Assembly: GCA_016124795.1 (NCBI GenBank)
Contig: WGNB01000001.1
Location: 62,001 to 126,000, forward strand
Length of the DNA stretch: 64,000 nt
Origin: Rhodopseudomonas sp.
GTDB taxonomy: Bacteria; Pseudomonadota; Alphaproteobacteria; Rhizobiales; Xanthobacteraceae
Direction of reading: 5' to 3'
Positions 1-64,000 of this stretch are shown here, in pieces. A model generated the notes under the pieces. It worked only from the letters and a program-made list of their open reading frames with translations, did not search any database and was not told the origin of the DNA. Each line of letters begins with the position of its first letter. Position 1 is the stretch's first letter. Both the position numbers and the translations under genes were made by a program.

Positions 1-65
1 ATCGTGGGCCGGCCGCCGCGATGTCGTCGATTTCAAGCGTCAACGAAAACCGAGGAGTGTCTGTC

Positions 66-914
66 GTGAAAATTGTCGATCTGTCTCATGTGATGAACGT
101 CCACACTCCCGGATGGGTCGGCTATGCCGGCAACAAGATGTATTATGCGCAGAATTTGCAGACGGTGCGGATCGTGGCGCAGCGCATCGACACGGCCTTG
201 CATGTCGGCACCCATTTCGACGGCGCCATGCACGCGACCGATAATCGCAAAGGCGATATGGCGCATCTGCCGATGGACTATCTGATGAACCGCGGCGTTG
301 TCGTCGATATCTCCAAGCATATGCACGACTGGGCGGTCATCACGCCGGAGATCATCGAATCGTCGGGTGCCGATATCCGGGAAGGCGACATTCTGATCCT
401 GCATACCGGTTGGCATAAACATTACGAAGGCCAGCCACAGCAGGATCTGGTGAAGTATTTCTGCTATCATCCCGGCCCCAATCTCGACACCCTGCATTGG
501 ATGTTGAAGAAGAAGATCAAATGGTGGGGCATGGATACCGGGTCCTGCGACCATGCCATGAATACCTCGATCCGCTATATGCGGCCCGATCTGGCCGAGG
601 AGTTCACCAAGAAGCACGGCAAGACGCCGGGCGAGTTTTTCGGCACCTTCGAATATACGCATAAGAAGTCGGGCCGTTTGGTCTCGGCCGACGTCTTTCC
701 GTTCCACAACTGGGCGTTTCAGGAAGGCCTGTTGCATGCCGAAAATATCGGTGGCGATATCGAATTGATGCTGGGCAAGCGCTGTGTGATCGGTGCATTC
801 CCGTGGCGTTACGAAGGGCTGGAAGGTTGCCCTTGCCGCATCGTCTGTTTCCCCGACAGCGATGAAAATGTCGAAGCGGTCGGTAATGCCGCCAAGGCGA
901 TCCTGCGGGACTGA
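66..914 (+). CDS. Cyclase / kynurenine-formamidase-like metal hydrolase
   Basis: Belongs to the cyclase family (PF04199 type), metal-dependent hydrolases that open or cleave amide, formamide or lactone bonds. The metal-binding signature HVGTHFD lies at about residues 46-52 and is followed by a further His (GAMHA), matching the HxGTHxD pattern. At about 282 residues it is longer than classic kynurenine formamidase (about 210), so the substrate is unlikely to be just N-formylkynurenine. I chose the GTG at 66 because GAGGAG at 52-57 sits 8 nt upstream; an in-frame ATG at 21 would add 15 low-complexity residues. No signal peptide, so cytoplasmic. Inference: it may act with the amidohydrolases at 6955-8477 on a nitrogenous compound. 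Family call is firm, substrate unknown. Confidence 0.85.
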   Translation: MKIVDLSHVMNVHTPGWVGYAGNKMYYAQNLQTVRIVAQRIDTALHVGTHFDGAMHATDNRKGDMAHLPMDYLMNRGVVVDISKHMHDWAVITPEIIESSGADIREGDILILHTGWHKHYEGQPQQDLVKYFCYHPGPNLDTLHWMLKKKIKWWGMDTGSCDHAMNTSIRYMRPDLAEEFTKKHGKTPGEFFGTFEYTHKKSGRLVSADVFPFHNWAFQEGLLHAENIGGDIELMLGKRCVIGAFPWRYEGLEGCPCRIVCFPDSDENVEAVGNAAKAILRD

Positions 915-962
915 CGTCGTCGTTAGCCGGTTAGCGGCATCGTGCCCGCGCCGGACACAAAA

Positions 963-989
963 GGCCTGAGCGACGGTTTCGCTCAGGCC
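963..989 (+). terminator. Perfect 11-bp stem-loop after the cyclase gene
   Basis: Arms GGCCTGAGCGA and TCGCTCAGGCC enclose a 5-nt loop, 48 nt after the stop codon. There is no T-run on the + side; AAAA precedes it, which would be a T-run only for leftward transcription. Probably a transcription end or mRNA-stabilising hairpin. Confidence 0.5.
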
Positions 990-1261
990 GCGGCGGGCCC
1001 GATGTTTTGAAGGTCGACAGTGGCGCTGTGTTTACGCGATGTTTATGGGCGCGGCCACGGGCCTGGGTGTTGCGCGGCGTCTCCGTCCGTCATTCTAAAC
1101 GGCGCGCTTAACAGCTTTGCCAAAGGTATCATCGCAAGGGCGCCAGGTTTGCGCATCTTGTCGACGACTGTCGCGGCCCCTTCGAAGTTTCATAGCGGTC
1201 ATCGCCTCAAAAGGGTGGTGCAAGAAGTTTTCCTTCGCTACGCCGACAGCTCGCCGGCGGC
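990..1261. other. Non-coding stretch before the MFS gene
   Basis: Together with flanking bases this forms a gap of about 420 nt between the cyclase stop and the MFS start. Reading frames here are short and lack recognisable protein features. A long in-frame extension of the MFS gene is open from 1117 but has no membrane-protein character and crosses the promoter below, so I treat it as non-coding. It would be the natural place for upstream activator sites; I see only a lone TGGTGCA half-site near 1216-1222. Confidence 0.5.
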
Positions 1262-1278
1262 TTGGCACATGCATTGCT
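1262..1278 (+). promoter_or_regulatory. Sigma-54 (RpoN) promoter, near-perfect consensus
   Basis: TTGGCAC, five bases, then TTGCT, with exactly 10 nt between the invariant GG (1264-1265) and GC (1276-1277). It matches the published consensus YTGGCAC-N5-TTGCW at every conserved base. The predicted start of transcription is near 1289, about 50 nt before the MFS start. It lies in non-coding sequence in the right orientation. Confidence 0.75.
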
Positions 1279-1338
1279 GACATCGCTCCAACACGGGGCG
1301 GAGCCGCGACATCGATGCCGCGAAGGAAGTGCGTGGGT

Positions 1339-2715
1339 ATGATTGAGCGCTTGTTGTTGCGATTGCAGTCTCAACCGGCCTGGTTCCGAACCTTATGGCT
1401 GATGGTTGCAGTGCAGTTCCTGATGGGCGCGTCGACCACAATTCAAAGCCCGGTGATCCCGCTGTTCCTGCCGCAGATCGGCGTAACGCAACCCGGGCAG
1501 GTCGAGTTCTGGTCGGGCGTTCTCAACGCCATCAACTTCCTGTTCGCCGCTTTCGCTTCGCCGATATGGGGCGCGGTCGCCGACCGTTACGGCCGCAAGA
1601 TGATGGTCCTTCGTTCGACCATGGCGATCTGTATCTTCATGGCCCTGATGGGGATGTCGCAGGCGCTTTGGCAGTTGGTGCTGTTGCGCGGGATGATGGG
1701 CGTCTTCAGTGGATTTTCCGCGGCGTCGATTGCTTTGGTCGTAACCCAAGTGCCGGAATCACGCTTCGGCTATTCGCTGGGGTGGCTCAGCACCGGCCAA
1801 CTGGTGGGCGCGCTGCTCGGACCGGTCTTTGGCGGCATGGTGGCCGATGCGACCGGCAGTTATCGCATGGCGTTTTTTTGCACTTCGGTCGTTGCGGGGT
1901 CGGCGGCGGTTCTTACTTGGACAGGCGTGATCGAGCGGTTAGCTAAAGCCGGCAAGGCCAGCAAGCCGTCTTTGTCGCAAGGGTTCCGCACGCTGTTCAC
2001 GACTCCGAGCTTGCTGCCATTGTTCTTTGTCTTGTTGATGGCGCAGTTCGGCATTCGCGCGGTGCAGCCGGTCATTACCTTGTTCGTGCAGGAACTCACC
2101 GGGCCAATACCGGCTTTGGCGACCTTGGCGGGCTTTGCGTTTTCGATCGCCGGCTTCGCCGATGTTCTGGTATCGCCGTTTCTCGGCAAGCGCAGCGACT
2201 CGATCGGCTACCGTCGGGTCTTGCTGATCAGCCTGATGGGGGCCGCCGTCTCCAGTATTCCGCAGGCTTTCGTCGACAGCTATTGGCAGTTTCTGGCGTT
2301 GCGCTTTGCCTCCGGCATGTTCCTTGGCGGGTTATTGCCGACTGCCAACGCGCTGGTGGCGCGGCTCGTTCATGCCGACCAACGCGGGTTCGTATTCGGC
2401 ACCACGGCGACTGCGACATTCCTCGGCAGTTTTCTGGGGCCGTTGTCCGGCGGCAGCATTGCGGCGGTGTTGAGCATCCGCGCGGTCTTTTTGGTCGCCG
2501 GCTTGTTCTTTCTGGCGAATTTTGTCTGGGTCTATCTGGTGGTGCCGGCTACGGTTCCTGAGCGCGACGACGCTGAGGCGGCGATGGCCGGCGAACCGGT
2601 CGTGCTGGTCGAGGACGATCCGGTCGTATCGAGCGACAGCGATGCAGTGATCGAAGTCGAGCCACCGCCGCACAATCCCGAAGTTATCTCGGTCGGCACT
2701 CCACCTGCGACATAA
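1339..2715 (+). CDS. MFS transporter (MdtG/multidrug-type), 12 TM
   Basis: A major facilitator of about 458 residues with twelve hydrophobic segments in two six-helix halves and the loop 2-3 motif GAVADRYGRK. The overall pattern resembles MdtG/Tet-type proton-coupled exporters, although uptake cannot be excluded. The ATG at 1339 is preferred because AAGGAAG lies 9 nt upstream; ATG 1315 is also in frame. After the last helix there is an unusual acidic, Pro/Val/Asp-rich cytoplasmic tail of about 45 residues. The sigma-54 promoter just upstream suggests expression controlled by an enhancer-binding protein, for instance in nitrogen limitation, which would suit transport of a nutrient rather than a drug. 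Substrate unknown. Confidence 0.85.
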   Translation: MIERLLLRLQSQPAWFRTLWLMVAVQFLMGASTTIQSPVIPLFLPQIGVTQPGQVEFWSGVLNAINFLFAAFASPIWGAVADRYGRKMMVLRSTMAICIFMALMGMSQALWQLVLLRGMMGVFSGFSAASIALVVTQVPESRFGYSLGWLSTGQLVGALLGPVFGGMVADATGSYRMAFFCTSVVAGSAAVLTWTGVIERLAKAGKASKPSLSQGFRTLFTTPSLLPLFFVLLMAQFGIRAVQPVITLFVQELTGPIPALATLAGFAFSIAGFADVLVSPFLGKRSDSIGYRRVLLISLMGAAVSSIPQAFVDSYWQFLALRFASGMFLGGLLPTANALVARLVHADQRGFVFGTTATATFLGSFLGPLSGGSIAAVLSIRAVFLVAGLFFLANFVWVYLVVPATVPERDDAEAAMAGEPVVLVEDDPVVSSDSDAVIEVEPPPHNPEVISVGTPPAT

Positions 2716-2747
2716 TAGTGCGGCGAAATTGGGCGGGCGCGTTAAGC

Positions 2748-2765
2748 GTCAGCTTTAACCTGACG
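2748..2765 (+). other. Short inverted repeat after MFS gene
   Basis: CGTCAG and CTGACG are separated by 6 nt in the 256-nt gap between the MFS and LysR genes. It could be a weak terminator or chance. The rest of the gap shows nothing I recognise beyond an AT-rich patch near 2870-2890 that may hold the LysR promoter. Confidence 0.25.
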
Positions 2766-2971
2766 TAACCTGCGGCGATACCGTCGGTGTGGCGCGTCGC
2801 AGCGTTAGTCCGCTCCATGCAAAAAGCGATTGGCAGTATCGCGTCTGACCGCGATTTTCACCCTATGGCATAGGAGTTGCTTCGTTTTAGCGAAGTGGCC
2901 CGTTGACGATCAGGCTTCGAGCCGCGGCGGCCTGATCCCAGAGCGGTGGCCGGTAAGATGGCGGACCCGTC

Positions 2972-4000
2972 ATGGATAACAAGAAGCATCTCGATCTGAG
3001 GCTGCTCGAACAGTTTCTGGTCGTTTGCGATACGCTGAGCATGACCCTCGCGGCGGAGCGCCTGCGGATGTCGGTCCCGGCAGTGTCGCAACTGGTCGTG
3101 CGCCTCGAGCGTGAGCTGGGTGTCGTTCTGTTCGAGCGTAACCGTTATGGTCTGCGCCTGACGCCGGCGGCGGCCGAGCTTCGCGACCGCGCGCGTCTCC
3201 TGCTGAGTAACGAGGACGAAACGCTCGACTCGCTGCAAGGCTATCGCGATTGCCTGATACCGCAATTGCGGCTGCACGTTCTGCAGTCGGTCGCGACCAC
3301 CTTGATCCCGGCGATCGTCGCCGAGTTCACCGACCATGTCGGTACGCTCAACGTGAAGTCCGGCGCCAACGCGACATATCTCAAGGAGTTCCTGACCGGC
3401 GATCTCGACATGCTCATCAGTTCCGACGAATTGAGCGACGTTCCCGGGATCGAGCAATATCTGCTGTACGAAGAATCGCTGATCGGCATCGTTCCGGTGA
3501 CGGTCCCGCAGCATCAGCGGCGTCCGGACTATCTGGCCGGCAAATTGTCCTTTGTCCGCTTTATGCGCGGTCACGGCCGGCAGCAGATCATCGAGAACTA
3601 TCTCTCCGATATCGAGCTCGATCCGCCGCACGACATTGAATGCAGTTCGCCGGGGCCGATCCTCGAACTGGTGAGCCGTGGTCTCGGGTGGACGATAGCG
3701 ACGCCGTTCTCGATCGAATACCTCGAACCGTTGGCCGACAAAATCGCATGGATGCCACTTCCTGGGGCGGTGCCGTCGCGCAAGATCTATCTGCTGACGC
3801 ACGCCGGCCGCTATCTCGATCTGCCGCGCCACCTCGCCCAGCAATGCTGTCTGGCGTTGCAGGCCACGGTCGATGGCTGGAGCCGGGCGTCAGGGAACGA
3901 GGCATTGGTGGGCGCGGTTCGGGTTGCTCCGGCCACGGGCAGCGTGACGTCACGGCCAGTGCCGGGCTCGCACAATGCACGACTACGGGTCGCAAAATAG
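2972..4000 (+). CDS. LysR-family transcriptional regulator
   Basis: Typical LysR architecture in 342 residues: an N-terminal winged helix-turn-helix at about residues 8-65 (LEQFLVVCDT, then a recognition helix including SVPAVSQLVVRLE, then LFERN) and a substrate-binding-like effector domain from about residue 90. The last 35 residues are Ala/Val/Pro-rich and extend past the usual end of the domain. It is followed, in the same direction, by the ABC transporter operon at 4122, so it probably controls that operon and perhaps itself. A palindromic AT-rich site lies immediately after its stop codon. Unlike most LysR genes it is not divergent from its presumed target. Effector unknown. Confidence 0.88.
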   Translation: MDNKKHLDLRLLEQFLVVCDTLSMTLAAERLRMSVPAVSQLVVRLERELGVVLFERNRYGLRLTPAAAELRDRARLLLSNEDETLDSLQGYRDCLIPQLRLHVLQSVATTLIPAIVAEFTDHVGTLNVKSGANATYLKEFLTGDLDMLISSDELSDVPGIEQYLLYEESLIGIVPVTVPQHQRRPDYLAGKLSFVRFMRGHGRQQIIENYLSDIELDPPHDIECSSPGPILELVSRGLGWTIATPFSIEYLEPLADKIAWMPLPGAVPSRKIYLLTHAGRYLDLPRHLAQQCCLALQATVDGWSRASGNEALVGAVRVAPATGSVTSRPVPGSHNARLRVAK

Positions 4001-4008
4001 GAAATATA

Positions 4009-4021
4009 CAATTTTAAATTG
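4009..4021. promoter_or_regulatory. AT-rich palindrome upstream of ABC operon
   Basis: CAATTT-T-AAATTG is a perfect 6+1+6 inverted repeat, centred about 50 nt upstream of the sigma-54-like element and 107 nt before the ATPase start. It is a candidate activator site, but AT-rich palindromes arise easily by chance. Confidence 0.35.
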
Positions 4022-4064
4022 AATAATGAGGCGATTTATGCGCTTTTCGGGTATTGTCCCAAAT

Positions 4065-4081
4065 TTGGCACGCTCTATGCA
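4065..4081 (+). promoter_or_regulatory. Sigma-54-like promoter of ABC/amidohydrolase operon
   Basis: TTGGCACG, four bases, then ATGCA, with GG (4067-4068) and GC (4079-4080) exactly 10 nt apart. Only one conserved base (first T of TTGC) deviates from consensus. Predicted transcription start is near 4092, about 30 nt before the ATPase start. This is the second such element within 3 kb. Confidence 0.65.
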
Positions 4082-4121
4082 AGGAGTTGGCTGAGATCGT
4101 CACGGAGGCACCAGCAGGTTC

Positions 4122-4931
4122 ATGGATGGCTTAACACCCGCGCAACCGCGATTGTCACTCAAGGACATCTCTATGGTGTTCAACACCGACGGCGTGCCCT
4201 TCACCGCGCTGGCCCCGGTCGATCTTGACGTGCCGGCCGGCAAGTTCGTGTCCTTGATTGGACCGTCGGGCTGCGGCAAGAGCACGATCTTCAATGTCAT
4301 CGCCGGATTGCAGCCGCCGTCGACAGGCCGGGTTGTGCTCGATGGCGAAGAAGCGACCGGCACCATCGGCCAGGTCGGCTACATGCTGCAGAAGGATCTG
4401 CTGCTGCCGTGGCGGACGGTGCTCGATAATGTGGCACTCGGGATGGAGATCCGCGGCGTTCCGTTGAAGGAAGCGCGCGATCGCGCCTTGCCGCTGCTGC
4501 ATCGCTACGGCCTCGGCGGCTTTGAAAATCGTTATCCGAAGGCATTGTCCGGCGGCATGCGCCAGCGCGCGGCCTTGCTGCGCACCTTGCTGATCGACAC
4601 CGACGTGGTGCTGCTCGACGAGCCGTTCGGTGCGCTCGACGCCCAGACCAAGGCGCAGATGCAGGAATGGCTACTGCAGTTGTTCCAGGATTTCGGCCGC
4701 ACCGTGATCTTCGTCACCCATGACGTCGAGGAAGCGGTGTTTCTGTCCGACGAGATCTACGTGATGGCGAGCCGCCCCGGCCGCATCATCGATCAGATGA
4801 CCATCGATCTGCCGCGGCCGCGCGACCGTTCGGTAATCAGTTCGCCGCGTTTCGTCGCGATGAAGAAATACTGCCTCGACCTTCTTCACAATGTCGGCGA
4901 AGCGCCGGCGTCGCGGACCGCCGCGGCGTGA
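4122..4931 (+). CDS. ABC transporter ATP-binding protein (SsuB/TauB type)
   Basis: The energising subunit of an importer in the nitrate/sulfonate/taurine group (269 residues). Walker A GPSGCGKST lies at about 47-55, the Q-loop region at about 90 (MLQKDLLLPW), the ABC signature LSGGMRQ at about 142, Walker B VVLLDEPFGALD at about 162 and the switch His in VTHD. The signature carries Met (GGMRQ), which is usual in this subfamily. GGAGG at 4104-4108 lies rather far (13 nt) from the ATG; a weaker AGG is closer. First gene of an ATPase-permease-binding protein-amidohydrolase operon, so it likely imports the substrate that the two amidohydrolases process. Confidence 0.92.
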   Translation: MDGLTPAQPRLSLKDISMVFNTDGVPFTALAPVDLDVPAGKFVSLIGPSGCGKSTIFNVIAGLQPPSTGRVVLDGEEATGTIGQVGYMLQKDLLLPWRTVLDNVALGMEIRGVPLKEARDRALPLLHRYGLGGFENRYPKALSGGMRQRAALLRTLLIDTDVVLLDEPFGALDAQTKAQMQEWLLQLFQDFGRTVIFVTHDVEEAVFLSDEIYVMASRPGRIIDQMTIDLPRPRDRSVISSPRFVAMKKYCLDLLHNVGEAPASRTAAA

Positions 4932-4962
4932 GGCTGGCGTCCATGCGGACAGGAGATTGGAA

Positions 4963-5838
4963 TTGAACACAAGGGCTCTGGTCATGACCGACGCGATTGT
5001 CGCATCCGGCAGCAAGGACAATGCTGGGCGGGGCCCGACGCGGCAGCGCAAGATCGTGCGCAAGCTCCCGGTCGAGAAGTCCTGGAGCACGGCCTTGATC
5101 GTGACGATCCAGGTGGCGATCTTCGCGGGTTTGGTGGCGCTGTGGGAAATTGCCGCCGATTTCAAAGTCGTCGATCCGTTCTTCTGGTCAAAGCCGACCG
5201 CGATCTGGGACACCCTGGTGATTTTCCTCAGTCAGGGCGGCGCCGCGACCGACATCTATTATACTTTCCGTTCGACAATCCTGGGCTTCATTCTCGGGAC
5301 CGCTAGCGGCGCTCTGCTCGGCATGTCGTTCTGGTGGTCGCGCAACTACGCCCGCATCATCCAGCCCTATATCATTTGCCTGGAGTCGATCCCGAAGCTC
5401 GCCTTGGCGCCGTTGATCGTGCTGGTGTTCGGCATGGGCCTGTCGTCGAAGGTGGCGATTGCCACCGCGTTGACCATCGTGGTGTCGACATTGACGGCTT
5501 ATGCCGGTGTGCGCGCCGTCGACAAAGATCAGGAGCGGCTGTTCTATTCGATCGGCGCCAGCCGATGGCAGGTCTTCACCAAGCTGGTAATTCCTTCCTG
5601 CATTCCGTGGATCATCTCGATCTTGCGCGTGAATATTGGGTTGGCGCTCACCGGCTCGATTGTCGGCGAATTCGTGTCATCCGAGCATGGTCTCGGCCGC
5701 ACCATCCTCTATGCCGGATCGACGTACGAAATTTCATTGGTTTGGGTCGCGGTGCTCGTGCTCTCCGCGCTTTCGATGGTGATGTACGTCACCGTCGGCT
5801 GGCTCGAAAAATTCCTGCAAAAGGGCGTCGATCATTGA
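4963..5838 (+). CDS. ABC transporter permease (SsuC/TauC type)
   Basis: Inner-membrane permease with about six transmembrane helices and the EAA coupling loop (GASRWQVFTKLVIPSCIPWI) that docks the ATPase. I prefer the TTG at 4963, which has AGGAGA at 4951-4956 six nt upstream; ATG 4984 is the alternative. The reading frame stays open back to 4891, inside the ATPase gene, but that stretch is Arg-rich and lacks a ribosome site. The hydrophilic N-terminal segment before the first helix is about 35 residues. Forms one importer with the genes on both sides. Confidence 0.9.
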   Translation: MNTRALVMTDAIVASGSKDNAGRGPTRQRKIVRKLPVEKSWSTALIVTIQVAIFAGLVALWEIAADFKVVDPFFWSKPTAIWDTLVIFLSQGGAATDIYYTFRSTILGFILGTASGALLGMSFWWSRNYARIIQPYIICLESIPKLALAPLIVLVFGMGLSSKVAIATALTIVVSTLTAYAGVRAVDKDQERLFYSIGASRWQVFTKLVIPSCIPWIISILRVNIGLALTGSIVGEFVSSEHGLGRTILYAGSTYEISLVWVAVLVLSALSMVMYVTVGWLEKFLQKGVDH

Positions 5839-5888
5839 TCGTCCGTTCGTTCTCACCTCTCGACATTGACAGTAAAAGGAAATGAAAA

Positions 5889-6917
5889 ATGCGGATGAAT
5901 GCCAAGATCGCGGTCAAGAGCGCTGTCGCCATTGCCGCCGCCGTGGCCGGATTGGCCAGCGTTGCTGTCATGAGCGCGGCGCAGGCGGCCGACATGCAAA
6001 CGCTGGTGGTCGCGGAGCCGGTTCATAGCACAGGCTATCTGCCGCTTTATGTGGCAATTCACAAAGGCTACTTCAAAGCCGATAACCTCGATGTCAAGAT
6101 CCTGACGGTCCAGGGCGGCGGGGCTCACACCAACGCCGTACTGTCGCATCAGGCTTTCGCTTTTATCGGCGGCCCCGAGCATAACGCCTTCGCGAAGATC
6201 AAGGGCGCCGAGTTGCGCGCCGTGGTCAATGTCGTCAATCGCGGTAACGTCTATTACGTCGCGAAGAAGGGCCTGACCATGAAGCCCGGCGAGACGCCGG
6301 CCGAGTTCTTCAAGGGCAAGAAGCTGGCAGTCAGCTTTTTCGGTGGCACGCCCAATTCGATTACCCGTTATCTGGCGGCGACCTGGAAGCTTGAGATCGG
6401 CAAGGACATCAAGCTGAACGAAATGGCCAACGGTGCCGAATTGGCCGCGGTCAAGGCTGGCGCCGCCGATATCGGCGTCACCACCGAGCCTGTTCTGACG
6501 CGCGGCGTGGTCGAAGGCGTCTGGGGCGAACCAATCTACAACGTGCCGAAGGAACTCGGCGACTACGCCTATTCCACGCTCAATATCCGGCTCGATTCGA
6601 TTCAGCAGCAGCCGAAGATCGTGGAAGCCTTCGTCAAGGACGTCATCAAGGGGCTTGAATTCACCTATGCCCATCCGGACGAGGCCGTCTCGATTGCCAA
6701 GAAGGAATTTCCGACGATGTCGAGCGCCGACCTGAAAGCGACGCTCGATCGCTCGTTCGCTGATAATCTCTGGAGCAAGGATGGCATGGTCTCGCCGGCG
6801 TCTTGGGCTACTGGCAGCAAGGTTGTCCGCAATGCAGGCATTTTGAAGAAGGATGTGGCTTACGACGAAATCATTGACATGCAATTCGTCAAGGCCGCTT
6901 TGGCATCGATGAAGTAG
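5889..6917 (+). CDS. ABC transporter substrate-binding protein (NMT1/THI5-like)
   Basis: Periplasmic binding protein of 342 residues. A signal peptide covers about residues 1-33, ending in AQAAD. The mature start (TLVVAEPVHSTGYLPLYVAIHKGYF) is characteristic of the NMT1/SsuA-like group that binds nitrate, sulfonates, pyrimidine precursors or aromatic acids. AAGGAAATG lies just upstream of the start at 5889; a second ATG at 5895 is possible. The ligand cannot be read from sequence; the linked amidohydrolases point to an amide, ureido or hydantoin-type compound (inference). Confidence 0.9.
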   Translation: MRMNAKIAVKSAVAIAAAVAGLASVAVMSAAQAADMQTLVVAEPVHSTGYLPLYVAIHKGYFKADNLDVKILTVQGGGAHTNAVLSHQAFAFIGGPEHNAFAKIKGAELRAVVNVVNRGNVYYVAKKGLTMKPGETPAEFFKGKKLAVSFFGGTPNSITRYLAATWKLEIGKDIKLNEMANGAELAAVKAGAADIGVTTEPVLTRGVVEGVWGEPIYNVPKELGDYAYSTLNIRLDSIQQQPKIVEAFVKDVIKGLEFTYAHPDEAVSIAKKEFPTMSSADLKATLDRSFADNLWSKDGMVSPASWATGSKVVRNAGILKKDVAYDEIIDMQFVKAALASMK

Positions 6918-6954
6918 AGCCAGGCCCCGCAATCACGACGTGATGGAGATCGTT

Positions 6955-7713
6955 ATGTCTGAACCAGTCTGGAACAAATTTCTCACCGAACGCGACAAGG
7001 CGGTTTTCGAAGCCGCCGGTTACGGTACGCGCGGCGGTTTCGGCAAGCGGCCGGCATTGCTGGTAGTCGATGTCAATTATGCGTTTTGCGGCGATAAATC
7101 GGAGCCGATCCTGGAATCGATCAAGCGATGGCGTAATTCCTGCGGCGAGGAAGCCTGGCCGGCGATCGCCGCCATCAAGTCGTTGATCGACAAGGCACAT
7201 GAAAAGGGGGTGCCGGTGATTTACACCACCGGCGTCCGGCGCGAGGACAATTGGGATTCCGGTTCTTGGAGCTGGAAGAACAATCGTAGCAAGGAGAGGC
7301 CGACGGTGCCGGTCAGTAACCGCGACGGCAACCAGATCGTTGATGAGATTGCGCCATCGCCTCAGGATATCGTGATCCTGAAGCAGAAGCCGTCAGGCTT
7401 TTTCGGCACCAATATGAGCAGTTATCTGACCTTGCTCGGTTGCGACAGTGTCATCGTTACCGGTACGACAACGTCAGGCTGCGTGCGGGCGACCGTGCTC
7501 GATGCCTTTAGCCTGAACTATCATGTCGCGTTGGCGGAAGAGGGGTGTTTTGATCGCTCCCAGGCCAGTCACGCCATCAATCTTTGCGACATGAATGCGA
7601 AATACGCCGACGTCGTCAAAACGGCCGAGGTGCTGGACTTCTTCGATAGCCTTAGTGCTGGGATGTTCGATCTGCCGAAAGGCACGAGTCCCCGGCCGGC
7701 CGCCGTCGCCTGA
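6955..7713 (+). CDS. Isochorismatase-fold amidohydrolase, copy 1
   Basis: A cysteine hydrolase of the isochorismatase/N-carbamoylsarcosine amidase fold (252 residues). The catalytic triad is visible: Asp39 (LVVDVNY), Lys in the LKQKPSGFFG motif at about 143, and Cys176 in TTTSGCVRA. The preceding GTT-TSG turn makes the usual cis-peptide. Start ATG 6955 has GGAG at 6945-6948, 6 nt away. The next gene is a close paralogue with the same motifs. Family members release ammonia from ureido or amide substrates such as N-carbamoylsarcosine or maleamate. Cytoplasmic; follows the ABC importer with a short gap of 37 nt. Exact reaction unknown. Confidence 0.88.
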   Translation: MSEPVWNKFLTERDKAVFEAAGYGTRGGFGKRPALLVVDVNYAFCGDKSEPILESIKRWRNSCGEEAWPAIAAIKSLIDKAHEKGVPVIYTTGVRREDNWDSGSWSWKNNRSKERPTVPVSNRDGNQIVDEIAPSPQDIVILKQKPSGFFGTNMSSYLTLLGCDSVIVTGTTTSGCVRATVLDAFSLNYHVALAEEGCFDRSQASHAINLCDMNAKYADVVKTAEVLDFFDSLSAGMFDLPKGTSPRPAAVA

Positions 7714-7724
7714 GGAGTGCCGCC

Positions 7725-8477
7725 ATGCAGGACGCACAAACCGCGCCCCGGATCTGGGACGCCTATCTGACCGACCGCGACAAGGCGGTGTTCGAAGCCG
7801 CCGGGTACGGAACGCGCGGTGGCTTCGGCAAACGGCCGGCGTTGTTAGTGATCGACGTCAGCTATGGCTTTGCCGGCGACAAGCCGGAGCCGATCCTCGA
7901 TTCGATCAAACGGTGGTCGAACTCGTGCGGGGCCGAGAGCTGGGATGCCATCGCCCAGATCAAACGGCTGGCGGAAGCCTTCCGGGCCCGCAAGATGCCG
8001 GTGATCTACACCACTGGCGTAGTACGGCCGGACGGCTGGGACATTGGCAGTTGGGGCTGGAAGAACAACCGTACCCAGGAGTCGGTACCGCGCCCGGCGC
8101 AAAATCTGGATGCCAATGCGATTGTTTCGGAAATCGCGCCGATGCCGCAGGACATTGTTGTGCTGAAGCAGAAGCCGTCAGGTTTCTTTGGCAGTAACCT
8201 CGCGAGCTATCTGACGTTGCTAGGCGCCGATAGTGTGGTCGTTACCGGCACGACGACGTCGGGCTGTGTGCGGGCCACCGTGCTCGATGCTTTCAGTCTG
8301 AACTACCGCGTGGCGGTGGCCGAGGATGCCTGTTTCGACCGGTCGCAGGCCAGTCACGCCATCAATCTTTGCGATATGAACGCCAAATATGCCGATGTGC
8401 TGCCGTCGGCTGAGATCGTCGATCATATCATGGCCCAGCCGGACGATTTGTTCCCCGGTCTTCCGGCTGGCGCCTGA
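7725..8477 (+). CDS. Isochorismatase-fold amidohydrolase, copy 2 (tandem paralogue)
   Basis: Same length and fold as its upstream neighbour (250 residues), sharing most of the N-terminal, triad and C-terminal blocks by eye: Asp in LVIDVSYGF, Lys in LKQKPSGFFGSN and Cys in TTTSGCVRA. Differences are concentrated at the extreme N- and C-termini and in a central loop (residues about 60-115). Starts only 11 nt after the copy 1 stop, with GAGGAG just before the ATG. Retention of both triads suggests two active enzymes, possibly with different substrates or forming a hetero-oligomer. Last gene of the operon; a strong bidirectional hairpin follows. Confidence 0.88.
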   Translation: MQDAQTAPRIWDAYLTDRDKAVFEAAGYGTRGGFGKRPALLVIDVSYGFAGDKPEPILDSIKRWSNSCGAESWDAIAQIKRLAEAFRARKMPVIYTTGVVRPDGWDIGSWGWKNNRTQESVPRPAQNLDANAIVSEIAPMPQDIVVLKQKPSGFFGSNLASYLTLLGADSVVVTGTTTSGCVRATVLDAFSLNYRVAVAEDACFDRSQASHAINLCDMNAKYADVLPSAEIVDHIMAQPDDLFPGLPAGA

Positions 8478-8505
8478 CGGCGGAGCCCCTGCGCCGATGC
8501 GGCTG

Positions 8506-8532
8506 CCGTCCCGACACTGCGAGTCGGGACGG
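8506..8532. terminator. Bidirectional terminator hairpin
   Basis: Perfect 10-bp stem, CCGTCCCGAC and GTCGGGACGG, with a 7-nt loop. It lies between the convergent ends of the amidohydrolase operon and the nickel permease gene, as expected for a shared terminator, though without a long T-run. Confidence 0.6.
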
Positions 8533-8541
8533 TGGCCTGCG

Positions 8542-9621
8542 TCAGGATTGTTTGACCGGCAGGTCGTCGAAGCCCCGGGCGCGGTAGACCCATAGCGAGA
8601 CGATCCAACTGACGACGAAGATGCCAGCGACCGCGAAGCCGACATTGGCGAAATTCTCGTTCAGGCCGCCGACGGTGGTCCAGAATGCGCCTTGCAGACC
8701 GAGTTTGTCGCCGATCAATCCGAGTGCTTCGATCCCGCCGATGAAGACCGCGACCACGACCGAGGCGGCGGTGATCGTCAGGTTGTACCAGAGCTTGCGC
8801 ATGGGGTTGACCAGCGCCCAGCCATAAGCGCCGGTCATCAGCGCGCTGTCGGCGGTGTCCAGCAGTGACATGCCGGCAGTAAACAAGGCCGGGAACACCA
8901 GAATACTCCAGATCGACATGCCTTGCGCGGCTTGGGTGGCCGAAATTCCGAGCAGGCCGATTTCTGTCGCGGTGTCGAAGCCCAGCCCAAACAGAAAACC
9001 GATCGGATACATATGCCAGGAACGTGTGACGACGTTGAAAACCGGTCGGAACACGCGGGCAATAAGGCCCCGACCAGCCAGCAAGGCGTCGAGATCCTCG
9101 TCGACGATTTTTTCGCCGCGGCGTGCGCGCAAGAACGCGAGCCAGATGCCCTTGAGAATGATGAAGTTGGCGAGGCCGATCGCCAGTAAAAAGAACGCCG
9201 ATACGCCGGTACCAATTGTGCCGCCGATGGTATGGAAGGCATCGAATTCATCCTGCATGGCGGCCGCCGTCGCGGCGATGGCGAGTGAGGCCAGGATGAC
9301 GATGGTGGAATGGCCGAGGGAAAAGAAGAAGCCGGTGGCGTAGGGCGCCTTGCCGTCCTGGATCAGCTTTCGGACGACATTGTCGATGGCGGCAATGTGA
9401 TCGGCGTCAAAAGCGTGGCGCAGGCCAAACATATAGGCGAGGAATGCCGTGCCGAGCAGAATCGGCCGGTCGGCAAAGGCCGTCAGCGCCCAGGTCCAGG
9501 CCGCGACATTGGCCGCAACCAATGCGGCAAAGGTCATGGCGGTCTTGGTCTTGATCCGCGCCGGCCGGTCGTCGAAAGGATTGATCATCGTTGGTCCATT
9601 CGTATTCGTACTCCGAACCAT
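8542..9621 (-). CDS. High-affinity nickel/cobalt permease (NiCoT family)
   Basis: A HoxN/NixA-type secondary transporter of 359 residues with about eight membrane segments. The diagnostic helix II motif RHAFDADHIAAIDN (HxxxDH) is present, as is LGHSTIV in the next helix region. It supplies Ni(II) to the hydrogenase assembly pathway. It is the last gene of the hyp operon, 17 nt after hypE, which supports nickel over cobalt. The ATG at 9621 was kept; an ATG at 9588 (MINPFDD) would give 348 residues and is equally plausible. Nickel specificity is inferred from context. Confidence 0.9.
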   Translation of the reverse strand: MVRSTNTNGPTMINPFDDRPARIKTKTAMTFAALVAANVAAWTWALTAFADRPILLGTAFLAYMFGLRHAFDADHIAAIDNVVRKLIQDGKAPYATGFFFSLGHSTIVILASLAIAATAAAMQDEFDAFHTIGGTIGTGVSAFFLLAIGLANFIILKGIWLAFLRARRGEKIVDEDLDALLAGRGLIARVFRPVFNVVTRSWHMYPIGFLFGLGFDTATEIGLLGISATQAAQGMSIWSILVFPALFTAGMSLLDTADSALMTGAYGWALVNPMRKLWYNLTITAASVVVAVFIGGIEALGLIGDKLGLQGAFWTTVGGLNENFANVGFAVAGIFVVSWIVSLWVYRARGFDDLPVKQS

Positions 9622-9638
9622 GCCGGGCTAACCGCCGT

Positions 9639-10658
9639 TTAGCAAATGCGCGGCAACGGGTCGTCTTCGAGTTCTTCCAATAATCGCTCGCCGCCGATTT
9701 CGGTCTGCAACACCACTTGGCCGCCGGGTCCGTCGAGCCGTCCGATGATCGCCGCGTCTTCGCCGCTGGGCAAAGCGCGCCAATGCGCCAGCGCGTGTCG
9801 CGCGTCGTCGGGCGATAGCACCGCGACGACGCGGCCTTCGCAGGCAAGATAGAGTGGATCGTAGCCGAGAATGTCGCAGACGCCGCGCACCGGTGGGTGG
9901 ACCGGAATGGCGGTCTCATCAAGCCGTACGGTCAAGGCCGTTGTTTGCGCGATCTCGTGCATGACGGTGACGAGGCCGCCCCGGGTCGGATCGCGCATGA
10001 AGCGCAGGCCAGGCAGGTTCAGCAAAGCCTGTGTTAACGGCAGCACGCTGCCGGCATCGGATTGTAGATCGCCTTTCAGGCCGAAGTCTTCGCGCGCCAG
10101 CAGGACCGCGGTGCCGTGATCGCCGACCGCGCCGCTGACCAGCACCATGTCGCCATTCTCGATGCGGCTGAGCCCGAGCCGGAGGCCGGGCCTCCGGATG
10201 CCGACGCCGGTGGTCGCCAGATAGAGGCCGCCGCCCTCGCCACGGCGCAGGACCTTGGTGTCGCCGGCGGCAACCTTCACGCCGCAGTCTCTGGCGGCGC
10301 GCGCCATGCTGGCGATCAGGCGGTCGAGCACGTCGAATTCGAGGCCTTCCTCGATGAAGGCGTTCAGCGTGAGGTAGAGCGGTGTCGCGCCCGAGACGGC
10401 GAGATCGTTGACCGTGCCATGAACCGCCAGCGAGCCGATGTCGCCGCCGGGAAATTCGAGAGGCTGCACGGTGAAGCCGTCGGTCGTGACCATAACGTCG
10501 CCGGGCGGCATCGGCAGGATGCTGGCGTCGGCTCGAATGTCGAGCTGCGGATTGCCGAGATGACGGGTGAAAATCCGTGCGATCAATTCGCGCATGTAAC
10601 GACCGCCGTTGCCATAGGCGAGCGTCACATAGGCGTCTTCGATTTTGCCTTGGTTCAT
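9639..10658 (-). CDS. hypE: HypE, carbamoyl dehydratase of hydrogenase maturation
   Basis: HypE (339 residues) takes the carbamoyl group from HypF onto its C-terminal Cys and dehydrates it with ATP to a thiocyanate, the source of CN ligands of the NiFe site. The defining C-terminal PRIC ends the protein here, and the AIR-synthase-like ATP-binding fold is recognisable (GNGG near the start, GDTKV, DPTRGG). I chose ATG 10658, which overlaps the hypF stop as ATGA, indicating translational coupling; the longer frame to 10712 lies inside hypF. Confidence 0.97.
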   Translation of the reverse strand: MNQGKIEDAYVTLAYGNGGRYMRELIARIFTRHLGNPQLDIRADASILPMPPGDVMVTTDGFTVQPLEFPGGDIGSLAVHGTVNDLAVSGATPLYLTLNAFIEEGLEFDVLDRLIASMARAARDCGVKVAAGDTKVLRRGEGGGLYLATTGVGIRRPGLRLGLSRIENGDMVLVSGAVGDHGTAVLLAREDFGLKGDLQSDAGSVLPLTQALLNLPGLRFMRDPTRGGLVTVMHEIAQTTALTVRLDETAIPVHPPVRGVCDILGYDPLYLACEGRVVAVLSPDDARHALAHWRALPSGEDAAIIGRLDGPGGQVVLQTEIGGERLLEELEDDPLPRIC

Positions 10659-12943
10659 AGACCCGCGCTCGCTTCGACAAGTTGTCCGAAGCTCAGACCG
10701 GCGTCGTTGCACGGCAGCCGCTCGGATAGATGAAGGGTGAAGCCGTCGCGCTCTGCGAGCGCCAAGACGCGCTCGGATAAGCGCCGGTTCTGGAATACGC
10801 CGCCGGTCAGGCCGAGGTCGGATACGCCGTGTTCAGCGCGCAGGGCGCGGGCTTGGCTAAGCAGCATTTCGGCGAGGGTTTCGTGAAACAGGCCGGCCCG
10901 TGCGGCGGTGCTTTGTGTCGTGTCCTGCAGGTCCTGCAATAGGGGGCTCCAGTCGCTTTGCCAGATGCCGTCTGGCCGGCGCGCCAGCGGCAATGCAATG
11001 GCCTTGGCGTTATCCGCAGCGATGGCTTCTAGACGGCCGGGTGCCTGGCCCTCGAAGCTTGCTTGCTCGACGACGCCGAGCAGGGCGGCCGCGCCATCGA
11101 ACAGTCGGCCGATCGATGAGGTGCGTGGGCAATTCACATTCCGGGTCCAGGCGTGCCGCAGGAGTTCGGCTTCCGGCCGATTGCTGTTCCAGTCGATGCC
11201 GGCTTCCCAACATAAGGACAAGGCGCTGCGCCATGGATCGCGGGCGGCGCGGTCGCCGCCGAGCAGGGCGAAGGGCCGGATCGTGGCGACGCGTCGCCAA
11301 TGTCCTGGCCGGCCCAGCAGGGCTTCACCGCCCCAGATGGTGCCGTCGCGGCCAAGGCCGGCGCCGTCCCAGGCAAAGACCAGTCGATCGCGATCGTGCG
11401 GACTTTCGCCGGCCAGCGCCGAGGCATGCGCCTCGTGGTGATAGATCGAGCTGACCGGCAGCCCTATTTGTCGCGCCAGATGCGTGGTGGCATAGGCTGG
11501 GTGAGCGTCGCACAGGATCGCTTCGGCGGTGACGCCATAGAGTGTTTGCAGGTCGGTAGCGACCTGCTTGAGCAAAGCCAGGCCGCGTGGCGTGCCCATG
11601 TCGCCGAGGTGTGGTGATACCACGGCACGGTGGCCCCAACCGAGCGCGATGGCGTTCTTGAGCTGACCGCCGAGAGCCAGTAGCGGCCGGGGCAAGGGAA
11701 ATGGCAAGTCGATGTCGAGCGGCGCATTGCCTCGGCCGAGCCGGAGTGGCCGCGGCTTTCCGGCCACCATCCGATAGACGGGGTCGTCGGCCGGCCGGAC
11801 AATCGTTCGGTCATGATGCAGAAAGCCATCGGCGATCGTGGCGAGTCTGGCTTCAGCGTCGCTGTTATCGGTCAGAACAGGCTCGCCGCTGATATTGCCC
11901 GAGGTGGCGACCAGCGGCCCGCCGAAATCGGTCAGCAGCAGATGGTGCAGGGGGCTGTAAGGCAGCATGACGCCGATCTCGGCGTTGCCGGGCGCAATGT
12001 TTGGCGCCAGCGGGCCGTCCGGGCACTTCGGCACCAGGACGATCGGGCGGATCGGATCGCGCAAAATGGTTTCGTGGACGTCGTCGAGCACAACGGCGCG
12101 GCGCAGCGTCGCAAGATCATCGTTTATTGGAAACATCACGGCCAGGGGCTTGTCGGGCCGCCGTTTGCGCTGGCGTAAGGTGGCGATCGCGCCGGCATCG
12201 CTGGCGTCGCAGATTAAATGATAGCCGCCGATGCCCTTGACGGCGACGATCCGGCCGGCGCGCAAGGCGGCGACGGTTGCGGCCAGCGCGTCGTCGCCAA
12301 AATTCGTCCGGTCGCCGGCGGGGCGATACGCGAGGCGTGGGCCACACACCGGACAGGCGATCGGCTCGGCATGAAAACGCCGGTCCGCCGGATCGGTGTA
12401 TTCGGCCGCGCACGATCTGCAAAGTGGGAAACCTGCCATAGACGTATTGGCGCGGTCATAAGGCAGCCGCTCGATCAGCGTGTAGCGCGGGCCGCATTGC
12501 GTGCAGTTGATGAAGGGATAGCGGTAGCGCCGGTTGTTGGGATCGCTGAGTTCGGTCAGGCAATCGTCGCAGGCGAAATAATCCGGCGGCACCTGCGCAT
12601 GAGCGGACCGCGCCGGGTCGCTGTCGCGAATTCGAAAATCCTCGGCCGGTTCCGGAACGGAGGGCGCAGCCGATATTAGTTCTGGTCGCGCCAGCGGCGG
12701 CGCTTCGGCCAGCAACGCGGCGCCAAATCGCCGTAAGGTATCGGGTGCGCCTTGCGCCGTGACCACAACCTCACCGCCGCGATTCTTTACCCACCCACGC
12801 AGGCCGTGGCGTTGGGCCAGACGATAGACGAAGGGGCGAAAGCCGACGCCTTGCACCCGGCCGCCGAGCACCCATTGTCGTGCGACCTCGTCGCTTGCCG
12901 CCATTGCGCCGTTCGCCGCGTCGGTTCGGACACTATTCAACAT
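10655..12943 (-). CDS. hypF: HypF, carbamoyltransferase of hydrogenase maturation
   Basis: HypF converts carbamoyl phosphate and ATP into carbamoyl adenylate and passes the carbamoyl group to HypE. In order: acylphosphatase domain (GRVQGVGFRPFVYRLA), two zinc fingers of CxxC-x18-CxxC type (CDDC...CTQC and CRSC...CPVC), a YrdC-like domain (KRRPDKPLAVM) and a Kae1-like domain with HHEAHA and GGVFQNR. About 762 residues from ATG 12943, close to the family norm; ATG 12904 (749 residues) is an alternative. The frame remains open to 13444 but that part is antiparallel to nothing functional and overlaps hypD. It overlaps the hypD end by 11 nt and is coupled to hypE. Confidence 0.96.
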   Translation of the reverse strand: MLNSVRTDAANGAMAASDEVARQWVLGGRVQGVGFRPFVYRLAQRHGLRGWVKNRGGEVVVTAQGAPDTLRRFGAALLAEAPPLARPELISAAPSVPEPAEDFRIRDSDPARSAHAQVPPDYFACDDCLTELSDPNNRRYRYPFINCTQCGPRYTLIERLPYDRANTSMAGFPLCRSCAAEYTDPADRRFHAEPIACPVCGPRLAYRPAGDRTNFGDDALAATVAALRAGRIVAVKGIGGYHLICDASDAGAIATLRQRKRRPDKPLAVMFPINDDLATLRRAVVLDDVHETILRDPIRPIVLVPKCPDGPLAPNIAPGNAEIGVMLPYSPLHHLLLTDFGGPLVATSGNISGEPVLTDNSDAEARLATIADGFLHHDRTIVRPADDPVYRMVAGKPRPLRLGRGNAPLDIDLPFPLPRPLLALGGQLKNAIALGWGHRAVVSPHLGDMGTPRGLALLKQVATDLQTLYGVTAEAILCDAHPAYATTHLARQIGLPVSSIYHHEAHASALAGESPHDRDRLVFAWDGAGLGRDGTIWGGEALLGRPGHWRRVATIRPFALLGGDRAARDPWRSALSLCWEAGIDWNSNRPEAELLRHAWTRNVNCPRTSSIGRLFDGAAALLGVVEQASFEGQAPGRLEAIAADNAKAIALPLARRPDGIWQSDWSPLLQDLQDTTQSTAARAGLFHETLAEMLLSQARALRAEHGVSDLGLTGGVFQNRRLSERVLALAERDGFTLHLSERLPCNDAGLSFGQLVEASAGL

Positions 12944-14069
12944 CGGCCAATTCGCGCGGCGTGCGCACACCGCTCGACCACCAGATCCGGCACGCACCTT
13001 CATCCGACACCATGCAGGGGCCGACCGGGTTACGCGGCGTGCAGGCGCGACCATAGAGCTTGCATTGATCGGGATAAATCCGGCCCAGCACGACGCGCGC
13101 GCAATCGCAGCCCGGTGGCATTTCGCCGGCGCGCTTGCGCATGTCGTCGTCATAGGACGGATAAAGCTTGCCGGCGTCGTGCGCCGCCAGCTCCGGCCGC
13201 AGGGCGTAGCCCGATGCCGGGATCGTGCCGATGCCGCGCCAGTTGGCGTCGACAATCTCCATGGTGGTTTCGATTTGTCGCCGTGCCGCCGGGTTGCCGC
13301 CGGGCCGCACCACTTCCGGGTAGCAGTTGTCGAGAAAGCGACGGCCTTCGACCAGTTGGCGGACGACAGAATAGAGCGCAGCGACCAGGCTTTCGCCGGT
13401 AAAGCCGCCGATTGCTGCCGGCAGGCCGTGTTGCTGCGGGACAAAGGCCCATTCCTCAGGGCCCATTACGGTTGCGACGTGACCCGGGCCAATCAGGGCA
13501 TCAAAGCCGGGCATGCCGGACTCGAGCAGCATGGCGACCGCCGGCCAGGTGCGCCGTGCCGCCAGCAACACCGACAGGTTGGCCGGCACGCCTTCGGCCA
13601 GCATCGCCGCCACCGGCGCCGTCGTCGTTTCGAAGCCGGCGGCGAAAAACACGACCCGGCGCTGCGGATTGTCGCGGGCAATGCGGACGGCTTCGAGCGG
13701 AGAGGCAATCGGCACAATTTCGCCGCCGGCGGCCCGGGCCTGATCGAGCGAGCGGATTTCGTTCTTGCGGACATTAACCGGCACCCGCAGCATGTCGCCG
13801 AAAGCCACCAGAATGATCTTTTCCGACAGCGCCAGCTGAATGGCCTGGTAAATGCTTTCTTCCGGGCAGATGCAGACCGGACATCCGGGGCCGGGCACCA
13901 ATTCGATGCCCGGCGGCAGCGCCTTGCGCAGTCCGGTCATGGCGATCGAGCGCTCATGACCGCCACAAACGTTCATCACTTTGAAACGGCGCGGCAGTTT
14001 CAGCGCGCGGAGGCGGTCAAGCCACTGCCGGGTGCTCGTGGCGGTGGTGGTGATGGTCGTGGTGGCCAT
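12933..14069 (-). CDS. hypD: HypD, Fe(CN)2CO scaffold assembly protein
   Basis: HypD with HypC forms the scaffold on which the Fe(CN)2CO group is made. Conserved motifs are present: CGGHE near the N-terminus, PGPGCPVC, the GFETT block, GPGHV and the C-terminal Cys-rich [4Fe-4S] region (CDCARV, QCKLYGRAC). About 378 residues from ATG 14069, which is the only reasonable start downstream of which enough N-terminus remains. The first 13 codons overlap the end of hypB in a different frame, so the HypD N-terminus is Thr-rich (MATTTITTTATST) because it reads the same CAC/CAT-rich repeat that encodes the HypB His tail. Confidence 0.95.
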   Translation of the reverse strand: MATTTITTTATSTRQWLDRLRALKLPRRFKVMNVCGGHERSIAMTGLRKALPPGIELVPGPGCPVCICPEESIYQAIQLALSEKIILVAFGDMLRVPVNVRKNEIRSLDQARAAGGEIVPIASPLEAVRIARDNPQRRVVFFAAGFETTTAPVAAMLAEGVPANLSVLLAARRTWPAVAMLLESGMPGFDALIGPGHVATVMGPEEWAFVPQQHGLPAAIGGFTGESLVAALYSVVRQLVEGRRFLDNCYPEVVRPGGNPAARRQIETTMEIVDANWRGIGTIPASGYALRPELAAHDAGKLYPSYDDDMRKRAGEMPPGCDCARVVLGRIYPDQCKLYGRACTPRNPVGPCMVSDEGACRIWWSSGVRTPRELADVE

Positions 14070-14808
14070 GATGATGGTGCTCGTGAGGCTTAACCGAGGT
14101 GTCATGCGACGAACGAACGCGGGCGATTTCGCCGCGCAGCCAACCGACCCAGGTGTCGATATCGATTGCCTTGCGCGCCGATACCGGGATTACCGGTGCC
14201 GCATTGGCAAGATGGCGGAGGGCCTGCTCGGCTCGGGCCGGTTCGAAATCGTCCATTACCGGCGCTAGGTCCATTTTGGTCAGCAGCATTGCGTCGGCGG
14301 CCCGGAACATCACGGGATATTTCGTCGGCTTGTCGTCGCCTTCGGTCACCGACAGTAACACGACATTGCGGTGCTGGCCGAGGTCGAACCCGGCCGGACA
14401 AACCAGATTGCCGACATTCTCGATGAAGACGATATCGAGTCCGGCAAGTGGAAGGTCGTGCAAAGCGTTGTGCACCATCTGTGCGTCGAGATGACAGGCG
14501 CTGCCGGTGGTGATCTGGACCGCCGGCACGCCATGGGCGCGAATGCGGCGGGCGTCGTTGTCGGTCTCGAGATCGCCTTCGATGACCGCGATGCGGAAGT
14601 CCGCCTTGAGCGCGTCGATGGTGGCTTCGAGCAGGGCGGTTTTGCCAGCACCTGGCGACGACATCAGATTGAAGGCGACAACGCCGTGACTGTCGAAATG
14701 ACCGCGGTTATGGCCCGCGACCTGATCGTTGGCGGCCAGCAGGCGACCGATCACTTCGACCGTGGCGGCGTCCTTTTCGGTTGCGGCGCAGCCGCAGGTC
14801 TCACACAT
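14017..14808 (-). CDS. hypB: HypB, nickel-inserting GTPase with C-terminal His tail
   Basis: GTPase (263 residues) that delivers Ni to the hydrogenase large subunit. The N-terminal high-affinity Ni motif CETCGC follows the start Met, and the P-loop SSPGAGKT is present, as is the conserved Cys/His metal site region (GSACHLDA). GGAGG is 7 nt upstream of ATG 14808. Odd feature: a His-rich run sits at the extreme C-terminus (about 12 His in the last 22 residues), whereas in the rhizobial HypB proteins I know it follows the N-terminal motif. It may act as a nickel store. The stop overlaps hypD by 53 nt. Confidence 0.96.
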   Translation of the reverse strand: MCETCGCAATEKDAATVEVIGRLLAANDQVAGHNRGHFDSHGVVAFNLMSSPGAGKTALLEATIDALKADFRIAVIEGDLETDNDARRIRAHGVPAVQITTGSACHLDAQMVHNALHDLPLAGLDIVFIENVGNLVCPAGFDLGQHRNVVLLSVTEGDDKPTKYPVMFRAADAMLLTKMDLAPVMDDFEPARAEQALRHLANAAPVIPVSARKAIDIDTWVGWLRGEIARVRSSHDTSVKPHEHHHHGHHDHHHHRHEHPAVA

Positions 14809-15172
14809 CGGCGTCCTCCATCGCATCGTTTGGCGTTTCAAGCTCGACCCTGAGCAGCAGCATTTCATCGCCGGCAATCAGATCGGTGCGCCAATCGCCA
14901 CAGACGCCGCAGACCAGCCGGTTGGCCGTGGCCGCCGTTTCTGCGCCACAATTGCGGCAGCGAACCCGGATCGCGGTTTCCTTAATGTCGAGTTGCGAAC
15001 CTTCGGCGACGGTGCCAGCGCAAACCAGTGGATAAGCGTCCTTGAGCAATTGAGGCTCGACGCCGGCGAGCGGTCCGATTCCGAGGCATACCCGTCGCAC
15101 CGCCGAACGGCGATCAGTAGCGACGGCCTCGACCTGGGCAATCAGTGCCTGACAGATCGAAAGCTCATGCAT
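14801..15172 (-). CDS. hypA: HypA, nickel chaperone of hydrogenase maturation
   Basis: HypA (123 residues) acts with HypB in nickel insertion. The N-terminal Met-His-Glu nickel site is at the very start and a structural zinc site of two CxxC motifs lies in the C-terminal half (CRNC and CGVC). ATG 15172 overlaps the end of hypC by 8 nt, and the hypA stop overlaps the hypB start by 8 nt, so the three genes are translationally coupled. Confidence 0.96.
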   Translation of the reverse strand: MHELSICQALIAQVEAVATDRRSAVRRVCLGIGPLAGVEPQLLKDAYPLVCAGTVAEGSQLDIKETAIRVRCRNCGAETAATANRLVCGVCGDWRTDLIAGDEMLLLRVELETPNDAMEDADV

Positions 15173-15443
15173 GGTCTTTGGCTCGCGCCGGGTCATCCGG
15201 CAGTCCGTCGATTTCGGCTTGTTCGGCGGCGAGCACTTGATCGAACAACTCCCAGGTCGAACGTGCCTCCTGCGGCGTCATTTTCTGGATAGCGTAGCCA
15301 ACGTGGACCATTACAAAGTCTCCGACCGTTGCCGGTTCGTCCTGCATCAAAAACAGGCTGACCTCGCGTTCGACGCCTTGTGCCACGCAGCGCGCCATAT
15401 GGCCGTCGACGGCGATGACCTCCATCGGAATTCCCAGACACAT
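15165..15443 (-). CDS. hypC: HypC, hydrogenase assembly chaperone
   Basis: A small chaperone (92 residues) that works with HypD and then escorts the iron centre to the large subunit precursor. It begins with the invariant MCLGIP whose Cys2 is essential, followed by the OB-like fold ending near WELFDQVL. First gene of the seven-gene hypCABDFE-nickel permease operon. A perfect FNR/FixK box is centred about 65 nt upstream, pointing to induction at low oxygen. Confidence 0.96.
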   Translation of the reverse strand: MCLGIPMEVIAVDGHMARCVAQGVEREVSLFLMQDEPATVGDFVMVHVGYAIQKMTPQEARSTWELFDQVLAAEQAEIDGLPDDPARAKDHA

Positions 15444-15501
15444 GTCTTCTTTTCACTCCACCGGCGACCGGACCACAATTGTCCGCCAGGCACAGATAAT
15501 A

Positions 15502-15515
15502 TTGATCTGGATCAA
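15502..15515. promoter_or_regulatory. Perfect FNR/FixK-type box
   Basis: TTGAT-CTGG-ATCAA is a perfect 5-4-5 palindrome matching the FNR/ANR/FixK consensus. It lies in the 320-nt divergent region, 59 nt from the hypC start and about 250 nt from hupS. Distance suggests a -41.5 site for a hypC transcript starting near 15467; action on hupS is less certain. Confidence 0.8.
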
Positions 15516-15567
15516 AGCGGCAGGCAAATCGACGGTCACAAATTTCCTATCGGTTTGCCAACACATA

Positions 15568-15615
15568 ATCGAAAGCGAGCGATATTTTTATAGCCTTTGG
15601 CTATGGGCTTTCGAT
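15568..15615 (+). other. Nested inverted repeats in hyp-hup intergenic region
   Basis: Outer arms ATCGAAAGC (15568-15576) and GCTTTCGAT (15607-15615) are perfect 9-bp complements. Inside them is a second hairpin, ATAGCC-TTT-GGCTAT (15590-15604). It may be a regulator site for the hup promoter, an mRNA leader structure or a divider between the two operons. No matching known family recognised. Confidence 0.5.
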
Positions 15616-15763
15616 GATTGAGTTCTTCATGCTGTTGTCAAAACCCGCTGGCAGACTTGCGCTGTTATGTGTGGACGATACGAAGCAAGTTTAAGAGGAT
15701 AGTGCTTCTGCCAATCCGGATCGTCTGGTTTCTCTCTTGCGTCTGGCCATAAGGAGATGCGTT

Positions 15764-16861
15764 ATGTCCAAGAGTCGCCTCACGGAAGAGCTCGAACATC
15801 GCGGCATTTCTCGGCGCGAGTTCATTGTCTTTTGTGCCGCGATGGCGGCAGTGCTCGGGCTTCCTGAAGAGGCGACGCCGGCAATTGCGGCGGCTGTCGA
15901 AACCGAGGAAAAGCCGATCCTGATCTGGCTCGAATTTCAGGATTGCGCCGGTAACACCGAATCCTTACTGCGAGCCGGGCACCCGACGGTCGCCGACCTG
16001 ATCCTCGATTCGATTTCGCTGAGCTATCACGAAACGCTGATGGCGGCGGCCGGCAGCCAAGCCGAAGACGTTTTGGCGAAAACGGTCCGAGAGCACAAAG
16101 GAAAGTACATCGCGCTGGTCGAAGGTTCGATCCCGACCGGTGCCGACGGCGGTTATTGCACCATCGGCGGCCGGGCGGCCCTCGATATTGCCCGAGAGAT
16201 TTGTGGAAATGCCGCGGCGACGATCGCGGTCGGGACCTGTGCGGCGTTTGGCGGGATACCGGCGGCGCGGCCTAATCCGACCGGTGCCTTGTCGGTGGCT
16301 GACGCCGTGCCGGGCGTCAGGAATCTGATCAATATGTCGGCCTGTCCGGCCAACGCCGAAAATATTACAGCGCTGATTGTGTATTACATGACGTTGAAGC
16401 GCTGGCCGCCGCTCGACCAGTATCGCCGACCGATGTTTGCCTATGGCAAGACCATCCACGACAACTGCGAACGGCGCGCTCATTTTGACGCCGGCCAGTA
16501 TGTCGAGGCCTGGGGTGACGAGGCCCATCGGCAGGGGCACTGCCTTTACAAGATGGGCTGCAAAGGTCCGGCGACCTCGCAAAACTGTCCGGTGGTCCGT
16601 TGGAACGAAGGGACCAACTGGCCGATCGGCTGCGGACATCCTTGCGTCGGCTGCGCCGAACCGAATTTCTGGGACACAATGTCGCCGTTCTACGAACGGT
16701 TGCCGAATGTTGCCGGCTTTAACGTCGGTAGCTGGATCGATCCTGTCGGGCTCGGCCTGACCGGTCTGGTGGCCGCGGCGGCGGCATTGCACGGCGTCGG
16801 CGAAATCGTGCGCCACCGGGTCGGACTCGGACCTGTCAGCGAAGACGGATCGGAGACTTAA
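15764..16861 (+). CDS. hupS: [NiFe]-hydrogenase small subunit, Tat-exported
   Basis: Electron-transfer subunit (365 residues) of a periplasmic, membrane-bound uptake hydrogenase. ATG 15764 has AAGGAG 7 nt upstream. A Tat signal (SRREFIVFC) lies at about residues 22-30 and a C-terminal anchor helix at about 325-345. Distal cluster ligands (HDNC, CLYKMGC) and medial cluster ligands (QNC, GHPCVGC, with the 3Fe-4S Pro in WPI) are present. For the proximal cluster Cys61, Cys159 and Cys194 align with Cys17, Cys115 and Cys149 of standard enzymes, but the fourth position is Asn64 (DCAGNTES instead of the usual ECTGCTES). The extra Cys pair of oxygen-tolerant group 1d enzymes is absent (Gly63, Gly164). 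Additional Cys occur at 147 and in WPIGCGHPC. Confidence 0.95.
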   Translation: MSKSRLTEELEHRGISRREFIVFCAAMAAVLGLPEEATPAIAAAVETEEKPILIWLEFQDCAGNTESLLRAGHPTVADLILDSISLSYHETLMAAAGSQAEDVLAKTVREHKGKYIALVEGSIPTGADGGYCTIGGRAALDIAREICGNAAATIAVGTCAAFGGIPAARPNPTGALSVADAVPGVRNLINMSACPANAENITALIVYYMTLKRWPPLDQYRRPMFAYGKTIHDNCERRAHFDAGQYVEAWGDEAHRQGHCLYKMGCKGPATSQNCPVVRWNEGTNWPIGCGHPCVGCAEPNFWDTMSPFYERLPNVAGFNVGSWIDPVGLGLTGLVAAAAALHGVGEIVRHRVGLGPVSEDGSET

Positions 16862-16865
16862 GGCT

Positions 16866-18575
16866 ATGACGCATATTGTTGTCGATCCCGTAACCCGGAT
16901 CGAGGGTCATCTTCGTGTCGAGGCCGAAGTCGATGGTGGCGTCGTCAAGGAAGCATGGTCATCGTCGACGATGTTCCGTGGCATCGAGTTGATTCTCAAG
17001 GGCCGCGATCCGCGCGATGCCTGGGTCTTTGCCCAGCGCATCTGCGGGGTCTGCACGACGGTGCATGCGATCACCTCGATCCGAGCAGTCGAGAACGCGA
17101 TCGGCGCGGTACCGCCGCCCAATGCGCGATTGCTCCGCAATATCATCATGGCGGCGCAGACCGTCCATGACCATGTCGTGCATTTCTATCATTTGCATGC
17201 GCTCGACTGGGTCGATGTCGTCAGCGCGCTCGACGCCGATCCGGCCAAGACTTCGACGCTGGCGCAATCGATTTCGGACTGGCCGCTGTCCAGTACGTCC
17301 TATTTCGCCGGCGTGCGCGACCGGATCAAGGCCTTCATCGAGCGTGGTCAGCTTGGCATCTTCGCCAACGCTTATTGGGGTCATCCGGCCTATCGGCTGC
17401 CACCCGAGGCCAATTTGATGGCGGTGGCGCATTATCTCGAGGCGCTCGATTTCCAGCGACGCTTCATCAAGATCCATGCGCTGCTCGGCGGCAAGAATCC
17501 GCATCCGCAGAGCTTCCTGGTTGGCGGCATGGCGACACCGGTCGATCCGGATTCGCAAGCCGCGCTCAATATGGATACCATCGCCGCGCTGCATAAGGTC
17601 GTGGCCGACGGCCTCGATTTCGTCAGCCGTGTTTATATTCCCGATGTGCTGGCGATCGCCTCTTATTACAAGGACTGGACCACCATCGGAGCCGGAATTG
17701 GCAGCTACATGGCCTATGGCGACTATCCGGAATCTGATGGCGCGCATCCCGAGCTGTTTATCCCGACCGGGATTATTCATAACCGTGACTTGAGTAAGCG
17801 CGACACGGTCGATCACGGTAAGATCACCGAGCAGATCGCTCATTCCTGGTACGATTATTCGGTCGGTGACGACAAGGGTCTTAGCCCGTTCAAGGGAGAG
17901 ACCGCGCCGCATTACACCGGGCCGAAGCCGCCGTTTGAGCGGCTCGATGTCGCAAAGAAGTATAGCTGGCTCAAGTCTCCGCGCTATGACGATAAGCCGA
18001 TGGAAGTTGGACCGTTGGCGCGCACGCTCGTCGCTTACAATGCCGGTCATCCCAGCCGGACAAAGATTCTGGTCGATAAAGTTCTTGCCAGCCTCGGGGC
18101 AGGGCCGGAGGCGCTGTTCTCAACGCTTGGCCGGATCGCCGCGCGTGCCGTTGAAACGCAGGTGCTGGTTGAGAACATGGGCCGCTGGGTCGACGGCCTG
18201 GCCGACAATATGGCGCGTCGCGATTATCGTATCCAGGACAATTCGAAGTGGGATCCCAGTTCCTGGCCGAGCGATTGCTTTGGCGCTGGCTTCCACGAGG
18301 CGCCGCGCGGCGCGCTCGGGCACTGGGTGCACATCAGCAAGGGGTCGATTGTGAACTATCAATGCGTGGTGCCGAGCACATGGAATGCCGGACCGCGTGA
18401 CGCCGGCGGGCAGCCCGGCCCTTACGAAGCGTCGCTGGTTGGAACGCCGGTGGTCAAGCCCGAGCAGCCGCTGGAGATCCTGCGTACGCTGCATTCTTTC
18501 GACCCTTGCATGGCTTGTGGCGTTCATGTGGTCGATGCCACGAAACGTGAACTGGCGCGGGTTCGCGTCGCTTGA
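16866..18575 (+). CDS. hupL: [NiFe]-hydrogenase large subunit
   Basis: Catalytic subunit (569 residues) carrying the Ni-Fe site. Both Cys pairs that bind the metals are present: RICGVCTTVHA at about residues 57-67 and DPCMACGVH near the C-terminus. The 15 residues after that His (starting VVDATK) form the extension cleaved by the maturation protease after nickel insertion. The N-terminal RIEGHLR motif is also conserved. Starts 4 nt after hupS. It has no signal peptide and is exported with HupS by the Tat pathway. Overall group 1 membrane-bound uptake type; subgroup not determinable by eye. Confidence 0.96.
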   Translation: MTHIVVDPVTRIEGHLRVEAEVDGGVVKEAWSSSTMFRGIELILKGRDPRDAWVFAQRICGVCTTVHAITSIRAVENAIGAVPPPNARLLRNIIMAAQTVHDHVVHFYHLHALDWVDVVSALDADPAKTSTLAQSISDWPLSSTSYFAGVRDRIKAFIERGQLGIFANAYWGHPAYRLPPEANLMAVAHYLEALDFQRRFIKIHALLGGKNPHPQSFLVGGMATPVDPDSQAALNMDTIAALHKVVADGLDFVSRVYIPDVLAIASYYKDWTTIGAGIGSYMAYGDYPESDGAHPELFIPTGIIHNRDLSKRDTVDHGKITEQIAHSWYDYSVGDDKGLSPFKGETAPHYTGPKPPFERLDVAKKYSWLKSPRYDDKPMEVGPLARTLVAYNAGHPSRTKILVDKVLASLGAGPEALFSTLGRIAARAVETQVLVENMGRWVDGLADNMARRDYRIQDNSKWDPSSWPSDCFGAGFHEAPRGALGHWVHISKGSIVNYQCVVPSTWNAGPRDAGGQPGPYEASLVGTPVVKPEQPLEILRTLHSFDPCMACGVHVVDATKRELARVRVA

Positions 18576-18585
18576 GAGGTGCGCG

Positions 18586-19284
18586 ATGAGCACTCTGAGT
18601 CACTCCGGCGACCGCGACGGCGGCTTGGAGCGGATTTACGTTTGGGAGTTGCCGGTCCGGTTGAGCCATTGGCTGATCGCCGTGTCGATCGTCGTTCTGT
18701 CGGTGACCGGCTATTACATCGGACATCCTTTCATCAACGTTCCGGGAGCGGCGCGTGATCATTTCGTCATGGGGACCGTGCGCGCGGTTCATCTCTACGC
18801 CGCGTGGATTTTCACCGCCGCCTTGATCGTGCGGATCTACTGGTGGTTTGCCGGCAACGCCTATGCGCGATGGACCGATTTCATTCCGGTGTCGGCGCGC
18901 CGCTTCCGCAGCTTGTGGAATTCGATGCTGTTCTACTCCTTCATCCGCCGCGACCCCGACGATTATCCGGGGCATAATGCGCTGGCGGCCGGCAGCTACG
19001 CGATGATTTTCGCGGTTTACGTTCTGCTGATCGTCACAGGGCTGGTACTGCATGCCTCGGAGGTGCCCCCCGGATCGCCGTTCCACGTCTTCGGAGCGCT
19101 GGCGCCATGGTTTTTCGGGCTGCCGATGGCGCGCTTGATTCACCATGTGGCGATGTGGGTCGTGCTGATCTTTGTCGTTGTTCACCTGCATTTTGTGTTG
19201 CTGGCGTCGTTGATCGAGCGGGTCGGCACGTTCGAATCGATCTTCTCCGGTTACAAATTCTTTCCTAGGAAGAAGCCCCGGTGA
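18586..19284 (+). CDS. hupC: Hydrogenase cytochrome b subunit
   Basis: Di-heme membrane anchor (232 residues, four to five helices) passing electrons from HupS to the quinone pool. Conserved haem-ligand His residues are visible in PVRLSHWLIA, RAVHLYAAW and VVHLHFVLL, and the family phrase DPDDYPGHNALA lies between helices. ATG 18586 is preceded by GAGAGG; the longer frame lies within hupL. Its stop codon overlaps the protease start as GTGA. Confidence 0.95.
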   Translation: MSTLSHSGDRDGGLERIYVWELPVRLSHWLIAVSIVVLSVTGYYIGHPFINVPGAARDHFVMGTVRAVHLYAAWIFTAALIVRIYWWFAGNAYARWTDFIPVSARRFRSLWNSMLFYSFIRRDPDDYPGHNALAAGSYAMIFAVYVLLIVTGLVLHASEVPPGSPFHVFGALAPWFFGLPMARLIHHVAMWVVLIFVVVHLHFVLLASLIERVGTFESIFSGYKFFPRKKPR

Positions 19285-19853
19285 CAAACACAGTGACGGA
19301 CCGGGCGTCGGATAAGGAAATCGAGGTTCTGGTGCTCGGGCTCGGCAATGTTTTGCTGGGCGACGACGGTCTCGGCGCGGCGGCGGTGGCGCGGCTTGAG
19401 CGCCGTTACCACATTCCGGAGGGTGTGCATCTGGAAGACGGCGGCACGCTCGGCATGGCGCTTCTCGGCATGATCGCGGACACGCGGCATGTGATCCTGG
19501 TCGACGCCGTCCGTACCGAAAGTCCGCCCGGGACGCTGGTTCGGATCGATGGCGAGGATGTCATGGATGCGGTGCGCGACAGGCTGTCGCCGCATCAGGT
19601 CGGCGTTGCCGATTTGCTGGATTCCGCCCATTTGATTGATTCATATCCGGCCAGTGTCACATTGCTGGGCTTGGTGCCGGAGACGATCGAGTTAAGTGTG
19701 CAACGAACCGGGGCGGTCGAAACCGGACTCGATGCGCTTGTCGAGGCGGTCGTGCGAGAGGTGGAGAGCCTTGGTTATACGATGCGTCGTGAAGGCGAGG
19801 ATCGCGACCCGCCTCATGCTGTGCGCGATCTCGTGCATCATTTCGGGATGTGA
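19281..19853 (+). CDS. hupD: Hydrogenase maturation endopeptidase
   Basis: Protease (190 residues) that removes the C-terminal tail of HupL once nickel is in place. The N-terminal GLGNVLLGDDGLG motif, the Asp in LVDAV and the His in LSPHQVG correspond to the three nickel-sensing ligands. The first ligand is Asp rather than the Glu seen in HybD-type proteases, a substitution also found in other family members. GTG start, overlapping hupC by 4 nt. The last 25 residues form a hydrophilic tail beyond the usual end. Confidence 0.93.
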   Translation: MTNTVTDRASDKEIEVLVLGLGNVLLGDDGLGAAAVARLERRYHIPEGVHLEDGGTLGMALLGMIADTRHVILVDAVRTESPPGTLVRIDGEDVMDAVRDRLSPHQVGVADLLDSAHLIDSYPASVTLLGLVPETIELSVQRTGAVETGLDALVEAVVREVESLGYTMRREGEDRDPPHAVRDLVHHFGM

Positions 19854-20181
19854 CCCGGGCGTCCCGGATGTGCCGCCCGGGCTGTTGGCGTCGCGCGAGG
19901 CCCAGACCGCCGGCGCGACAATTTTTGCCGCCAATTGTGCGATTTGTCACGGCAACAGAGCCGATGGCCATGGTCAACGTCGTGCGGCAATGATGCCACC
20001 GCCGGCCAATCTGACATTGCCGCCATGGTCGGAGCCGGCGCATGCGGGCCGGATGTTCCAGACGATCCGTCATGGTGTCGCCGGGACGGCAATGCCGTCA
20101 TGGCCTATGTTGAGCGATCGGGAGATCTGGAACGTGGTGGCCTTTGTCTACGGGTTGGACGACCGACGCGTACGGCGTTGA
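19789..20181 (+). CDS. c-type cytochrome, predicted lipoprotein
   Basis: Mono-haem cytochrome c of about 130 residues. The haem motif CAICH is in the centre, and a Met ligand candidate lies in GTAMPSW. Upstream of the mature part there is a short basic and hydrophobic stretch ending in IISGC, a lipobox, so the protein is probably anchored to a membrane by lipid. The start is uncertain: GTG 19789 gives a credible lipoprotein signal (KARIATRL then hydrophobic core); ATG 19816 is also possible. Either way it overlaps the end of the protease gene in another frame. Position as last hup gene suggests it is an alternative electron acceptor for the hydrogenase (inference). Confidence 0.8.
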   Translation: MKARIATRLMLCAISCIISGCDPGVPDVPPGLLASREAQTAGATIFAANCAICHGNRADGHGQRRAAMMPPPANLTLPPWSEPAHAGRMFQTIRHGVAGTAMPSWPMLSDREIWNVVAFVYGLDDRRVRR

Positions 20182-20232
20182 CGGCCTGGAACCCAATTTG
20201 AAATATCCTGCTGGCCCTGAGCGGCTCCCCCG

Positions 20233-20251
20233 GCGACGGCTTGCCGGTCGC
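20233..20251 (+). terminator. Hairpin after the hup operon
   Basis: GCGACGGC and GCC-G-GTCGC can form an 8-bp stem with one bulge and a 2-nt loop, 52 nt after the cytochrome stop. No T-run. The remainder of the 199-nt gap up to the decarboxylase shows nothing else clear. Confidence 0.3.
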
Positions 20252-20380
20252 TGTCATCCTGCTTTCACAATGAATCCCGCTTGTAGATCGCCGATGACCT
20301 TTCCACCGCGATCGGACCGAAGCGCGGCGTTGCCGCTTCGCCGGGTCCGTTCGTTCAACCGGGGCAATCAGGATCGACCG

Positions 20381-22735
20381 ATGGAATTTTTCAAGCATTT
20401 TACCGTCTTGGTATGCGCGCCGGCTTTTAACGCGGAAGACCTCGAAGGCCTGCGGTTGGGCCAGATTACCGTCGAGATTGAAAAGCTGGGCTATCAGGTG
20501 GTGCGAGCACGGCGGGTCGAGGACGCGGAAATCGCGGTCCAGACCGATGCTGCGATCGGCTGCGTCGTTGTTGATTGGGGCAAGAAGGGTTTTGAAGGCC
20601 GGCCGACCGAATTGATAGATCTGATGCGGCGGCGCGGTCTGGACATGCCGATCGTTCTGTTGGTGAGGCGTAAGCGGCTCGAAGACATTCCGATCGAGGT
20701 GCTCGACTTCATCGACGGCTATATCTTCCTGGCCGAAGAGACGCCGGAATTTATCGCCCGAAATCTTGTGAGCCGGCTCAAGCAATATGCCGAAACCCTG
20801 AAGACGCCGTTCTTCGGCGCCTTGCTCGATTATGCCGAGCGGGGCAATCAGTTATGGACCTGCCCGGGCCATAACGGAGGGGTATTCTATAGTCGCAGCC
20901 CGGTCGGCCGCATTTTCTTCGAGCGCATGGGCGAGGAAGTCTTCCGTGACGACCTCGACAATTCGGTGCTGGAAATGGGCGATCTTCTCACCCATGAAGG
21001 GCCCGCGTTGAAGGCCGAGAAAGCGGCGGCTGAAATTTTTGGCGCGGAGAAGACCTATTTCGTGCTCAACGGAACGTCGTCTTCGAACAAGATCGTGCTG
21101 TCCGCTCTCGTCGCCGAGGGCGATCTGGTGCTGTTCGACCGCAACAATCACAAGGCCGCGCATCACGGCGCGCTTTTTACCGGCGGCGGTGTGCCGATTT
21201 TTCTTGAGACCGACCGCAACGCCCACGGTCTGATCGGTCCGATTTTTCATGAGGCCTTCGACGAGGATCGCATTCGCGATAAAATCCGCAATCATCCCCA
21301 GGTCTGCGATCCGGACGCGTGGCGCCGAGAGCGCCCGTTCCGCGTCGCGGTCATTGAGCAATGTACTTATGACGGCACGATCTACAACGCCGATATGATC
21401 GTCGAGAAGATCGGCCACTTGTGCGATTATATTTTATTCGACGAAGCCTGGGCCGGCTTCATGAAGTTTCATTCACTTTACGCCGGCCGTTTCGCCATGG
21501 GTCTGAAAAATCTCGGCCCCGAGCACCCCGGCATCATCGCGACCCAGTCGACCCACAAGCAGCTGGCGAGCTTCTCGCAGGCGTCGCAGATCCACGTCAA
21601 GGACCGCCACATTAAGGGACAACGTCGTCGTATCGAGCATCGCCGCTTCAATGAGTTTTTCATGCTGCATGCGTCGACTTCGCCGTTTTATCCGTTATTT
21701 GCGTCGCTCGACGTCTGCGCGCAGATGATGAAGGGCCGGTCCGGCGTGGTGTTGTGGGACGATACGGTTCGGCTTGGTATCGAATTACGCAAGAAGATCC
21801 GGGCGATCCGCCGTGAATTCGAAGATAAGGAGCAGGACCTGGCGCGGCGCTGGTTTTTCGATGTCTTTGTTCCGGATCGTGTGATGTCCGGAAACGGTAC
21901 CGGCGCCGTGGCCGGTGAGGTTGCCTGGGAGCAGGTGCCGACCGACGAGCTTGCCACTCACGCGCGGTATTGGGAGTTGGCGCCAGGCGCACGCTGGCAT
22001 GGATTCAGTCATGTTGCGCCCGGTTATGTCATGACCGATCCTAACAAGTTGACGATCTTGACGCCGGGCTTCGATCGCGCCACCGGCGCTTACGCGGAAA
22101 CCGGCATTCCAGCACCGGTGGTGGCGCAATATCTGCGCGAAAATCGTGTTGTCGCCGAGAAGAACGATCTCAATTCGTTGTTGTTTCTGCTGACGCCGGG
22201 CGTAGAGGCCAGCAAGGCCGGCACGTTGCTGAGCAGTCTGGTTGCTTTCAAAAAATTGTATGACGATAATGCCCGGCTCGACGACGTCATTGGCGAATTC
22301 GTAAGACGGCGCCCGGCGCGTTACGCAGGGGTGCGGTTGCGCGAGTTCTGTGGGGAAATGCACGGCTTTTTCCGCGCTTGCGCGACCAGTACGTTGCAAC
22401 GTGCGCAATTCGCGCCCGATCATATGCCGACACTAGCGATACCGACGCATGAGGCGGTGCGTCAGATGGTTCGGAACAATGTAGATTATCTCCCGATCGA
22501 TGAGATTTTCGGACGAATTGCCACCACCATGTTCGTCGTCTATCCGCCCGGGATTGCGACCATTGTGCCCGGCGAACGTCTGGACGAACGAGCCCGGCCG
22601 ATGCTGGATTATCTGGCGATGTTCGAACGCGCCGCCAATTTATTCCCGGGGTTCGAGACGGAGATTCAGGGGATCTATCGCGAAATTGCGCCCGACGGCC
22701 GAGTGCGCTTCTATACTTATGTGGTGCGAGAGTGA
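20381..22735 (+). CDS. Orn/Lys/Arg decarboxylase (fold type I, PLP)
   Basis: A 784-residue basic amino acid decarboxylase of the AdiA/LdcI/SpeC family. Domains: N-terminal response-regulator-like wing (about 1-130), PLP core (about 140-600) and C-terminal domain. The PLP Lys is Lys393 in STHKQLASFSQAS, and other active-site stretches such as TCPGHNGG, LNGTSSSNK and FDEAWAGF are intact. ATG 20381 has AGGA 7 nt upstream; the open frame upstream contains no family sequence. Which amino acid is used (Arg, Lys or Orn) cannot be read with certainty. Role: polyamine synthesis or acid resistance. It stands alone with no adjacent antiporter. Confidence 0.93.
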   Translation: MEFFKHFTVLVCAPAFNAEDLEGLRLGQITVEIEKLGYQVVRARRVEDAEIAVQTDAAIGCVVVDWGKKGFEGRPTELIDLMRRRGLDMPIVLLVRRKRLEDIPIEVLDFIDGYIFLAEETPEFIARNLVSRLKQYAETLKTPFFGALLDYAERGNQLWTCPGHNGGVFYSRSPVGRIFFERMGEEVFRDDLDNSVLEMGDLLTHEGPALKAEKAAAEIFGAEKTYFVLNGTSSSNKIVLSALVAEGDLVLFDRNNHKAAHHGALFTGGGVPIFLETDRNAHGLIGPIFHEAFDEDRIRDKIRNHPQVCDPDAWRRERPFRVAVIEQCTYDGTIYNADMIVEKIGHLCDYILFDEAWAGFMKFHSLYAGRFAMGLKNLGPEHPGIIATQSTHKQLASFSQASQIHVKDRHIKGQRRRIEHRRFNEFFMLHASTSPFYPLFASLDVCAQMMKGRSGVVLWDDTVRLGIELRKKIRAIRREFEDKEQDLARRWFFDVFVPDRVMSGNGTGAVAGEVAWEQVPTDELATHARYWELAPGARWHGFSHVAPGYVMTDPNKLTILTPGFDRATGAYAETGIPAPVVAQYLRENRVVAEKNDLNSLLFLLTPGVEASKAGTLLSSLVAFKKLYDDNARLDDVIGEFVRRRPARYAGVRLREFCGEMHGFFRACATSTLQRAQFAPDHMPTLAIPTHEAVRQMVRNNVDYLPIDEIFGRIATTMFVVYPPGIATIVPGERLDERARPMLDYLAMFERAANLFPGFETEIQGIYREIAPDGRVRFYTYVVRE

Positions 22736-22860
22736 GCGAATCTGCAACGCCCGTCGCGGCGGAACTTCGGTGCGACCGTTCACCGACCAGTGCCGAGACT
22801 GTGACTGGCGTTGCCCCGCTTGAATGATGTTAGTGTGGGAACCGTCGATCGGTTCGATTC

Positions 22861-24900
22861 ATGGCAGGCGTCTTCATGGCTTCTCTTGTGCATATTCTGC
22901 CGTGCCTTGTTGCCGCGCTTGCCCTTTACGCTTTCCTCGGTCTGCCGCTGGCGACCCGGATAGCGCCCCGGCCTCTGGCGATAATGATGGCGCCCGGCCT
23001 CGGCTGGGCGGCACACAGCGTTCTGGCATTGCCGCTGATGTTCGCCCTTGGTATGTCGCGCTTGGCCGTGGTCCTTGTCTTCGTCGTGCCGTTGTGCGTC
23101 GCAATGGCTGCCTCGTGGCGCGATTGGCGAGATGTCGGACCGCAGACGTCGCCGGCGTTTGGAACGCGCTTGGTTTATGGTCTGGCCTTGGCCGGCGCCG
23201 CGATCCTCGCCACGGTGCTGATGGCAGCCGTGTTGCCGAAATATTCGTCCTCGGGTGTCACGCTGGCGGGTCCGATCTTCGATCATTCCAAGATCGCGAT
23301 GATCGACGACATGGCGCGGCTGGGCGTGCCGCCGGGCAATCCTTTCTTTGGGGCCGAAGGCAGCCCGCCACGGCTGTCTTACTATTACTTGTGGCATTTC
23401 AGCGCCGCCGAATTGTCGGTTCTGTTCAACATCAGCGGCTGGGAGGCCGACGCGGTTCTGGCCTGGGTCACCGATTTTGCCTCGCTGACCTTGATGATCG
23501 GTCTTGCAGTCTGGTTGAGCGGGCGCGTATCCGCCGCGTTATGGGCGGTCGCGCTGGCTGCCACCGGATCGGTGCGCCCGTTGCTTTATGCGATTTTCGG
23601 CGTCGACCGTGCCGAGGCGATCGTCGGATATCAGTCCGGTTTTGGTGGCTGGCTGTTTCAGACCACCTGGGCGCCGCAGCATACGGCCTCAGCGATGTGC
23701 GCGGTGATCGCAGCTTATCTTTTAGTGCAGGCGGCTGAACGAACACGGGTTCTCACGGTCTTGCTGTTTGCCTTGGTGATGGCGGCCGGGTTCGAAAGTT
23801 CGACATGGGTTGGCGGCATTGTTTTCCCGCTGGCCGCTGGCCCGGTTGCGCTTCTATGGCTGGCGCGCGCTGCTCCGCCGCGCCGCTTGGCGATTGTCGC
23901 TAGCCTGGGCGCTGCAGCAATCATTGCATTGTTGCTAATTGCGCCGTTTCTCTACGATCAGGTGCGGATGTCGATGTTGCGCGGTGATGGCTCGCCGGTG
24001 GCGATCCAGCCTTTTGTCGTTCTCGGCGACGATGTAATGGATTGGATCGGCGATCGGTTTGGCTCGGGCATTGCCTTCATCGCCAACGCGGCCGCTTACT
24101 GGTTCATTCTGCTTCCTGTCGAGTTTCCGGCCTTTTTGCTGACCGGGCTGGCGGGTTTTTATGGCCTTTCCCGTGAACGGGGGGGAGCGCCCGACCGCAA
24201 GGTCGTGGTGATTGGGTTTGGGATATCGCTTGCCGCCAGCCTCGGGGCGGCGTGGCTGCTGTTAAGTACGCTCGGCGAGAACAACGATCTTGGCTGGCGC
24301 GCCGTGCTGCCCGGCGTTCTGCTGTTGATCGTCTTCGGAGCCGCCGGTTTGTCGCGATTGGACGCGGCACGCCGGCCTTATCTGCTGGGTATTGCGGTCG
24401 TTTTGCTCCTGCTTGGAATGCCGGATGGTGTCCGGTTTGGTTATGGCAACTTCGTCGTTAAACCGAATGCCGCGAGCAAGGGATTCGCTGCGACACCGGC
24501 GCTCTGGCGCGCGGTGCGTCGCCATACCGGGCCAGACGAGCGTATCGCCAATAACCCGGCCTTTATGGAAATCGCGACGCCTTGGCCGGTCAATATTTCC
24601 TGGGCGCTGCTGGCGAACCGCCGGTCATGCTATGCGGGGCTATCTTTGATCGGCCCGTTCTCGGCGCAGTCGCATGCGCATCAGGAGGTGATCGATGCAC
24701 AGTTTGCGCGGGTATTCGAGGGTAAGTCGCAGTTGGGCGATATCGTCGACCTGGCGATGCGCTATCATTGCGCGGTTGCGGTGGTCACGCCATCGGATGG
24801 CGCATGGACCAGCGATCCCTTTGCCACCAGCCCGCTTTATCGTCTTGTCGAGAATACGGCCGACTGGCGGATCTATCGTGTCGTGCCGGTCAAGCCCTGA
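22861..24900 (+). CDS. Large polytopic membrane protein, unknown function
   Basis: A 679-residue protein with about 13-15 hydrophobic helices through residue 560 and a soluble C-terminal region of about 120 residues. A periplasm-facing segment with a run of aromatic residues (RLSYYYLWHFSAAELS) follows the fourth or fifth helix, and there is an Asp pair nearby (DHSKIAMIDDMARLG). This layout recalls GT-C type lipid-linked glycosyltransferases, but I cannot see a decisive motif, so no function is assigned. ATG 22861 was kept; ATG 22876 is the alternative. The 125-nt gap before it holds nothing I recognise. Confidence 0.75.
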   Translation: MAGVFMASLVHILPCLVAALALYAFLGLPLATRIAPRPLAIMMAPGLGWAAHSVLALPLMFALGMSRLAVVLVFVVPLCVAMAASWRDWRDVGPQTSPAFGTRLVYGLALAGAAILATVLMAAVLPKYSSSGVTLAGPIFDHSKIAMIDDMARLGVPPGNPFFGAEGSPPRLSYYYLWHFSAAELSVLFNISGWEADAVLAWVTDFASLTLMIGLAVWLSGRVSAALWAVALAATGSVRPLLYAIFGVDRAEAIVGYQSGFGGWLFQTTWAPQHTASAMCAVIAAYLLVQAAERTRVLTVLLFALVMAAGFESSTWVGGIVFPLAAGPVALLWLARAAPPRRLAIVASLGAAAIIALLLIAPFLYDQVRMSMLRGDGSPVAIQPFVVLGDDVMDWIGDRFGSGIAFIANAAAYWFILLPVEFPAFLLTGLAGFYGLSRERGGAPDRKVVVIGFGISLAASLGAAWLLLSTLGENNDLGWRAVLPGVLLLIVFGAAGLSRLDAARRPYLLGIAVVLLLLGMPDGVRFGYGNFVVKPNAASKGFAATPALWRAVRRHTGPDERIANNPAFMEIATPWPVNISWALLANRRSCYAGLSLIGPFSAQSHAHQEVIDAQFARVFEGKSQLGDIVDLAMRYHCAVAVVTPSDGAWTSDPFATSPLYRLVENTADWRIYRVVPVKP

Positions 24901-24940
24901 CGGTGAATCTTTCTGCGAAGGCTTGAGGGCAGATTCGAGG

Positions 24941-24978
24941 TCCGGCACCGAGGGACTGCTTCCCTTACCTCGGACGGA
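24941..24978. terminator. Hairpin between convergent genes
   Basis: CCGAGG (24948-24953) pairs with CCTCGG (24968-24973), extended by TCCG and CGGA beyond a small bulge. It lies in the 88-nt gap between the ends of the membrane protein and molybdoenzyme genes and is a candidate shared terminator. Confidence 0.4.
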
Positions 24979-24988
24979 GTAGACGCCG

Positions 24989-25780
24989 TTAAATGCCCGC
25001 GAACCAGTTGAAGCCCTGCTTTGTCCAATAAGTCGGCAGGAAGGTGTTGGTGACCTCCATTGCCGTGATCCATTTGGCGTTCTTGAAGCCGAGCTTGGTC
25101 GCGGTGCGTAGCCGCAGCGGAAAGCCGAACGGATCGCGGATCGGCTCATGCGCGTATTTGGTGGCGAGGATGGTCTGCGGGTGTAACGCTGTCGCCATGT
25201 CGAGGGTTTCGGTATAGTCGTCGGCGCATTTGAACGACACATACTTGGCGCTGGTATCGGCGCCGATCCGTTTGAGGAACTGACCGAGGTTCACGCCTTC
25301 CCATTGACCGATGTAGTCCCAGCCTTCAACGCAGATGTGGCGGATGATGAGTTCCTGTTCCGGCAGCTTGTAGAGTTCTTCGGCGGTCCAGGGCTTCTTG
25401 TTTTCGATCAGGCCGGCAAGCTCCAGCTTCCACGTCGCGCCGTTTACCGGTTTGACATCCTCGATCTCATAATAGGCATTGAAGCGCGGTGGCTTGGCCA
25501 CCTGATCCTCGCGGTAGGTCGGCGCAAGATGATTGGGGCGAAATAGCATCTCCTGAACGCCATCGTTGAAAGACGATACCGCACGCAGGAAGGACTGGAT
25601 CGGGCCGCTGTCGCCGACCGAGCAGCCGGTCAACATAGTCAGCGCGCCGAGGCTGAGCGTGCCCCGCAAAATCTTGCGCCGGTTAATGTCGGCGATCAGC
25701 TTCTTGTTCTCTTCAAGAGCGCTGCGATCGACGCCATTGGTCGGGCGGAAAACGGAAGGCGAGGGCGAACGGACCGTCAT
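24989..25780 (-). CDS. Sulfite-oxidase-fold molybdopterin oxidoreductase (MsrP-like)
   Basis: A 263-residue Moco enzyme of the sulfite oxidase family. The molybdenum-binding Cys is in RHICVEGWDYIGQW, followed by the family GVNLGQFL and a conserved FPLRLR region. The N-terminus has a twin-Arg stretch (INRRKILRG) and a hydrophobic run ending in LTGC, so it may be Tat-exported and lipid-anchored. It lacks the extra C-terminal dimerisation domain of true sulfite oxidases. With the adjacent cytochrome b it resembles the MsrPQ methionine sulfoxide reductase arrangement, but the cytochrome belongs to a different family, so substrate is open. Confidence 0.88.
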   Translation of the reverse strand: MTVRSPSPSVFRPTNGVDRSALEENKKLIADINRRKILRGTLSLGALTMLTGCSVGDSGPIQSFLRAVSSFNDGVQEMLFRPNHLAPTYREDQVAKPPRFNAYYEIEDVKPVNGATWKLELAGLIENKKPWTAEELYKLPEQELIIRHICVEGWDYIGQWEGVNLGQFLKRIGADTSAKYVSFKCADDYTETLDMATALHPQTILATKYAHEPIRDPFGFPLRLRTATKLGFKNAKWITAMEVTNTFLPTYWTKQGFNWFAGI

Positions 25781-25792
25781 GGCGTCAATCCA

Positions 25793-26467
25793 TCATTCGG
25801 CGGGAGAGGGGAGCGGTTCACGATCGGTGTCCGGATCGGCGGTGACCTTGGGGCCTCCGGTGATCATCGCGCCGATGGTTTTGGGGACCAGCAGTGCCAG
25901 CGCGACATGGACAACGAGAAACAGGACGATGGCGGTCATGCCGAGGAAGTGGGCGAGACGCGCACCCTGGAAATCGTAGAACAGGTTCACGAGGGCGGAA
26001 AGCTGGACCGGTTTCCAGATCGCCCATCCGGTGATGACCTGAAGAACGATGACCAGGATGACGCCGACATAGAGGGTCTTCTGCACGGCGTTGTAATGGG
26101 TGATGTCGTCATGTGCCAGCTTGAAGGTGAGCGCGGCCTTGATATCGGCGATGACGGCGCGCGGCCAGATCGGCAACATCTTGCGCCGGAAGCGGCCGGT
26201 GTAGAAGCCATAGGCGATGTAGCACAGGCCATTGACCATCAGCACCCACATCGCGAAAAAATGCCATTGCAGGCCGTGCTGCGCGTAGAGCCCGAGCGTG
26301 ATCCAATCGGGAAAATGTAGCCAGCCGAATAGTACTTCGTCGTTATAGATTTTCCAGCCGCTGCCGATCAGCAAGATCATCGCAATCGCGTTGGTCCAGT
26401 GCATGATACGCAGCGCCGCCGGGTGCAAATGACGGCGTTGTGATTTGACCGTGAGGGTGTCCGTCAT
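25793..26467 (-). CDS. Cytochrome b561-type membrane electron carrier
   Basis: Four-helix di-haem membrane protein (224 residues) of the bacterial cytochrome b561/Ni-Fe b-type family (PF01292). Haem His candidates: RIMHWTNA, YAQHGLQWHFF, ARLAHFLGM and VVHVALALL. ATG 26467 opens the conserved part; the longer frame to 26536 adds 23 unrelated residues. It ends 12 nt before the molybdoenzyme gene and is transcribed with it, so it likely hands quinol electrons to that periplasmic enzyme. Confidence 0.88.
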   Translation of the reverse strand: MTDTLTVKSQRRHLHPAALRIMHWTNAIAMILLIGSGWKIYNDEVLFGWLHFPDWITLGLYAQHGLQWHFFAMWVLMVNGLCYIAYGFYTGRFRRKMLPIWPRAVIADIKAALTFKLAHDDITHYNAVQKTLYVGVILVIVLQVITGWAIWKPVQLSALVNLFYDFQGARLAHFLGMTAIVLFLVVHVALALLVPKTIGAMITGGPKVTADPDTDREPLPSPAE

Positions 26468-26603
26468 GATGGTCAGACTCGAATGATTTTCAATAAACGC
26501 GATTAAGCAGGAAAACGGTTTTGACGCGCAACACACGACTTCGTGTAATCGTTAGCTGTCGTATGGTGATGCTGCGCAGTGTCGTGGTCTGTAGGAGCGC
26601 CTG

Positions 26604-27176
26604 ATGTTTCGCCTGTTTTATCTTGCCCTGGGTCTCGTCGCACTTGTTTTGTCCGGGCAAAGCGCGGTGGTGCATGCAGCCGATTCGGCATGGCCGGGGC
26701 ACGGCGACGGGGTCATGCGGATCGCCGCCAATCCGCCCCACGGCATGCCGGCGGGGATCCGCAATAGCGCAAAGGCGGACGATGGCGACGATCAAGGTGG
26801 CGACGACAAGGAATTGACCCCGGCGCAGAAGATGCAGAAGCGCTTTCCGCAGCCGACGCAGGTCGGTCATCTGATCGGTCTGCCGGTGCTCGACGATGAC
26901 GATTCCACCATCGGCTATATCCGCGAGGTCGTGCGGGCGCCGGATGGGAAAATTTCCCTGATTTTGCCCTACAGCCGGTGGTTCGGCTGGCTGCCGGTCG
27001 CCTGGGGCAAGCGTCCGGTCGCGGTGCCGATCGAGGTTGTCACCATTCTGGCGCGTCAACTTGATTCGGTCGACATGCCGCGTAGCGACTACGACGACGC
27101 CGAAACGTGGCAGCCGTCACAGGGGAAGCCTTTGGCGGCGGACGAAAAGATTTTGGTGGCGCTCGGCCGGAGGTAA
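26604..27176 (+). CDS. Exported PRC-barrel-like protein
   Basis: A 190-residue protein with a signal peptide (about residues 1-25, ending VHAAD). An acidic linker (DDGDDQGGDDKE) precedes a compact beta-rich domain from about residue 85 resembling a PRC barrel (VGHLIGLPVLDDDDSTIGYIREVV, then PVAVPIEVVTIL). PRC barrels mediate binding to other proteins or RNA; a periplasmic one is commonly of unknown role. AGGAG lies 6 nt before the ATG. Divergent from the molybdoenzyme pair, with a short palindrome (ACACGA-CT-TCGTGT) in the 136-nt gap. Confidence 0.6.
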   Translation: MFRLFYLALGLVALVLSGQSAVVHAADSAWPGHGDGVMRIAANPPHGMPAGIRNSAKADDGDDQGGDDKELTPAQKMQKRFPQPTQVGHLIGLPVLDDDDSTIGYIREVVRAPDGKISLILPYSRWFGWLPVAWGKRPVAVPIEVVTILARQLDSVDMPRSDYDDAETWQPSQGKPLAADEKILVALGRR

Positions 27177-27258
27177 GTGCGCCGCTGGATCCGTCGATGG
27201 GGAGTAAATCCTTCTCGGCGACGGGAACCCTCAGCACCAGACAGTGTTATGAATCGAT

Positions 27259-28413
27259 ATGGATGATCAGACAAAGGCCAGGCTGAGTTTGCGGACGCTG
27301 GCAGCGCAAGCTCTGGGGATGCATGACCCGGTTACCAAGGGGATTGTGCAGCCGATCCATATGTCGGCGACTTATCTGCGCGATTCCGACAACGGCTATC
27401 GGGCGGGCTATGTCTATGGTCATACCGATAATGTCTCGGTGCAGCAGGCGGAACATCTAATCGCGGCGCTGGAAGGTGCCGACGAGGCGCTGCTGTTCGG
27501 TTCCGGCATGGCGGCGGCGACGACGGTGTTGCTGGCTCTGGAGAAGCCGACCCATATTATTGCTTCGCAGGTAATGTATTGGGGATTCCGCTCCTGGCTG
27601 CGGGAGATCGGCCGTTATGGTCATACCGTGACCTTTGTCGAGACATCGGACCTCGATGCGGTACGCGCTGCGGTTCGACCGGGCGAGACCGGATTGTTTT
27701 GGATTGAAACGCCGAGCAATCCGCTTTGGACGATCACCGATATTGCCGCGATCTGCGACATCGCCCATGCAGCCGATGCGCTTGTCTGCGTCGACTCGAC
27801 GGTTGCGACGCCGATTTTCACCCGGCCGCTGGCGTTGGGCGCCGATATCGTAATGCATTCGGCTACCAAATATCTCAATGGCCATTCCGATGTCATAGCC
27901 GGTGCCCTGGCGGTTGCGAGCGACGGTCCGTTGTGGCGACGGATCGCCAAGATGCGTGGCCAGCTTGGCGGCGCGCTCAATCCATTCGATGCCTGGCTGC
28001 TGATGCGCGGCATGCGGACGCTCGACGTTCGGGTCCGGGCGCAGGCCAAGAGTGCGGCCAGTCTGGTGGAGCGTCTGGTCGGACATCCGGCGGTCTCGAC
28101 GGTCCTTTACCCGGGACTGGCGACGCATCCGGGCCATGCCGTCGCGATGCGGCAGATGACGGGCGGTTTCGGCGGTATGTTTTCGTTGCGGATCGGCAAA
28201 GGCGAGAAAGCGGCGATTGCGGTGGCGGCTTGTGTCGAGCTTTGGAAGCGGGCAACTTCGCTCGGCGGCGTCGAAAGCCTGATCGAGCACCGGGCCTCGA
28301 TCGAGGGTGAAGGCTCGCCTTGTCCCGGTGATCTGTTGCGCTTTTCGGTCGGCCTCGAAGATGCAGACGAACTGTATTTTGATTTGACCCGCGCTTTGTC
28401 GGTCGCGCTTTAA
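27259..28413 (+). CDS. Cys/Met-metabolism PLP lyase (cystathionine beta-lyase type)
   Basis: Fold type I PLP enzyme of the MetB/MetC family, 384 residues. PLP Lys204 is in HSATKYLNGHSDVIAG; other family blocks are TYLRDSDNGYRAGYVYGHTDN, FGSGMAAAT, WIETPSNP and SLGGVESLIEHRAS. The Tyr of YGHTDN corresponds to the YxRxxNP loop but the following Arg and Asn-Pro are changed (YGHTDNVS), so the specificity may differ from standard enzymes. Likely beta-elimination of cystathionine or a related thioether. Followed after 10 nt by the nucleotidyltransferase-like gene. Confidence 0.85.
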   Translation: MDDQTKARLSLRTLAAQALGMHDPVTKGIVQPIHMSATYLRDSDNGYRAGYVYGHTDNVSVQQAEHLIAALEGADEALLFGSGMAAATTVLLALEKPTHIIASQVMYWGFRSWLREIGRYGHTVTFVETSDLDAVRAAVRPGETGLFWIETPSNPLWTITDIAAICDIAHAADALVCVDSTVATPIFTRPLALGADIVMHSATKYLNGHSDVIAGALAVASDGPLWRRIAKMRGQLGGALNPFDAWLLMRGMRTLDVRVRAQAKSAASLVERLVGHPAVSTVLYPGLATHPGHAVAMRQMTGGFGGMFSLRIGKGEKAAIAVAACVELWKRATSLGGVESLIEHRASIEGEGSPCPGDLLRFSVGLEDADELYFDLTRALSVAL

Positions 28414-28423
28414 CGAGACAGCC

Positions 28424-29143
28424 ATGAAACCGATTGCGGTTGCTATTATCTGTAAAACACCGGCGGCCGGAAAATCAAAAACCCGGCTGTCGCCACCGTT
28501 GCGGCCGGAGGAATGCGCCGCGATCTCGCGCTGTTTTATCGGCGATCTTGCGGTGACCATTGACGAACTGGCTGAAGAGGGTGACGCAGCGGCTTGCGCG
28601 GTCTATACGCCGGCTGGCTCGGAAGACGAATTGCGCCGCTTGTTACCAAACGGATTTCATCTGACCTTGCAGTGCGAGGGCGACCTCGGCGCGCGGTTGC
28701 TGCAAGGCACCGTCGACCTGATCGACGCCGGCTTTGGCGGCGCCATCTTGGTCAATTCGGATTCACCGACCTTGCCCAAATCGATCCTGCGCGCTGCGGT
28801 CGATGCGGTGCGGGCCGGCGACAGCGTCGTGTTGAGCCCGGCCTTTGATGGCGGCTATACGCTGATCGGTCTGTCCCGGCCGCATCGGCATTTGTTCGCC
28901 GATATGCCCTGGAGCACGCCGGACGTCTATCGCCTGACCCTGGAACGGGCGCGGGAAATCGGCCTTCCGGTCGTGAATGTGCCGGGCTGGTACGATGTCG
29001 ATGATGCGGCATCTTTCGCCATGCTTGAAGCCGAATTCAACGGTGTGCCACCGGCTTTTGCCGCGCCCGGGCTGATTGGCGCCGCGGCGCCGGCGACCCG
29101 GCGTTTCGTTGAACAGCGGCAGCATGCCTTGATGCGGGTCTAG
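28424..29143 (+). CDS. DUF2064/TIGR04282-type nucleotidyltransferase-like protein
   Basis: A 239-residue protein of the glycosyltransferase-A fold group named rSAM/selenodomain-associated transferase 1 (DUF2064). Family features: N-terminal CKTPAAGKSKTRLSP, the VNSDSPTLP loop with a metal-binding Asp, and GGYTLIGL. Members are thought to transfer nucleotides or sugars, and some act in arsenosugar synthesis. Next to a GT2 glycosyltransferase 1 nt downstream, so probably in the same pathway. Substrate unknown. Confidence 0.85.
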   Translation: MKPIAVAIICKTPAAGKSKTRLSPPLRPEECAAISRCFIGDLAVTIDELAEEGDAAACAVYTPAGSEDELRRLLPNGFHLTLQCEGDLGARLLQGTVDLIDAGFGGAILVNSDSPTLPKSILRAAVDAVRAGDSVVLSPAFDGGYTLIGLSRPHRHLFADMPWSTPDVYRLTLERAREIGLPVVNVPGWYDVDDAASFAMLEAEFNGVPPAFAAPGLIGAAAPATRRFVEQRQHALMRV

Positions 29144-29144
29144 G

Positions 29145-29879
29145 ATGATCCTTCCCGCCGGTCCGCATTTCGTTAGCGTTGTCATCCCCTGTCTCAACGA
29201 AGAAGAGCCGATCGCCGATGTAGTGCGGGAGGTTCTGGCGCAGCAGGTCGATGAAGTGATCGTTGTCGACAACGGTTCGGCCGACCGGACCGCCGAGCGC
29301 GCCGCCGCGGCCGGTGCTCGTGTGGTCCATGAGCCCGTGCCGGGTTATGGGCGCGCTTGCGCCGCCGGTTTAAGGGCTGTCGACCGCTTCTGTGATATTG
29401 TCTGCTTTCTAGATGGCGATGGCAGCGACGTGCCGGCGTTTTTGATCGATGTCGTCGGCCCGATCGCAGACGGTCGCGCCGATTTTACCATGGGATCGCG
29501 GCTACGCGGACGGCGCGAGCCCGGCAGCATGACGCCGCAGCAGATTCTTGCCGGCTGGCTGGCCGGCTTGCTTTTGCGCTTTACGTACGGCGTTCGGTTC
29601 ACCGACATGTCGCCGTTTCGTGCGATGCGGGTTGATCGCTTGCGTGCGCTTGGTATGCAGGAGCGCACGTATGGCTGGAATCTGGAAATGCAGATGCGGG
29701 TCGCCGCAGCGCGTCTGCGTATCCTTGAAATTCCTGTCGATCATCGCTGCCGTCAGGGTGGGGTGTCGAAGGTGTCCGGTAATCTGATTGCCGGGGTCAA
29801 AGCGGCTTGGAAAATTGTCACCACCTTCCTGCGGCTGGCGCTCGGGTTGAAGCGGCAGCCGGCTGCCCGATATTTTTGA
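29145..29879 (+). CDS. GT2-family glycosyltransferase
   Basis: Family 2 glycosyltransferase (244 residues), similar to dolichyl-phosphate mannose synthase types. Metal-binding DGDGSD is at about residue 87 and the nucleotide-sugar start SVVIPCLNEEEPI at about 11. No transmembrane domain apart from a short hydrophobic stretch near AGWLAGLLL. Lies between the DUF2064 gene and the epimerase with 1-nt and 27-nt gaps, forming a small sugar-transfer operon. Sugar and acceptor are unknown. Confidence 0.88.
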   Translation: MILPAGPHFVSVVIPCLNEEEPIADVVREVLAQQVDEVIVVDNGSADRTAERAAAAGARVVHEPVPGYGRACAAGLRAVDRFCDIVCFLDGDGSDVPAFLIDVVGPIADGRADFTMGSRLRGRREPGSMTPQQILAGWLAGLLLRFTYGVRFTDMSPFRAMRVDRLRALGMQERTYGWNLEMQMRVAAARLRILEIPVDHRCRQGGVSKVSGNLIAGVKAAWKIVTTFLRLALGLKRQPAARYF

Positions 29880-29906
29880 TCGTTTTTGCGATAGAAGGAT
29901 TGCGAC

Positions 29907-30932
29907 ATGCGGGTATTGTTGACCGGCGGCGCCGGCTTTATCGGCCGGCACGTACTCAACGAACTGCTGCGGCGGGGCCATTCGGTGCGCGTACTCGATT
30001 CGTTGCGCCCGGATGTTCATGCTGATGGCAAGACGAACTCCCTCGACGCTGAATTGATGGTTGCCGACGTGCGAGATTCGGCGGCCATCGACAGGGCTCT
30101 GGTCGGCATAGAAGCGGTCCTGCATCTGGCGGCCAAGGTTGGACTGGGGGTCGCGGTCAGCGATTTGCCGGATTATGCTTCGTCGAACGATGCCGGTACC
30201 GCCGAATTGCTGGCGGGTATGGCGCGTGCCGGCGTCAATCGATTGACGTTGGCAAGTTCGATGGTTGTCTATGGCGAAGGTATCGGACATTGCCCGGAGC
30301 ATGGCCCGGTGCGGCCCGCGCCACGTAACGAGGCTGCGCTTGCCGCCGGCAACTTCGAGCCGCCGTGCCCGCATTGCGGCAGGCCGCTGGAGGCCGCGCT
30401 GGTGACCGAAGACGCCCCGCTTGATCCGCGCAATGCTTATGCCAGCAGCAAGCTCGCGCAGGAGTTTTATGCCTCGAACTGGGCGCGGGTCACCGGCGGT
30501 TCAGTGGCCGCGTTGCGCTATCATAATGTCTATGGCCCCGGTATGCCGCGCGATACGCCTTATGCCGGTGTTGCCGCGATTTTCACGTCGGCACTCAGGC
30601 GTGGCGAGGCCCCCAAAGTGTTCGAGGATGGCCGTATGCGCCGTGATTTTGTTCATGTTCGTGACGTCGCGGCCGCCACCGTGCGCGCTTGCGAGGCGCA
30701 TCGCGACGGCGTGCGCGCCTTCAATGTCGGTTCCGGCACGCCACGCACCGTCGGCGAAATGGCGCGGGCGTTGGCCGAGACGCTCAAAGGCCCGGTACCG
30801 GTCGTCACCGGGCATTACCGCCTTGGCGATGTCCGTCACATCACCGCCGATTCTTCGCGATTGCGCGATGAACTGGGTTGGTCGCCGCAGGTTGATTTCA
30901 GCGATGGCATGGCCGAACTGGCTCGGCTTTGA
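29907..30932 (+). CDS. NAD-dependent sugar epimerase/dehydratase with CxxC insert
   Basis: Extended SDR (341 residues). Rossmann motif GGAGFIGRH is at about residue 7-15 and the catalytic YASSK near 180. Between strand 5 and the catalytic Tyr there is an insert with CPHCG, a feature I associate with the dTDP-L-rhamnose 4-epimerase-like group. The closing block FNVGSGTPRTVGEMARAL is typical. Completes the DUF2064-GT2-epimerase set. Exact sugar unknown. Confidence 0.85.
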   Translation: MRVLLTGGAGFIGRHVLNELLRRGHSVRVLDSLRPDVHADGKTNSLDAELMVADVRDSAAIDRALVGIEAVLHLAAKVGLGVAVSDLPDYASSNDAGTAELLAGMARAGVNRLTLASSMVVYGEGIGHCPEHGPVRPAPRNEAALAAGNFEPPCPHCGRPLEAALVTEDAPLDPRNAYASSKLAQEFYASNWARVTGGSVAALRYHNVYGPGMPRDTPYAGVAAIFTSALRRGEAPKVFEDGRMRRDFVHVRDVAAATVRACEAHRDGVRAFNVGSGTPRTVGEMARALAETLKGPVPVVTGHYRLGDVRHITADSSRLRDELGWSPQVDFSDGMAELARL

Positions 30933-30949
30933 CGCGCGTCGCGGGTCGC

Positions 30950-32575
30950 TTATGACGGCTGCTCGAACGGTTTGCCGAACTCCTGTTCGTAATGAGCTTC
31001 GTCCCAGACCCCGATCAGGATGCCTGGCGGCTCGCGGCCAGCCATCTGATTGACCCGTTCGGCCGTCACAGTGATGCGATTATGATGCCGGCGTGCCCAG
31101 GCGAAGATCGCTTCGCTCATGCGGGTGCGGACCGCCTCATGCGCTGGATCGCCGCCGATATCGCTCAGTTCGTCCGGATCGGTATCGAGGTCGAACAGCA
31201 TCGGGCGGAAGCCCTCGCAATGCACGTATTTCCAGCGCTGGTCGCGGATCATGATCAGGCGGGCATCGTTCTGGTCGATGTCGAGGTCGGTCCGCGCGCT
31301 GCGGGTCGCATAGTCATATTCGGAAATGACGTAATTGCGCCACCTCTCGGGCTTGCCATTGCCATGCAGCAGCGGTGACAGCGTGCGGCCCTCGAGAATA
31401 TGAGGCAGCGCCTTTCCGCCGAAGAAGTCCAGGAAGGTCGGGGCCAGGTCGATGCCTTCGACTAGCGCTTTCGTGGCGGTGCCGCGCGTTGCGTCGGCTT
31501 CGGGGCGCGGGTCGTAGATGATCAGCGGCACCCTGACGGATTGTTCGAAGAACAGGTCTTTTTCGCCCATCCAGTGATCGCCGAGGTAGTCGCCATGATC
31601 CGACGTCATAACGATCATCGTATTGTCGAACAGGCCGTTCTTCTTCATATAGTTGAAAAGGACGCCAAGCTGATCGTCGAGCTGCTTGATGAGGCCCATA
31701 TAGGCGGGAATGACGCGTTCGCGAACCTCGTCGCGTGAGAAGGCTCGGCATACGCGGCTTCTTTGATAGGCGGCATAGACCGGATGGTCTGTTTGCCGTT
31801 CGGCGTCGGAACGGACGGGCGGGATGATGTGTTCCGGCCCGTACATGTTGTGATAGGGCGCCGGTACGATATAGGGCCAATGCGGCTTGATATAGGAGAG
31901 ATGGCAGAGCCATGGCTGGTCGCCGGCGCTTTCCATGAAGTCGATGGCGCGCCGTGTCATGTAAGGCGTCTCGGAATGCTCGTCGGGGACGCGCGCCGGC
32001 AGGTTTCCATACCGCATCAGCCAACCTGACAGGATTTCGCCGTCGTCGCCTTCGGCGGAATTGGCCCATTCCTCCCACGGGTTGCGGCCGCGAAAGCCAT
32101 GCTGGCGAAGATAGTTATCGTAATCCGGCTCGGGGTCGTATCCGCCGTTCGGATGCAGACCGTCGTCGCGTTCGAACGGTTCGAACCCGCATTGCGATAG
32201 CAACACGCCGATATTGGATGCCGGATCAATGCCGAGCCATTGCATGCCTTTGATGTCGGGTGTCATATGGGTCTTGCCGACGAGAGCGGCGCGCACGCCG
32301 AGCGGACGGACGTGGTCGCCCAGCGTCGGTTCGCCGACCCGCAGCGGGAAGCCGTTCCAGGTTGCGCCATGGGAATGGCAATAACGGCCGGTGTAATAGC
32401 TCATGCGTGACGGGCCACAGAACGGCGACTGTACGTAGGCGCGGTCGAAGCGCACGCCTTGGGCCGCCAGCGCGTCGAGGTTCGGCGTCTTGAGGTGTGG
32501 GTGGCCGTAACAGGACAGATAGTCCCAGCGCAGTTGATCGGCCATGATCCACAGCACATTTTTAGGCGAGGGCAT
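30950..32575 (-). CDS. Sulfatase / phosphonate monoester hydrolase
   Basis: Alkaline-phosphatase superfamily hydrolase (541 residues). Cys53 in the CGPSR signature would be converted to formylglycine by a maturase; metal-binding Asp13 is in IMADQLRWD, and the second metal site is TSDHGDYLGDH. The length and the PMH-like motif KPHWPYIVPAPYH favour the phosphonate monoester hydrolase/choline-sulfatase-like branch. No signal peptide, so the ester is hydrolysed in the cytoplasm. It starts 30 nt after the TRAP permease gene, so the transported anion is probably its substrate (inference). Sulfate versus phosphonate ester specificity not resolved. Confidence 0.88.
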   Translation of the reverse strand: MPSPKNVLWIMADQLRWDYLSCYGHPHLKTPNLDALAAQGVRFDRAYVQSPFCGPSRMSYYTGRYCHSHGATWNGFPLRVGEPTLGDHVRPLGVRAALVGKTHMTPDIKGMQWLGIDPASNIGVLLSQCGFEPFERDDGLHPNGGYDPEPDYDNYLRQHGFRGRNPWEEWANSAEGDDGEILSGWLMRYGNLPARVPDEHSETPYMTRRAIDFMESAGDQPWLCHLSYIKPHWPYIVPAPYHNMYGPEHIIPPVRSDAERQTDHPVYAAYQRSRVCRAFSRDEVRERVIPAYMGLIKQLDDQLGVLFNYMKKNGLFDNTMIVMTSDHGDYLGDHWMGEKDLFFEQSVRVPLIIYDPRPEADATRGTATKALVEGIDLAPTFLDFFGGKALPHILEGRTLSPLLHGNGKPERWRNYVISEYDYATRSARTDLDIDQNDARLIMIRDQRWKYVHCEGFRPMLFDLDTDPDELSDIGGDPAHEAVRTRMSEAIFAWARRHHNRITVTAERVNQMAGREPPGILIGVWDEAHYEQEFGKPFEQPS

Positions 32576-32605
32576 TCCGAAGTCTCCAAGGGGAAATGTG
32601 CGCGA

Positions 32606-33898
32606 TCACATCAATCTGGGCAGCAAGGTTGCGATCGGCGGGAACAGAAAGATCAGGATCAGGGCTATCAGGATGGCGCCGACGAATGGCATTACGCCGG
32701 CAAAGATGTTGGCCAGTTGCAGGTCCGGCATCACGGCCTTGACAACGAACACGTTCATACCGATCGGCGGCGTTATCAGCCCCAATTCGGTTACCAGCAC
32801 GACGACGATGCCGAACCAGATCATGTCGGTGCCGGCCTGGTTGAGCGCAGGCAGGAACACCGGAACCAGCAGTAGCAGGATGCCGATCGACTCGAAGATC
32901 ATGCCCATCAGGATGGCGATGAAGACCACGGCGATGACGAGGCCGGTTGGCGACAGGTGCATCGCCTCGACGACATCGAGTAGGACATAAGGCATGCCCG
33001 ACAGGTTGATGAACTCCGCGAAGACCAGCGCGCCGAAGATGACGATGAAAAGGGTAGCGGTCGTGCGCGCGGCTTCGGCCAGCGTCGATATCCAGTCGTC
33101 GAGCGTACGAAGATGGCCGCGGGCGATCGAGATGACGGCGGCGCCGAATGCGCCGATGCCAGCAGCTTCGGTGGGTGTGAATATGCTGCCGTAGATTCCA
33201 CCGAGCACCAACGTGAACAAGGCGAGCACCGGCCAGACGACCCGCAGCGCCTGGCGCTTGACCTCCGGCGGCAGCGGTTCGCCGGCCGGGCCGGACTTGG
33301 GATCGAGCCAGACGGTGAACATGACGGCGCCAAGGAATAGCAGCACCAGCAGCAGGCCAGGGACGACGCCAGCCATGAACAGCTTGCCGATATCCTGCTC
33401 GGCGATGATGGCGTAGATCACCAGCGGGACCGATGGCGGGATCATGATTCCAAGGGTGCCGGCGGCGGCGATCGACCCGGAGGCGAGGCTATCGGCATAT
33501 TTGAAATGCCGCATTGGCGGGATTGCGACTTTCGTCATTGTCGCGGCGGTGGCCAGTGATGAGCCGCACACCGCCGAAAATCCGGCGCAGGCCATCACCG
33601 TCGACAGCGCCAGACCGCCACGATATCGGCCGAAGCCGGCATAGGCTGCGCGATAGAGGTCCCGCGACAGGTCGGCGCGGTAGATGAAGGTGCCCATCAG
33701 GATGAACAGCGGGATGACGCTCAGATTGTAGTTCATGGCGTCGTCCATGATCTGCTGGCCGGTCAGCGACAAAGCCGGTCCCCAGCCGCGCAGATAGGCA
33801 AATCCGACGATGCCGACGAACATCGTGGCAAAGCCGACGCGGATACCGAAAAAACACAGGAGAATGAGGGCGGCGAAGCCGATCAGGGCTGGCGTCAC
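32606..33898 (-). CDS. TRAP transporter large permease (DctM type)
   Basis: Integral membrane permease (430 residues, about 12 helices) of a tripartite ATP-independent periplasmic transporter. Typical phrases: MGTFIYRADLSRDLY, GSSLATAATMTKVAIPPM and IMIPPSVPLVIYAI. I chose GTG 33898, which overlaps the DctQ stop as GTGA; the longer frame to 34021 reads the DctQ gene out of frame. Works with the DctQ and DctP genes upstream. Confidence 0.92.
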   Translation of the reverse strand: MTPALIGFAALILLCFFGIRVGFATMFVGIVGFAYLRGWGPALSLTGQQIMDDAMNYNLSVIPLFILMGTFIYRADLSRDLYRAAYAGFGRYRGGLALSTVMACAGFSAVCGSSLATAATMTKVAIPPMRHFKYADSLASGSIAAAGTLGIMIPPSVPLVIYAIIAEQDIGKLFMAGVVPGLLLVLLFLGAVMFTVWLDPKSGPAGEPLPPEVKRQALRVVWPVLALFTLVLGGIYGSIFTPTEAAGIGAFGAAVISIARGHLRTLDDWISTLAEAARTTATLFIVIFGALVFAEFINLSGMPYVLLDVVEAMHLSPTGLVIAVVFIAILMGMIFESIGILLLLVPVFLPALNQAGTDMIWFGIVVVLVTELGLITPPIGMNVFVVKAVMPDLQLANIFAGVMPFVGAILIALILIFLFPPIATLLPRLM

Positions 33899-34404
33899 AA
33901 GGCGGCTCCGGGATCGTCGGGGTGGTGGACCGGACGCGGCAGCATCAGGCCGAGGATTTGCGCGATCAAGCTGACGACCGACAGCCCGGCAACGGTGAAA
34001 GCGACGCTTGCGAAAGACCATTCGAGCACGACGGTCTTGCGGCCGATCTTCTCGGCGTGTAGCGCGAACTGGAACAGCTGATAGGCGATGACGGCCATCA
34101 TGCCGACCGAGAATATCTGGACGATGATGCGGCGTGAGGTCGGAAACAGCCGGTCGAGTTGGGGCTCGAACAGTTCTACGGTGATATGGTCGTCGCGGGC
34201 GTTAACGAGGCAGAGCCCGGCGAAAATGGTCATGGCGAGCAGGAACTGGATCATTTCGGCCGCGCCGAAAATCGGCGCGGCGAAAATATAGCGGCCGACC
34301 ACATCCGCGAAGGTCAGCATCATCATGATAAACAACAGTGCCGCAGCGGCAATTTCGCAGACACGGATCAGCGGGGGCAATAGAGCCTGAGCGAAAGCGC
34401 GCAT
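33895..34404 (-). CDS. TRAP transporter small permease (DctQ type)
   Basis: Four-helix small permease of 169 residues. Family features: the first-helix segment AAALLFIMMMLTFADVVGRY, the ITVELF motif and a C-terminal helix. Lies 50 nt after the binding protein gene and is coupled to the large permease by a 4-nt overlap. Confidence 0.9.
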   Translation of the reverse strand: MRAFAQALLPPLIRVCEIAAAALLFIMMMLTFADVVGRYIFAAPIFGAAEMIQFLLAMTIFAGLCLVNARDDHITVELFEPQLDRLFPTSRRIIVQIFSVGMMAVIAYQLFQFALHAEKIGRKTVVLEWSFASVAFTVAGLSVVSLIAQILGLMLPRPVHHPDDPGAAL

Positions 34405-34454
34405 ATTGAACCCCGCCGTACGATGGTGATGGCCGAAGACGCCGGACCGGCTGT

Positions 34455-35492
34455 TCAGTTTGTCTTGTGGGACAGGGCCTGAACCCGGCTGACATAGAAA
34501 TCATACATGGCCTGGCCGTCGAGTCCGCGCTTGTTGGCGGTCTCGATCCACTTTTTGGTCAGGCCCTGGCCGACTTTGATCAATTCGGCTTCGAATTTGG
34601 GATCGGCCTTGACGATGGTGATGCCGGCCTTGGTCAGCTCTGCGGTCGCCTCCTGGTCGGCTTCGACCCAGTAAGCCGACGCCATGCGGGCGAATTTTGC
34701 GCCGCTCACCGACATGATGGCGTCCTGATCTTTCTTCGACAGCGAGTCCCATTTGGCCTGGTTCATCAGCAGCGAGAAGCTGGTCGAGTAGATGCCGCGG
34801 TCGAATTCGGTCTTCGACTTGGTATAGGGGATCAGCCGGAAGTCGCGGACGCTGGTCGGGCTGACGCCGACATAGGCATCGACGACACCACGGGTCACAA
34901 TCTCGTTCATCTGTACCGCCGGCCCGGAGACGACGCCGGCGCCGATCGCCTTCATGATATTCGCATTGGTGCCAGGCAGGGCCCAGATCTTACGCGACTT
35001 GAGGTCTTCGATGGAATTGACCGGCTTGTCGGTCTGGCTCCACAGGTCGCCGGGGGTGATGACCCACATCGACAGCGCCTTCACGCCTTTATACTCGTTC
35101 GGGAAGTATTTCTCGTGGGTCTCCCACAAGGCCTGCGACATTGCCGGGGCATCGTTGGTGGCGATGAACGGGTTCATGGCCACCGTCGGTCCCCAGACCC
35201 GGTTGGCGATGAAGCCGTTGAACTGCGAGGCGACGTCGGCAATGCCATTCTCGACGGAGGCCCATTGCTCCGGCGGCGAGGCTAATGATTTCGGCGGGAT
35301 CGAGATTTTGACCCGGCCTTCGGTGGCCTGTTCGACCCACTTGCCCCAGAGTGGGAGGATCTTGCGACAGACGGCGTGTTGCGGCGGCCAGAAGCAGTTG
35401 ACGATCAGCCGTTCGGCGGCCGCGGGCCCGGCGGCAAGCGCCAGCGTAACGGTGACGAGCGCGAGTGACAGCAGTCTGGTGGCCGGTTTCAT
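34455..35492 (-). CDS. TRAP transporter substrate-binding protein (DctP type)
   Basis: Periplasmic solute receptor (345 residues) with signal peptide (about 1-26, AGPAAAE). Fold features of DctP proteins are present, including the Arg in LKSRKIWALPGTNAN that usually binds the ligand carboxylate or other acid group, and QMNEIVTRGVVDAYVG. First gene of a dctP-Q-M-sulfatase operon, divergent from a LysR regulator. Ligand: an organic anion, possibly carrying a sulfate or phosphonate ester (inference from the sulfatase). Confidence 0.92.
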   Translation of the reverse strand: MKPATRLLSLALVTVTLALAAGPAAAERLIVNCFWPPQHAVCRKILPLWGKWVEQATEGRVKISIPPKSLASPPEQWASVENGIADVASQFNGFIANRVWGPTVAMNPFIATNDAPAMSQALWETHEKYFPNEYKGVKALSMWVITPGDLWSQTDKPVNSIEDLKSRKIWALPGTNANIMKAIGAGVVSGPAVQMNEIVTRGVVDAYVGVSPTSVRDFRLIPYTKSKTEFDRGIYSTSFSLLMNQAKWDSLSKKDQDAIMSVSGAKFARMASAYWVEADQEATAELTKAGITIVKADPKFEAELIKVGQGLTKKWIETANKRGLDGQAMYDFYVSRVQALSHKTN

Positions 35493-35581
35493 GGCGTTTC
35501 GCTCCCTCTGAGGTCTGCCGGTTCTGCTGGGTCCGGTCTTGTTTCGCCTTGAACTATAGGGGTGATCTAACTTGATTTAAA

Positions 35582-35609
35582 ATGATATTTGTTCACAATA
35601 ATATATCAT
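35582..35609. promoter_or_regulatory. LysR-type operator between TRAP operon and lysR
   Basis: Inverted repeat ATGATAT (35582-35588) and ATATCAT (35603-35609) with a 14-nt spacer containing TTGT-TC-ACAA. It lies in the AT-rich part of the divergent gap, immediately before the LysR start at 35616, so it could serve autorepression as well as activation of the TRAP operon. Confidence 0.55.
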
Positions 35610-35615
35610 ATCGAT

Positions 35616-36566
35616 ATGAAGCTCGATCCGCGCCATCTCGTCCAACTTGCCGCCATTCTGGACAGCGGCACCTTGCGGCAGGCCGCCGAACGGCTGGGCA
35701 CCACCCAGCCGGCGCTGAGCCGCACCATTGCGATGATGGAGGAGCGGGTCGGCACCCCGCTGTTCGAACGCAGCCGCAGGCCGCTGACGCCGACCGATAC
35801 CGGCCTCGAACTGGCCGCGTTCGGACGAACCATTCAGGGCGCCGTCGAGCGCGCCGATATGGTGTCGCAGCAGATCACCGCCGGCGAATACGGCAGCATC
35901 CGGCTCGGCGCGCCGCCGTTTTTCTGCGATCAACTGCTCAGCCGGATCGTTGGCAAATTCGCGCTGACCCATCCGCAAGTGCGCGTTGTGCTGCACGCCG
36001 ATTACTTTCCCGCGCTGGTCAAGGAAATCCTCAATCACAAGCTCGATATCGTGATGGGACCCTTCGAGTTGCTGGAGCGGCAAAGCACGCTGGACGTCGA
36101 ACGGCTTATTCAGAACCGCAATGTCATCATCTGTCGGCCCGGCCACAGGCTGGCACGCCAGAAGAAGGTGACGACGGCCGATCTGGCCGCCGCGACCTGG
36201 GTCGGGCATGCGCGCGAGAGCATGTTGTCGGCGGATATGAAATCGACTTTGGCCGATCTCGGCGTCGATCAGCTCAATATCGTGTTCGAGAGCAATTCGG
36301 CCGGCGCCTTGCTCACAATGGTGCAAGATAGCGACTGCCTGAGCGTGCTGCCGTTGCTGTCCGTCGTGCACCGCATCGAAGCCGGGGAACTGATGCCTTT
36401 GCCGGTGGTGACGACCAACAGAGGGCGCTGGACCGGAATCATTACGCCGGCCGATGGCGGTCAGAGCGCGGCCATGTTGGCGCTTCGCAAGGTCTTGGCG
36501 CGCGACATTATCGCCGTGGTTCCGCTGATGAACAAAATCGTCGGCCAGCCCCATTCACGCGAGTGA
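35616..36566 (+). CDS. LysR-family transcriptional regulator
   Basis: Standard LysR regulator of 316 residues from ATG 35616 (MKLDPRHL). HTH at about 3-60 (LVQLAAILDSGTLRQAAERLG, TQPALSRTIAMMEE, LFERS), effector domain from about 90. Divergent from the TRAP-sulfatase operon, its likely target, with an operator-like inverted repeat in between. An upstream in-frame ATG at 35589 would place the operator within the gene, so I prefer 35616. Confidence 0.88.
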   Translation: MKLDPRHLVQLAAILDSGTLRQAAERLGTTQPALSRTIAMMEERVGTPLFERSRRPLTPTDTGLELAAFGRTIQGAVERADMVSQQITAGEYGSIRLGAPPFFCDQLLSRIVGKFALTHPQVRVVLHADYFPALVKEILNHKLDIVMGPFELLERQSTLDVERLIQNRNVIICRPGHRLARQKKVTTADLAAATWVGHARESMLSADMKSTLADLGVDQLNIVFESNSAGALLTMVQDSDCLSVLPLLSVVHRIEAGELMPLPVVTTNRGRWTGIITPADGGQSAAMLALRKVLARDIIAVVPLMNKIVGQPHSRE

Positions 36567-36605
36567 TGATTGTCAGGCTTCGTGCCGCATCGTCCGGCGC
36601 GCGGC

Positions 36606-37622
36606 TCAATATGGGGAAGCGCTCGGCCCTTCGCAGCCGACGGCGAGCATGATTTTGCCGATGTGGCTGTTGCGTTCCATCTGACGATGCGCGTCGGCTG
36701 CTGCCGCGAGTGGATAGGTGGCCTCGATCCGCGGCATGATACGCCGGCCCAACAGCGGCCAGATCTGCTCGCGCAGTTCGCTGGCGAGTTTCTTCTTGAT
36801 CGCGAGTGGCGTGGATCGAAGAAAGGCGCCGGTGATACTGGCCCGGCGCGCCATGACGCTGCGCAACGGGACCGCCAGCGTCTTGCCGCCGCCGGCCGAC
36901 AAATGCGCGATGCGGCCGCCCATGGCGAGCATGGCCAGATCGGCCTCGAGGTGAGCGCCGGCCGAGGTGTCAAGAAGAGTGTCGATGCCCCGACCGTCAG
37001 TCGCGGCTTTGACCTTTTCCGCCAGATCCGGATCGTTGTAGTCGAAGGTCGCGGCGCAGCCGAGATCGGCCGCGGCTCTGCGTTTTTCCGGCGTGCCGGC
37101 CGTGGCGTATACGGTATGGCCGAGAGCGCTCAGCATCTGGATGGCTATGGTGCCGACGCCGCTGGCGCCGCCATGAATCAGCGCATTTTCGCCGGGCGCC
37201 AGCCGCATCAACGCATGGAAATTGAACCAGGCTGTAAACAGCGCTTCCGGCAGAGCGGCCCCGGCGAGCCAGGTCAGCCCGTCAGGCATCGGCATGGCGA
37301 GCTCGGCCGGTGCGATGACGTAGTGAGCATAGGACCCGCCATCGGTCAGGGCGATGACACGTTCGCCAAGACGGTGGCGCGGGACGTTCGCGCCGCAAGC
37401 GACAATGCGACCGGCGGCCTCAAGGCCCGGCACCGGATTGGGCTCATGCCGTGGCCCGGCCTTGCGTTGATTGCAGTCGTGCCGGTTGACGCCGGCGGCC
37501 ATCACTTCGATCAGCACATCGTCGGCGCCGGGGACGGGCACCGGCCAGCGGTCTTGTTCGGTAAGGACTTCGGGGCCGCCGGCGGCGGCAATGACGATCG
37601 CGCTTTGGGTTGTTGGGAGCAA
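36606..37622 (-). CDS. Zinc-type NADPH:quinone oxidoreductase (MDR family)
   Basis: Medium-chain dehydrogenase/reductase of about 338 residues. Family blocks: GVNRHDCNQRKG-like loop, GLEAAGRIVACG, NADPH-binding HGGASGVGTIAIQM, and a C-terminal region typical of quinone oxidoreductase/PIG3-like enzymes. No structural zinc cysteines, consistent with the zinc-free quinone oxidoreductase branch. I infer a TTG start at 37622 with AGGA seven nt upstream, because no ATG precedes the conserved core; the longer frame to 37775 overlaps the dioxygenase gene. Probably reduces an enone or quinone in the aromatic pathway. Confidence 0.8.
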   Translation of the reverse strand: MLPTTQSAIVIAAAGGPEVLTEQDRWPVPVPGADDVLIEVMAAGVNRHDCNQRKAGPRHEPNPVPGLEAAGRIVACGANVPRHRLGERVIALTDGGSYAHYVIAPAELAMPMPDGLTWLAGAALPEALFTAWFNFHALMRLAPGENALIHGGASGVGTIAIQMLSALGHTVYATAGTPEKRRAAADLGCAATFDYNDPDLAEKVKAATDGRGIDTLLDTSAGAHLEADLAMLAMGGRIAHLSAGGGKTLAVPLRSVMARRASITGAFLRSTPLAIKKKLASELREQIWPLLGRRIMPRIEATYPLAAAADAHRQMERNSHIGKIMLAVGCEGPSASPY

Positions 37623-37747
37623 TGAAGGGTCCTGATCCGGATGGGGTCGGGCAAGGCGGCAGGCGCGGCCCGTGATCGCCGGCCAGGCCGGTTGGTCCGG
37701 CGTGGCCAGCGGCGCTTTGCGAGAACGGAACGGCGTTGCGATGCGGC

Positions 37748-38752
37748 TCAGCCGGCCTTGCGGACGCTGTCCCACCAGGGACAGGCGCCGGGCGCGGCGG
37801 TGTAATTGCCGTTGATGACATTGACCGGTTCGCGCAGACCGTCGACGGCGGCCTGCAATTTGAGTTTGCGGGCCGCGGCCAATTGTTCTTCGCCTAGCCA
37901 GTCGCGGTCATGACCCCACAGACTGGCGCCATATGTGATTTCCTCGACCTGCCAGGTCGCCGGTTCGATCGACCGGCCGCCCCAGCCATATTCGATGAAG
38001 AAGTCGGATGGCGTGCGCGCGTAGAACGACACCATCTGGTCGTTGATGTGCCGGCCCAGCGTCGTGGCGATGCGGCCTTTTTCAGCGCCGAGCGCGAGAT
38101 CGTAGCCCTGGCCGACGTCGTCGAGCATGAACAGCTCCATCATCAGATGATGGATACCGTTGCGCCCGGTCTCGATCATCGCGAAGCTGTGGTGACGCGG
38201 ATTGACGTGAAAGAAATAGGCGCGATAGGGCACCGTGAAGAAGTCGCTGATCCGCAGGCCGATGACTTCGGTATAGAACGGCAGGGCTTCGTCGAGGCTC
38301 GCGACATGCAAAACGGCATGTCCCATGCCGAGCGGACCGGTGCGGAAGCCGGAAATGTTGCGCCCGGGCACGAATGCGTCGGACGCGATCTCCGCGCCGT
38401 AGAAAACTTCCAGACGATTGCCGACCGGGTCGTGAAACGCGACCAGTTCCTTGACGCGCCGCTGGTCGGCGATGGCTTTCGGCATGCGCTCCACTTTGGT
38501 GCCGGCCTTTTCGACCCGTGCAACCAGCGAGTTCAGCGCTTTGGCATCGGCCACTTCCCAGCCAAAGAAGCCGCTGCGGTCGGCCCGATCCGCGCTGACG
38601 ACCAGCCTTTGCCGGCGATCGTCCATGCGGAAATTCAGGTAATCCTTGCCGCGATCGACAAGCTGCATGCCGAGGAACTTGCTGCCGTAATCGGCCCAGT
38701 CATCGACCGCTTGAGTAGGAAGGCCAACATAGCCGAGCGCCTGAATTTCCAT
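37748..38752 (-). CDS. Extradiol (meta-cleavage) dioxygenase, VOC superfamily
   Basis: Two-domain type I extradiol dioxygenase (334 residues), close to 2,3-dihydroxybiphenyl 1,2-dioxygenases. The Fe(II) 2-His-1-carboxylate triad is visible: His in GMGHAVLHV, His in GIHHLMMEL and Glu in FFIEYGWGG. Cleaves a catecholic ring next to the hydroxyls. ATG 38752 is preceded by GGAAGGAA. Leads a two-gene transcript with the quinone oxidoreductase. It diverges from a TRAP binding protein gene across a 322-nt region. Substrate: a substituted catechol, not determined. Confidence 0.92.
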   Translation of the reverse strand: MEIQALGYVGLPTQAVDDWADYGSKFLGMQLVDRGKDYLNFRMDDRRQRLVVSADRADRSGFFGWEVADAKALNSLVARVEKAGTKVERMPKAIADQRRVKELVAFHDPVGNRLEVFYGAEIASDAFVPGRNISGFRTGPLGMGHAVLHVASLDEALPFYTEVIGLRISDFFTVPYRAYFFHVNPRHHSFAMIETGRNGIHHLMMELFMLDDVGQGYDLALGAEKGRIATTLGRHINDQMVSFYARTPSDFFIEYGWGGRSIEPATWQVEEITYGASLWGHDRDWLGEEQLAAARKLKLQAAVDGLREPVNVINGNYTAAPGACPWWDSVRKAG

Positions 38753-39074
38753 AGGTCGTTTCCTTCCATGATCACGGTGTCGACACCCAGAATGCTTGCC
38801 GCATAACGGCAATACGGTGCGCCTGCCGAGTGACCGCCGTGTTCCGGTCCGGTTATTACAGTTTCTCATTTTATATTGCCGTCCGCCACCGTGACCGCAA
38901 TGGCGCTTCCGGCCGCGTTCGCTGGATGGACAGGTGGCTACCAAAGCGATCGCTGTTGTTCATCCAGCGGACACACAGCGCGGGGCGGTTGCCGGCTCAC
39001 CACGATGCCGTCATGCGAGAGACAGTCAAAAAATGGCGGGCCTATGTTGCCGCCAGCTATCAGGGAGGAATCGC
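38753..39074. other. Divergent regulatory region, dioxygenase / TRAP receptor
   Basis: A 322-nt gap without a credible gene; an open frame from 38934 is only the upstream extension of the TRAP receptor frame. It holds a 12-bp perfect palindrome and an adjacent inverted repeat near the dioxygenase start, an AT-rich block (about 38870-38885) suitable as a promoter, and GGAGGA just before 39075. Confidence 0.5.
38776..38812. promoter_or_regulatory. Palindrome and inverted repeat near dioxygenase start
   Basis: GGTGTCGACACC (38776-38787) is a perfect 12-bp palindrome, followed by TTGCCG-N5-CGGCAA (38796-38812). They lie 24-60 nt upstream of the dioxygenase gene, a plausible place for a repressor. 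The IclR regulator at 42528-43322 is a candidate binder, but I see no copy of either motif at its own promoter. Confidence 0.4.
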
Positions 39075-40097
39075 ATGTTCAATCGTTTCATCGGTGCCGC
39101 CGTCCTGGCCGCAGCCGTGTTTGGCATTTCGGCCGGCGCTTCGGCAGACCCGATCACGTTGCGGTTTTCGAGCTTCGAACCGCCGCAGGCCTTTATCACC
39201 AGCAAGATTTTGACGCCCTGGGCGCAGCGCGTCACCGCCGAATCCAAGGGAACGCTGAAAATCGAAATGTATCCCGGTGGCACCTTGGGGCGCGATCCGG
39301 CGGCCCAACTCAAGCTTGTGATTGATGGCGTTGCCGATATTGCCTGGATCGTGCCGGGCTATACGCCGGGTCGCTTCGACGCCGCCACCGTGGTCGAATT
39401 GCCGTTTATCGTGCATTCGGCCTACGCGGGTTCGGTCGCCAGCACGCGCATGTACGAGAAGGGTTTGTGGAAAGGCGGCGGGTTTGACGACGTCAAGTTC
39501 CTCTGCGTCTGCGCCAACAATCCGGTCTTCGTGAACACCACGTTCCCGGCCAGCAAACTGGAAGATATCAAGGGGCACAAATTCCGCGCCGCCGGTCCGG
39601 TTTCGCTTAACGTCATCAAGTCGCTGGGCGGTGTGCCGATTGGCGGCATCACCGGACCGCAGCTGGCCGAGGCGATGTCGCGTGGCGTTATCGACGGGAC
39701 GCTGAATGAGTGGAACGCGCTGCAGACCTTCCGCGTTCTCGACGTGGCGAAAAATCAGATTGTGCTGCCGCTCGGTTCGACGTCGCTCATGGTGATCATG
39801 AACAAGGCGAAATATGCCAGCCTGCCGCCTGAGGCGAAGGCGGCGCTCGACAAGAATTCCGGCGAGGTCTTCGCCAAGTTCTTCGGTACCAAGTTCGATG
39901 AGAATAACCGGGCTGTCCATGACTTGGCCAAGGCAGACAAGAAGCGCACCATCACCGTCCTGACTGAGGCGCAGCAGGGGCCGTGGCGCAAGGCGGTCCA
40001 GCCGGCCATCGATGAATGGAAGAAGTCCATGCCCGATGGCGATCGCCTGCTCAAGGCATTCTCCGATGAAGTGGCGGCCGCCGAGGCCAGTAAGTAA
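39075..40097 (+). CDS. TRAP transporter substrate-binding protein (DctP type)
   Basis: Periplasmic solute receptor of 340 residues. GGAGGA precedes ATG 39075; signal peptide about 1-24 (SAGASAD). DctP features include LKIEMYPGGTLGRDP, LEDIKGHKFRAAGP with the ligand-binding Arg, and AEAMSRGVIDGT. No permease genes are adjacent; the nearest DctQ and DctM genes are 5 kb away at 45280-47161 in the same island, so this is probably their receptor. Likely binds an aromatic or side-chain acid (inference). A strong hairpin follows the stop. Confidence 0.9.
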   Translation: MFNRFIGAAVLAAAVFGISAGASADPITLRFSSFEPPQAFITSKILTPWAQRVTAESKGTLKIEMYPGGTLGRDPAAQLKLVIDGVADIAWIVPGYTPGRFDAATVVELPFIVHSAYAGSVASTRMYEKGLWKGGGFDDVKFLCVCANNPVFVNTTFPASKLEDIKGHKFRAAGPVSLNVIKSLGGVPIGGITGPQLAEAMSRGVIDGTLNEWNALQTFRVLDVAKNQIVLPLGSTSLMVIMNKAKYASLPPEAKAALDKNSGEVFAKFFGTKFDENNRAVHDLAKADKKRTITVLTEAQQGPWRKAVQPAIDEWKKSMPDGDRLLKAFSDEVAAAEASK

Positions 40098-40135
40098 CAA
40101 CGAAGCACGCCACAGCCCGTTTGGCACCGGTTCTG

Positions 40136-40174
40136 ACCCAACGGCAGGCACCGCGCGATGCGCTGCCGTTGGGT
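40136..40174 (+). terminator. 12-bp stem-loop after TRAP receptor gene
   Basis: ACCCAACGGCAG and CTGCCGTTGGGT form a perfect 12-bp stem with a 15-nt loop that can itself pair GCA with TGC. It lies between the receptor gene and the SnoaL-like gene. It may be a terminator or processing site that makes receptor mRNA more abundant than the downstream message. Confidence 0.6.
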
Positions 40175-40210
40175 GTTGCATGGGTGCGGTGAGACTTGAG
40201 GGAGATTGAA

Positions 40211-40840
40211 ATGGAATTGGCGGATCGATTGGCCTGCATGGACCTGATCCAGGCTTGGGCCTTGTATCGCGATCAGGGGCGGTGGACCGAACTGCTCGAC
40301 ACGTTTTATCCGGAAGGCAGGATCGCGGTGACCTGGTTTGCCGGCCCCTTCAGCGAATTTGTCGCCCGTTCGCAAAAGGCGGCGCAGGTTGCCTTGACGG
40401 CCGGGTCCAGTTCCAAACATCAGATCGGTTGGCCAATCCTGTCGTTTGCCGGCGATCGCGCCGTTGCCGAGACCAATGTGTCGATCCTGGGTCGGCAGAC
40501 GTTAAACGGCGTCCAGGTCGACAATATCTCTTATGGCCGCTTTCTCGATCGGCTGGAAAAGCGCGGCGGTCAGTGGCGGATTCTTGAAAGAGTCGCAATC
40601 TATGAAAAGGATCGGCTGGACCCGGTTATTCCCGGTGAGGCCTTCGACCGCTTGATGGCCGAATCCGATTTCTCGGTTTATCCGGAAGCTTATCGGTTTC
40701 TGGCTCATCGTCTGGTGAGTGCCGGCCGCACATTGGCGTCGCCAATTCTGTGTCATGGCTCCGCCGAAACCGAGACTCTTTATCGCCGCTATCAAACGTG
40801 GCTTGGCAACGAGGTCGATTGTCCACCGAATGGACGCTGA
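40211..40840 (+). CDS. SnoaL/NTF2-like domain protein
   Basis: A 209-residue alpha+beta protein with the SnoaL-like cone fold signature at the N-terminus (LACMDLIQAWALYRDQGRWTELLDTFYPEG) and a central strand-rich region. Such proteins are small isomerases, hydratases or non-catalytic partners of ring-hydroxylating systems. AGGGAG lies 7 nt before ATG 40211; an in-frame TTG at 40196 is less likely. Sits directly before the FAD hydroxylase. Specific role unknown. Confidence 0.75.
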   Translation: MELADRLACMDLIQAWALYRDQGRWTELLDTFYPEGRIAVTWFAGPFSEFVARSQKAAQVALTAGSSSKHQIGWPILSFAGDRAVAETNVSILGRQTLNGVQVDNISYGRFLDRLEKRGGQWRILERVAIYEKDRLDPVIPGEAFDRLMAESDFSVYPEAYRFLAHRLVSAGRTLASPILCHGSAETETLYRRYQTWLGNEVDCPPNGR

Positions 40841-40928
40841 CGAGATGCGGGTGGCTTCAAGCGGCGGAAGCCTGTTGATGTTCTATCGGATCATTCAATC
40901 AATGTAGTTCGAACGAAATAAGCAGGCC

Positions 40929-42539
40929 ATGACCCAAGTCATAAACGTTCCTTTCGTTGTTGTCGGGGCCGGGCCGGTCGGCCTTGCTGTCGGCAATTTG
41001 CTGGGCCAGCAAGGCCTCAAGACGCTGGTCATCGAGCGCAATCCGTCGACCGTCGATCATCCGCGCGCCATCGTGCTCGACGATGAAGGGGTGCGGACCT
41101 TGCAAGCCTTCGGCGCCGCGGACGATTTCCTCAGACAGACGATCGAAGGGGACGGCGCGCGCTACTTCGGCGACGATGGCCAATGTTTCGGCGTGGTCGG
41201 CGCCGGGCAACGGAATTATGGTTTCGCCAAGCGGCATTTCATGTACCAGCCCGAACTGGAGCGGGCGCTGGTCGATAACATGCGGCGCTTTCCCGCCGCC
41301 GAAATGCGGTTCTCCTGGGCGGTCACCGGCATCAATCAGGATCCAGCCGGTGTCACGCTGGAATGTGCGACGCCCGACGGTCCGCGGATCGTTCGTTGCG
41401 ATTGGTTGCTGGCCTGCGACGGCGGCCGTAGCGCGATCCGGCAATGGCTTGGGATCGATTTCATCGGCAGCACGTATGAACAGGACTGGATCGTGCTCGA
41501 TCTCAGGAGCGACCCCGATCACGTCAACTATTCGCGGTTTTATTGCAGTACCAGCCGGCCGGCGGTGAGCGTCCCGGCTCCGCGTGGCGGGCGGCGGTTC
41601 GAGTTCATGGTGCAGGACGGCGAGGTCGGCGCCGATATGTTGTCGGATGAAGCGCTGGCGCGTCTGTTGGCGCCATATCGGCCGTTCCGTTCGGAAGACG
41701 TGATCCGCCGCGCCATCTACACATTCCATGCCCGGATCGCCTCGCGCTTGCGGCTCGGCCGGGTTCTTCTGCTGGGCGACGCGGCGCATCTGACGCCGCC
41801 TTTCGCCGGCCAGGGCATGAATGCCGGTTTGCGCGATGCTCATAATGTGGCCTGGAAGCTCGGCCTTGTCGCCGACGGAACGGCCGACGCCGCGATCCTC
41901 GACAGCTATGACCAGGAGCGGCGTGATCCGGCCTGGGCGATGATCCAGTTGGCGGTCGCGATGGGCCAACTGGTGATGCCGAAGGGGAGCGAGCAGGCGG
42001 GCTTGCGGGCGATGCTGCTCAAGATGCTGGAGTCGTTTCCGGGGGCGCAGGACTATTTCCTGCAGATGAAGTTCAAGCCGGCGCCACGTTATACCGGCGG
42101 ATTGTTCGTCGATCTCGACGATCAGCTTTATGAGGCGTCGCTGGTCGGGCAGATGTTGCCGCAACCGCTGGTCAGGCTGTCGTCGGGAAAGACGGTGCGG
42201 CTGGATGAAGTGCTGGGACCGGGCTTTGCTCTTATCGCGCAGGACGAGGCCGGCGCCGCAAGGCTGACTGCGCTCACGCATCCCTTGTGGCGCAAGCTGT
42301 CGCCGGCTTTTGTACGGCTGAGGCCGGATGGCGCGAACGCCGGAAACGTGGCCGGCGTGACAACCGTGGCCGCGGCCGACCGCTTTGCCCGTCCGATCCG
42401 CACCCACCGCGATCAGATTCTGCTGGTGCGACCGGATCGTTATGTCGCCGGTGCTTTCGAACCGGCGCAGGAGTCTGAATTTGCCGCCAAGCTCGAAGCC
42501 TTGCTGAACGACCGGGCTTGCGACCGGCTATCGGCCTAA
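40929..42539 (+). CDS. FAD-dependent aromatic hydroxylase (MhpA-like)
   Basis: Class A flavoprotein monooxygenase of 536 residues. GxGxxG nucleotide motif GAGPVGLAVG near residue 14, DG motif CDGGRSAIR near 160 and the FAD-ribityl GD motif LLGDAAHLTPPFAGQGMNAG near 280. The C-terminal thioredoxin-like domain is present. Best resembles 3-(3-hydroxyphenyl)propionate hydroxylase (MhpA), which ortho-hydroxylates a phenol to a catechol that the dioxygenase at 37748 could then cleave. Overlaps the converging IclR gene by 12 nt. Confidence 0.9.
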   Translation: MTQVINVPFVVVGAGPVGLAVGNLLGQQGLKTLVIERNPSTVDHPRAIVLDDEGVRTLQAFGAADDFLRQTIEGDGARYFGDDGQCFGVVGAGQRNYGFAKRHFMYQPELERALVDNMRRFPAAEMRFSWAVTGINQDPAGVTLECATPDGPRIVRCDWLLACDGGRSAIRQWLGIDFIGSTYEQDWIVLDLRSDPDHVNYSRFYCSTSRPAVSVPAPRGGRRFEFMVQDGEVGADMLSDEALARLLAPYRPFRSEDVIRRAIYTFHARIASRLRLGRVLLLGDAAHLTPPFAGQGMNAGLRDAHNVAWKLGLVADGTADAAILDSYDQERRDPAWAMIQLAVAMGQLVMPKGSEQAGLRAMLLKMLESFPGAQDYFLQMKFKPAPRYTGGLFVDLDDQLYEASLVGQMLPQPLVRLSSGKTVRLDEVLGPGFALIAQDEAGAARLTALTHPLWRKLSPAFVRLRPDGANAGNVAGVTTVAAADRFARPIRTHRDQILLVRPDRYVAGAFEPAQESEFAAKLEALLNDRACDRLSA

Positions 42540-43322
42540 TTCTTCCGGCGCCACCGAGGGCCCGGTCAATTGGGCTTCGATCCGGGCGGTGGCGCGTTGT
42601 AACGGCGCGAGATAACGCTCCACGGCTTCCGTAAAGGTCAGCGCGCTGGCGATCCAGATCATGGTGATGCAGGCCAGTACCCGGCCGTTGACCAGGATTG
42701 GCACTGAAATGCTGGCGGTGTGCGGGTTGAAGCCGTCGGTGCGAAATCCGTAGCCGGCCTGTCGGGTATCGGCCAACAGCCGCTGCATGAATTGTGCGTC
42801 GCGCGCCAGGCAGTCGTCGGCATTGTCGGATTGCCGCAAGCGGTCGAGGATGGCGTCGCGCTCGGCCGCGGGACAAAAGGCGAGATAGGCGCGTCCGCCC
42901 GATGTCTTGAGGATCGGCAGATGCGTGCCGGCCATGCCGCGGTCGATCGAGAACGGACTTTCGGCATGGGTCGACTCGCGAATGATCATGGCGTCGTTTT
43001 CAAACGTCACCAGATCGACCGGCCATAGCACCTCGCGGCCGAGGCCGTGCAGGACCGGCGCGGCGACCCGTGTCACCCAGACATCGTCGTGGAACCCCGA
43101 ACTCAGCGATTTGACCTGCGCGGTCAGGTTCCAGGAATCGTCGGTCTTGCTGCGCGTGACATAGCCCAGGTTCTGCATGGTTTCGAGCAGGCGATAAACC
43201 GTCGGGCGCGGCAGCTCGACCATGGTCGCAAGCTGTTGCGCCTTGGTGCCATGGCAGCGGTTGAGCGCCTCGAGTATTTTGAGCCCGCGTTCCAGCGAAC
43301 GGACGCTGCTGAACGATCCCAT
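42528..43322 (-). CDS. IclR-family transcriptional regulator
   Basis: An IclR regulator of about 264 residues: N-terminal winged HTH (SSVRSLERGLKILEAL, LATMVELPRPTVYRLLETM) and a C-terminal effector domain with SVPILVNGRVLACIT. IclR proteins often control meta-cleavage pathways for aromatic acids, so this is the likely regulator of the surrounding island. ATG 43322 chosen; a GTG at 43337 is also possible. Divergent from the FAH-family gene at 43441. Confidence 0.9.
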   Translation of the reverse strand: MGSFSSVRSLERGLKILEALNRCHGTKAQQLATMVELPRPTVYRLLETMQNLGYVTRSKTDDSWNLTAQVKSLSSGFHDDVWVTRVAAPVLHGLGREVLWPVDLVTFENDAMIIRESTHAESPFSIDRGMAGTHLPILKTSGGRAYLAFCPAAERDAILDRLRQSDNADDCLARDAQFMQRLLADTRQAGYGFRTDGFNPHTASISVPILVNGRVLACITMIWIASALTFTEAVERYLAPLQRATARIEAQLTGPSVAPEELGR

Positions 43323-43440
43323 CGATAACCCGTCCACCTAGTGAACTACTTGTCGGATCATTTTGCGCTGGGGCGGGCAAAGTCAATAACAATCCGCATC
43401 GACAACAAGAAGTTGCTCGACGATCAGGGAGGCAATCGGG

Positions 43441-44289
43441 ATGCGGCTTGCGAGCGCAATGCACAATGGACGTGCGACTTACGGGATCGTCGTCGGCGAT
43501 CGGCTGATCGATCTCGGACGGTCGATCGGCTCGCAATATCCGGATCTGCGGTCGCTGCTCGCGGCGGGGCCGGCGCTGCTCGGCCAACTGCGCGAACAAG
43601 ACGCCGGCATTCCGCTCGATCAGGTCACGTTTTTGCCGGTCATTCCCAACCCGGACAAGATTTTCTGCGTCGGCCTGAATTATCGCTCCCACGTCGCCGA
43701 GACCGGCCGCACCGAATCCGAAAAGCCGGCGATCTTCATCCGCTTTGCCGCGAGCCAGATCGGCCATGGCGAGCCGATGCTGCGTCCCAAGGTCTCGACT
43801 GATTTCGATTATGAAGGCGAGCTGGCGCTGGTGATCGGCAAGCGTGGCCGTTACATCCCGCGCGAACGTGCGCTCGACTATGTCGCCGGCTATTCATGCT
43901 ACAATGACGGTTCGCTGCGCGACTGGCAGCGCCACACGCACCAGTGGACGCCTGGCAAGAATTTTCCGGCGACCGGATCCTTTGGGCCGTGGCTGGTGAC
44001 CGCCGACGAGATTCCCGATCCGACGAAGCTCGAACTGACGACGCGGCTGAATGGCCAGACGGTGCAGAGTTCATCGCTCGATCTGCTGATCTTTTCGATT
44101 CCGGAAATCATCGAATACTGCTCGGCCTGGAGCGAACTCGTCCCCGGCGATGTCATCGTCACCGGCACGCCGGGTGGCGTCGGCTTCAAGCGTACGCCGC
44201 CGTTGTTCATGAAACCCGGCGATATAACCGAAGTCGAAATTTCCGGCATCGGAACGTTGCGGAACCCGATTGCGGATGAAGCCGTCTAA
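43441..44289 (+). CDS. Fumarylacetoacetate hydrolase-family protein
   Basis: FAH superfamily enzyme (282 residues) acting on 2-keto or beta-diketo acids. Metal ligands: Asp/Glu in DYEGELALVIG and Asp in YNDGSLRDWQ; the acid-binding loop is FCVGLNYRSHVAE, and GTPGGVGFKRTPP completes the site. Members hydrate or hydrolyse ring-cleavage products (2-hydroxypenta-2,4-dienoate hydratase or acylpyruvate hydrolase type). GGGAGG occurs a few nt before the ATG. First gene of the operon with the beta-keto acid cleavage enzyme and TRAP permeases. Confidence 0.9.
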   Translation: MRLASAMHNGRATYGIVVGDRLIDLGRSIGSQYPDLRSLLAAGPALLGQLREQDAGIPLDQVTFLPVIPNPDKIFCVGLNYRSHVAETGRTESEKPAIFIRFAASQIGHGEPMLRPKVSTDFDYEGELALVIGKRGRYIPRERALDYVAGYSCYNDGSLRDWQRHTHQWTPGKNFPATGSFGPWLVTADEIPDPTKLELTTRLNGQTVQSSSLDLLIFSIPEIIEYCSAWSELVPGDVIVTGTPGGVGFKRTPPLFMKPGDITEVEISGIGTLRNPIADEAV

Positions 44290-44365
44290 GCCGCCGCGTG
44301 CCGCTTCGCCAACCGATGGTCTCGATTGAAAGCCGCTACGCGGCCGTCGCCAAGGGAATATGGCC

Positions 44366-45283
44366 ATGACCAAGCCCGTGATTTTGACTTGTGCCGTGAC
44401 AGGGGGCGCGCCGATGTCGGCCAGGAACCCGGTGCCTGTGACGCCGGCCGAGATCGCCGATTCCGCGATTGGCGCGGCGCAGGCTGGCGCGACCATTGTT
44501 CATATTCATGTTCGCGAGCCCGGTAGCGGTGCGCCGAGCATGCGTTACGAGCTTTATGAAGAGGTGGTTGCGCGCATTCGCGCCGCTGGTTGCGATTGTC
44601 TGATCAATCTGACGACCGGTCCCGGCGCGCGCTTCATGCCGAGCCCACAGGAGCCGCTTCGGGGCGACACCGGCTCGACGCTCACGCAGTGGCAAAACCG
44701 CGTCGGCCATGTCTTGGCTTTGCGGCCGGACATTTGCAGTCTCGACGTCGGCAGCATGAATTTCGGCGAGCATGTGTTTGTCAATACGCCGGCCGATTTG
44801 CGGGCGATGGCTGCGGCCATCCGCGACAGCGGCACCAAGCCGGAACTCGAAGTCTTTGAACTCGGCCATATCAGGTTGGCCCGTCATCTGATCGAGAGCG
44901 GTCTGATCGCCCAGCCGCCTTTGTTCCAGATTTGCCTCGGCATTCCGTGGGGCGCGCCGGCAACGTCGGAGACCATGATGGCGATGCGTGACCATCTGCC
45001 GCCGGGCGCCGAATGGGCCGCATTTGGCATCGGTCCGGCCCAGTTCCCGATGGTGGCGCAAGCCGTGTTGCTCGGTGGTCACGCCCGCGTCGGACTGGAG
45101 GATAATCTTTACTTGCAGCGCGGTGTTCCGGCGTCCAGCAACGCGGTGCTGGTCGAACGCGCGGTTGAGATCATCGCGCAACTCGATCGCCGTGTGGCGA
45201 CGGCGAGCGAGGCGCGGGATATCCTCGCGCTTGGCCGGCTTGGACCTTCTGTTGCGGCGCAAGCGGCGGCGGGCCGGTCATGA
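44366..45283 (+). CDS. Beta-keto acid cleavage enzyme (BKACE/DUF849)
   Basis: TIM-barrel Zn enzyme (305 residues) of the BKACE family, which condenses a beta-keto acid with acetyl-CoA and splits it to acetoacetate and a new acyl-CoA. Zn ligands His46 and His48 in VHIHVRE and Glu in VGLEDNLY are present. ATG 44366 has AAGGGA 8 nt upstream; ATG 44360 is too close to it. Coupled to the TRAP small permease by ATGA overlap, so it is probably tied to a transported compound. Substrate not predictable from visible residues. Confidence 0.92.
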   Translation: MTKPVILTCAVTGGAPMSARNPVPVTPAEIADSAIGAAQAGATIVHIHVREPGSGAPSMRYELYEEVVARIRAAGCDCLINLTTGPGARFMPSPQEPLRGDTGSTLTQWQNRVGHVLALRPDICSLDVGSMNFGEHVFVNTPADLRAMAAAIRDSGTKPELEVFELGHIRLARHLIESGLIAQPPLFQICLGIPWGAPATSETMMAMRDHLPPGAEWAAFGIGPAQFPMVAQAVLLGGHARVGLEDNLYLQRGVPASSNAVLVERAVEIIAQLDRRVATASEARDILALGRLGPSVAAQAAAGRS

Positions 45284-45795
45284 CGGACCGCCATCCTTAT
45301 TGGCAGCGGCTGCTGCGCATTACGCAAGGCATGGCGTTAGTAGGCTTTTTCGGTCTGCTGATCCTGGCCGTGATGACGACCCTCGACGTGCTGTCGCGCT
45401 GGCTGTTCAGCGCGCCGATCTATGGCGTCAACGACGTCAGCGCCATTGTCATGGCGGTTGTGATCGCCGCGTGTCTGCCGGCCAACCTCGCGGCGCGTCA
45501 GAACATCACCGTCGATTTCCTCGGCAATCTGCTCGGCTGGCGCGCCAAGGCTTTCTTCGACGGGCTTGGCGGTCTGGTGACGTTATTATTCATCGGTTTG
45601 GTCGCCTGGCAGTTCGTTCCCTACACGATCGAGGTTACCAGGTCGGGGCAAACAACCTGGGTTCTCAAGCTGCCGATCGCGCCGGGTTGGTGGATCGCTA
45701 CCGCATTTCTGCTGATGAGCGTGCCGGTTCAGTTGACCGTCGCGGTGTTTGATCTGTCGCGGGCGTTCGGTCGGCGACCGGACGGCGATATCTAG
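45280..45795 (+). CDS. TRAP transporter small permease (DctQ type)
   Basis: Four-helix protein of 171 residues with the DctQ pattern (LILAVMTTLDVLSRWLF, ITVDFLGN). Starts inside the BKACE stop codon (ATGA). Pairs with the DctM gene downstream and most probably with the receptor at 39075. Confidence 0.9.
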   Translation: MTDRHPYWQRLLRITQGMALVGFFGLLILAVMTTLDVLSRWLFSAPIYGVNDVSAIVMAVVIAACLPANLAARQNITVDFLGNLLGWRAKAFFDGLGGLVTLLFIGLVAWQFVPYTIEVTRSGQTTWVLKLPIAPGWWIATAFLLMSVPVQLTVAVFDLSRAFGRRPDGDI

Positions 45796-45850
45796 CCGGG
45801 CCCGTCTTCGATGCATTCGACACCTCCCACCGACTGCTGCCGGAGTTCGC

Positions 45851-47161
45851 ATGATGTCTGATCCTCTCGTCCTTGCCGGCCTCGGCTTTGCCGCGATGTT
45901 TGTGCTGATGGCGCTGCATGTGCCGATCGGTATCGCGATGGGCGTGGTCGGCGCGGCGGGGTTTGCGAGCATCGTCGGGGTGGACCCGGCCTTGTCGTTG
46001 CTGGCCAGCGAACCGGCCAGCGTCTTTACCAATCTCGACCTCGCCGTGATCCCGATGTTCCTCTTGATGGGAAGTCTGGCCGCGGCGGCCGGGTTGGCGT
46101 CCGATGTTTATAAGCTGGCTTATGCTTTTATCGGCCATCGACGCGGCGGCCTGGCGCTGGCGACGATTGGCGGCTGCGGCGGCTTCGGTGCGGTTTGCGG
46201 TTCGGCGATCGCGACGACCGCTACTTTTGGGCGCGTCGCCTTGCCGGAGATGCTGCAACGCGGGTATTCGCCGGCGCTTGCAGCAGGCGCGGTGGCCTCG
46301 GGCGGAACACTGGGCATCATTGTGCCGCCGTCGTCGATCATGGTGATCTACGCTATCCTCGGCGAACAGTTTATCGTCCATTTGTTCATGGCGGCGATTG
46401 TGCCCGCGATCATGGCCGTTTCATTCTACATGATCGCGGCGATGATCTATGTGCATTATATCGACCGCGATGCCGGGCCCGCCGGACCGCGGGTGCCCTG
46501 GCCGGAGCGCTGGCAGGTCATCAAGTCGAACTGGGGCGTCCTGTTTCTCGGTACGGTCGTTCTCGGCGGGATTTATACCGGAATTTTCACCGTCAATGAG
46601 GCGGCGGCGGTCGGCGTCACCATTGCTTTGATGTTCGCGGTCGGGCGAGGCAAGCTCGATTGGAGCGGGTTTCTGAAGGTCCTCGCCGAAGCCAGTGCCA
46701 CGACCCTGATGATCTACGTGATGATCATCGGCGCGTCATTGTTCTCGTATTTCATGTCGGTCGCTCATGCGCCGGAACGGATGATTGAAGGGGTGGCCGC
46801 GCTGAACCTGTCGGGGCCGCTCGTCATCGTCATCCTGTTGGTGATCTATCTGATCCTCGGCGCGATCTTCGACGAGGTTGCCGCCATTGTCGTGACCTTG
46901 CCCTTCGTGCTGCCGCTGATCAAGCATTTCGGCTATGATCTGGTATGGTGGGGCATCATCAACGTCACCATCGTCGAGATCGCGATGATCTCGCCGCCGA
47001 TCGGGCTCAATGTTTTCGTCGTTCACGGCATGCGAAAGGATATTTCGCTGGGCACGATCTATCGTGGCATCGTCCCGTTCCTGTGCGCCGATATCGTCAG
47101 GCTGATCTTGCTCGTCGCTTTCCCGGGTCTGGCGTTGTACACCCTGCAATTGCTGAAATAG
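45851..47161 (+). CDS. TRAP transporter large permease (DctM type)
   Basis: Large permease of about 436 residues with about 12 helices. Conserved MFLLMGSLAAAAGLASDVYKLAY, GSAIATTATFGRVALPEM and GTLGIIVPPSSIMVIYAI. ATG 45851 or 45854 follow GGAG at 45842-45845; the open frame upstream lies within the DctQ gene. Followed after a gap by a GST gene. Confidence 0.92.
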   Translation: MMSDPLVLAGLGFAAMFVLMALHVPIGIAMGVVGAAGFASIVGVDPALSLLASEPASVFTNLDLAVIPMFLLMGSLAAAAGLASDVYKLAYAFIGHRRGGLALATIGGCGGFGAVCGSAIATTATFGRVALPEMLQRGYSPALAAGAVASGGTLGIIVPPSSIMVIYAILGEQFIVHLFMAAIVPAIMAVSFYMIAAMIYVHYIDRDAGPAGPRVPWPERWQVIKSNWGVLFLGTVVLGGIYTGIFTVNEAAAVGVTIALMFAVGRGKLDWSGFLKVLAEASATTLMIYVMIIGASLFSYFMSVAHAPERMIEGVAALNLSGPLVIVILLVIYLILGAIFDEVAAIVVTLPFVLPLIKHFGYDLVWWGIINVTIVEIAMISPPIGLNVFVVHGMRKDISLGTIYRGIVPFLCADIVRLILLVAFPGLALYTLQLLK

Positions 47162-47263
47162 TCTCGATGGGCAGGCGGCCGTTCGAATGCGGATGGAGAG
47201 GCGGCCGCCGCCGAAGAAGCCGAAGAACAAGAGTCCGCAATGGACGTCGAGGGAGATGCGCGC

Positions 47264-48055
47264 GTGAGCGGAGTGACCCTTTATCACAACGACATGTCGG
47301 TCTGCTCCGGCAAGGTGCGGATGCTTCTGGCCGAGAAGCAATTGCCCTGGGCCGGCGTTCATCTCAATCTGCGGGCCGGCGACTCGCAGAAGCCCGACTA
47401 CGTCAAACTCAATCCGAACAAGGTCGTGCCGACACTGGTCCATAATGGTCGGCCGGTGATCGAATCGAATGTGATCTGCGAATATATCGAGGATGTCTGG
47501 CCCGATCTGGCGATGCGACCCGACGATCCCGGCGAGCGGGCGCGGATGCGGGTCTGGATGAAGCAGCTCGACGATGGCGTTCACGCGGCAACCGGCACCG
47601 TCAGTTCCTGCGTGGCTTTTCGCTATCAGCATCTCAAGCGAGACCCGGCAGAACTCAAGGCCTGGCTGGAGGGACTGGACCCGGCGCGGCGAGAGCGCAG
47701 CCAAGCCGCGATTGAACAGGGTATCGCCGCGCCGCAATTTGCCGTTGCCGTGAAGCGCTTCGATGTGCTGTTCGCCGATATGGAGGCTGCGCTGCGGGAC
47801 AGTGCGTGGCTTGCTGGGGGCCGAATTTCGCTGGCCGACATTGCCTATGCGGCCTATGCCGCGCGGATCGTGCATCTCGGGCTCGACGACATGATCGACC
47901 GACGGCCGCGGGTTGTGGATTGGCGTAACCGGTTGTTCGAACGGCCGGCCTATCAGTCGGGAATTTCCGACTGGTTCAATCCGAATTATCTCACGATTTT
48001 CGACGCTCATCGCGATGAGGCGCGCGCCGAGGTGCGGCGGATTCTTTCTGCCTAG
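47264..48055 (+). CDS. Glutathione S-transferase
   Basis: Two-domain GST (about 263 residues): thioredoxin-like N-terminus with SVCSGKVRM as the glutathione-activating Ser region, VPTLVHNGRPVIESNVICEYIED as the cis-Pro and gamma-glutamyl-binding segment, then the all-helical domain ending SLADIAYAAY. GTG 47264 with GGGAGA upstream is preferred to ATG 47240. In an aromatic island it may open or isomerise an intermediate (maleylpyruvate-isomerase-like role) or detoxify. Substrate unknown. Confidence 0.87.
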   Translation: MSGVTLYHNDMSVCSGKVRMLLAEKQLPWAGVHLNLRAGDSQKPDYVKLNPNKVVPTLVHNGRPVIESNVICEYIEDVWPDLAMRPDDPGERARMRVWMKQLDDGVHAATGTVSSCVAFRYQHLKRDPAELKAWLEGLDPARRERSQAAIEQGIAAPQFAVAVKRFDVLFADMEAALRDSAWLAGGRISLADIAYAAYAARIVHLGLDDMIDRRPRVVDWRNRLFERPAYQSGISDWFNPNYLTIFDAHRDEARAEVRRILSA

Positions 48056-48081
48056 CGTCCGGCCTTAATGTCCGGCTTTGG

Positions 48082-48102
48082 CGTCCGTCTGGCGAACGGA
48101 CG
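48082..48102 (+). terminator. Hairpin after the GST gene
   Basis: CGTCCGT and ACGGACG (7 bp) with a 7-nt loop, 26 nt after the stop. A second hairpin, CCGCC-TGAA-GGCGG at 48151-48164, follows before the binding-protein gene. Together they separate the two transcripts; neither has a clear T-run. Confidence 0.45.
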
Positions 48103-48207
48103 GTGATTGGCTGTCGCGGTCGTATTTCCGCGCTCCTATTGATGGTCGACCCGCCTGAAGGCGGACGACAAGCGGCGGATAATGCCGCGCTGAAATAGGG
48201 GGAAACG

Positions 48208-49197
48208 ATGCCAATTTCCGTTGGGCGGATTGCGATCATCAGGCTGGTCTTGGTTTGTCTCGCGGCGGGCATTTTTTCGACAGGCGCCGGCGCTCAGACG
48301 TTTCCCAACCAGCCGATCCACATCACCGTTGCCGCGGGGGCGGGGAGCCCGCCCGATATCATTACCCGCGTCGTCGCCAATGCGATGGCGAAGGCGGAGG
48401 GTTGGACGGTTATTGTCGAAAACAAGCCGGGTGCTCTGCAGACCATCGGCGGCCGTGACGTTCTTAGCCTTCCGGCCGACGGCTATACGATCTGCGCCTT
48501 CAGTATGCCCGTGACGGCCGCGCCGGCGCTGATGGTCAATATGCCATTTGCGCTAGACAAGGATTTCGCAGCGGTAGGGTTGGTATCGCGGTCTTACAAT
48601 GTGCTGGTTGTAACGCCGTCATTGCCCGTGCATTCGATCGCCGATCTGATCGCGCTGCTGAAACAGAAGCCCAACAAGCTGGCGTTTTCGTCCGGTGGCT
48701 TCGGAACGCCGGCGCATCTCGTTGGCGAGATGTTCAAGCTTCGCGAGCACGTCAGCGCCTTGCATGTGCCTTACGCCCGGATTCCGCAGGCGACCGGCGA
48801 TTTGCTCAATGGCACCAATCAATTCATGTTCATCACAACGCTTCCCGTCGTCGGCTTGATCAAGGCCGGGAAATTGCGTGCGCTGGCGGTGACCGCGCCG
48901 AAGCGCATCGATGCCTTGCCGAATGTCGCTACCGTGGCGGAACAGGGTTATCCGGAGCTGGCGGTCGAGGACTGGGTCGGCTTCGTCGTCAAGACCGGGA
49001 CGCCGCAGGACGCGACCGCCAGGCTGAACGCCGCGCTGAACAAGGCGCTGGCATCGCCGGCGGTGAAGGAGGCTTTTGCCAAGATCGGGGCCGAAACGGC
49101 CGGTGGCACGCGCGAGCAGTTCGCTGCCTTGATCGGTTCGCAGATGACGCATTGGGGCCACGTCGTCAAAGAATCCGGCATCACGATGCAGAAGTAG
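48208..49197 (+). CDS. Bug/TctC-family periplasmic solute-binding protein
   Basis: Tripartite tricarboxylate transporter receptor of the Bug family (329 residues). Signal peptide ends around AGAQ at residue 29-30; typical NQPIHITVAAGAGSPPDIITR, SLPADGYTI and LAFSSGGFGTPAHL. These proteins bind carboxylates with two water-bridged loops. No TctA/TctB membrane subunits are nearby, which is usual for Bug proteins that share remote permeases or act as sensors. Ligand unknown. Confidence 0.9.
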   Translation: MPISVGRIAIIRLVLVCLAAGIFSTGAGAQTFPNQPIHITVAAGAGSPPDIITRVVANAMAKAEGWTVIVENKPGALQTIGGRDVLSLPADGYTICAFSMPVTAAPALMVNMPFALDKDFAAVGLVSRSYNVLVVTPSLPVHSIADLIALLKQKPNKLAFSSGGFGTPAHLVGEMFKLREHVSALHVPYARIPQATGDLLNGTNQFMFITTLPVVGLIKAGKLRALAVTAPKRIDALPNVATVAEQGYPELAVEDWVGFVVKTGTPQDATARLNAALNKALASPAVKEAFAKIGAETAGGTREQFAALIGSQMTHWGHVVKESGITMQK

Positions 49198-49227
49198 CTG
49201 CTTGATGGAGAACCGCGTTCGGAAGCC

Positions 49228-50148
49228 TCACCAGCCGGCAGCGGTGCGATCGCGAATGGCCTGGGCGCCGGACAGAATGCCGCGGTGGAGCACGCGGGCC
49301 GCGGGCGACAGGTCGCGGCCGATCCTCTTGATCAGGTAAAGCTCGCGTTCGACCACCGGGGCGACCAGCTTGCGGATCGTCAGGACGGCGTGGTCGGTGG
49401 GCGGCCAGGCGAGGCTGGGCAACGGTGCCACGCCGACGCCCGCTTCCACGAGCGCCAGCAGCGTTGCCGGGTGTTCGGCTTCATGCAGTGCGCCGCGTCG
49501 GCCGGTCGCCGCCATGCCGCGCTCCATCTCGAGGCGAATGCCGGTGCCCGGCGCCATCGCCACCATGGCCGCCGCCGCGCCTTCGCGCCAGGTGACGGTC
49601 TCCTGGCTTGTCAGCGGATGATCGCGTCGCATCACCAAAGCGAAGGTGTCGGTGAGGAGATGAGCGGAGTCGAGGTCTGCGTCCTCTCCCGGCACGTTGG
49701 CGATGCCGAGATCGACGTCGCCGCGTTTCAGGTCGGCGATGATCTGGTGGCGCGGTTCTTCCTTGAGCGTGACGCCGACCAGCGGGTAGTCGCGCTGAAA
49801 CGTCGCCAGCACCGTCGGCATCAGCCGCATCGCGACTGACGGCACGCAAGCCACGGTGACGTGACCGCGCCGGTGTTCCCGCAGGTCGCGCAGGTCCTGA
49901 AGCTGATTATCCAGATCGGCGAGCAGTCGCTGGATGCCGGGCAGGAACTCGGTGCCAACCTGGCTGAGCTGCAGGCTGCGGGTGGTGCGGTCGAGCAGCC
50001 TGACTTCGAGTGCGTCCTCGAGCTGACGGACCGATTGGCTCAAGGCCGATTGCGAGACGCCGAGTTGTCGCGCCGCGCGGCTGAAGCTGCCGAGTTGGAC
50101 GACGCTGACGAAGGCCCGTAGGTGCTTGAGGTCTAAATTCATTAGCAT
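49228..50148 (-). CDS. LysR-family transcriptional regulator
   Basis: LysR regulator of 306 residues from ATG 50148 (or 304 from 50142). HTH at about 5-62 (LRAFVSVVQLGSFSRAARQLGVSQSALSQSVRQLEDAL). The frame stays open upstream to 51309, but that part is antisense to the substrate-binding gene and lacks any family sequence. Divergent from the ABC/Rut operon, with a 9-bp inverted repeat between them, so that operon is its likely target. Confidence 0.9.
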   Translation of the reverse strand: MLMNLDLKHLRAFVSVVQLGSFSRAARQLGVSQSALSQSVRQLEDALEVRLLDRTTRSLQLSQVGTEFLPGIQRLLADLDNQLQDLRDLREHRRGHVTVACVPSVAMRLMPTVLATFQRDYPLVGVTLKEEPRHQIIADLKRGDVDLGIANVPGEDADLDSAHLLTDTFALVMRRDHPLTSQETVTWREGAAAAMVAMAPGTGIRLEMERGMAATGRRGALHEAEHPATLLALVEAGVGVAPLPSLAWPPTDHAVLTIRKLVAPVVERELYLIKRIGRDLSPAARVLHRGILSGAQAIRDRTAAGW

Positions 50149-50204
50149 ATCCAATAAATATATCAGTTTTTCCCGTATTGTTAATAAGAAACGACGATGC
50201 AATG

Positions 50205-50235
50205 ATTTTAAGCGTCGCCGGGAATTGCTTAAAAT
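50205..50235. promoter_or_regulatory. LysR-type operator before ABC/Rut operon
   Basis: Perfect inverted repeat ATTTTAAGC (50205-50213) and GCTTAAAAT (50227-50235) with 13-nt spacing, in the 141-nt gap between the divergent LysR and binding-protein genes. Arms and spacing suit a LysR tetramer recognition site. Confidence 0.6.
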
Positions 50236-50289
50236 TTGTGCGAATGGCCGTGGGTCGTCGTGCAAAACAAGAGGACGAGAGACAGGGCC

Positions 50290-51303
50290 ATGATCAACAG
50301 ACGACACCTGATGCAGTATTCGCTCCTCGGAGCGGCGACGGTCCCCTTCGGCGGCCTTTTCGGCTCGGCCTCGGCTGCCGGCAGCAAGATCGTGATTTCC
50401 GAAGCGCTGCGGCTCGGCATGTACGGGTCGCTTTATGTCGCCGCCGATCTCGGCCTTTTCGCCAAGCATGGCCTCGACGCCACGATCTCGTCCGCCGGCG
50501 GCATTGCCCTGCCGATTCCGGTCCTGCTGGGCGGTCGGGGACAGATCGGCGTCACCAGTCCCGGCATGTCGGTCAACGCCGTGCGGGAAGGCGGCAAGAT
50601 CAAGAACATCGCCAAGATCGTCGGTGGCGTGTCGATGTGGGGCATGGCGCGGCCGGGCAGCAAGATCAAGACCATCGACGATCTGCGCGGCAAGACCATC
50701 GCCACCCTGAAGTTCCCGTCGTCGACCATCCAGGTGCCGACTTATGCGATGAAGACGATCGGCAAGTTCGATCCGAAGGCGGCCGGCGTCACCTTCCTCG
50801 AATTGCCGCCCGGTGCTCAGGCTGCCGCCGTCAAGGATGGCCGCGCCGACATCGCCACCGCTTTCGAATGGGACATCAGCATCGGCGTCGAGAAGTTCGG
50901 CCTCGAACCGGTGCTGTCTTTTGCCGACGCCATCGGGCCGTTGTGCTTCACAACGGCGATGGCGACCGAACAGGTCATCGCCTCCAATCCCAAGGATGTG
51001 CAGGCTTTCTGCAATGCCATCGCCGAGGCGCAGAAGATCATGCATCAGGACAATTCGGTCTTCACCAAGGTGTCCGAGAAATATTTCCCCAAGGTCGATC
51101 CGAAGGTCATCGCCAGCGCGACCAAGAACTTCTTCGGCAGCAAGACAGCCATTCCGAAAAACCCGACCATGTCGGTTGCGGAATGGGACGCCGCCATGCA
51201 GCTTGAACTCGGCGGCGGGTCGATCAAGGCGGTTCTGCCTTATTCGCAAATGGTCGATAACAGCTTTGCCGAGAAAGCAACCAAAGAGTTTGGACAGACC
51301 TGA
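50290..51303 (+). CDS. ABC transporter substrate-binding protein (NMT1-like)
   Basis: Periplasmic binding protein of 337 residues. The signal has a twin-Arg stretch ([10 protein letters not shown]) and ends at about residue 31 (GSASAAG), so export may be via Tat. The mature start [29 protein letters not shown] is characteristic of the NMT1/THI5-SsuA group. Its stop overlaps the RutB start by 1 nt (TGATG), linking uptake with hydrolysis. Probable ligand: a pyrimidine-derived or ureido compound (inference). Confidence 0.88.
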
Positions 51304-52034
51304 TGACAATTACCACAAGCACTTCGGCGGCCGGGCGGCGTTTCGTGACGCTGCCGGCTCGTCCCGAGCCACTGCGATTGGCGGTTGAGGAAACCGCCAT
51401 CGTCGTGGTCGACATGCAAAACGCCTACGCTTCGCCCGGCGGCTATCTCGATAAGGCGGGCCTGACCGCGCATAACGCGGGTCCGGTCATTACCGCGATC
51501 AAGGAGACACTGGATAGCGCACGGGCGGCCGGCGTCACCGTGATCTATTTCCAGAACGGCTGGGACGCCAATTATGTTGAGGCCGGCGGCCCCGGTTCGC
51601 CGAACTGGCACAAGTCGAACGCGCTCAAGACCATGCGCAAGCATCCCGAATTGCAGGGCCAGTTGCTGGCCAAAGGCGGCTGGGATTATGACCTGATCAA
51701 CGAGTTGAAGCCGAAGTCGGGCGACATCGTCGTGCCGAAGACCCGCTACAGCGGCTTTTTCAATAGCGTCTTCGACAGCACGCTGCGGGCGCGTGGCATT
51801 CGCAACCTGGTCTTCTGCGGCATCGCCACCAATGTCTGCGTCGAGTCGACGATGCGCGATGCCTTCCACCTCGAATATTTCGGCGTGCTGCTTGAAGACG
51901 CCGCCAGCGCTTCCGGCCCGGATTTCATGCAGAAGGCGACCGTCTTCAATATCGAGACCTTCTTCGGTTGGGTCTCGAATTCGGCCGATTTCATCCGCGC
52001 CTTTGCGCAGACCGAACCGGCAACCGCCAAATAG
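51303..52034 (+). CDS. rutB: Ureidoacrylate amidohydrolase RutB homologue
   Basis: Isochorismatase-fold hydrolase (243 residues) matching RutB closely across its length: [58 protein letters not shown] and [11 protein letters not shown]. Catalytic Asp37, the Lys in VPKTRYSG and the Cys of NVCVES are intact. RutB removes the carbamoyl group from (peroxy)ureidoacrylate, releasing carbamate, then ammonia and CO2. Flanked by RutC and RutD homologues but here encoded with ABC transporter genes. Confidence 0.93.
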
Positions 52035-52050
52035 CAAGCGAGGCATATCG

Positions 52051-52437
52051 ATGACGAATCGCGCGATTATCCCACCGGGCACTCAGACCCCGATTGCCCC
52101 TTATTCGCCGGGCATGATGGCCGATAACGTCATCTATGTGTCGGGCACTCTGGCCTTCGACAAGAATAACGACGTTGTGCATGTCGGCGACGCCGCGGGG
52201 CAGACCCGGCACATCCTCGAGACGATCAAGGGTGTGCTGGAAGCAGCCGGTTCGAGTCTGGCGGATGTCACCTACAATATGATCTTCGTCACCGACTGGG
52301 CCAATTATGCCGCCGTCAACAAGGTCTATGCCGAATACTTTCCCGGCGAGAAGCCGGCCCGCTATTGCATCCAGTGCGGTCTGGTGAAGCCGGATTGCCT
52401 GGTCGAGATCGGCTCCATCGCGCACAAGCGAGTCTGA
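52051..52437 (+). CDS. rutC: RutC homologue (RidA/YjgF family)
   Basis: 128 residues, matching RutC over its whole length ([39 protein letters not shown]). RidA-family Arg and Glu of the substrate pocket are in KPARYC and CLVEIGS. RutC is linked to 3-aminoacrylate turnover, although its exact step has been debated. Starts 16 nt after rutB and ends 1 nt before the permease gene. Confidence 0.93.
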
Positions 52438-52438
52438 G

Positions 52439-53239
52439 GTGTCGGAAGTCGAAGCTGCCCCACTGGCGCTGCCAGGCAAACGGCCGCGCCGTTTGCCGCC
52501 GTCCTTGCGCATCGGCGTGATGCAGGTCGTCCTGCTCGTCGTGTTGCTGGCGGTCTGGGAAGCGGCAGTTCGTCTGGGTTGGATCGCGGTCTATCTCTAT
52601 GGCCAGCCGAGCGGCATCTATACCAAAGCAATTGGCATGATCGGCAGCGGCGAGTTGCTGCGCGATTCGGCGTTGACCGCCGGCGAGGCGATTGCCGGCT
52701 TTCTTATCGGCACTCTGTTCGGCAGCATCGTCGGTCTGGCGCTGTGGCTGTTTCCGACCGGTGCGGCGGTGTTGCGGCCTTATCTCATTGCACTCAACGG
52801 TCTGCCGAAAATCGCTTTGGCGCCGCTGATTATCGTCTGGTTCGGTATCGATCTGTCGTCGAAGATCGCCATCGCGACCATCATTACCTTTATCGTCGCG
52901 GTCATCACCGCGCAGCAAGGCGCCAAGGAAGTCGATAGCGATCTCGTCAAGCTGATGCGCTCGCTCGGCGCGAGCCGGTTCAAGACCTGGCGTGCGGTGA
53001 TCATTCCGGGCGCGATGCCGTGGATCGTGTCGGCCTTCCGCCTCAATGTCGGTTTTGCGCTGATCGGCGCCGTGGTCGGCGAATATATCGCGTCGAAAGA
53101 AGGGCTCGGCTACCGGATCTACTATGCCGGTGTGCTCTACGATCTCAACGCGGTCTGGGTCGGTATCGCGGCTTTGATGGCCGTGGCGTTGCTGATGTAT
53201 GGCGCCATCGACCTGATCGAAAAGCGGTTGCGGTTTTAG
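52439..53239 (+). CDS. ABC transporter permease (SsuC/TauC type)
   Basis: Permease of 266 residues, about six helices, with the EAA loop GASRFKTWRAVIIPGAMPWI. GTG start, 1 nt after the rutC stop. Inserted between rutC and rutD, so the transporter and the hydrolytic enzymes are one transcription unit. Partners: binding protein at 50290 and ATPase at 54075. Confidence 0.9.
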   Translation: MSEVEAAPLALPGKRPRRLPPSLRIGVMQVVLLVVLLAVWEAAVRLGWIAVYLYGQPSGIYTKAIGMIGSGELLRDSALTAGEAIAGFLIGTLFGSIVGLALWLFPTGAAVLRPYLIALNGLPKIALAPLIIVWFGIDLSSKIAIATIITFIVAVITAQQGAKEVDSDLVKLMRSLGASRFKTWRAVIIPGAMPWIVSAFRLNVGFALIGAVVGEYIASKEGLGYRIYYAGVLYDLNAVWVGIAALMAVALLMYGAIDLIEKRLRF

Positions 53240-53277
53240 CTCCCGACAGTCCGTCACTTCAAAAGACAAGAGACCTT

Positions 53278-54078
53278 ATGCCTTACGCCAGCGGCGGCGA
53301 TGCCGATATCTATTACGAGAGTTACGGCGCGGGAACCCCGATCGTGTTGTCGGCCGGCATGGGCGGCAGTGGCTCGTTCTGGACGCCGCAGGTCGAGACG
53401 CTGGCCAAACGGCATCGGGTCGTCTGCTACGATCATGTCGGCACGGGACGGAGCAAGGCCGCGTCGGTGCGACCGCGCAGCATCGCCGGTATGGCTGACG
53501 ATATCGTTCAGGTCATGGACGCCGCCGGGATCGACGCCGCGCATATGGTCGGTCATGCGATCGGCGGCATCGTCGGCATCGAGATGGCGACGCGGCATCC
53601 CAAACGGATGCGCAGCTTGACCGTCGTTAACGGTTGGGGCCGCGCCGATGCTTATCTGCGGCGGTGTTTCGAGGTTCGCAAGCAGATCCTCAATGCATCG
53701 GGCGCGCAGGCTTATGTCCGCGCGCAGCCGTTGTTTCTTTACCCGCCGCAATGGATCGCTGAAAACATCGCCGCGCTGGAGCAGGACGAAGCGCATATGG
53801 TGGCGCATTTTCCGCCGGTCGCGACCATGAACCAGCGGATCGATATGTTCCTGGCTTTTGACGCCAGCCCGAATCTGCCGGCAATCGCGCTACCGACCTT
53901 GCTGGCCTCGGCGCGTGACGACAGTCTGGTGCCGGCTTATCTCAGCCGCCAACTGGCGGAGGCGATACCGGGCGCGCAATTGCGCGAGGTGGAGTGGGGC
54001 GCGCACGCTTTCACCGCGGTGACGCCGGCGGTGTTCAATGACATGGTGCTGACGTTCTGTGGGGAGGTCGACGGATGA
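53278..54078 (+). CDS. rutD: RutD homologue (alpha/beta hydrolase, aminoacrylate hydrolase type)
   Basis: 266-residue alpha/beta hydrolase with several RutD-specific blocks: GMGGSGSFWTPQ, VVCYDHVGTGRS, VGHAIGGIVG (the nucleophile position is Ala, as in known RutD), VNGWGRADAYLRRCFEVR and AQPLFLYP. RutD accelerates hydrolysis of aminoacrylate to malonic semialdehyde and ammonia. ATG 53278 chosen because the conserved part starts there; the frame is open further upstream within the permease gene. Its stop overlaps the ATPase start (ATGA). Confidence 0.92.
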   Translation: MPYASGGDADIYYESYGAGTPIVLSAGMGGSGSFWTPQVETLAKRHRVVCYDHVGTGRSKAASVRPRSIAGMADDIVQVMDAAGIDAAHMVGHAIGGIVGIEMATRHPKRMRSLTVVNGWGRADAYLRRCFEVRKQILNASGAQAYVRAQPLFLYPPQWIAENIAALEQDEAHMVAHFPPVATMNQRIDMFLAFDASPNLPAIALPTLLASARDDSLVPAYLSRQLAEAIPGAQLREVEWGAHAFTAVTPAVFNDMVLTFCGEVDG

Positions 54079-54905
54079 GCGGCACGAGGCAAACGGGCGC
54101 GACGGCCGCCGACGGCGGCCCTGTTACCATCCTCAAGGCGGACAATGTCGGCATGACCTTCGGTGAAGGTGCCGGTACCGTCGAGGCTATCCGCAAGGTC
54201 GATTTCGAGCTGTTCAAGGGCGAGACGCTCGCGATTGTCGGGCCGTCCGGCTGCGGCAAGTCGACCTTGTTCAATGCGATTGCCGGCTTGCTGCCGCCGA
54301 CGCGCGGCCATGTCGAGCTGGCCGGGCGGCGGGTTCACGATGCCGTCGGTCACGTCGGCTATATGTTGCAGAAAGACCTGCTGCTGCCCTGGCGATCGGT
54401 GATCGATAATGTCGTACTGGGACTTGAAGTGCGTGGCGCACCAAAATCGAAATCGCGTGCCATTGCGATGGACCTGATCAAGGCTTACGGCCTGTCCGGG
54501 TTCGAATATGCCCGGCCGGCGACGCTGTCGGGCGGCATGCGGCAGCGGGTGGCGATCATGCGCACGCTGGCTTTCGACCCGGAAGTGATTCTGCTCGACG
54601 AGCCTTTTTCGGCGCTCGATTTCCAGACCCGGCTTCTGCTGCAAGCCGATGTGTCGCGCATTATCGCCGAACGCGGCAAGAGCGCGATTCTGGTAACCCA
54701 CGATATCGGTGAGGCGATCGCGATGGCCGATCGCGTGCTGGTGCTCAGCGCGCGCCCGGCAACCGTCCGTGCCCTTCATGTTATCGACCTGCCCAAGGCT
54801 GGACGCGATCCGGTGGCGCTGCGGACCGATGCGACCTTCCAGGCTTATTTCGCCAGGATCTGGGCCGATCTGGAAATGCCGCCGGCAACGGCCAACGTCG
54901 CATAA
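54075..54905 (+). CDS. ABC transporter ATP-binding protein (SsuB/TauB type)
   Basis: ATPase of 276 residues: Walker A GPSGCGKST near residue 57, LSGGMRQ near 152, Walker B VILLDEPFSALD and VTHD. Coupled to rutD by a 4-nt overlap. Its sequence parallels the ATPase at 4122 (shared MLQKDLLLPWR and GGMRQR), showing that both importers belong to one subfamily. Last gene of the operon. Confidence 0.92.
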   Translation: MSGTRQTGATAADGGPVTILKADNVGMTFGEGAGTVEAIRKVDFELFKGETLAIVGPSGCGKSTLFNAIAGLLPPTRGHVELAGRRVHDAVGHVGYMLQKDLLLPWRSVIDNVVLGLEVRGAPKSKSRAIAMDLIKAYGLSGFEYARPATLSGGMRQRVAIMRTLAFDPEVILLDEPFSALDFQTRLLLQADVSRIIAERGKSAILVTHDIGEAIAMADRVLVLSARPATVRALHVIDLPKAGRDPVALRTDATFQAYFARIWADLEMPPATANVA

Positions 54906-54914
54906 GGCGTGACG

Positions 54915-55817
54915 TTAGCCGGTGTGGCGCTCATGATCGTCCGCCGCATAGAGCGCATCGAGGCCGGCGCGGTAGTTCGGATATTGCAGCGTCAGCCTTA
55001 ACTCGCTTTTGATTTTTCTGTTCGAAGCCCGTTTGCATTCGTCATAGAAGCTGCGCGCCATTGGCGACATCGTGGCGGCGACGTCGTTAAATGCTTCTTC
55101 CGGCGGCGCGGGCAGGCCCAGCAATTGCGCGGCATAGGCGATGACGTCCTGCGGTGGCGAGGGTTCGTCGTCGGCGCCATTGAAGATACCGGCCGCGCCG
55201 AGCGTGAATGCCGCGTCGATCATCGCGGCAATGTCAGCGACATGGATTCGGTTGAATACCTGGTTGGGTTTGACGATCCGGCGGGCCTGGCCGCGGACAA
55301 CTGAAACCAGCGCATTGCGGCCGGGTCCGTAGATGCCGGCCAGACGCAGGATTGTCACCGGACATTCAACGGCGCGGCCGAAATCGAGCCAGGCGTTTTC
55401 GGCCGCGATCCGATCTTGGCCACGTTCCGACGTCGGGCGAAGGGCGGCGGTCTCGTCGATCCAGGCGCCGCCATAGTCGCCGTAAACGCTGAGGCTTGAG
55501 AGATAGACGACAGCGCGGGGCGATAGGGCCCGTGTTGTATCGGTATCCAGAACGGCGCGTGCTATCGTGGCCGTTTGAGCTGGCGGCGCCGATACCAGCC
55601 AGTCGGCGCCGACCGGCATGGCCGCCATCAACTCATGAGTCGACTGGCCGCCAAAGACAAAGCCGGTGACCGGTGCGTCGGCGATGGCCAGAGCTTTTTG
55701 CCTTGCCATGGAACGGACGGTGCCGTTGATGCGGGCGAACCGATGGCCATAGGCGGTGGCATAGGTTGATGCCGAATAGCCGAGGCCGATACAGAAAAGA
55801 TTGCGGTCCAAAGTCAT
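54915..55817 (-). CDS. NAD(P)-binding epimerase-like SDR (YeeZ-like)
   Basis: Atypical extended SDR of 300 residues. Nucleotide-binding FCIGLGYSAS near residue 6-15, a YLSSLSVYGDYGG stretch, LRLAGIYGPGRNAL and a cofactor-facing NRIHVADIA. The classical YxxxK is not evident, as in YeeZ-type proteins. Function unassigned. ATG 55817 chosen over a TTG at 55832. Converges on the ATPase gene with 9 nt between them. Confidence 0.75.
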   Translation of the reverse strand: MTLDRNLFCIGLGYSASTYATAYGHRFARINGTVRSMARQKALAIADAPVTGFVFGGQSTHELMAAMPVGADWLVSAPPAQTATIARAVLDTDTTRALSPRAVVYLSSLSVYGDYGGAWIDETAALRPTSERGQDRIAAENAWLDFGRAVECPVTILRLAGIYGPGRNALVSVVRGQARRIVKPNQVFNRIHVADIAAMIDAAFTLGAAGIFNGADDEPSPPQDVIAYAAQLLGLPAPPEEAFNDVAATMSPMARSFYDECKRASNRKIKSELRLTLQYPNYRAGLDALYAADDHERHTG

Positions 55818-55955
55818 GCTTGTCACGGACAATTGATCGTGGCGCGGTGCGGTCGTTTTGTTCGATGGGGCAGCCCGGGTCGCGTTCGGTGACGGCCTCT
55901 CATTTTGTCGATGGTTGACGATAGGGTGAGCGCCGAATGCGTCAATCCAGTAAGG

Positions 55956-56243
55956 CTATGAGGTGGATTGGCAGGGGTACGGCGGCTGCTTTTCAACAGG
56001 TCTTTTCGTGGTGGCCGGGGCGAGGTTGCCAAGGGCGTCGAGGTCCACGTCGGATATTGGTTCAGCCTGCCGGGCTGCCGCGTGATATCCAGTCATCGGT
56101 ATGATGAGGGGCCAAGGCATGATAATGGTATGCCATAGGTCGTCGAAGACATCGTCTGTGGTTTTCGGCTTATACTCGAATTCGATCTGGCTGGTTTCTC
56201 GTTTCGATTGCTCCGCTGTCCCGGTATCTCCGGCAACAGGCAT
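55956..56243 (-). CDS. Small hypothetical protein
   Basis: A 95-residue frame starting at ATG 56243, with GAGG five nt upstream. It has no recognised domain. Charged N-terminus (QSKRETSQIEFEYKPKTTDD), a central hydrophobic stretch (TIIMPWPLIIPM) and a Pro/Lys-rich tail. Codon use looks like surrounding genes. It could be a real gene or a chance frame in the 482-nt gap between the SDR and MFS genes. Confidence 0.4.
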   Translation of the reverse strand: MPVAGDTGTAEQSKRETSQIEFEYKPKTTDDVFDDLWHTIIMPWPLIIPMTGYHAAARQAEPISDVDLDALGNLAPATTKRPVEKQPPYPCQSTS

Positions 56244-56299
56244 CCGGACCTCGCGTCAGGCTGCTATCGTGCCGGAATAAGCTCTAGTCTTGGAATCAT

Positions 56300-57565
56300 A
56301 TGACCAATAGAAGTTATCTCCTTGGCGTGCTGGTTGCATTTGCGACTCTCAATCAGCTCGACCGGCAATTGATGGCCATCCTGCTCGAACCCATTCGTCA
56401 GGAATTTTCTTTTTCCGATGTCGAACTTGGTCTGCTGTCCGGTGCGGCCTTTGCGGTGCTCTATGCCGTATTGAGTATTCCGGCGGCGGTCTGGGCGGGG
56501 CGGGGCAGCCGGCGCAATCTGATTGCGGCAGCCGGCGCGGTGTGGGGTGCGACGACGCTCTTGATCGGTTTTGCCCACTCGTTCTGGCAGTTGCTGCTGG
56601 GCCGTATCGGCACCGGCATCGGCGAAGCAGGGGCGATGCCGGCGTCGCACTCGATCATCTCCGACTTATATGCGCCGCACGAGCGCGCCGGCGCGATGTC
56701 GGTCTGGGCGATGGGCAGCAATCTCGGGGTCTTCGTGGCCTTTTTGATCGGGGGCTATCTCGGTCATCGCTATGGCTGGCGGGTTGCCTTCATCAGCGCC
56801 GGTTGTGCGACCTGCCTCGTATCGCTGTTGACCTTCGTGACGGTCCGCGAGCCGGAGCGTCAAGACGACGCTCGCAGCGCGGCATTGCGTCACGGTCCGA
56901 GCGCCGCGCTGTTGCGCGAGGCGGCCGTGACCATGTGGTCGGACAGCGCGATCCGCCATACCGTGATCGGCTCAACCATTATTGCCGTGATCAGCTATGG
57001 TGCGGTGACATGGCTGCCGTCCTTCCTGTTGCGTTCGCACGGGCTCACTTTGCCGATCGCCGGCACCTATTTGGCGGTCGTGATCGGGCTCGGTGGCGCA
57101 TTCGGCACTTATATCGGCGGTCGACTGACCGACCGGCTTCGCCGGCGCGATATCGGCTGGTCGCTTTGGTTCGTCGCGCTGGTTTATGTCGCGACGCGGC
57201 CGTTCAGCATCTATTTTTATCTGAGCAGCGATACGCTCTCGGCGCTGGCCGCTTTCGTGCTGCCGGCAATGGTCGGCGCGCTCTATCTCGGCCCCGCGAT
57301 TGCCGCTTTGCATAACCGGATATCGCCGGCGCTGCGGCCGGCGGTTTCGGCGATCTTTCTGATGCTGGTCAATCTGATCGGGCTTGGCCTCGGACCGGTC
57401 CTGGTCGGCATGATGAGCGAATGGTTGTTTGGCCACTCGTCGAACGCGTTGGGGCTTGCGCTTGCGACGCTGCAAATCGGCAGCCTGTGGGGCAGTGCGC
57501 ATTTTCTGATCGCCGGCTGGCGTTTGAGCCGAGCGGCGCGTGTTTCGGCGGAAAGTGCCGTCTGA
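56300..57565 (+). CDS. MFS transporter (spinster-like)
   Basis: A major facilitator of 421 residues with 12 helices. First helix TLNQLDRQLMAI, a motif of the spinster-like organic anion transporters, motif A-like WAGRGSRR and RIGTGIGEAGAMPASHSIISDLY. Sugar-phosphate, lipid or organic anion substrate is possible; no operon partner gives a clue. Converges on the TetR gene with 34 nt between them. Confidence 0.87.
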   Translation: MTNRSYLLGVLVAFATLNQLDRQLMAILLEPIRQEFSFSDVELGLLSGAAFAVLYAVLSIPAAVWAGRGSRRNLIAAAGAVWGATTLLIGFAHSFWQLLLGRIGTGIGEAGAMPASHSIISDLYAPHERAGAMSVWAMGSNLGVFVAFLIGGYLGHRYGWRVAFISAGCATCLVSLLTFVTVREPERQDDARSAALRHGPSAALLREAAVTMWSDSAIRHTVIGSTIIAVISYGAVTWLPSFLLRSHGLTLPIAGTYLAVVIGLGGAFGTYIGGRLTDRLRRRDIGWSLWFVALVYVATRPFSIYFYLSSDTLSALAAFVLPAMVGALYLGPAIAALHNRISPALRPAVSAIFLMLVNLIGLGLGPVLVGMMSEWLFGHSSNALGLALATLQIGSLWGSAHFLIAGWRLSRAARVSAESAV

Positions 57566-57599
57566 ACCGTGACGGCGCTGACGGCCGCCGTTTTGTCGC

Positions 57600-58199
57600 T
57601 TAGTGCGGCAGGATCGCGCAGCAGGCGCGGTCGGCAACATCGGCGGCCGAGGCATCGCGCGTGATCAGGGCCATCACGATCGCGCCGTCAATGACCAGAC
57701 CGAGCGTATGGGCGACCTGTTCGGCTTCCGGGATGCCGGCCTCGCTGCATAGCGCCGTCAACCGGTCCAGCACGATGCTTTTGTGAGCGATAGCCAGCCG
57801 GCGCATCCGGTCGTCGGCTTTATCGGACTCGCCGACGGCGTTGATGAAAGGACAGCCAAAAAAGTCGTCGCGACTGAACCAGATCTTCAGCGCCGGGCCG
57901 ATCCGCGCCAGCCGCTCGCGCGCCGAGCCGCCGGGGCCGTCGATTGAGGTCAGAAACCAGCTGCGCCAGCTCTGGCCTTCGCGGTCGAGCACCGCTTCGA
58001 CCAGGCCGTCCTTCGATCCGAACAGCTTGTAGAGCGTGGTCTTGGCGGTGCCGGCGGCCTCAATGATCGCGTCGACGCCGACCGAGTTGATGCCATAGCG
58101 GCAGAACAGGGTGCGGGCGCTTTCGATCAGGCGTTCGCGCGGCGGCGACCGCAGGTCGGGCTCGGGCCGTTCGATTTCAATCGGGGCTGCAATCGTCAT
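57600..58199 (-). CDS. TetR-family transcriptional repressor
   Basis: TetR regulator of 199 residues. HTH at about residues 25-60 (LFCRYGINSVGVDAIIEAAGTAKTTLYKLFGSKDGLVEAVL), then a helical ligand domain. Divergent from the OsmC-like operon. Two copies of the same 16-bp pseudo-palindrome lie upstream, one near its own start and one at the target promoter, so it is probably autoregulated and represses the operon until a ligand binds. The ligand might be a thiol, hydrophobic peroxide or sulfur compound (inference from target genes). Confidence 0.92.
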   Translation of the reverse strand: MTIAAPIEIERPEPDLRSPPRERLIESARTLFCRYGINSVGVDAIIEAAGTAKTTLYKLFGSKDGLVEAVLDREGQSWRSWFLTSIDGPGGSARERLARIGPALKIWFSRDDFFGCPFINAVGESDKADDRMRRLAIAHKSIVLDRLTALCSEAGIPEAEQVAHTLGLVIDGAIVMALITRDASAADVADRACCAILPH

Positions 58200-58241
58200 C
58201 AGGATGAAATACTGCCGCCGCCGCCAAACTGCAATTGGAAA

Positions 58242-58257
58242 ACAGAACAGTCTGTAG
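58242..58257. promoter_or_regulatory. TetR-type operator 1 (tetR promoter)
   Basis: ACAGAACAGTCTGTAG, an ACAGA...TCTGT inverted repeat, 43 nt upstream of the TetR start. Differs from operator 2 at a single base. Confidence 0.75.
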
Positions 58258-58397
58258 GCACGAATTCGTCGATAAATGGAGGTTTTGGCGCGCGATCAGG
58301 CAGTGGTGGCCCGATTTGACTGCAAAGCCGTCATGCCGTCGGCGCGGCCTCATCCCAGCCCTTATTGATTCATCAGCGATTTTTGCATCGCACAAGA

Positions 58398-58414
58398 TTG
58401 GCACGCTTCCTGCT
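58398..58414 (+). promoter_or_regulatory. Sigma-54-like promoter of OsmC operon
   Basis: TTGGCACG, four bases, then CTGCT, with GG (58400-58401) and GC (58412-58413) exactly 10 nt apart. One mismatch to consensus (C for T in TTGC). Predicted transcription start near 58425 falls inside operator 2. Leader about 53 nt with GGAGAGGAGA before the OsmC start. Confidence 0.6.
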
Positions 58415-58417
58415 AAT

Positions 58418-58433
58418 ACAGAACGGTCTGTAG
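58418..58433. promoter_or_regulatory. TetR-type operator 2 (OsmC operon)
   Basis: ACAGAACGGTCTGTAG, one base different from operator 1, 161 nt apart centre to centre is about 176. It overlaps the predicted transcription start and would block initiation or promoter opening when occupied. Confidence 0.75.
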
Positions 58434-58477
58434 CTTTTTGTGCCGCCGGGACACAGCGGCGAGGAGAGGAGATTTCG

Positions 58478-59050
58478 ATGACCAAAGTCGCCACCGCCAT
58501 GACGGGGTGTCTGACACCCGACACCAAGCCGGCCCTGACCGGCTGCCTGGCCCCGATCGACAAGCAGGGCCTTGAGGACCTGATCGCCAAGGGCAAAGCC
58601 GACCCGACCGTGATCAAGACCTTGAAGTGCAAGACTGTCGCTGAAGGCCGCTTCCGGCACCTCAACTTCATCCGCGCGCTGCCGCCTTACATTGTCGACG
58701 AACCGCCGGGTCTGCTCGGCGACGACACGGCGCCGAACCCCTCGGAAGCCTCATTGGCCGCGCTCGGCTCCTGCCTGGCCGTTGGCATCCATGCCAACGC
58801 GGTCGCCCGTGGCATCACCGTCTACAAGCTCGAAATCGAACTGGAAGGCGACCTCAATATCACCGGTGTCTGGGGTACCGGCGATCTGTCGGAAAAGCCG
58901 GTCGGTTTCACCGACGTTCGCGCCAAGGTGACATTCGAAGCCGACATGCCGCGCGCGGATATCGAAGCGCTGATCGCGCATTCGCGGGCCTGGTCGCCGG
59001 TCGCCAACACTTTCTCGCGGCCGGTCAATCTCGAGGTCTCATTGGCCTGA
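58478..59050 (+). CDS. OsmC-family protein
   Basis: OsmC/Ohr-like redox protein of 190 residues. The C-terminal Cys motif LAALGSCLAVGIHANA is present; the other usual Cys of the pair is not obvious, although extra Cys occur near the N-terminus (TGCL twice, LKCKT). N-terminal extension of about 45 residues beyond OsmC proper includes a repeated TGCL motif (positions about 10 and 22). Members reduce organic hydroperoxides or bind thiols; a subset works beside sulfurtransferases. First gene of the operon with GGAGAGGAGA upstream. Confidence 0.88.
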   Translation: MTKVATAMTGCLTPDTKPALTGCLAPIDKQGLEDLIAKGKADPTVIKTLKCKTVAEGRFRHLNFIRALPPYIVDEPPGLLGDDTAPNPSEASLAALGSCLAVGIHANAVARGITVYKLEIELEGDLNITGVWGTGDLSEKPVGFTDVRAKVTFEADMPRADIEALIAHSRAWSPVANTFSRPVNLEVSLA

Positions 59051-59114
59051 GCGATTTGTCTGGCCTGAGCGGCCGGCGCCGGCCTCCTGCAACCCTTCAG
59101 TGATGAGAGCATAA

Positions 59115-60239
59115 ATGTTGGACACACAAACGGTGATGAGAAGCAAGGCGAGGCCTGGCGCGGATGTTGTCGAAGCCGTTCGTGTGGTCTCCGCCCGCGA
59201 ACTCCCGTCCTTGGTCAACCAGATCGATGTTGAAGGTTATTATCCGGAAAGTGTGATGCGCGAATACGGGCGTCTCGGCGCTTATGCGCATCACCTGCCG
59301 GGCGCGACCGATAACGTCGATCTGCTGACCTCGATCAATGCGATGGCGGCGGCTGGCGAGCACTGCCTGTCGACATCGTTCTGCATGTGGTGTCAGGACG
59401 CGCTCGGCTGGTACATTTTCGCATCCGACAACAAGGCCCTGAAGATCGGCGTCGGTGCGAAAGTTGCCGACGGTGAAATTCTCGGCGGCACGGCGCTGTC
59501 TAACCCGATGAAGGCGCTGTTCGGCATCGAGCCGATGCGGCTCAAGGGCAAGGCGGTCGAGGGCGGCTATGTCGTCAAGGGGCTGTTGCCTTACGTTTCC
59601 AACCTCGGCGCCGATCACTATTTTGGCGGCATCTTCGAGGTCGAGGACGGCGCCGCCAAGCGCAATGTCATGGCGATCATCCCTTGTGCGTCCGAGGGCT
59701 TGACGCTGGCCGAGAACACCAGGTTCACCGCGCTCGACGGTACCCGTACCTTCTGCGTGCAGATGCGTGATGTGTTTGTTCCCGAGTCGCTGGTGATCGC
59801 GGACCCCGCAGAAACTTACGTGAAGCGCATTCGCGCCGGCTTTGTGTTGTTGCAGGCCGGTATGGCTTTCGGCCTGATCCGCGATTGCATTCGCCTGATC
59901 GAGCAGACCAAGGGACCATTGGGGCACGTTAACAAATATCTCGAAATCCAACCCGAACAACTGTCCGAACAACTTGCCGGTATGGAAGCGGCGGTCGCCA
60001 AGCTCTGCGCTACCCCGTTCGAAACCGATGTCGGCTATTGGCGCGCGGTGCTTGAAGCGCGGCTTGCTGCCGGCGAAGCCTCGGTGGCCGCCGCGCATGC
60101 GGCGATGCTTCATTGCGGCGCGCGCGGCTATGTCGCCAATGCGCCGGCGCAACGCAGGCTGCGCGAAGCCTATTTCGTCGCCATCGTGACGCCGGCGACC
60201 AAGCAGTTGCGCAAAATGCTCGCCGACATGGCGCATTGA
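59115..60239 (+). CDS. Acyl-CoA dehydrogenase-fold flavoprotein (DszC/SfnC-like candidate)
   Basis: A 374-residue protein of the acyl-CoA dehydrogenase superfamily. Flavin-binding segments resemble the middle beta domain (GGTALSNPMKAL, GGYVVKGLLPYVSN) and the C-terminal helical domain (FGLIRDCIRLI, GARGYVANAPAQRRLREAYF). The region for the catalytic Glu and CoA binding looks unlike true dehydrogenases, so I favour the reduced-flavin monooxygenase branch that includes DszC and SfnC, which act on organosulfur compounds. Situated between OsmC and a rhodanese, supporting a sulfur role. Not a firm assignment. Confidence 0.75.
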   Translation: MLDTQTVMRSKARPGADVVEAVRVVSARELPSLVNQIDVEGYYPESVMREYGRLGAYAHHLPGATDNVDLLTSINAMAAAGEHCLSTSFCMWCQDALGWYIFASDNKALKIGVGAKVADGEILGGTALSNPMKALFGIEPMRLKGKAVEGGYVVKGLLPYVSNLGADHYFGGIFEVEDGAAKRNVMAIIPCASEGLTLAENTRFTALDGTRTFCVQMRDVFVPESLVIADPAETYVKRIRAGFVLLQAGMAFGLIRDCIRLIEQTKGPLGHVNKYLEIQPEQLSEQLAGMEAAVAKLCATPFETDVGYWRAVLEARLAAGEASVAAAHAAMLHCGARGYVANAPAQRRLREAYFVAIVTPATKQLRKMLADMAH

Positions 60240-60375
60240 TCGACGTGCGGCGTCGTCGCAGGCGCGCAGTCAATCGAGACCAAGGTTCAGCGATGGATTA
60301 CGGAAAGGAGAGACATTCGATCACGGGAACGGAGACTGATTCTTGCCAAGGTCAGTCCTCCTTTTCGCGATCACA

Positions 60376-60417
60376 ACGACGACCAAGACGACGATGACGA
60401 CGATAGCGATGACGACG
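60376..60417 (+). repeat. GAC/GAT-rich low-complexity tract
   Basis: A run of GAC and GAT triplets just upstream of the rhodanese gene, in the 228-nt gap after the flavoprotein gene. One frame reads as an Asp-rich peptide without a usable start; the opposite strand reads as a hydrophobic Val/Ile run, again without a start. I treat it as simple-sequence leader DNA. Confidence 0.6.
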
Positions 60418-60467
60418 CCCACGACTGCCGCCGGGATGTGTTGAACAATCGAGCATAGGAGCGACAA

Positions 60468-61349
60468 ATGACTGACAAGGTTCTTGTTACGTCCGCTGAA
60501 TTGTCCGAAATGATGAAGGCCCCTGGCACGGTGGTCATCGATACGCGTGACCCGGACGTCTATGCCGCCGGTCATCTGCCCGGCGCCGTCAATCTGCGCG
60601 ACATCTTCACTTACCTGGCGACGTCGACACCCGAAGGCGTTGCGGCGATGCGCGACAAGTTCGCCGAAGCCTTTGGCGCCGCCGGGCTGTCCGGCGAGGA
60701 GACGGCGGTCATCTACGAGCAGTCGATGAATAGCGGCTTCGGCCAGTCCTGCCGCGGCTATGTGCTGTTGAAGTATCTCGGCTATCCGAAGGTCAAGATC
60801 CTGCACGGTGGTCACGTTGCCTGGGCCGCGGCCGGATTGCCGGTCACCACCGAGGTTCCGACGCCAACGCCCAAAACCTTCAGCGTCGATCCCAGCGCCG
60901 CCGGTATCCTGGTTGATCTTGAGGGGATGAAGGCGGCGGTCGCCGATCCCGATCTGGTCAAGCTCGACACCCGCGATGTCGACGAATGGGTTGGCGAAAG
61001 CTCGTCGCCCTACGGCAAGGACTTCTGCCCGCGTAAGGGTCGAATCCCCGGCGCCGTGTGGATCGAATGGTACCGCATGATGAAGCCAACGTCGGAGGGG
61101 CCGATGTTCAAGTCGACCTCGGAAATCCTCGCTGAATGCGCGACGGTCGGCATCACCCCGGATACGCCGGTGGTGCTCTATTGCTTCAAGGGCGCCCGAG
61201 CCTCGAACACGCTGGTCGCATTGAAGGAAGCCGGCATCAAGGACGTCAGCCTTTATTTCGGCTCCTGGAACGAATGGTCGCGCGACCCGTCGTTGCCGAT
61301 CGAAGAGGGGCCTCCGTTTGAGACCAAGCCGGCTCAGGTCGCGGCTTGA
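60468..61349 (+). CDS. Two-domain sulfurtransferase (rhodanese / SseA type)
   Basis: Tandem rhodanese of 293 residues. The C-terminal domain carries the active Cys239 in VVLYCFKGARASN; the N-terminal domain (VVIDTRDPDVYAAGHLPGAVNL) lacks a catalytic Cys at the equivalent site except a non-canonical EQSMNSG stretch. It moves sulfane sulfur from thiosulfate or a persulfide donor to an acceptor thiol or cyanide. The active-site loop (CFKGAR) is closer to thiosulfate sulfurtransferases than to the CGSGVT of mercaptopyruvate enzymes. AGGAG lies just before the start. Confidence 0.9.
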   Translation: MTDKVLVTSAELSEMMKAPGTVVIDTRDPDVYAAGHLPGAVNLRDIFTYLATSTPEGVAAMRDKFAEAFGAAGLSGEETAVIYEQSMNSGFGQSCRGYVLLKYLGYPKVKILHGGHVAWAAAGLPVTTEVPTPTPKTFSVDPSAAGILVDLEGMKAAVADPDLVKLDTRDVDEWVGESSSPYGKDFCPRKGRIPGAVWIEWYRMMKPTSEGPMFKSTSEILAECATVGITPDTPVVLYCFKGARASNTLVALKEAGIKDVSLYFGSWNEWSRDPSLPIEEGPPFETKPAQVAA

Positions 61350-61441
61350 GTATCGATCCGGCGCCGCCCGACAAAAAGCCGGGCGGCGCTGGCAAGCGTG
61401 ATGCGAGAAAGTCCGCCATGGGCGGCCAAGGAGGGGGTGGC

Positions 61442-62653
61442 ATGAGCGATGCGCGAGCACCGCGCCGAATAGTGGTGGTGGGCGCCGGACAAGCGGCGGC
61501 CCAGCTGGCGATCAGCCTGCGCCAAGGCGGGTTCGACGGCGGCATCGTTGTTGTCGGCGATGAGCCCTATTTGCCTTATCAGCGGCCGCCTTTATCGAAG
61601 AAATTTCTGACGGAACGTGGCCAACCCGACAGCTTGTTTCTGCGACCGGCGGATTTCTGGCGCGGCCTCGACGTCGATATGACGCTTGGCGCTGCGGCGC
61701 GAGCGGTCGACTGCCGCCGCAAGTTGGTCACGCTCTCGGACGGACGTGAGCTTGACTATGATGTTCTCGTATTCGCAACCGGCACGCGGGCGCGGACCCT
61801 GCCATTGCGTGGCGTTGCCTTGCCCTATGTCATGTCGCTGCGCGCGATCGGTGACGTGCACAAATTGCGGCTGGCTCTCGATGCCGCCGAGCGTGTTGTC
61901 ATCGTCGGTGGCGGCTATATCGGGCTGGAGGTTGCCGCGGTGATGCGTGGCGAGGGCCGCGCGGTGACCGTTGTCGAGGCCGAGGACCGCCTGCTCAAGC
62001 GTGTGACCTCGCCGGTAATCTCCGATTTTTTCGAGACGCTGCACCGCCGGCACGGCGTCGATATCAGGCTCAATGCGCGGTTGGCTGAGGTCGCCGGCGA
62101 TGTCCGGGCCACCGGCGTTGTGCTGGCAAGCGGTGACGTGATTAACGCGGACGTCGTGCTGCTGGCGACCGGCGCGCATGCCAATGACGAGTTGGCGCGC
62201 GAGGCCGGTCTCCCGTGCGACGACGGTATTGTGGTCGATGAATTGGCCCGTGCGTCGCTACCCGATATCTACGCTATTGGGGACTGCGCCCGCCTGCCGA
62301 GCCGGCGTTATCGGCGGTCGCTGCGGCTTGAAAGCGTTCAGAACGCTATCGATCAGGCCAAGGCGGCCGCCGCGTCGATCCTTGGACAACCTGTCGCCTA
62401 TGATCCCGTGCCGTGGTTCTGGTCCGATCAATACGACGTCAAACTCCAGATCGCCGGACTGAGTGATGGCCATGACGACAGCGCGATCGTTGGTGCTCCC
62501 GCGAGCGGCCGGTTCTCGGTCGAGTATCGGCAGCAGGGTCGGTTGATCGCAGTCGATGCCGTTAACGAGGCACGCGCCCACATGATGGCGCGTCGCCGGA
62601 TCGCGGAAGAAACGGCGACGGCCGACGCGGTCGCCTATGAAGGAGCAGCATAG
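61442..62653 (+). CDS. FAD/NAD(P) reductase (ferredoxin/rubredoxin reductase type)
   Basis: 403-residue pyridine nucleotide-disulfide oxidoreductase without the redox disulfide. FAD motif GAGQAAAQLA near 15, the family stretch YLPYQRPPLSKKFL, NAD motif GGGYIGLEVAAV near 160 and YAIGDCAR near 285. Acts as an electron donor from NADH to a ferredoxin, rubredoxin or monooxygenase component. The strong GGAGGGGG before ATG 61442 decides the start over a TTG at 61346. Likely supplies electrons to the flavoprotein at 59115 (inference). Confidence 0.88.
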   Translation: MSDARAPRRIVVVGAGQAAAQLAISLRQGGFDGGIVVVGDEPYLPYQRPPLSKKFLTERGQPDSLFLRPADFWRGLDVDMTLGAAARAVDCRRKLVTLSDGRELDYDVLVFATGTRARTLPLRGVALPYVMSLRAIGDVHKLRLALDAAERVVIVGGGYIGLEVAAVMRGEGRAVTVVEAEDRLLKRVTSPVISDFFETLHRRHGVDIRLNARLAEVAGDVRATGVVLASGDVINADVVLLATGAHANDELAREAGLPCDDGIVVDELARASLPDIYAIGDCARLPSRRYRRSLRLESVQNAIDQAKAAAASILGQPVAYDPVPWFWSDQYDVKLQIAGLSDGHDDSAIVGAPASGRFSVEYRQQGRLIAVDAVNEARAHMMARRRIAEETATADAVAYEGAA

Positions 62654-62656
62654 ACG

Positions 62657-63508
62657 ATGCCAGCGACCCGTCCAAAAAAACGGCGGCCCGGCGCGCATAT
62701 TGCGGTGGCCGGCGTCAATCATCATTACCGGCGGTCCGGCAGCGACGTGCTGTCCGACGTCAATTTCGAGGTGCAACCGTGCGAGGCCGTCGCCCTGGTC
62801 GGCCGCTCCGGCTGCGGCAAGTCGACCTTGCTGCACATCATTTCCGGATTGACGCTGCCGAGCGCCGGCGAGGTCCGCATCGACGGCGCCCTGGTGACGG
62901 GGCCTTCGCCGCAATGGATCGTGATGTTCCAGCAGCCGCATCTCTATCCGTGGATGACGGTCGAGCAGAATGTCGGTCTCGGACTGAAATTCGCCGGCCG
63001 GCCTCGCGCGGAAATATCCGAACGGGTGCGCGAGCTGTTGCATCTCGTCGAGCTCGACGGTTACAGCCGCCGCAACGTTCAGGAGCTGTCCGGCGGCCAG
63101 CAGCAGCGCATTGCCCTGGCCCGCTCGCTGGCGGTCTATCCGGAAGTGCTGCTGCTTGATGAGCCATTTTCGGCGCTGGATGGCGTGACCCGCCGCGCGT
63201 TGCAACGCGACGTGCGCCGCATCGCGGTCGACATGGGAATCACGCTGGTCATCGTCACCCACGACATCCCCGAAGCCGTCGCCATGGCCGATCGCGCGCT
63301 GATCATGACGTCCGATCCGGGCCGGATCGCCGACATCGTGCCGATCGAGGGCGATCGCACCGACCGCGAGAAGCGCGGCGCCTTTGCGCAGGCCTCGCAG
63401 AAAGCTCTGCAAACCGCCTTCGAGCGCGCCACCGGCCGGACCGCCGACGGTCCGCTCGCCCAGACTTCATCCGGAAACCTCAAAGTCATTGCCGCCGGAC
63501 ACCGCTGA
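62657..63508 (+). CDS. ABC transporter ATP-binding protein (SsuB/TauB/NrtD type)
   Basis: ATPase of 283 residues: Walker A GRSGCGKST near 49, signature LSGGQQQR near 145, Walker B VLLLDEPFSALD and VTHD. Uses GGQQQ rather than the GGMRQ of the other two importers here, so it is from a different branch. Followed 22 nt later by the binding protein gene; a permease is expected beyond the window. Confidence 0.92.
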   Translation: MPATRPKKRRPGAHIAVAGVNHHYRRSGSDVLSDVNFEVQPCEAVALVGRSGCGKSTLLHIISGLTLPSAGEVRIDGALVTGPSPQWIVMFQQPHLYPWMTVEQNVGLGLKFAGRPRAEISERVRELLHLVELDGYSRRNVQELSGGQQQRIALARSLAVYPEVLLLDEPFSALDGVTRRALQRDVRRIAVDMGITLVIVTHDIPEAVAMADRALIMTSDPGRIADIVPIEGDRTDREKRGAFAQASQKALQTAFERATGRTADGPLAQTSSGNLKVIAAGHR

Positions 63509-63530
63509 CCGTCCATTCAAGGAGAAGAAG

Positions 63531-64000
63531 ATGTGTATCAACTGTGGAACTGATGTCGTACACGCCGAGGACGAGGGTTTCCGTCTTGCCGTCAACCGTC
63601 GGCAGACGCTCGACATGTTGGCGGCCGGCGGCCTGGCCGCGCTCGGTACGATGTTGGGCGGCTTCGGTCAGGCGGCGCATGCCGCCGACGACGACGTGGT
63701 TCGCATCGGTTATCTGCCGATCACCGACGCGACCGCGCTGCTGGTCGCGCATGGCATGGGCTATTTCAAGGACGAGGGGCTGGAAGCCGAGCGTCCGACG
63801 CTGATCCGTGGCTGGTCGCCTCTGGTCGAATCCTTTGCCGCCGGCAAGTTCAATCTGGTGCATCTGCTCAAGCCGATTCCGGTCTGGATGCGTTACAACA
63901 ACAATTTCCCGGTCAAGATCATGGCCTGGGCCCACACCAATGGTTCCGGCGTGGTGGTCGGCAAGGATACCAAGATCGAGTCCTTCAAGGACCTCGGCGG
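63531..64000 (+). CDS. ABC transporter substrate-binding protein, 3' truncated by window
   Basis: Open frame from ATG 63531 (AAGGAG just upstream) to the window end, 156 complete codons visible plus two bases. A twin-Arg signal (VNRRQTLDMLAAGG, then hydrophobic to HAADD) occurs at about residues 22-52, after an unusual 20-residue N-region that begins MCINCG with a CxxC pair. The mature start VRIGYLPITDATALLVAHGMGYFKDEG is typical of nitrate/sulfonate/aliphatic-sulfonate (NrtA/SsuA) proteins. Completes, with the ATPase, a third NMT1/SsuA-type importer. Confidence 0.88.
   Translation, partial: MCINCGTDVVHAEDEGFRLAVNRRQTLDMLAAGGLAALGTMLGGFGQAAHAADDDVVRIGYLPITDATALLVAHGMGYFKDEGLEAERPTLIRGWSPLVESFAAGKFNLVHLLKPIPVWMRYNNNFPVKIMAWAHTNGSGVVVGKDTKIESFKDLG

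Follow-up and report, generated by a model that had tools for sequence, protein, structure and literature searches.

The hupSLC genes of the 64,000-nucleotide stretch of Rhodopseudomonas sp. DNA analysed here (the window) very probably encode a functional, membrane-anchored periplasmic [NiFe] uptake hydrogenase, most likely of group 1f, whose proximal iron-sulfur cluster would be held by three cysteines with a lineage-fixed asparagine, Asn64, at the fourth corner. Asparagine at this position (Cys20 in the numbering of mature Hyd-1/HoxK) is already published and is an established trait in a number of hydrogenase lineages, Huc among them. The original prediction had implied that the substitution was rare; since its main point is in print, the present analysis mostly corrects its novelty. 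Mohammadi 2016 (PMC5364354) described Asn or Asp at this proximal site in group 1f, Asn in group 2a, and the substitution in mesophilic Methylacidimicrobium HupS as well. Yonemoto 2014 (PMC4070099, Table 1) lists, at proximal position 2, a Cys-to-Asn change in Nostoc punctiforme and a Cys-to-Asp change in Geobacter metalloreducens.

The small-subunit gene hupS (15,764–16,861, + strand) encodes 365 amino acids without an internal stop. The protein belongs to NCBIfam family TIGR00391 (hydA), which it matched with 419.5 bits against a curated cut-off of 179.5. It carries a twin-arginine motif (R17-R18), and a C-terminal helix was predicted at residues 321–353. A fold search with the HupS structure model confirmed the [NiFe] small-subunit fold, the same as that of group 1d enzymes; the mean pLDDT of the model was 72.5, with values of about 65 for residues 61–70, 94 for residues 141–150 and below 50 for residues 278–295. 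On the same strand lie hupL (16,866–18,575), encoding the large subunit with its L1 (RICGVCTTVH) and L2 (DPCMACGVH) motifs; hupC (18,586–19,284, start approximate), encoding a Ni/Fe-hydrogenase b-type cytochrome (TIGR02125, 157.4 bits, cut-off 121.5); and hupD (19,281–19,853), encoding a hydrogenase maturation protease (TIGR00072, 128.9 bits, cut-off 47.45). An accessory block upstream, oriented divergently (8,542–15,443, − strand), comprises a NicO nickel transporter gene (8,542–9,621) and hypE, hypF, hypD, hypB, hypA and hypC, where NicO and the HypE AIRS domains were identified by Pfam and the other hyp genes by eye and through matches beside the hup genes of relatives. The HupL comparison covered 39 sequences from loci with Asn or Asp at the HupS site (N/D loci) and 11 from loci with Cys. 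Elsewhere in the window, a large open reading frame (20,144–22,735, + strand) resembles, by eye only, an Orn/Lys/Arg decarboxylase with a receiver-like N-terminus, and a gene for a molybdopterin-domain oxidoreductase adjoins one for a cytochrome b561-type protein (24,989–26,536, − strand), apparently unrelated to the hup genes.

Residues 60–67 of HupS read D-C-A-G-N-T-E-S, and bases 15,941–15,958 encode residues 60–65 (D-C-A-G-N-T), with the Asn64 codon AAC at 15,953–15,955 (+). By alignment, the proximal cluster ligands are Cys61 (15,944–15,946, +), Cys159 (16,238–16,240, +) and Cys194 (16,343–16,345, +), equivalent to Cys17, Cys115 and Cys149, respectively. The distal cluster has His232, Cys235, Cys260 and Cys266 (16,457–16,561, +), and the medial cluster region contains Cys275, Pro287, Cys294 and Cys297 (16,586–16,654, +); the assignment of these residues to the three clusters is taken by us from general knowledge of the family. 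All of these ligands, together with Pro287, were invariant in a 47-sequence alignment of the window HupS and 46 of its best 80 relatives (L054, whose match range contains a stop codon, and L055 were left out), so the earlier statement that the remaining cluster ligands are intact held. The cysteines associated with oxygen tolerance are absent, likewise as stated: Gly63 (15,950–15,952, +) and Gly164 (16,253–16,255, +) occupy the sites of the extra Cys19 and Cys120 of oxygen-tolerant group 1d enzymes.

The placement of Asn64 in the Cys20 column was borne out by HMMER alignments to solved small subunits (1h2a_S, 6g94_S, 3myr_A, 8pou_S and 6fpi_S), in which it aligned with the second cysteine of E-C-T-G/C-C, ungapped nearby. 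An alignment shift that would move the asparagine elsewhere was ruled out by these five ungapped alignments and by the invariance of Cys61, Gly63 and Glu66 across the 47 sequences. The same motif recurred in homologues: in 92 aligned small subunits, collected from at least 80 relatives found by scanning the genomes of bacteria and archaea plus reference regions from plasmid records, column 64 contained 42 Asn, 15 Asp and 35 Cys, and every aligned relative with at least 60% identity, among the matches listed, had Asn. The asparagine codon was AAC in 34 sequences and AAT in the other 4 (38 counted, the window excluded). Because the column is conserved over the 92 proteins while its synonymous codons vary, chance or a sequencing error was ruled out as the source of Asn64, which is a lineage-wide feature and not the oddity of one gene. 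Five homologues (L008, L013, L015, L024 and L060) carry a second cysteine at position 62, adjoining the asparagine (C-C-G-N-T).

Before the phylogenetic analysis, 18 of 22 Helicobacter sequences, L056 (cut at a contig end) and L099 (a fragment) were removed. In a first tree that included five group 2a/1h-like sequences (L058_2, L083, L088, L089 and L090), the long branches of the latter joined the subclade of the window HupS with weak support (82/81). This was judged a long-branch effect, and a 76-sequence tree without the five was therefore used, with columns 62, 64 and 290 masked and the root assumed on the Cys side. It split a side of 52 sequences (39 Asn, 12 Asp, 1 Cys) from the other 24 (23 Cys, 1 Asn) with a support of 95/99. 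Loci from Geobacter, Nitrospirota, Frankia and Chloroflexota fell on the N/D side. The window HupS belonged to a subclade of 31 sequences (100/100) with Asn throughout, which includes loci from Alphaproteobacteria, Myxococcota, Acidobacteriota and Gemmatimonadota, from soil and sediment. Column 64 required a minimum of 7 changes across the tree, and Asn and Asp therefore interchange; Asn64 is thus a state fixed in its lineage and interchangeable with Asp, not a recent mutation. Each side of the tree held one exception. L087, from a Sulfobacillus acidophilus plasmid, has Asn (C-D-G-N-T) on a long branch within the Cys-type side, apparently an independent origin. L046, a Thermoanaerobacteraceae metagenome-assembled genome, has Cys64 within the N/D side yet the N/D-type neighbour Asp60, possibly a reversion or a transitional state; the site can hence be Cys against an N/D background.

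From its sequence, the HupS enzyme most likely belongs to group 1f of HydDB. It grouped with the Geobacter, Frankia and Chloroflexota (Roseiflexus kin) loci apart from Cys-type group 1 with the 95/99 support given above, and its Asn64 agrees with the Asn or Asp of that group; the label rests on bracketing by the genera named in PMC5364354, rather than on those very loci or the HydDB classifier, and on the root being placed on the Cys side. Group 1f of Geobacter, Frankia and Roseiflexus likewise has Asn or Asp at Cys20 (PMC5364354), falls on the same side of the tree and shares the hupS-hupL-hupC order. Published sources label group 1f "oxygen-protecting, unresolved role" (HydDB, PMC5037454) and place it in three Acidobacteria, including A. 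capsulatum and A. ailaaui (PMC5900883). No group 1l reference was identified among the compared loci. Three other groups were ruled out. E. coli Hyd-1 and C. necator HoxK of group 1d share 41–42% identity with HupS (by way of L084 and L082), the same fold and a cytochrome b partner, but their proximal cluster is a six-Cys [4Fe-3S] cluster and the window HupS lacks three of the six cysteines (positions 63, 64 and 164), the extra Cys19 and Cys120 being replaced by Gly63 and Gly164. Against group 2a, the window HupS is only 28% identical to L083, which is closely related to HucS, and L083 clustered with L088 and L089 (27–28%) apart from the subclade of the window. HofK of group 1h (C. necator; 5aa5) has a non-Cys residue in the same column (C-D-G-D), but this is Asp and not Asn, and L090, whose best PDB match is HofK, is only 26% identical to the window HupS.

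Two lineages with asparagine at this site have been studied for cluster type, and they differ. In Huc, the group 2a enzyme of M. smegmatis (7uur, 7utd), the asparagine of C-x-G-N-T stands in the same column, and the HucS chains 7uur_D and 7utd_B read A-C-S-G-N-T, so a solved structure with the C-x-G-N motif exists. According to PMC10017518, all three Huc clusters, the proximal one included, are [3Fe-4S], as supported by a 1.52 Å map and EPR, and [3Fe-4S] couples lie about 250 mV above [4Fe-4S] couples. Huc differs in reducing menaquinone itself and in being built around HucM, whereas in the window enzyme a twin-arginine signal and HupC are present and a C-terminal helix is predicted; Huc-like sequences are also distant from HupS (27–28% identity). 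For Nostoc punctiforme HupS, which shares the asparagine at proximal position 2 (PMC4070099, Table 1), PMC6616624 gives a proximal [4Fe-4S] cluster bound by 3 Cys and 1 Asn, and PMC4463661 gives two [4Fe-4S] and one [3Fe-4S] for the isolated protein by EPR. The Nostoc protein is further described as having Gln for the distal His, whereas the window HupS retains His232. No spectroscopy or structure of this enzyme or of a group 1f member was found in a literature search that covered few subscription journals, nor did that search find a well-characterised close homologue combining CxxN with an ordinary four-Cys cluster.

By analogy with these precedents, the proximal cluster of HupS in air would more likely be [3Fe-4S] than a [4Fe-4S] capped by Asn or water. 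Asparagine is neutral and a poor iron ligand, which speaks against ligation by Asn64. A stable [4Fe-4S] of shifted potential, with the Asn64 side chain or a bound water on the fourth iron in the manner of the group 1h Asp, is nevertheless a serious possibility, if the less probable one. The interchange of Asp and Asn on the tree favours it, Asp being the proximal ligand of group 1h (PMC5364354, PMC7174314), as the original prediction had also stated, and so does the 3Cys+1Asn [4Fe-4S] given for Nostoc HupS in PMC6616624, with the EPR counts of PMC4463661. However, the Nostoc data come from an isolated small subunit, and Huc, with the same C-S-G-N motif, has the proximal [3Fe-4S] seen in the map and by EPR (PMC10017518).

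The original prediction also considered that the asparagine might alter the cluster or that Cys147 might be recruited to it. The first part is plausible, because the proximal cluster of HucS, whose motif is likewise C-x-G-N, is [3Fe-4S]; the second was not supported. That another cysteine (Cys147, Cys132 or, in some members, Cys62) stands in for Cys20 and yields an ordinary four-thiolate [4Fe-4S] is very improbable, even though two of these cysteines are commoner on the N/D side. In the column counts, made over 51 N/D and 23 Cys sequences with L046 and L087 excluded, Cys147 was present in 43/51 N/D against 2/23 Cys sequences, and Cys132 in 45/51 against 10/23. Yet 8 of the 51 N/D sequences, four of which have Asn (L030, L036, L044 and L049), carry Ala, Val or Gly in place of Cys147. 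In the structure model Cys147 lies in helix 139–148, ahead of strand 152–156 that leads to Cys159, and this order probably places it at the far edge of the sheet, an argument from topology with no distance taken. Cys132 is missing from 6 of the 51, one of them an Asn sequence (L035, Gly), and also occurs in group 1d references, where we take it not to be a cluster ligand. Cys62 was found in 5 of the 92 aligned proteins and not in the window HupS. The surroundings of the site differ too: position 60, adjoining Cys61, is Asp in 45 of the 51 N/D sequences (Ser in 5, Ala in 1) and Glu in all 23 Cys sequences, and position 57 is Glu in 49/51 N/D sequences versus His in 17/23 Cys sequences. These pocket residues covary with residue 64 mostly along one branch and are therefore not independent evidence.

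It is extremely unlikely that Asn64 marks a non-functional or decaying hydrogenase. The gene is indeed patchy: a close HupS relative occurred in 2 of 36 same-genus genomes and, at E ≤ 1e-110, in 1 of 398 genomes of the phylum sample, its own genome being counted in both. Such a distribution suggests horizontal transfer or repeated loss. Against decay, the reading frames are open, the NiFe motifs L1 and L2 are kept, the accessory genes lie alongside, and Asn64 is retained across several phyla despite synonymous codon changes. An equivalent substitution also leaves the A. macleodii enzyme active, the C81D/N mutants of that hydrogenase being functional and C81N active according to PMC4070099.

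Two further features set the subclade of the window apart. An extra cysteine, Cys290 (16,631–16,633, +; N-W-P-I-G-C-G-H-P-C), lying three positions C-terminal to Pro287 and four N-terminal to the medial ligand Cys294, was present in 31/31 sequences of the subclade and in 0/45 other sequences of the tree, equivalent to one change. After hupD, an open reading frame (19,696–20,181, +; start uncertain) encodes a c-type cytochrome with a single C-A-I-C-H site, and the cytochrome c gene also follows hupD in the gene orders of relatives. At tree loci with more than 2,200 bases past hupL, a match to this cytochrome (tblastn, E ≤ 1e-5, anywhere in the locus) was obtained for 20 of 25 Cys290 loci versus none of 24 others (8 with Asp, 8 with Cys and 8 with Asn but no Cys290), a criterion that would overlook a diverged cytochrome. 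Of the 25 Cys290 loci, L019, L025, L026, L027 and L029 gave no match, and three further Cys290 loci with shorter flanks matched as well. Compared with the group 1f loci of Geobacter, Frankia and Chloroflexota examined, Cys290 and the cytochrome c gene occur only in the subclade of the window, the latter in most of its members. Neither an extra medial cysteine nor a cytochrome c with group 1f was found reported in the literature search, which covered few subscription journals; the two are thus subclade features for which no report was found there.

Cys290 could in principle act as a fourth medial thiolate, giving a medial [4Fe-4S] beside a proximal [3Fe-4S] and so inverting the order of cluster types along the relay. 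Its confinement to the subclade and its closeness to Pro287 and Cys294 would fit such a role, which we nonetheless consider quite unlikely. The residue at the empty corner of medial [3Fe-4S] clusters, Pro287, does not vary (47/47), an argument that the medial cluster of HupS may be [3Fe-4S] as well; the structure model is unreliable around Cys290, where pLDDT is below 50; and sequences with Asn64 but without Cys290 occur. Since Cys290 arose only once, its role has no independent support from the tree.

The host genome (5.14 Mb, 95% complete) contained a single small-subunit match and four COX1 matches above the cut-off. No RuBisCO match was found in it, and its two nifH matches were weak and both below the cut-off; at 95% completeness these absences are not proof. 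Nitrogenase-linked H2 recycling and Calvin-cycle autotrophy were accordingly set aside as likely roles, and the hydrogenase likely lets an aerobic heterotroph gain extra energy from H2.

In the proposed mechanism of this enzyme, three cysteines would hold the proximal cluster with Asn64 at the fourth corner. The Huc precedent suggests that the fourth iron is likely absent or readily lost in air, leaving [3Fe-4S], and the Nostoc HupS precedent makes an Asn-capped [4Fe-4S] the possible alternative. Either form probably shifts the potential in a way that favours H2 oxidation tied to aerobic respiration. A raised proximal potential would be expected to make H2 uptake preferred to H2 production, and by itself it would not confer the protection of group 1d, which depends on the six-Cys cluster. 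Electrons would then travel via the medial and distal clusters to the cytochrome b HupC and on to haem-copper oxidases, with the adjacent cytochrome c perhaps serving as an additional acceptor.

A more far-reaching reading is that the subclade of the window represents a hydrogenase type of its own whose relay has been rewired in three places: a proximal cluster at an Asn site, either [3Fe-4S] or a labile [4Fe-4S]; a medial cluster that Cys290 modifies; and a cytochrome c that serves as the dedicated acceptor. In combination they would raise the relay potential so that low or atmospheric H2 could be oxidised in air, independently of the routes taken by groups 1d, 1h and 2a. We regard this as a speculative and rather doubtful proposal. 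The subclade, which spans four phyla and carries Asn64 throughout together with an extra medial cysteine, offers a natural test of how relay potential bears on H2 affinity and oxygen behaviour, and one Asn-bearing lineage, Huc, oxidises atmospheric H2.
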